From: a virus
Length of the DNA: 21,466 nt
Virus record (IMG/VR): IMGVR_UViG_3300025057_000052
Location: 1 to 21,466 of that record
Direction: 5' to 3' (one strand)
In this document: in pieces, positions 1 through 21,466 of the stretch
How the letters are laid out: each line of letters begins with the position of its first letter
How positions within the stretch are numbered: the first letter of the stretch is position 1
Program-made: the position numbers and the translations under genes
The notes under the pieces: generated by a model
The model's input: the letters and a program-made list of their open reading frames with translations, nothing else
Database searches by the model: none
Told to the model about the DNA's origin: nothing

Positions 1-407
1 TTATCTTATTGGTAGTAGCGGTAGCACTCGCTGCCGCACTACTACCTTTTGGCTTCATCTACGCCATCTACTACGCTGTGCGATATTATCGCAATAACGC
101 ATTTACAGCTTATCTGAGCAACTTATTCTACTCAGTTGCACTTGGTATAGATAAGATAGGCAATGTGGTCTTAGGTGCGCTATTAAACACGATAATGCTG
201 CATAAAAGCAGCAAGGCATATCAGTTTGGCGATATTAACGATACTATCAGCTATGTCTTGGCTAAGAATCTTCCATTGAAGCAACACGGATTCAGATTCA
301 AAGTAAAAGAGAGCAAGAACTTAACATGGGCTGGGTGGTGGCTCGTGTGCATCTTGGAAGCACTTGATAACGACCACATGAACAAATCACTAAGAAGACG
401 ATATTAA
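1..407 (+). CDS. Unknown membrane-anchored phage protein (5' end outside window)
   Basis: The reading frame is open from the left edge (first full codon at base 3), so the gene probably starts upstream. A TTG at base 9 is possible but unneeded. The visible part begins with a strongly hydrophobic stretch of about 20 residues (VVAVALAAALLPFGFIYAIYY) and has a second hydrophobic patch near residues 50-64. The remainder is polar and ends in a basic tail (SLRRRY). I do not recognise the family. It lies one base ahead of the holin gene and is probably translated with it, so a role in lysis or at the envelope is possible but only inferred from position. Confidence 0.6.
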   Translation, partial: ILLVVAVALAAALLPFGFIYAIYYAVRYYRNNAFTAYLSNLFYSVALGIDKIGNVVLGALLNTIMLHKSSKAYQFGDINDTISYVLAKNLPLKQHGFRFKVKESKNLTWAGWWLVCILEALDNDHMNKSLRRRY

Positions 408-408
408 A

Positions 409-813
409 ATGAATGAACTAATGGGCAAGCACATCACAGCACTACTGATAGCAATCACGGCTATCTTAACGCCAGCTGTGCCAATCATCATATTCACAGG
501 TGTGCTGATATTCAGCGACACAGCCACAGGCATATGGGCAGCGGTTAAACGCAAAGAGAAAATCACAAGCAGAGCGTTAGGGCGCACAGCCACCAAGATA
601 GTGTTATACAGCGCAGTTATATTGCTCACCTTTGGCTTTGAGGTATTCTTTCCCGCACTTCAGTATGTACACATGGGGCAGATAGCAAGTGGCTATATTT
701 GCCTTGTTGAGTTGAAAAGCATTTACGAGAATGTGAGCGACATCACAGGCTTGGATATTTGGTCGCACTTGGTGGGTAAAATAGAGAAGCTGAGAAGCAG
801 CAACATAAAATAA
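409..813 (+). CDS. Phage holin
   Basis: A 134-residue protein with hydrophobic segments at about residues 8-38 and 60-85 and a shorter one near 95-105. A basic loop follows the first segment (residues 45-55, VKRKEKITSRALGR). The motif FSDTATGIWAAVKRKEKI resembles the holin families common in Bacteroidota phages, where an acidic D-x-A-T-G turn precedes a basic cytoplasmic loop. Holins form inner-membrane lesions that time lysis and free the endolysin or collapse the membrane potential. It follows the previous gene by one base, and a secreted transglycosylase and a spanin come next, which makes a full Gram-negative lysis cassette. The basic tail (GKIEKLRSSNIK) would be cytoplasmic. The family is recognised by eye; the class of holin is not certain. 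Confidence 0.8.
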   Translation: MNELMGKHITALLIAITAILTPAVPIIIFTGVLIFSDTATGIWAAVKRKEKITSRALGRTATKIVLYSAVILLTFGFEVFFPALQYVHMGQIASGYICLVELKSIYENVSDITGLDIWSHLVGKIEKLRSSNIK

Positions 814-876
814 TTGACTTTTTTCTTGGAAATATCAAATCATTGGTTGAATATTGCCAAATCTAAGATATGACCA

Positions 877-1350
877 ATGAGATTCTTACCTATTATATTA
901 TCACTTATTCTGCCGATACAGGCGAATATCGCATCAACGAGCGATATATTCGCAAACGCCAAACAACCTGCCACAGCATTGACAGAGAAGCAATGGCTGA
1001 TGGCTACCATTGACAGCGTGTCGAAGCAATACAACGTGCCAGCAAAGGTGATGAAAGCAATAGCGTGGAATGAGAGTAGATACAAGTGGGTGGTTGGTAG
1101 CTTTGGAGATATGGGTTACTTTCAGATCATCCCTTCCACATACAACTACCTTGCTCCAAAGGTTGCCTTGTCTGGCAACAAACGCAAAGATAATGTGATA
1201 GTCGCTGCCTACTATTTGCAGTTTCTAAACAACAAATATGGCAGTTGGTATAAGGCACGCTTCGCATATGGTAGAGGTCATTGGCGAGATAGCAGCACTT
1301 GGACATCAATGGAGAGAGAATTTATGAGTAACTTTGTAAAGCAGCTATGA
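877..1350 (+). CDS. Secreted lytic transglycosylase (SLT-like endolysin)
   Basis: A 157-residue protein with a hydrophobic N-terminus (residues 2-18, RFLPIILSLILPIQANI) that looks like a signal peptide or signal-anchor. A lysozyme-like SLT domain follows. The catalytic glutamate is probably E66 in AIAWNESRYK, and the family motif G-x-FQI appears as GYFQI at 80-84. The aromatic, Asn- and Tyr-rich C-terminus (NNKYGSWYKARFAYGRG) fits the rest of the fold. Such enzymes cut the glycan between N-acetylmuramic acid and N-acetylglucosamine. An own export signal would let it reach the periplasm without the holin pore, as in SAR or secreted endolysins. The stop overlaps the start of the spanin gene by four bases (ATGA). 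A 63-base gap separates it from the holin; no clear promoter is seen there. Confidence 0.85.
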   Translation: MRFLPIILSLILPIQANIASTSDIFANAKQPATALTEKQWLMATIDSVSKQYNVPAKVMKAIAWNESRYKWVVGSFGDMGYFQIIPSTYNYLAPKVALSGNKRKDNVIVAAYYLQFLNNKYGSWYKARFAYGRGHWRDSSTWTSMEREFMSNFVKQL

Positions 1351-1781
1351 AATCACATACAAAATACTACCTTCTTTTCCTGATAGCCATAGCAATCTGC
1401 ATGGCTATTTTAGCTTCATGCACTCCACAGAAAAGAATCACACGCATCTGCAACAATCATCCGCAGCTATGCACATACGATACAATTGTAAGAGATACGC
1501 TAATAACGCATAGGAGCGTCATAGACAGCACATTTCAGATGAACAAGGTAGATACATTGATTATAGAAAAATATGGCGTTAGAACGCAAATATATCGCCA
1601 TTACGATACATTTACGATTGATCAGACAAAGACCGATAGTGTTTATGTAATTACAACGCAGAAGAGCGTTGTTGTAAAAGAGAAGGGCAAGATACCATCA
1701 TGGTTTTTATTTATGGGTGGAGTGCTGATTTTGTTCAAATTGTTAGAATTTCTATCTTTGAGATTAAAAAATAACCAATGA
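1347..1781 (+). CDS. Probable unimolecular spanin (lipoprotein with C-terminal membrane segment)
   Basis: A 144-residue protein with a lipoprotein signal: basic start, hydrophobic residues 8-21 and a lipobox LASC with C25 as the lipidated residue. The middle (30-112) is rich in Thr, Val, Ile and Tyr and looks beta-stranded. Residues 116-138 form a second membrane helix followed by a short basic tail. Outer-membrane lipid anchor, periplasmic linker and inner-membrane helix in one chain is the plan of u-spanins such as that of phage T1, which fuse inner and outer membranes in the last step of lysis. Its place right after the endolysin, overlapping it by four bases, supports this. It also overlaps the next gene by four bases. 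Topology is read from the sequence; the function is inferred from architecture and context, since spanins share little sequence. Confidence 0.75.
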   Translation: MKSHTKYYLLFLIAIAICMAILASCTPQKRITRICNNHPQLCTYDTIVRDTLITHRSVIDSTFQMNKVDTLIIEKYGVRTQIYRHYDTFTIDQTKTDSVYVITTQKSVVVKEKGKIPSWFLFMGGVLILFKLLEFLSLRLKNNQ

Positions 1782-2497
1782 AAAACATTAGACCGAGAGT
1801 TAGTAAAGAAGAATACGAGTTTCTTCTTCAATTCAGAAAGGGCAATGGCAGAAATGTACTTGCCATAGGCGATCTACACGAGCCTTTCACTTTAGATGGC
1901 TATTTAGAGTTCAACTTAGAACTTGCGAACAAGTACAATATCACCGATGTTATCTTTATGGGCGATATTATCGACAATCATTACTCATCTTATCACGAAA
2001 CCGATGCAGATGGACTGGGTGGTGGCGATGAATTAGAGTTTGCTATATCAAAGATAGCTAAGTGGTACGAAGCGTTCCCGAAGGCTATTGTTATCATAGG
2101 AAACCACGACAGAATCATAATGCGTAAGGCACAAACGGGAAGCATACCGAGGAAGTGGATAAAGTCTTTTAACGAGGTATTAGAAGTGCCTAATTGGGAG
2201 TTTAAGGAAAGCCACGAGCAAGATGATGTTTTGTACATACACGGAGAGCAAGGTACTGCCAGGACAAGAATGAAGAGCGACCTTCACAGCGTTGTTCAAG
2301 GACATCTGCACACACAAGCCTATACCGAGTGGTTGGTTGGCAAGAACTTTAAGATTTTCGGATGTCAAGTAGGCAGCGGAATCGACAGAAAAAGCTATGC
2401 TATGGCATACGCAAAGCACGGGAAGAAACCCGCCATTGGAAGTGCTGTTATATTGGACAATGGCTCACTTCCTTTCAACTGCTTAATGGAACTTTAG
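1778..2497 (+). CDS. Calcineurin-like metallophosphoesterase
   Basis: A 239-residue protein with the complete metal-binding signature of calcineurin-like phosphoesterases: GDLHEP (31-36), GDIIDN (62-67), GNHD (108-111), a metal-ligand histidine in IHGE (154-157) and GHLH (175-178). These residues bind two metal ions and hydrolyse phosphomono- or diesters. Phage members of this group are often annotated simply as phosphoesterases; their substrates are mostly unknown, with nucleotides, cyclic nucleotide signals or RNA ends as options. The start overlaps the spanin stop (ATGA), so it is cotranslated with the lysis genes. No signal peptide is present, so it should act in the cytoplasm. An acidic, glycine-rich insert (DADGLGGGDE, 76-85) follows the second motif. 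The family is certain; the substrate is not. Confidence 0.9.
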   Translation: MKNIRPRVSKEEYEFLLQFRKGNGRNVLAIGDLHEPFTLDGYLEFNLELANKYNITDVIFMGDIIDNHYSSYHETDADGLGGGDELEFAISKIAKWYEAFPKAIVIIGNHDRIIMRKAQTGSIPRKWIKSFNEVLEVPNWEFKESHEQDDVLYIHGEQGTARTRMKSDLHSVVQGHLHTQAYTEWLVGKNFKIFGCQVGSGIDRKSYAMAYAKHGKKPAIGSAVILDNGSLPFNCLMEL

Positions 2498-2501
2498 CAA
2501 A

Positions 2502-2535
2502 GTTCTTTTTTATTCAAAACCTTTTCTTATCTTTG
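2502..2535 (+). promoter_or_regulatory. Candidate Bacteroidota-type promoter
   Basis: TATCTTTG at 2528-2535 fits the -7 element TAnnTTTG. The upstream -33 element is weak (only GTTC or a T-run at 2502-2510). Transcription would begin near base 2541, directly in front of the next gene. Confidence 0.45.
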
Positions 2536-2542
2536 TATCGTT

Positions 2543-2911
2543 ATGGAGAAATACTTAATATTAATTCCAGTCTTCAATATGCACGTTATTGAAGCATTTT
2601 ACCAAGCTAATTTTAGCGAGAAAAAGCATTGGGCATCAATAGTCTTTGTTTTCATATTGTCTCTTTTGTTCTCAGCAGCCCTGCCCACCTGTGAATGGTG
2701 GCAGGGTATCGCTGCATTCATTGCCATTCGTATATGGTTTGACTACCTATACAACGCTTTCTCTGGATTGCGTTGGTCATACGTTGGTACAACTGCCAAG
2801 ACAGACCTGATGATCCGATGGCTTGAACAAAAGTTTGGAGCAATTTTAATCAGTTACTTGCTTTTGATTGTTAGGCTACTTATTTTTGTCGCATCAATAA
2901 TGGTTATTTAA
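2543..2911 (+). CDS. Unknown integral membrane protein
   Basis: A 122-residue protein not recognised as a known family. It has about three hydrophobic segments: residues 32-48 (SIVFVFILSLLFSAALP), 54-68 (QGIAAFIAIRIWFDY) and 99-121 at the C-terminus (GAILISYLLLIVRLLIFVASIMVI). The middle holds a polar stretch with GLRWSYVGTTAKTDLMIRWLEQKFG. If the TATCTTTG promoter just upstream is used, the RNA would start about at the first ATG, so translation would be leaderless or would begin at the second ATG (base 2579), which still leaves 110 residues. It is followed by the hairpin that borders the Mom-like cassette and is probably its last host-genome neighbour on that side. Confidence 0.6.
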   Translation: MEKYLILIPVFNMHVIEAFYQANFSEKKHWASIVFVFILSLLFSAALPTCEWWQGIAAFIAIRIWFDYLYNAFSGLRWSYVGTTAKTDLMIRWLEQKFGAILISYLLLIVRLLIFVASIMVI

Positions 2912-2918
2912 CGGTTTG

Positions 2919-2949
2919 GCTATGCGCCTGTACTTGTATGGCGTATAGC
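2919..2949 (+). repeat. Perfect 10-bp hairpin, left border of the Mom-like cassette
   Basis: GCTATGCGCC (2919-2928) pairs with GGCGTATAGC (2940-2949) around an 11-base loop, with one G-T pair. No T-run follows, so it is not a standard intrinsic terminator. It mirrors the 11-bp hairpin on the other side of the gene (3698-3728). Confidence 0.8.
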
Positions 2950-2952
2950 TGT

Positions 2953-2974
2953 TGTTGTAGGTATGTAAAAACAC
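2953..2974 (+). repeat. Inverted repeat, left copy, directly before the Mom-like gene
   Basis: TGTTGTAGGTA, two bases, then TAAAAACAC. The reverse complement of bases 3674-3694 reads TGTTGTAGGTA, one base, TAAAAACAC. All 20 flanking bases agree and only the central spacer differs in length. Confidence 0.8.
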
Positions 2975-2981
2975 GGATAAG

Positions 2982-3674
2982 ATGAAAAAAGATTTAATAT
3001 ACGATAACCAGCAAACACTTTTTGGGGCTAAGAAAATAATAGGCTTTGGAAGTAGAGACTGGAACGTAAAGGAAATAGATAGAAAACTTGCAAACGATTT
3101 GATTGTGAAAAACCATTATTCTAAAAAGTTCTACAACGCAACGTACATTCATTTAGGTGTATTCATTTGCGGTGAATTGTTAGGCGTTTTGCAATATGGT
3201 TACGCTATGAACCCAGCAAGTTGCGGAAGTGTAGTGGAAGGCACGCAAATGGATGAATATTTGGAACTTAACCGAATGTGGTTAGATGACAAAGCGGAAC
3301 GGAATAGCGAGACAAAGGCAATTAGTTACAGCCTTAGATACATTAGAAGCAAGTTTCCTAAAATCAAATGGATTCAAAGTTTTGCTGATGAACGTTGCGG
3401 ATGCTTTGGGATAGTGTACCAAGCAGCAAGTTTTTCTTTCTATGGTGAACACGTTTCTACTTTCTGGACTGTTGATGGTGAAGTTTATCACAATAGCTTA
3501 ATGACAAGAGACCCTAAGCTAAGTAAAAGTGCAAAGTTTTTACAGGACAATAAAGAACGTGCCACAAGTGAAGAACTAAGACAATTTAGATACATTAAAT
3601 TCATTGATAAGCGTTGGAAAAAAAAGTGTTTGCTTAAAGAACAACCATACCTTAAATATTACAACGGTGATTAG
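2982..3674 (+). CDS. mom: Mom-like DNA modification protein (adenine methylcarbamoylation family)
   Basis: A 230-residue protein resembling phage Mu Mom and its relatives, GNAT-fold enzymes that add a carbamoylmethyl group to adenine in phage DNA and so block many restriction enzymes. Family-like stretches are NHYSKK (44-49), LGVLQYGY (67-74), ELNRMWLDD (95-103), RNSETKAIS (107-115) and SFADERCGCFGIVYQAASF (133-151). The C-terminus (about 195-230) is lysine- and arginine-rich and could hold DNA. The gene stands apart from the operons on both sides. It is enclosed by an inverted repeat that abuts start and stop, and by two strong hairpins outside that, which suggests a mobile cargo cassette. 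In Mu, Mom is tightly controlled because it is toxic; pairing of the repeats in the RNA would bring start and stop regions together and could limit translation. Recognised by eye; the chemistry of this homologue is inferred. Confidence 0.8.
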   Translation: MKKDLIYDNQQTLFGAKKIIGFGSRDWNVKEIDRKLANDLIVKNHYSKKFYNATYIHLGVFICGELLGVLQYGYAMNPASCGSVVEGTQMDEYLELNRMWLDDKAERNSETKAISYSLRYIRSKFPKIKWIQSFADERCGCFGIVYQAASFSFYGEHVSTFWTVDGEVYHNSLMTRDPKLSKSAKFLQDNKERATSEELRQFRYIKFIDKRWKKKCLLKEQPYLKYYNGD

Positions 3675-3694
3675 TGTTTTTATTACCTACAACA
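3674..3694 (+). repeat. Inverted repeat, right copy, overlapping the Mom-like stop codon
   Basis: GTGTTTTTA, one base, TACCTACAACA. It is the reverse complement of 2953-2974 except for a one-base difference in the centre. Its first base is the last base of the stop codon. Confidence 0.8.
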
Positions 3695-3697
3695 CCT

Positions 3698-3728
3698 GTA
3701 TAAACGCTCGTTTTAATAGCGTTTATAC
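3698..3728 (+). repeat. Perfect 11-bp hairpin, right border of the Mom-like cassette
   Basis: GTATAAACGCT (3698-3708) pairs fully with AGCGTTTATAC (3718-3728) around the nine-base loop CGTTTTAAT. The same nine-base loop sequence recurs in another perfect 11-bp hairpin at 19721-19753. No T-run follows. Confidence 0.8.
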
Positions 3729-3755
3729 TATGTTGAACGAAACAAATAAACAACT

Positions 3756-3956
3756 ATGAAAAAAATAATCTTACAATTAGGCAGTATCGCAGCACTCTGC
3801 TTGCTGCTATTAGAAGGCATCCACTTCATCATCAATCCACAAACGTGGCAGATGGAGATGCTCGCAACGGGCATCTACTTAACCATTGGAACTTATCTGA
3901 TGCTGAAGTTAGTGAACTACTTTAATGATCGTGCTAACAACAGAAAGCAATGGTGA
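3756..3956 (+). CDS. Small two-helix membrane protein, possible second holin
   Basis: A 66-residue protein with two predicted membrane helices at about residues 5-28 and 34-54, split by a short loop (NPQTWQMEM), and a charged, basic tail (NDRANNRKQW). This size and topology fit small class II or pinholin-type holins, and the gene overlaps the amidase start by seven bases, so the two are cotranslated. A true holin (409-813) is already present, so this could instead be an antiholin or an unrelated membrane protein. No sequence motif decides this. The start is an ATG after an A-rich stretch (GAAACAAATAAACAACT), a usual translation signal in Bacteroidota. Confidence 0.65.
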   Translation: MKKIILQLGSIAALCLLLLEGIHFIINPQTWQMEMLATGIYLTIGTYLMLKLVNYFNDRANNRKQW

Positions 3957-4366
3957 GAGATATAAACTATATCGTAATCCATTGCACAGCAACACCACAA
4001 CACACGAAGGTCGAGAGCATTCAACGCTATTGGCGTGAGGTGCTTGGATGGAAGTCAGCAGGGTATCACTACATCGTTGAGCCAACAGGTATGCTTCGTC
4101 AGCTAACCGATGAGAGCAAGATAGCAAATGGTGTTCGTGGCTACAATCGTGAATCAATCCACATCAGCTACATAGGTGGTGTTGATAGCAATGGCAAGCC
4201 ATTCAACAACATGACATTGAGCCAGAGCGAAACGATGAAGGCATTGATAGATGCTTTGAAGGTCAAGTACCCAAATGCAGAAGTGCTTGGACATAGAGAT
4301 TTCCCGAACGTTCGCAAGGCTTGCCCTTGCTTCGATGTGAAAACATGGCTACAAGATTGTGATTAA
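3950..4366 (+). CDS. N-acetylmuramoyl-L-alanine amidase (T7 lysozyme-like)
   Basis: A 138-residue protein that is essentially one Amidase_2 domain. Zinc ligands are probably H11 (IVIHCTAT), H115 (LGHRDF) and C125 (KACPCFDV). K123 takes the place of the catalytic lysine of T7 lysozyme, and GYHY (38-41) supplies the conserved tyrosine. The enzyme cuts the bond between N-acetylmuramic acid and the stem peptide. There is no signal peptide, so unlike the transglycosylase at 877-1350 it needs a holin pore. T7 lysozyme also inhibits T7 RNA polymerase; nothing here suggests that. The start overlaps the preceding membrane protein by seven bases. The gene marks the right end of the lysis region; the replication operon starts 13 bases later. 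Confidence 0.9.
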   Translation: MVRDINYIVIHCTATPQHTKVESIQRYWREVLGWKSAGYHYIVEPTGMLRQLTDESKIANGVRGYNRESIHISYIGGVDSNGKPFNNMTLSQSETMKALIDALKVKYPNAEVLGHRDFPNVRKACPCFDVKTWLQDCD

Positions 4367-4378
4367 AACCGAAGAGAT

Positions 4379-4591
4379 ATGAATCCAACCAAGAAGCAAG
4401 TGAACGGAAGCCATTACAAAGACATGGCTATACAACCATCAGAGTTCATTGTCAAGAACAACATTGGCTGGTACGAAGGCAATGCCATCAAGTACCTTTG
4501 CCGACACGCTAAGAAAGGCGGCAAGGTTGATCTTGAGAAGGCGATGCACTACATTGAATTAGCAATGAAAGAATATTATGAGAGAGTATAG
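4379..4591 (+). CDS. DUF3310 (SaV-like) phage protein
   Basis: A 70-residue protein with the hallmark features of DUF3310: NGSHYKDMAIQPSEFI (9-24) and GNAIKYLCRHAKKGGKVDLEKAMHYIELAM (35-64). The family is widespread in phages, often within replication or nucleotide metabolism operons, and is thought to relate to nucleotide kinases or nucleotide-binding proteins, but no function is established. It opens the replication operon and overlaps the next gene by 14 bases. The length matches the family core. The family is certain; the role is not. Confidence 0.85.
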   Translation: MNPTKKQVNGSHYKDMAIQPSEFIVKNNIGWYEGNAIKYLCRHAKKGGKVDLEKAMHYIELAMKEYYERV

Positions 4592-4865
4592 AATATATTA
4601 CGACAACAAGAATGATAGTATTACTATCGTTAATGATGAGAATGAAACCGAAGTTACATTTGACGCTTCTCAAGCAGAAGAGTGGGCTAAGAAGAATATT
4701 GATATGACTTGGGTTGATTACGACTATGATGGAAGTGAGAAGACTTATGTAAGCAATATTCGCTCTATGATACAGAACGATGGCTTTAACGTGCCTAAGT
4801 CGGATGTGGCTATGTGGAAACGCTGCCAGAACGATATAAAGGCATTAATGTTTGCGATGTTATGA
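4578..4865 (+). CDS. Hypothetical acidic protein
   Basis: A 95-residue protein without a recognised family. It is acidic (YYDNKNDSITIVNDENETEVTFDASQ at the start) and begins with alternating hydrophobic residues that suggest a beta hairpin, followed by helices. The start lies within the end of the DUF3310 gene and the stop overlaps the next ATG (ATGA at 4862). It is kept as a real gene because of this tight coupling and its even codon use. The C-terminus (WKRCQNDIKALMFAML) is helical. No enzyme motif is visible. Confidence 0.65.
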   Translation: MREYRIYYDNKNDSITIVNDENETEVTFDASQAEEWAKKNIDMTWVDYDYDGSEKTYVSNIRSMIQNDGFNVPKSDVAMWKRCQNDIKALMFAML

Positions 4866-5209
4866 GCGACTTCCAGGTAATATATGGCGAGATGAAGTAC
4901 AAGGTTGATTATTTCGACCCTATGTACGGAACAGAATTTATCGGTTTTTTTGAGGGGAGTTGGGCAAATATGGAATTAGAACACTATCTTTGTGATAGGG
5001 ATTTCGTTTACAACTCTTACAAAGAGGATAGAACTAAACCACATTATATCATAGAAGCCTTCTATGGTATGTATTTTACAAGCAAAGTAACTAAATCAAT
5101 AATCAGATATTATGACACAGACCCTTACGAAACAGAAGATAGAGGACTTGCAGAGGATTCAGAAGGAAATGGACACCTTGAAGTCAGAGATGGAGTTGAG
5201 GAACTATGA
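4862..5209 (+). CDS. Hypothetical acidic protein
   Basis: A 115-residue protein starting at the ATG that overlaps the previous stop as ATGA. A longer frame from 4814 exists but would overlap the previous gene by over 50 bases. It is rich in Tyr, Phe, Asp and Glu (YKVDYFDPMYGTEFIGFF, YDTDPYETEDRGLAEDSEG), has no cysteine cluster and no membrane segment, and I recognise no family. Many small acidic phage proteins act as inhibitors or DNA mimics, but nothing here proves that. It is part of the coupled early operon. Confidence 0.6.
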   Translation: MSDFQVIYGEMKYKVDYFDPMYGTEFIGFFEGSWANMELEHYLCDRDFVYNSYKEDRTKPHYIIEAFYGMYFTSKVTKSIIRYYDTDPYETEDRGLAEDSEGNGHLEVRDGVEEL

Positions 5210-5297
5210 AATCAGTAGGAATGAGGACAGAATCAGAGAGATCAAAGGACAGCTTCAGAAATATGAATTTCAATTACATCAAATATTAGTAAGATGA
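5112..5297 (+). CDS. Small coiled-coil protein
   Basis: The frame encodes up to 61 residues and is almost wholly heptad-like (IEDLQRIQKEMDTLKSEMEL, then EIKGQLQKYEFQLHQIL), so a coiled-coil oligomer is expected. The start is uncertain. An ATG at 5112 gives a 98-base overlap with the previous gene. An ATG at 5190 gives only 20 bases of overlap and a 35-residue product, and one at 5169 is also possible. The stop overlaps the next gene as ATGA (5294). No function can be assigned. Confidence 0.5.
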   Translation: MTQTLTKQKIEDLQRIQKEMDTLKSEMELRNYEISRNEDRIREIKGQLQKYEFQLHQILVR

Positions 5298-5587
5298 CAT
5301 CAGAAGAAGGATTAAAGAGGGCATTGATAATGTCTTTACGAGAGCCTCTTGCGGAATTTGCAATACAGATAGACACAATATGTGAGACTGGGGTAAATTT
5401 AGCATTTGATATGGGGATAGTTAAGGAAGGCACGACAAAGAATGAATTATACGAATGCCTACTATCGGACATGAGCAAACTTGCTATAAGCCTCCTTAAA
5501 GATAATTTAGAGAAAGGCATAATTTCGATTAGGGATGAGGTGAACCAAGAAGAATTAGAAAGGCAAATCAAAGACTTATTAAAATGA
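5294..5587 (+). CDS. Hypothetical helical protein
   Basis: A 97-residue, mainly helical protein with an acidic bias and a C-terminal Glu- and Lys-rich helix (NQEELERQIKDLLK). It has no recognised motif. Both ends are coupled by four-base ATGA overlaps to the coiled-coil gene before it and the next gene, which supports it as a real member of the operon. The mid part (CETGVNLAFDMGIVKEGTTKNELYECLLSDM) is amphipathic. No function can be given. Confidence 0.65.
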   Translation: MTSEEGLKRALIMSLREPLAEFAIQIDTICETGVNLAFDMGIVKEGTTKNELYECLLSDMSKLAISLLKDNLEKGIISIRDEVNQEELERQIKDLLK

Positions 5588-5958
5588 ATAAAGAGAAACT
5601 AAAAGCAATTTACGAAAAGTACGGATTAGAGCGTGATGACGTATTCGTGCAGAAGTTGGGCGGTAAAGAAATCCCCACGGTAACAAGAACTGGTATCGAA
5701 AAGATACAAGGTAAATTAGGCGTTATGCTTACCTACATCTTAGAACACATAAACGATGAGGCAAGTTGCGTTGTGGTAAAGTGCCAAGGCACAAAGGATG
5801 GAGAACTCCTTATAGAAAGCTATGGCGAAGCCACTCCCGCAAACACAAAGCAGAACTACAAGGTGGCTATGGCAGAGAAACGTGCTAAAGCGAGGGTTAT
5901 CTTGCAGATAGCAGGATTCTATCAACTTGGGGTCTACTCTGAAGACGAATTTAATTAA
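5584..5958 (+). CDS. Conserved phage protein, possibly ssDNA- or recombination-related
   Basis: A 124-residue protein. Residues 80-124 (SYGEATPANTKQNYKVAMAEKRAKARVILQIAG, then YSEDEF) contain the pattern EAxPxN...MAEKRAxxRxIL, which I recall from phage proteins near recombination and ssDNA-binding genes. The AEKRA...R helix is reminiscent of single-strand annealing proteins, but the chain is shorter than a Rad52- or RecT-like annealase. The middle (GKLGVMLTYILEH, VVVKCQGTKDGELLIES) looks like a beta sheet. It is followed ten bases later by the ssDNA-binding-like protein, which supports a role in DNA replication or repair. The assignment is tentative. Confidence 0.55.
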   Translation: MNKEKLKAIYEKYGLERDDVFVQKLGGKEIPTVTRTGIEKIQGKLGVMLTYILEHINDEASCVVVKCQGTKDGELLIESYGEATPANTKQNYKVAMAEKRAKARVILQIAGFYQLGVYSEDEFN

Positions 5959-5967
5959 CATAATATT

Positions 5968-6237
5968 ATGAGCAAACTTAGAACATTCAGTATTTGCGTG
6001 GATGACATTCCCGCAGAAAAGTTGGTAACAGCCAAGAACGGAAAGCGTTACCTTAATCTCACATCTTGGGACAATGACGAGCCTGACAAGTATGGCAACG
6101 ATTTCTCCGTTAGCATCAGCCAAAGTAAAGAGGAAAGAGAAGCCAAGCAGAAAAAGGTTTATCTTGGTAATGGGAAGATTGTGGGCAGCAGCCAAAGCAG
6201 TAGTTCATCCTCAAGCAGCAACGATTTGCCGTGGTAA
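5968..6237 (+). CDS. Probable single-stranded DNA-binding protein
   Basis: An 89-residue protein with a compact N-terminal part (1-70, beta-rich with aromatic and basic residues, FSICVDDIPAEKL, NGKRYLNLTSW). A serine linker of eight consecutive Ser (77-84) and the tail NDLPW follow. That layout (small OB-like core, flexible linker, acidic tip ending in a hydrophobic pair) is that of bacterial SSB, whose tip DDIPF recruits partners. It sits just before a helicase-like gene. The core is short for a full OB fold and I see no clear SSB signature, so the call rests mainly on the tail and context. The next gene starts at a GTG inside its last codons. Confidence 0.55.
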   Translation: MSKLRTFSICVDDIPAEKLVTAKNGKRYLNLTSWDNDEPDKYGNDFSVSISQSKEEREAKQKKVYLGNGKIVGSSQSSSSSSSSNDLPW

Positions 6238-6563
6238 AAGACTTGGTGCAAAATAGGATGCAACTATTATCCGATCTCCACACAGAGGTAGTCCAAAAGC
6301 TAACAGAATGGCAGTTGGGCTACCTTGAAAGGGGTGATAGTGCTTCTGTGGATAGAATAGAGGAAATGCAGCGTGTTTTAGCTGCTGTATCCACCACATT
6401 GATGGTATTTAGCACAGAAATAGCCACATCAGTAGCAGAAGCAAGAAAATGGGAAAGAAGATACACAGAATTAAACGACAATTATGAAAAAGAGGTACAA
6501 AGACTTAGAAGAATCATTGAAACAGAAGAATACTTCCTCACAAAGAGGAAATACAACAGATAA
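6231..6563 (+). CDS. Hypothetical coiled-coil protein
   Basis: A 110-residue, almost fully helical protein. The C-terminal half (ARKWERRYTELNDNYEKEVQRLRRIIETEEYF) is strongly coiled-coil. The start is a GTG at 6231 overlapping the previous stop by seven bases; an ATG at 6258 is an alternative that removes nine residues. No family is recognised. It overlaps a further small gene (6484-6636) in another frame by 80 bases. Its place between the ssDNA-binding-like protein and the helicase-like ATPase suggests a replication accessory such as a helicase loader or adaptor, but this is only positional. Confidence 0.6.
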   Translation: MVKDLVQNRMQLLSDLHTEVVQKLTEWQLGYLERGDSASVDRIEEMQRVLAAVSTTLMVFSTEIATSVAEARKWERRYTELNDNYEKEVQRLRRIIETEEYFLTKRKYNR

Positions 6564-6636
6564 TCCATTCTTGGCAGAAAGGGAATTAGAGTGGAATTGG
6601 GAATATATGGGCGAACAGATAAGTGATGAAGAATGA
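6484..6636 (+). CDS. Small hypothetical protein bridging to the helicase gene
   Basis: A 50-residue frame: an ATG at 6484, then a basic helix (MKKRYKDLEESLKQKN), a polar linker and an acidic tail (LEWNWEYMGEQISDEE). Its TGA overlaps the ATG of the next gene as ATGA at 6633, the same coupling seen throughout this operon, which is the main reason to call it. Without it there would be a 70-base untranslated gap, unusual for this operon. It overlaps the preceding gene by 80 bases in a different frame. No function is known. Confidence 0.55.
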   Translation: MKKRYKDLEESLKQKNTSSQRGNTTDNPFLAERELEWNWEYMGEQISDEE

Positions 6637-7634
6637 TAGACGATTTACTGGATTTTTTCGATGGCAACATAAGCGTTGGTCAGCCTTGGGGTGTAAAAGA
6701 CCTTGATCAGCACTATCCCTTTAAAAAGAATTATAGCATACATTGCGGTATCCCTGGAAGTGGGAAAACAGACATCCTATTGTCTATGCACTTCTCGCAA
6801 GCAGTAAGGAATGATAAAAAATGTATAGCTTTCCTTGACGAAGGCTCAAAACGTATGCACTACCTAAGATTAATAGGGCAATGGTACGGAAAAAGGCTCT
6901 TCACCATATATCCATTCAGAGAAAAGGCAGAATGGCACGTTTCAAGAGATGAAATTATTAAAGGATACGAGATTGTATCCAATTACATCAAGATTATAGA
7001 TAATGAGAATGAAACGCTACTTAAAAATAAGACGATTTCAGCCGTTTTAAACATCATGCAATCAATGATTGATAGGGAAGTACCAGGAACGTATCAAAGT
7101 GTTCTTATAGACCCTAAAAACGCCTTCTCTGCGGATTCTTCCAAGGGTACTAATGGGTGGTACGAGTACGACAAGGTTATTTTCGCTGAAATGAGGGAAT
7201 TTCAGGCTAAAAATGAGATAAAATTCGACTTAGTAGTTCACCCTACCAAAAAAGCCTTTGACAACAAGCATTTGGCTAAAGATAACGAAAAAGTGATGGG
7301 TGTTTCTGTTGTTGGGTACACAAAGCCCATATTTTTAGTAGATGCAGAGAATGGTCCTGTGGTTGATGCTCGTGCGGATGATTCTATGACCTTCCACAGA
7401 TATAAAAACCTTGCAGACATAGCGCAGTATACCTTTGCTCACGTTAGGAAGATAAAAGAGGAAGAAACTGGGGGAAAACCGACAGATGAGGCGCAGCCGA
7501 TAGTGATTTATAAGGATTCAAGAACTTGGAGATGGATGTTTAATAACATGGACTTATTAGGCTCCGTAAAGGCTTCAATAAAAGGCGAGGAAGTGCAAGC
7601 TGCACAAAATTCTGACGATTCCTTGCCATTTTAA
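6633..7634 (+). CDS. RecA/DnaB-like replicative ATPase (helicase-like)
   Basis: A 333-residue P-loop ATPase. Walker A is GIPGSGKT (39-46), Walker B is VLIDP (157-161), and FLDEG (68-72) is a further acidic beta strand. The segment VVHPTKK near 206-212 matches the position where DnaB-type enzymes carry a sensor or arginine-finger loop after a histidine motif. This is the pattern of the C-terminal half of DnaB or Twinkle helicases and RecA-like phage ATPases; no primase part is present. It probably unwinds DNA at the phage fork. The C-terminal tip DDSLPF resembles the partner-binding tip of SSB. It is coupled to the preceding small gene by ATGA. The P-loop is certain and helicase activity probable. 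Confidence 0.8.
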   Translation: MIDDLLDFFDGNISVGQPWGVKDLDQHYPFKKNYSIHCGIPGSGKTDILLSMHFSQAVRNDKKCIAFLDEGSKRMHYLRLIGQWYGKRLFTIYPFREKAEWHVSRDEIIKGYEIVSNYIKIIDNENETLLKNKTISAVLNIMQSMIDREVPGTYQSVLIDPKNAFSADSSKGTNGWYEYDKVIFAEMREFQAKNEIKFDLVVHPTKKAFDNKHLAKDNEKVMGVSVVGYTKPIFLVDAENGPVVDARADDSMTFHRYKNLADIAQYTFAHVRKIKEEETGGKPTDEAQPIVIYKDSRTWRWMFNNMDLLGSVKASIKGEEVQAAQNSDDSLPF

Positions 7635-7652
7635 AAAATAGTCGTAGGTTTG
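7623..7652 (+). promoter_or_regulatory. Bacteroidota-type promoter inside the replication operon
   Basis: TTG (7623-7625), exactly 19 bases, then TAGGTTTG (7645-7652), a good match to the TTTG/TAnnTTTG consensus. It lies in the end of the helicase-like gene and would start RNA at about 7658, at or just before the next ATG. Confidence 0.65.
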
Positions 7653-7657
7653 TAGGC

Positions 7658-7828
7658 ATGAAAGGAAGTTACAACAAGGCTTTTTATCATGTCTACTATC
7701 ACGACATAACAGGCATTCATGTCATCGAATTGCTTGCAGAATCAATCTCGGAAGCGGTAGGCATTGTTCACGAAACACACCTAAAAGATGGCGTTATGGC
7801 TTATGGTTACACGGCAATAAGAGTATGA
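7658..7828 (+). CDS. Small hypothetical protein
   Basis: A 56-residue frame starting MKGSYNKAFYHVYYHD and ending GVMAYGYTAIRV. It begins right after a good promoter match and its TGA overlaps the next ATG as ATGA at 7825, so it fits the operon plan. The pattern of alternating hydrophobic residues with one helix in the middle (HVIELLAESISEAVGIVHETH) suggests a small alpha/beta fold. No family is recognised. RNA from the promoter at 7623-7652 would have hardly any leader. Confidence 0.6.
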   Translation: MKGSYNKAFYHVYYHDITGIHVIELLAESISEAVGIVHETHLKDGVMAYGYTAIRV

Positions 7829-7974
7829 AAAGAAAAGATTTACTAAGACTGATTAGATCGCTTATAGAGAAAGCGGAATCACAAGAGGTGCATGACAATT
7901 GGAGATTGTACCAAAAGGGGCGTATTGATGCCTTACAAGAGATGTTTGAATGTGTAAAATACTTAGAAGAATGA
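7825..7974 (+). CDS. Small helical hypothetical protein
   Basis: A 49-residue, basic N-terminus then helical protein (MKRKDLLRLIRSLIEKAESQ, later GRIDALQEMFECVKYLEE). ATGA overlaps join it to both neighbours (7825 and 7971). The G-R-I-D-A-L stretch resembles that of another 53-residue protein in this window (13479-13640, with GRVDGIRWAIQIIES), which may be a remote relative. No function is known. Confidence 0.6.
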   Translation: MKRKDLLRLIRSLIEKAESQEVHDNWRLYQKGRIDALQEMFECVKYLEE

Positions 7975-8735
7975 ACGAAATAAGCGTAATAAACTTTAGT
8001 GGTGGCAGGACATCTGCCTACATGACTAAAAGGTTAATAGATGAAGGTCTTGAGAACTACATTGTAACTTTTCAGAACACGGGCAAAGAAATGCCAGCCA
8101 CCCTTGACTTCATAAATGAATGTGATAAGCGTTGGAATCTGAATGTTATATGGCTTGAGTATAGGCGTGGTAAAATATTCGAAGAAGTAACCTATGAAAC
8201 AGCTTCAAGAGATGGTAGACCATTTGACGAACTTATATTGGATAATGGGAATACTCTCCCTAACACCTTTATGAGATTCTGTACAAAGGATATGAAGATA
8301 AATACCCTTAAAAGGTATATGAAGAGCATAGGAATCTATGAGTGGAATCACTATACTGGCATAAGGTATGATGAGCCGAGAAGATGGGGAAAGACATCTA
8401 AGCTACCGCAATACATGAGCGTTGAAATGCCACTTGTTAAGTGGAAAGTAACTAAGCAAGATGTGTTAGATTGGTGGCAAGAACAAGATTTTGATCTAAT
8501 GGTAAATGAGCCATATGGCAACTGCGATGGATGTTTCCTCAAAGGCAAAGGGTTGCTATCAATCATAGCTAAAGAGAGACCAGAGTTGCTTGATTGGTGG
8601 ATAGAGAAGGAAGAAACAACAGGCAACACCTTTAAGAAGGAGATAAGCTATAAGAAGCTAAAAGAAAAGGCAGAGAGCCAATTTGGTATGTTTGATGGAG
8701 ACCCTTCATTTGAGTGTTTTTGTAACGTAGATTAA
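7971..8735 (+). CDS. PAPS reductase-like N-type ATP pyrophosphatase
   Basis: A 254-residue protein from the ATG at 7971, which overlaps the previous stop as ATGA; a frame extension to 7950 is unlikely. The PP-loop is SGGRTSAYM (10-18), the ATP-binding motif of PAPS reductases, DndC and related adenylating enzymes. Other family-like points are C104 (MRFCTKDMK), GIRYDEPRR (130-138) and C185-x2-C188 (NCDGCFLKGK) with two cysteines at the end (ECFCNVD), which could hold a metal or an iron-sulfur cluster. Phages carry many such proteins without a sulfate assimilation role; sulfur insertion into DNA or RNA, or nucleotide chemistry, is considered possible. Nothing else of a Dnd system is present here, so phosphorothioate synthesis is not supported. 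Confidence 0.85.
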   Translation: MNEISVINFSGGRTSAYMTKRLIDEGLENYIVTFQNTGKEMPATLDFINECDKRWNLNVIWLEYRRGKIFEEVTYETASRDGRPFDELILDNGNTLPNTFMRFCTKDMKINTLKRYMKSIGIYEWNHYTGIRYDEPRRWGKTSKLPQYMSVEMPLVKWKVTKQDVLDWWQEQDFDLMVNEPYGNCDGCFLKGKGLLSIIAKERPELLDWWIEKEETTGNTFKKEISYKKLKEKAESQFGMFDGDPSFECFCNVD

Positions 8736-8737
8736 TT

Positions 8738-8989
8738 ATGAAAGCTAAGTGTCAGCGTTGCGGTAGGTTCTCTCCAGATGCAAAGTTTTTAAGTACTACT
8801 TGCAACTTAGTGGAGAACTTTGATTTAAGGATGATACCATTCTGTTCTGACGAGTGTAGAAACATCGTAGACAATCATTATTGGCAGAGCATTTATCAGG
8901 GAAAAACAGAAGGGTTTATAAAGTATTACAAAATAGAAAAATATCAGATATATGGAAAAGATAGATTCATTAGAACGGATGGTAATTAA
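8738..8989 (+). CDS. Small probable zinc-finger protein
   Basis: An 83-residue protein with C5-x2-C8 (KCQRCGRF) and C35-x3-C39 (FCSDECRN), plus C22, which suggests one zinc site. The rest is rich in Tyr and Lys. It begins two bases after the PAPS-reductase-like gene and runs into the next gene. I do not recognise a family. DNA, RNA or protein binding are all possible. Confidence 0.65.
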   Translation: MKAKCQRCGRFSPDAKFLSTTCNLVENFDLRMIPFCSDECRNIVDNHYWQSIYQGKTEGFIKYYKIEKYQIYGKDRFIRTDGN

Positions 8990-9578
8990 GCACTCAAGCG
9001 AGTTCTTCGGCTTAGACATTACCAAGAAAAGTAGGAAAAGAGAATACGTTGATGCAAGGTCGATGTGTATGTCTTATTTAAGAAACGAGTTAGACTTAAA
9101 GCTAACCTACATAGCGAGATTATTTTCTTTTGACCACACCACGATAATTCACTCCGTAGATAAGCACAACAATCTTATGGAGATAGATAAGGTGTATAGA
9201 AAGAAGTTTCACAAATACTTCTCATACATTGTTTCCTTAACACCACCAAGAGATGAGAGATACGACATAGAAAGCGTCTTACTTTATCAGACAATGCCTT
9301 ATTTAAGACATATAGAGCATAAGCTATCATTAAAGCCATCTGCTGCTATTCATCATGCGGTTTGCTTCTTATGCACCCAGTTGTTAGGAGATTTTAATGT
9401 ACAGACACCTAAGAAGTATGTAAGGAAAGATATGTGGACTGCTGAAGAGTACGAGAAGTTAGATTATTACCATCGTAAAGGGTTCACCAAGAACTTTATC
9501 TCCGCAAGATTAGGTAGAAGTCAAAACGCAATAGATAAGAAGATATATGAAAGGAAAGAGAGATACAGCGAAGTATGA
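8952..9578 (+). CDS. DnaA domain IV-like DNA-binding protein with C-terminal Myb-like domain
   Basis: A 208-residue protein. Residues 28-72 (SRKREYVDARSMCMSYLRNE, then LTYIARLFSFDHTTIIHSVD) match the DNA-binding domain IV of DnaA, including the signature DHTTIIH that contacts the DnaA box. There is no AAA+ ATPase domain. Residues 161-204 (MWTAEEYEKLDYYHRKGF...SARLGRSQNAIDKKI) look like a Myb/SANT or homeodomain-like helix-turn-helix. The start may be 8952 or the ATG at 8979, which reduces the overlap with the previous gene from 38 to 11 bases. It could be a phage origin-binding initiator, a regulator using DnaA boxes, or a competitor of host DnaA. The palindrome array 300-500 bases downstream is a natural target candidate. 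Confidence 0.8.
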   Translation: MEKIDSLERMVIKHSSEFFGLDITKKSRKREYVDARSMCMSYLRNELDLKLTYIARLFSFDHTTIIHSVDKHNNLMEIDKVYRKKFHKYFSYIVSLTPPRDERYDIESVLLYQTMPYLRHIEHKLSLKPSAAIHHAVCFLCTQLLGDFNVQTPKKYVRKDMWTAEEYEKLDYYHRKGFTKNFISARLGRSQNAIDKKIYERKERYSEV

Positions 9579-9747
9579 CCCTTATGCTAACGCCTGGACT
9601 ATGGGCGAGGTTCTAAGGCTACGATATCTTAAAGAAAAGAACTATACCCACGCTAAGATAGGTTCTATATTAGGAAGAACAAAGGGTGCGGTAGATCAGC
9701 AAATACATAGATTAAAAAAGAAAAAAAGGGAAAAAGGAAAAGAGTAA
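9547..9747 (+). CDS. Small Myb-like helix-turn-helix protein
   Basis: A 66-residue, very basic protein. Residues 16-60 (AWTMGEVLRLRYLKEKNYTH, then KIGSILGRTKGAVDQQIHRL) share the layout W-T-x3-L, a basic turn, I-G-x-x-LGRT/S-x-x-A-[IV] with the C-terminal domain of the preceding protein. It looks like a duplicated domain placed on its own, or the split tail of an ancestral protein. The tail (KKKKREKGKE) is extremely basic. It overlaps the preceding gene by 32 bases and is the last gene of the operon before a terminator. DNA binding is likely; the target is unknown. Confidence 0.7.
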   Translation: MKGKRDTAKYDPYANAWTMGEVLRLRYLKEKNYTHAKIGSILGRTKGAVDQQIHRLKKKKREKGKE

Positions 9748-9784
9748 AAAGGTTTTTCATATTGTTTTTTGGATTGTTTTTTAA

Positions 9785-9813
9785 ACCCGATGGAGTTTTT
9801 CTGTCGGGTTTTT
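9785..9813 (+). terminator. Intrinsic terminator after the replication operon
   Basis: ACCCGA (9785-9790) pairs with TCGGGT (9804-9809), followed by TTTTT. It lies 38 bases after the last stop of the operon. Confidence 0.75.
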
Positions 9814-9857
9814 CCGTTACCCACTACGGGGTTTTTCTGTCGGGTTTTTCTGTCGGG
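9795..9857 (+). repeat. Three copies of GTTTTTCTGTCGGG
   Basis: Exact 14-base copies stand at 9795-9808, 9831-9844 and 9844-9857, the last two sharing one base. They look like duplications of the right arm plus T-run of the terminator. Confidence 0.85.
9819..9836 (+). terminator. Second short terminator-like hairpin
   Basis: ACCC (9819-9822) pairs with GGGT (9829-9832) around ACTACG, with a run of five T. It could back up the first terminator. Confidence 0.45.
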
Positions 9858-9872
9858 TCAAATTTCTTATTT

Positions 9873-10067
9873 TTATTTAGACTAATTCTAAATAACCTTA
9901 TTTTTATTTAGACCAATTCTAAATAAGCTACTGGAAAGAATTATTTTGAACCATTCTAAATTAGCTTATCTTATTATTTTTTATTTGCTTTTTTCGTGAA
10001 TAATCGTATAGCGCGCGCCCATTCTTTTAATAGATTAAAAAGGCTTATTTTGAATCATTCTAAATTA
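9873..10067 (+). repeat. Array of four 23-base palindromes (candidate origin iterons or operators)
   Basis: Copies at 9873-9895, 9904-9926, 9941-9963 and 10045-10067 fit TTATTTnGA, four bases, TTCTAAATwA. The first two are near perfect palindromes and 31 bases apart, about three helical turns; the next lie 37 and 104 bases further. The segment between the last two contains the G+C island GCGCGCGCCC (10011-10020) in otherwise A+T-rich DNA. The palindrome resembles Fur-type boxes described in Bacteroidota, but a phage initiator or repressor is equally possible. A fifth, weaker copy lies at 20689-20711. The whole 9749-10129 stretch has no gene. Confidence 0.7.
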
Positions 10068-10081
10068 ATAAAAGCACTTGT

Positions 10082-10109
10082 TTTGTATTGCTTTTTATAT
10101 CGTACTTTG
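10082..10109 (+). promoter_or_regulatory. Weak candidate promoter of the A+T-rich island
   Basis: TTTG at 10082-10085 and GTACTTTG at 10102-10109 resemble the Bacteroidota elements, but the spacing is short (16) and the -7 element lacks the leading TA. It is offered because a promoter is expected between the palindromes and the next genes. Confidence 0.3.
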
Positions 10110-10129
10110 TGCTAACAAATCAAATAAAT

Positions 10130-10252
10130 ATGTTTACACTATCAATTATTCCAAATCTGAAGGGCACAAAGCAAGAGCTTTCTAAATGCCTAATTTTTAC
10201 CCTATTTTTAGACCTTTTAACTATTGGCTCATGCCTTATCTTAACCTATTAA
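10130..10252 (+). CDS. Possible short leader protein
   Basis: A 40-residue frame, MFTLSIIPNLKGTKQELSKC followed by a hydrophobic end (LIFTLFLDLLTIGSCLILTY). The ATG follows an A-rich stretch typical of translation starts in this host group, and the stop lies 11 bases before the ATG of the amidoligase-like gene. The C-terminal half could be a membrane helix. It may be a real small membrane protein or a leader peptide. No homologue is recognised and the call is weak. Confidence 0.35.
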   Translation: MFTLSIIPNLKGTKQELSKCLIFTLFLDLLTIGSCLILTY

Positions 10253-10263
10253 TCAAAAAAAAA

Positions 10264-11538
10264 ATGAAAGCAATTAACAACTTTAAAGAACTAATAAATA
10301 GCTATGATAATAGCTGTTTATTATTAGAAGACTCTATCTTAATTTGTCAAGAGAATTTAAACGAATTAAAAGAAGCAATTAAAGAAAGTGAGTTAAGTAA
10401 TTTAATCTTAACTGACGAAGGAAATTTGTCGCATTCTGATTATTGTCATGATGTATGCGGTATTATTTGGCATTCTCATTTAGAAGAGGCACCCGATGAA
10501 ATAGTCTTCGACGAAATAAACGAAGAGTATATTTTATTGGATGAAGCTGTTTATGGATATTTTCACCAAGGCTGCAGGGGCTATTTCTCATATTCTGAAA
10601 ATCATCATTCTTATTGTGGCGAATACTATCATGAGGATACCTTAAATTATCATTCACTTGTTCTTGACGGAGACGGAGACGTATTACATTTGGATGACGC
10701 CTGTTATTGTGAGGATGTAGGCGAATACTATCATTATGATTATTGTTATTATTGTGAAGAAAGTGAAGAGCATTATAGATATTCTGAAAATATGCCTTCA
10801 AATAATAAAACAGCACATAGAATATGTGGCTATCATGATTCACCTGAAGCAAAAGACTTAAGCAATAATTCTATTTTCAAAATAGGCTTTGAAATAGAAA
10901 AAACAGACTTTTTTGGGTATTGCAGCAAAGGATGTGAAATTGGAGAATACAATATATTCAAAGGATTTGAGGTAGATTCTTCTTGTGGGGTTGAAGCAAT
11001 AACAAATATTTTAGCCTTAACAAGTGATTCATCCTATTTTGAGCGTTTATGCAATGAAGCAAAAGAAGTTATAAATAGTGATTATGATGAAAATTGCGGT
11101 GGCCATATTACTTTGTCAATTCAAGGCATGACGGGTGAAGAATTGTTTGATATCGTAAAGCCTTATTTAGGCATATTTTACGCAATGTATAGGTATAGAC
11201 TTAATAATACTTTTTGCAATAGCAATAAGGCATTAAAAGAAAAAAGAACACATAAATATAGCAGTGTAAATATCAAGAGCAATTGCATTGAAATAAGAAT
11301 ACCAAATGCCGTAAAAAACGTGAATCAATTACTATTTAGGTATAGAATGAGTTATCATTTATTATTAGCTTCTTACTTCAATATAGGCTTTGAACAATAT
11401 TTAGATAATTGTCAGAACTTGTTAAAGCCTATTTATAAGGATAGTTTAAATAAAATAAATAGACTATCTAATTTCTTCCAGGAGTATATAAACGAAGAAA
11501 TAATTTCTTCAGAAATAGAACAATTTATAAAAGACTAA
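10264..11538 (+). CDS. Amidoligase-like enzyme with Cys/His/Tyr-rich N-terminal region
   Basis: A 424-residue protein from the ATG at 10264; a 26-residue extension from 10186 crosses the likely leader region. Residues 205-212 (FKIGFEIE), 235-244 (FEVDSSCGVE) and 278-282 (CGGHI) match the pattern G-x-E-x-E, D-x-S...E and C-G-x-HI/V of the amidoligase (COOH-NH2 ligase) group related to glutamine synthetase, which join a carboxyl and an amine using ATP. The region 57-194 is crowded with Tyr, Cys, His, Asp and Glu, with repeated GEYYH and YSEN units, and looks like degenerate zinc ribbons. The next gene is a class II glutamine amidotransferase, a known genomic partner of amidoligases. Codon use is markedly A+T-rich. 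The substrate is unknown; peptide or cell-surface modification is one option. Confidence 0.65.
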   Translation: MKAINNFKELINSYDNSCLLLEDSILICQENLNELKEAIKESELSNLILTDEGNLSHSDYCHDVCGIIWHSHLEEAPDEIVFDEINEEYILLDEAVYGYFHQGCRGYFSYSENHHSYCGEYYHEDTLNYHSLVLDGDGDVLHLDDACYCEDVGEYYHYDYCYYCEESEEHYRYSENMPSNNKTAHRICGYHDSPEAKDLSNNSIFKIGFEIEKTDFFGYCSKGCEIGEYNIFKGFEVDSSCGVEAITNILALTSDSSYFERLCNEAKEVINSDYDENCGGHITLSIQGMTGEELFDIVKPYLGIFYAMYRYRLNNTFCNSNKALKEKRTHKYSSVNIKSNCIEIRIPNAVKNVNQLLFRYRMSYHLLLASYFNIGFEQYLDNCQNLLKPIYKDSLNKINRLSNFFQEYINEEIISSEIEQFIKD

Positions 11539-11573
11539 TCAAAACAAAGTTTAACCAATTAAAGAAAAAAATT

Positions 11574-12317
11574 ATGTGTATTGCAATTTTAAACAAGTAT
11601 GAGAAATTAAGTGAAGAAACACTCACTAATTCATGGCACGCAAACAAAGACGGAGCGGGTTTATTGTATACTGACGGAAAAAAGCTATATTCTTTCAAAG
11701 AATTAAACAGCTTAAAAAGATTCATAAAGAAGTATAACGAAGTAAGGCAATTAACCAATTTTCCTATTTTAGTTCACTTCAGGATAGCAACTTCAGGAAA
11801 GATAAATGAGAATAATTGTCATCCTTTTATAACTTCGCCAAAATTAGGCTTTATTCATAACGGCATGATAGATATTCATTCTGACAATAATTTTTCAGAT
11901 ACCTTCTATTTTAACAAACTTCTATCAAGTTTGCCTAAAGACTTTATCTTTAATGAAAGTATAAGAGAATTAATAGGAGGATATATCAATTCTTCTAAAT
12001 TGGTATTTCTTACAAATGAAGGTGAATACTTTATTATCAACGAAGAATTGGGGCATTGGGACCATAACGGCAATTGGTATTCAAATAATTCATACAAAAG
12101 AAAAAAATACGAAAGATATAGTTATTTTGATTATTCTCAATACTATTCTGATTCTTCTGAAGAGAAAGAAGAATCAGAAGAAACACAAAGCCTTGACAAT
12201 TGCATATGTGATTCATGCTTAAATAATGTTTCTCATATCGTTTACAATTACGAAGGTTATGACCTTTGCGGTAATTGCTATAATGATTATATTGAATTAA
12301 TAGAAGACTATGAGTAA
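11574..12317 (+). CDS. Class II glutamine amidotransferase with C-terminal zinc ribbon
   Basis: A 247-residue Ntn-hydrolase. The catalytic nucleophile would be C2, exposed after Met removal. Family motifs are NKDGAG (24-29), HFRIATSG (68-75), HPF (83-85) and HNG (95-97), as in GlmS/PurF-type glutaminase domains, which release ammonia from glutamine. The C-terminus has C212-x2-C215 and C232-x2-C235, a zinc ribbon, after an acidic, Tyr- and Ser-rich linker (about 165-205). No acceptor-synthase domain is fused, so ammonia is probably handed to a partner, most simply the amidoligase-like protein 35 bases upstream. Codons are strongly A+T-biased like those of its neighbours. Catalytic class is well supported; the pathway is inference. 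Confidence 0.85.
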   Translation: MCIAILNKYEKLSEETLTNSWHANKDGAGLLYTDGKKLYSFKELNSLKRFIKKYNEVRQLTNFPILVHFRIATSGKINENNCHPFITSPKLGFIHNGMIDIHSDNNFSDTFYFNKLLSSLPKDFIFNESIRELIGGYINSSKLVFLTNEGEYFIINEELGHWDHNGNWYSNNSYKRKKYERYSYFDYSQYYSDSSEEKEESEETQSLDNCICDSCLNNVSHIVYNYEGYDLCGNCYNDYIELIEDYE

Positions 12318-12462
12318 AAAAACGACAACAATTTCACTTGATAAGGATGTTTATTATGCCTTAAATAATGCAGCTAAAAGTGAAAGAAGAACTATGAGCT
12401 CTTTCCTAAATTCTTTACTTGCTGCAATATTGATAGAGGGAAAAGAAAGATTAAAAGACTAA
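12310..12462 (+). CDS. Small ribbon-helix-helix DNA-binding protein
   Basis: A 50-residue protein with the plan of CopG/Arc-type regulators: a beta strand TTTISLDKDVYYAL (5-18), then helices from NNAAKSERRTMSSFLNSLLA (19-38) with the usual Ser-x-Phe at the start of the second helix. The start overlaps the amidotransferase stop by eight bases, so it is cotranslated, and a terminator follows 20 bases later. It is probably a dimeric repressor of this island; the palindromes at 9873-10067 or the one at 12890-12904 are possible operators, but there is no direct evidence. Confidence 0.75.
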   Translation: MSKKTTTISLDKDVYYALNNAAKSERRTMSSFLNSLLAAILIEGKERLKD

Positions 12463-12481
12463 AGAATAAATCATACTTAAT

Positions 12482-12509
12482 AAAGGAGCTTTAATAGCTC
12501 CTTTTTTTT
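12482..12509 (+). terminator. Strong intrinsic terminator of the A+T-rich island
   Basis: AAAGGAGCT (12482-12490) pairs with AGCTCCTTT (12496-12504) around TTAAT, with a run of at least eight T. Confidence 0.9.
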
Positions 12510-12511
12510 AT

Positions 12512-12541
12512 TGCCTTATCTTTTTAAGATAGGGCTTTTTT
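12512..12541 (+). terminator. Second terminator-like hairpin
   Basis: GCCTTATCTT pairs with AAGATAGGGC with one bulged T, followed by a run of T. It directly follows the first terminator. Confidence 0.65.
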
Positions 12542-12672
12542 ATTCCAGGAGGATACAAGCTATTTTAAGGCTGTTTAAAAGACTTTTGTATAGTCTTTAA
12601 TATGTTTATACATTGGATGTATTAATATAGCTTTAAACGGGTTATTTTAGGTCTTATTCAATGTGTTTATTG

Positions 12673-12719
12673 TATGCCTTATTTATGCTTTATTAAATGC
12701 TTTATTTTATGCCTTATTT
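12673..12719 (+). repeat. Four degenerate 12-base tandem repeats
   Basis: Consecutive units TATGCCTTATT, TATGCTTTATTA, AATGCTTTATTT and TATGCCTTATTT. The repeat is A+T-rich and lies behind the island terminators. Confidence 0.75.
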
Positions 12720-12800
12720 GATAGTCATTTCCACGGACAAAGAAAGACTCATGCATTAAAGTTAACATAATGCAAATTATGTAACAAAGTAGTTTTCTTG

Positions 12801-12857
12801 AAAGCCTTGTAAATACTGACGTTCTATGTATTGCATAGTACTGAAGGCTTTATTTTT
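12801..12857 (+). terminator. Long hairpin followed by T-rich stretch
   Basis: AAAGCCTT (12801-12808) pairs with AAGGCTTT (12844-12851), with an inner stem CTATG/CATAG, followed by ATTTTTA. It may be a terminator or part of a small RNA. Confidence 0.5.
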
Positions 12858-12889
12858 AGGGCTTTATGATAGTAAGGTAGGTCATACGT

Positions 12890-12904
12890 GATAGTAATAC
12901 TATC
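12890..12904. promoter_or_regulatory. Perfect 15-base palindrome, possible operator
   Basis: GATAGTA-A-TACTATC. A further half-site GATAGTA lies about 20 bases upstream (12868-12874), which favours a protein-binding site over chance. Confidence 0.5.
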
Positions 12905-13172
12905 GGTGTAGTAGCCATTCATTTCTACAATTCAATACATCACGTTAGGCTTTCTAAATGACAGATAAAGGGGTTTTAAAGTGGCAGAAATGGATAATTT
13001 GGTAGAGAGTAATAGGTAGGTATGGTAGAGTGTGGGATAATGTCTTAGAATGGATATTTGAGTGGATAGGGGTGTACGGGGCGGAATATGTCCCCCTCTC
13101 CTGTAAGTTTTGTGGGTTTTAGTTAGACATTGATTAGTTTTCGGGTAGTGGAGGAATCTTGACTGGGGTATC

Positions 13173-13212
13173 ACATAAGGGCTGTTACCGTTCCCATATC
13201 GGTATCTTATGT
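13173..13212. ncRNA. Two-part nested stem, possible piece of a structured RNA
   Basis: ACATAAG (13173-13179) pairs with CTTATGT (13206-13212), and inside it TACCG (13186-13190) pairs with CGGTA (13200-13204). The strand is undecided: a late-type promoter motif at 13331-13350 would transcribe it on the minus strand, while shared words with the RNA at 20333 are on the plus strand. Confidence 0.35.
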
Positions 13213-13330
13213 TTATAGCGAACTTACTAAGGCGATCAAGGCTACACTACGCTTACTGAACGACTGACATGAGAGTTGCGAACCATTGCTTTGCATCCGT
13301 TTAAGCAGTACGGACATTGTGGGTGAGTAC

Positions 13331-19990: not shown

Positions 19991-20252
19991 GTATAGCCTT
20001 ACTTTTTTCTATCTTTTCAAGTAATGTGTTTATGTCATCGTAGCTAACACAAGAGTAGTGTGAGGTATATATCTCTGTTCCACCCTCTACTGGGTGCATA
20101 AATTCAATGTGGTCTATGAAGATACATCTTTCTTCCATTCTACCTAAACCTTCGTCTAATTGCCCTAAATCAAGTTCAAACTCTATCTTCTCTCCATCCT
20201 CATTCTCACCCTCGAAGTGTTCGACCATATAAACCCTTGTCTTAATGTACAT
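19974..20252 (-). CDS. Small acidic hypothetical protein
   Basis: A 92-residue minus-strand protein, strongly acidic (HFEGENEDGEKIEFELDLGQ; EEKIEKSK near the end reverses the charge). It looks beta-rich in the first half with a final helix (DDINTLLEKIEKSKAILVKF). The start at 20252 lies 21 bases after the first base of a late-type promoter motif, the same distance as for the terminase gene, which supports both the gene and the motif. No family is recognised. Such acidic proteins are sometimes DNA mimics or inhibitors; no evidence beyond charge. Confidence 0.65.
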   Translation of the reverse strand: MYIKTRVYMVEHFEGENEDGEKIEFELDLGQLDEGLGRMEERCIFIDHIEFMHPVEGGTEIYTSHYSCVSYDDINTLLEKIEKSKAILVKFN

Positions 20253-20255
20253 AAT

Positions 20256-20273
20256 CCTTTATTATAAAGACAC
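20256..20273 (-). promoter_or_regulatory. Late-type promoter motif before the acidic minus-strand gene
   Basis: On the minus strand GTGTCTTTATAATAAAGG, then ATT and ATG. Its first 16 bases are identical to the copy before the terminase genes. It is divergent from the host-type promoter at 20298-20327, only 25 bases away. Confidence 0.6.
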
Positions 20274-20297
20274 ATAAAAAATATTTTAGGAAAGTGA

Positions 20298-20327
20298 TTG
20301 ACATTTTGTAAATCTGTATTATATTTG
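20298..20327 (+). promoter_or_regulatory. Host-type promoter of the structured RNA
   Basis: TTG (20298-20300), exactly 19 bases, then TATATTTG (20320-20327). Transcription is expected at about 20333, where the structured region begins and no gene follows for 420 bases. Confidence 0.8.
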
Positions 20328-20332
20328 CCGTT

Positions 20333-20640
20333 CTGGGAAACGACACATAATTAAAAACCACTACGCTTAGGTGGTTGCGAGTAGTTCCATTGGGGGTCTA
20401 CTCAAAGCGAGGTTCGCAGCATAAGGGATGGCGTTCGGTAGTCGGATGGTAGTCGCACCGACAGAGAAGTACACGAAGGTAACTCGTGAGGGATGCACCG
20501 AACAAATGCGACAGCACAGGTCTTGGATGCCCTACATTTTCCGCTGTGCGGGTGTCGACAACGCTGAGAACTCATTGCTCAAGCAATTAACATCCCCCTA
20601 CATTTAGGGGGGATAAAACTCTGCCTCGAATCTATTACTA
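20333..20640 (+). ncRNA. Large structured non-coding RNA
   Basis: About 300 bases without any coding frame, more G+C-rich than the surroundings, starting behind a near-perfect promoter. Stems read directly from the sequence are AACCAC/GTGGTT (20356-20376); GAGTAG/CTACTC (20379-20403); a multi-branch unit closed by GTTCGGT (20433-20439) with ACCGAAC (20497-20503) that holds hairpins GTCGG/CCGAC (20441-20462) and CACGA/TCGTG (20472-20488); CGACAGCACAG (20509-20519) with CTGTGC-GGG-TGTCG (20544-20557); ATTGC/GCAAT with a TCAA loop (20574-20587); and ATCCCCC/GGGGGAT (20592-20614). I cannot match it to a named family: it lacks the ends and tag frame of a tmRNA, and I see no clear RNase P or intron core. 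The 3' end is not set; the last C/G hairpin lacks a T-run. Confidence 0.75.
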
Positions 20641-20644
20641 AGCA

Positions 20645-20690
20645 ATTTGTTGTTCAATCATCTCAACTGTTCAGCGACAATGAACAATCT
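20645..20690 (+). promoter_or_regulatory. Mutually exclusive hairpins downstream of the structured RNA
   Basis: TTGTTCA (near 20650) and TGTTCA (near 20669) can each pair with the same TGAACAA (about 20680-20687), so two alternative stems compete. This could be an antiterminator-like switch or a simple repeat artefact. Confidence 0.35.
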
Positions 20691-20711
20691 ATTTATAATC
20701 GTTCTAAATAA
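20689..20711. promoter_or_regulatory. Fifth, isolated copy of the 23-base palindrome
   Basis: TATTTA at the left and TTCTAAATAA at the right match the array at 9873-10067, with the centre less symmetric. It sits 28 bases ahead of the late-type promoter motif of the next gene, a natural place for an operator. Confidence 0.5.
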
Positions 20712-20738
20712 GACACAGAATCTATTTTCGATAGATAT

Positions 20739-20754
20739 GTGTCTTTAATATAAA
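20739..20754 (+). promoter_or_regulatory. Late-type promoter motif before the virion gene
   Basis: GTGTCTTTAATATAAA directly abuts the ATG at 20755, the same layout as the copy at 13894. ATCTAT/ATAGAT (20720-20736) forms a small stem just upstream, and ATCTATTTT lies ten bases ahead of the motif. Confidence 0.55.
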
Positions 20755-21466
20755 ATGGCTATTACAATACATCAGCAGCCGAGTAGTACATTAGCAATAC
20801 CAGTAAATAATCCAATAGAGTATTTAGTAAGTTCTACCAATACATCAGAAGAGAACTTTAAGTTATCTTGTAAGATAGTTGTAGGAACTTCAGAAGTTAA
20901 AGAGTTAAAGTACGATGTTATACCGAGTACAGCGTATGTGATAGCAGAGATACAGAGATTAATAGAGGGTTACACAAGCAATGCTGAAACAAGCCTATTC
21001 ACATCAACTGGAAAGGTGAGTTGCGAAACCGATCAAAAGGTTTCAGTAAGGGCTGTATTTCAAGAGTGGTATTCAAACCCGTCAAGTGGAGACCCATCAT
21101 ACCAAGGAAGTCAATCTTCAGGAACTGCATTCTACATCTACAATGGTGCATTCAAGTACAGGGAGTGGCAGAACAATGAGTGGCAGAATTACACGATAGA
21201 TGGAGACCCATCAGTAGACCAATATGAAAAAATACTAACAGCATTTTCAAATAGCAGAGATAATTACATTACATCCCTAAGTGGATATTATGGAATCACA
21301 AACTTGTCTGCTGCCGATAAATTCAAGAAGATAACACCCACTCAAGTAACAAGATTAGCTTGGCAATGTAGAGATATAAGCAATAGCAAGGGATTCTATG
21401 TATATTTTAATTTCTATGATGAAAACTTCAATGTTCTAAGCCCAAGTGAAACCGCAGGGATAGACC
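20755..21466 (+). CDS. Probable virion (tail or fibre) protein, 3' end outside window
   Basis: An open frame of 237 codons running off the right edge. It begins MAITIHQQPSSTLAIPVNNP and is rich in Ser, Thr, Tyr, Asn and short beta-like strands (FYIYNGAFKYREWQNNEWQN, GFYVYFNFYDENFNVL), with no cysteine cluster or enzyme motif. The N-terminal pattern (hydrophobic-Pro-rich start, I-x-Y-x-V-S-S-T-N-T) is like that of baseplate, tail-associated or fibre proteins seen in phages of Bacteroidota. It has its own late-type promoter motif and a preceding palindrome, which supports a late structural role. The call is from composition and position only. Confidence 0.6.
   Translation, partial: MAITIHQQPSSTLAIPVNNPIEYLVSSTNTSEENFKLSCKIVVGTSEVKELKYDVIPSTAYVIAEIQRLIEGYTSNAETSLFTSTGKVSCETDQKVSVRAVFQEWYSNPSSGDPSYQGSQSSGTAFYIYNGAFKYREWQNNEWQNYTIDGDPSVDQYEKILTAFSNSRDNYITSLSGYYGITNLSAADKFKKITPTQVTRLAWQCRDISNSKGFYVYFNFYDENFNVLSPSETAGID

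Follow-up and report, generated by a model that had tools for sequence, protein, structure and literature searches.

A structured non-coding RNA with a candidate two-fold core upstream of a tail gene in a probable Bacteroidetes phage

Few large structured RNAs of unknown function have been described in phages. Two of them, GOLLD and ROOL, often lie near tRNA islands and form RNA-only multimers. Both are phage-encoded structured non-coding RNAs of unknown function that contain pseudoknots or kissing loops (PMC12286853). The RNA analysed here, which we term RNA1, resembles them in being a structured non-coding RNA encoded by a phage, but it is about 310 nt long, whereas many GOLLD RNAs exceed 800. 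Membership among such large ornate phage RNAs had been suggested in the original prediction, but the covariance models of GOLLD, ROOL and OLE matched neither the window (the whole stretch analysed, 21,466 bases of IMG/VR virus record IMGVR_UViG_3300025057_000052) nor the homologue described below. ARAGORN detected neither a tRNA nor a tmRNA in the window, whose record is possibly a fragment. Two further systems invite comparison: the phi29 pRNA, also a phage non-coding RNA near packaging or virion genes, and the riboswitch or attenuator leaders, in which alternative pairing is common and which RNA1 resembles in having, upstream of a gene, candidate helices that exclude each other.

The window probably derives from an uncultured phage of Bacteroidetes, because a related terminase (50% at the amino acid level) is held by a Flavobacteriales MAG and the more distant matches include Bacteroides, Parabacteroides and Flavobacterium phages. 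Its terminase, of the Terminase_3 type (17714-18964), is followed by two frames that overlap (18957-19670 and 19412-19696) and meet at a run of T; this arrangement, which is also kept in a relative, appears to resemble that of frameshifted tail-assembly chaperones. The run comprises nine T at the frame junction in both phages (window 19395-19440; L029 near 3088), and conservation extends to the downstream frame (WGWFILLERLC...), as is the case where tail-assembly chaperones are made by programmed frameshifting. Next come two short minus-strand ORFs, RNA1 and, from 20755, a tail-region gene on the + strand whose ORF is cut by the window end at 21466. RNA1 had been placed between terminase and virion genes. 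It does sit in the virion module, upstream of a tail gene, but it is not adjacent to the terminase, as the chaperone-like overlapping genes and the two short ORFs intervene. GC content is 51-55% at the centre of the RNA1 stretch versus about 27-35% on its flanks. Elsewhere in the window, positions 2982-3674 strongly match the Pfam family of Mom DNA-modification proteins (E 1.8e-69), and the protein encoded at 8952-9578 has the C-terminal DNA-binding domain of DnaA (E 7.1e-12).

The host-type promoter that had been claimed for RNA1 is present on the + strand at 20298-20327, where TTG (20298-20300) and TATATTTG (20320-20327) are separated by 19 nt, giving the Bacteroidetes-type form TTG-N19-TATATTTG. 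It is kept together with the RNA in the homologue, which carries TTG-N20-TATATTTG at the equivalent place. The -7 box fits the consensus TAnnTTTG mapped in Flavobacterium psychrophilum (PMC9723704), and strict matches to TTG-N18-20-TAnnTTTG occur seven times in the window versus 1.4 times on average in locally shuffled sequence. From the position of the promoter, RNA1 would start at about 20333 and so occupy 20333-20645 on the + strand; homology, the conservation profile and covariation support it, and the conserved, GC-richer unit spans about 20344-20643. In the homologous contig, seven T follow a small hairpin just past the expected start (L029:4577-4597), similar to an early terminator; this is not seen in the window.

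Searches with the terminase and the tail gene yielded one distinct homologue of RNA1 (L029:4597-4886, 74% identity), identical on two IMG/VR contigs (IMGVR 3300034374_002585 and 3300025671_001295). Like RNA1, it lies directly upstream of the same tail gene (60% amino acid identity), which in both phages starts 80-112 nt downstream of the RNA in the same orientation. The window and the homologue are 58-80% identical over 20396-20645 but 32-48% identical in the spacer that leads to the tail gene, so that the conserved unit stops about 100 nt short of that gene. The longest stop-free frame of the stretch in the window has 60 amino acids, and several 1-nt indels between the two sequences break any common reading frame. 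These frame-shifting indels rule out a protein-coding gene at RNA1, and the absence of a coding frame claimed in the original prediction is borne out.

All the hairpins described from the sequence are present on the + strand of the window. Nearest the 5' end, hairpin P1 (20356-20376; stem 20358-20362/20370-20374) has the invariant loop UACGCUUAG, and its loop segment GCUUAG is able to pair with CUAAGC/UUAAGC at 20638-20643. It is followed by a hairpin that is absent from the homologue (20379-20403; stem 20379-20384/20398-20403) and by an invariant GCGA/UCGC hairpin (20407-20417; stem 20407-20410/20414-20417). The core contains the GUCGG/CCGAC hairpin (20441-20462; stem 20441-20445/20458-20462), the CACGA/UCGUG hairpin (20472-20488; stem 20472-20476/20484-20488), in which four of five pairs are doubly changed, and an arm with a GGG bulge (20509-20557). 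This arm, predicted as a long helix interrupted by the bulge (20509-20519/20544-20557), combines GCACAG/CUGUGC (20514-20519/20544-20549) with a second pairing (20509-20513/20553-20557), and keeps all 11 pairs, five of them through double changes. The 3' hairpin UCCCCCUA/UAGGGGGG (20593-20612; stem 20593-20600/20605-20612) completes the set. The claim of six or more helices was thus right as to the hairpins, and those that vary do co-vary, but not as to the multi-branch unit closed by a 7-bp stem: of GUUCGGU/ACCGAAC the homologue keeps only 3 bp (GUU/AAC). The same strand is occupied by a 9-bp long-range helix that is kept in both sequences, and in the core, long-range and alternative pairing probably takes the place of a 7-bp multibranch closure.

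Folding energy by itself is weak evidence for structure in RNA1: on the + strand z is -1.24 and 10 of 100 shuffles reach an equally good energy, while the - strand gives -2.27 and the homologue -1.60. An energy so near that of shuffled sequence would suit the view that there is no RNA at all, only a conserved site in the DNA or hairpins that came together by chance. Against this stand the conserved promoter, the out-of-frame indels and the double compensatory changes in several helices, and we consider it very improbable. Over 28 proposed pairs, the core alignment of window and homologue contains ten double changes and one broken cell, versus at most two double changes in control alignments that had been slid; P1 contributes two further double changes. 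Because the helices of these 28 pairs had been chosen with both sequences in view, we added an unbiased search in which helices were sought without a prior structure and compared with alignments whose substituted letters had been redrawn. In the core, it counted 12 double changes in helices that had at least three each (mean 1.1 and maximum 11 in the null; 0 of 1000 randomised alignments reached this number), and over the full-length alignment eight versus 0.9 in the null (P = 0.006). The covariation check proposed with the original prediction is therefore positive, for two distinct sequences, and on this comparative sequence evidence RNA1 is confirmed as a real, folded, non-coding RNA.

The unbiased search also supplied helices beyond those originally listed, namely the 9-bp helix and a pairing of two segments that we call X (20452-20457) and Y (20507-20512). 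Y has a second partner, Z (20553-20557), in the GGG-bulge arm. Fold A (20430-20531) consists of the 9-bp helix (20430-20438/20523-20531), the X-Y pairing enclosed by it and the CACGA hairpin, with 20 of 20 pairs kept and nine double changes. Fold B combines the GUCGG hairpin, with X in its loop, the CACGA hairpin and the GGG-bulge arm with Y-Z, and keeps 21 of 21 pairs with ten double changes. The CACGA hairpin, common to both, accounts for four double changes in each. X-Y and Y-Z each show four double changes, X and Z having changed in parallel, and the covariation is compatible with both folds. In the isolated core, the energies of the two folds lie 1.5 and 0.8 kcal/mol apart; at full length, fold B comes out about 7 kcal/mol lower in the window RNA, and in the homologue the two are nearly equal. 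As some compensatory changes support each of two alternative folds, the core of RNA1 may be a switch between mutually exclusive helix sets, a suggestive reading of the alignment. Some helices of folds A and B could coexist as pseudoknots, strict exclusion applying only to the two partners of Y. With two sequences only, and with X-Y alone moderately unusual (a helix with four double changes arises in 12-14% of randomised alignments), we put the switch forward as a hypothesis and not as a result. The same two facts would suit an RNA with a single fold, in which either X-Y or Y-Z, but not both, is real, the remaining pairing being coincidental, and there is no switch; so would the bulge before Z, of 3 versus 8 nt in the two sequences. 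X and Z have nevertheless each changed in step with Y at four positions, and we rate the single fold at somewhat under an even chance. It bears on the switch only, and is compatible with RNA1 being either an independent RNA or a leader.

RNA1 may instead act in cis, as the 5' UTR of the tail-gene transcript, with a change of fold controlling transcription or translation of virion genes. In both phages the RNA has the orientation of the same gene and lies 80-112 nt upstream of it, which fits such a leader, as does the failure to find a + strand terminator between RNA1 and the tail gene; there is no U tract after the 3' hairpin on this strand, and with no terminator found, transcripts may extend into the tail gene. 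On the other hand, the spacer is poorly conserved, no terminator or ribosome-site helix was found at the end of RNA1, and RNA1 differs from riboswitch and attenuator leaders in having no match to a known aptamer and a promoter of its own. The tail gene also has its own start motif, which may be a promoter or a signal for translation: TATGTGTCTTTA (20736-20747, + strand) directly precedes it, and forms of this motif precede other genes in the window phage and its relative. We moderately prefer an independent non-coding RNA, because of the poorly conserved spacer and the start motif of the tail gene, and regard the leader as possible though on the unlikely side.

The start motif recurs more widely. 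The form (G/A)TGTCTTTATAATA is found shortly before gene starts in the window (13895+, 17035+, 20740+, 20272- and 13349-) and in L039 (2037+, 6296+, 12540+ and 5877-); the genes behind it are the small terminase, a gp10-like gene, the tail gene and a minus-strand ORF, and it may be a promoter or a translation signal specific to the phage. An inverted copy of TATGTGTCTTTA lies at 20265-20276, before a minus-strand ORF, so that RNA1 is flanked by an inverted repeat, TAAAGACACATA/TATGTGTCTTTA; since this repeat is the gene-start motif seen elsewhere in the phage, we rejected a mobile cassette. An antisense action of the RNA1 5' end (AACGACACATAA) on the motif was also discarded, as it is not kept in the homologue.

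RNA1 matches no named class in Rfam, and the original prediction had assigned none. The Rfam covariance-model search, also proposed there, found nothing at gathering score in the window, nothing at E up to 10 in 19700-20800 and nothing in the homologue, and this covers pRNA, tmRNA, group I intron, 6S, riboswitches and the other Rfam families. The family looks rare from the sequences searched. Scans of viral contigs with several patterns returned only the two homologous contigs; the other viral pattern hits were judged to be chance, most being plainly coding or lacking a significant model score, and so were the weak model hits L035/L036, L056-L058 and L137 (L035 lies within an ORF and L056 apparently in a gene). 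One pattern found nothing in 84,980 bacterial and archaeal genomes, the covariance model nothing convincing in sampled Bacteroidota genomes (about 830 counting overlaps), and blastn against phages and plasmids nothing, or only matches of 19-20 nt. The pattern searches require near-exact short stretches, so more diverged members may be missed. More distant relatives with a terminase 48-50% identical, including 33-36 kb records that are possibly incomplete, are without RNA1. Their terminases are of the same type, which argues against a packaging or virion-assembly RNA like the phi29 pRNA, as do the lack of an Rfam match and the genes that separate RNA1 from the terminase. RNA1 does lie within the virion-gene region, but nothing positive supports the packaging role once suggested for it, and we find that role scarcely credible.

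The same phage clade has a second conserved non-coding element. It occupies about 12770-13325 of the window, in a mostly ORF-free gap that begins after about 12463, and aligns with L005:38-506 and L006:2-175. Its hairpin UCCGU/ACGGA is replaced by the compensatory CUCUG/UAGAG in L006 and CCCCU/AGGGG in L005, and compensatory changes are also found in ACAUAAGG/UCUUAUGU. The element has no match in Rfam at a family's cut-off, and a sequence kinship between it and RNA1 was not significant.

We consider it about an even chance that RNA1 is an independently transcribed phage non-coding RNA with a bistable or pseudoknotted core, most likely acting in trans. According to this proposal, host RNA polymerase would start the RNA (about 310 nt, with a conserved unit of about 300) at about 20333 from the sigma-A type promoter, in a rare clade of Bacteroidetes-type phages and apart from the phage genes that bear their own start motif. 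The conserved core would fold with long-range and pseudoknot-like pairing and, because both partners of Y changed in step with Y, probably moves in solution between two folds, Y pairing with X or with Z. The choice between them would fall to a partner, whether a ligand, a protein or an RNA, and during infection RNA1 would serve in trans as a regulator or a scaffold. The existence of two distinct sequences only, the shuffle-like energy of the whole RNA and the CACGA double changes common to both folds weigh against this explanation. We entertain tentatively, and with some doubt, the bolder idea that RNA1 represents a new family of trans-acting bistable phage RNAs, made by the host polymerase and switching fold when a host or phage partner binds, in a phage with a second conserved, likewise unclassified non-coding element.

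In RNA1, a previously unclassified structured RNA of a Bacteroidetes-type phage, the promoter is recognisable and the covariation already allows two specific alternative helices to be predicted. Should the switch prove real, Y together with X and Z would offer a defined handle for learning what such RNAs respond to.
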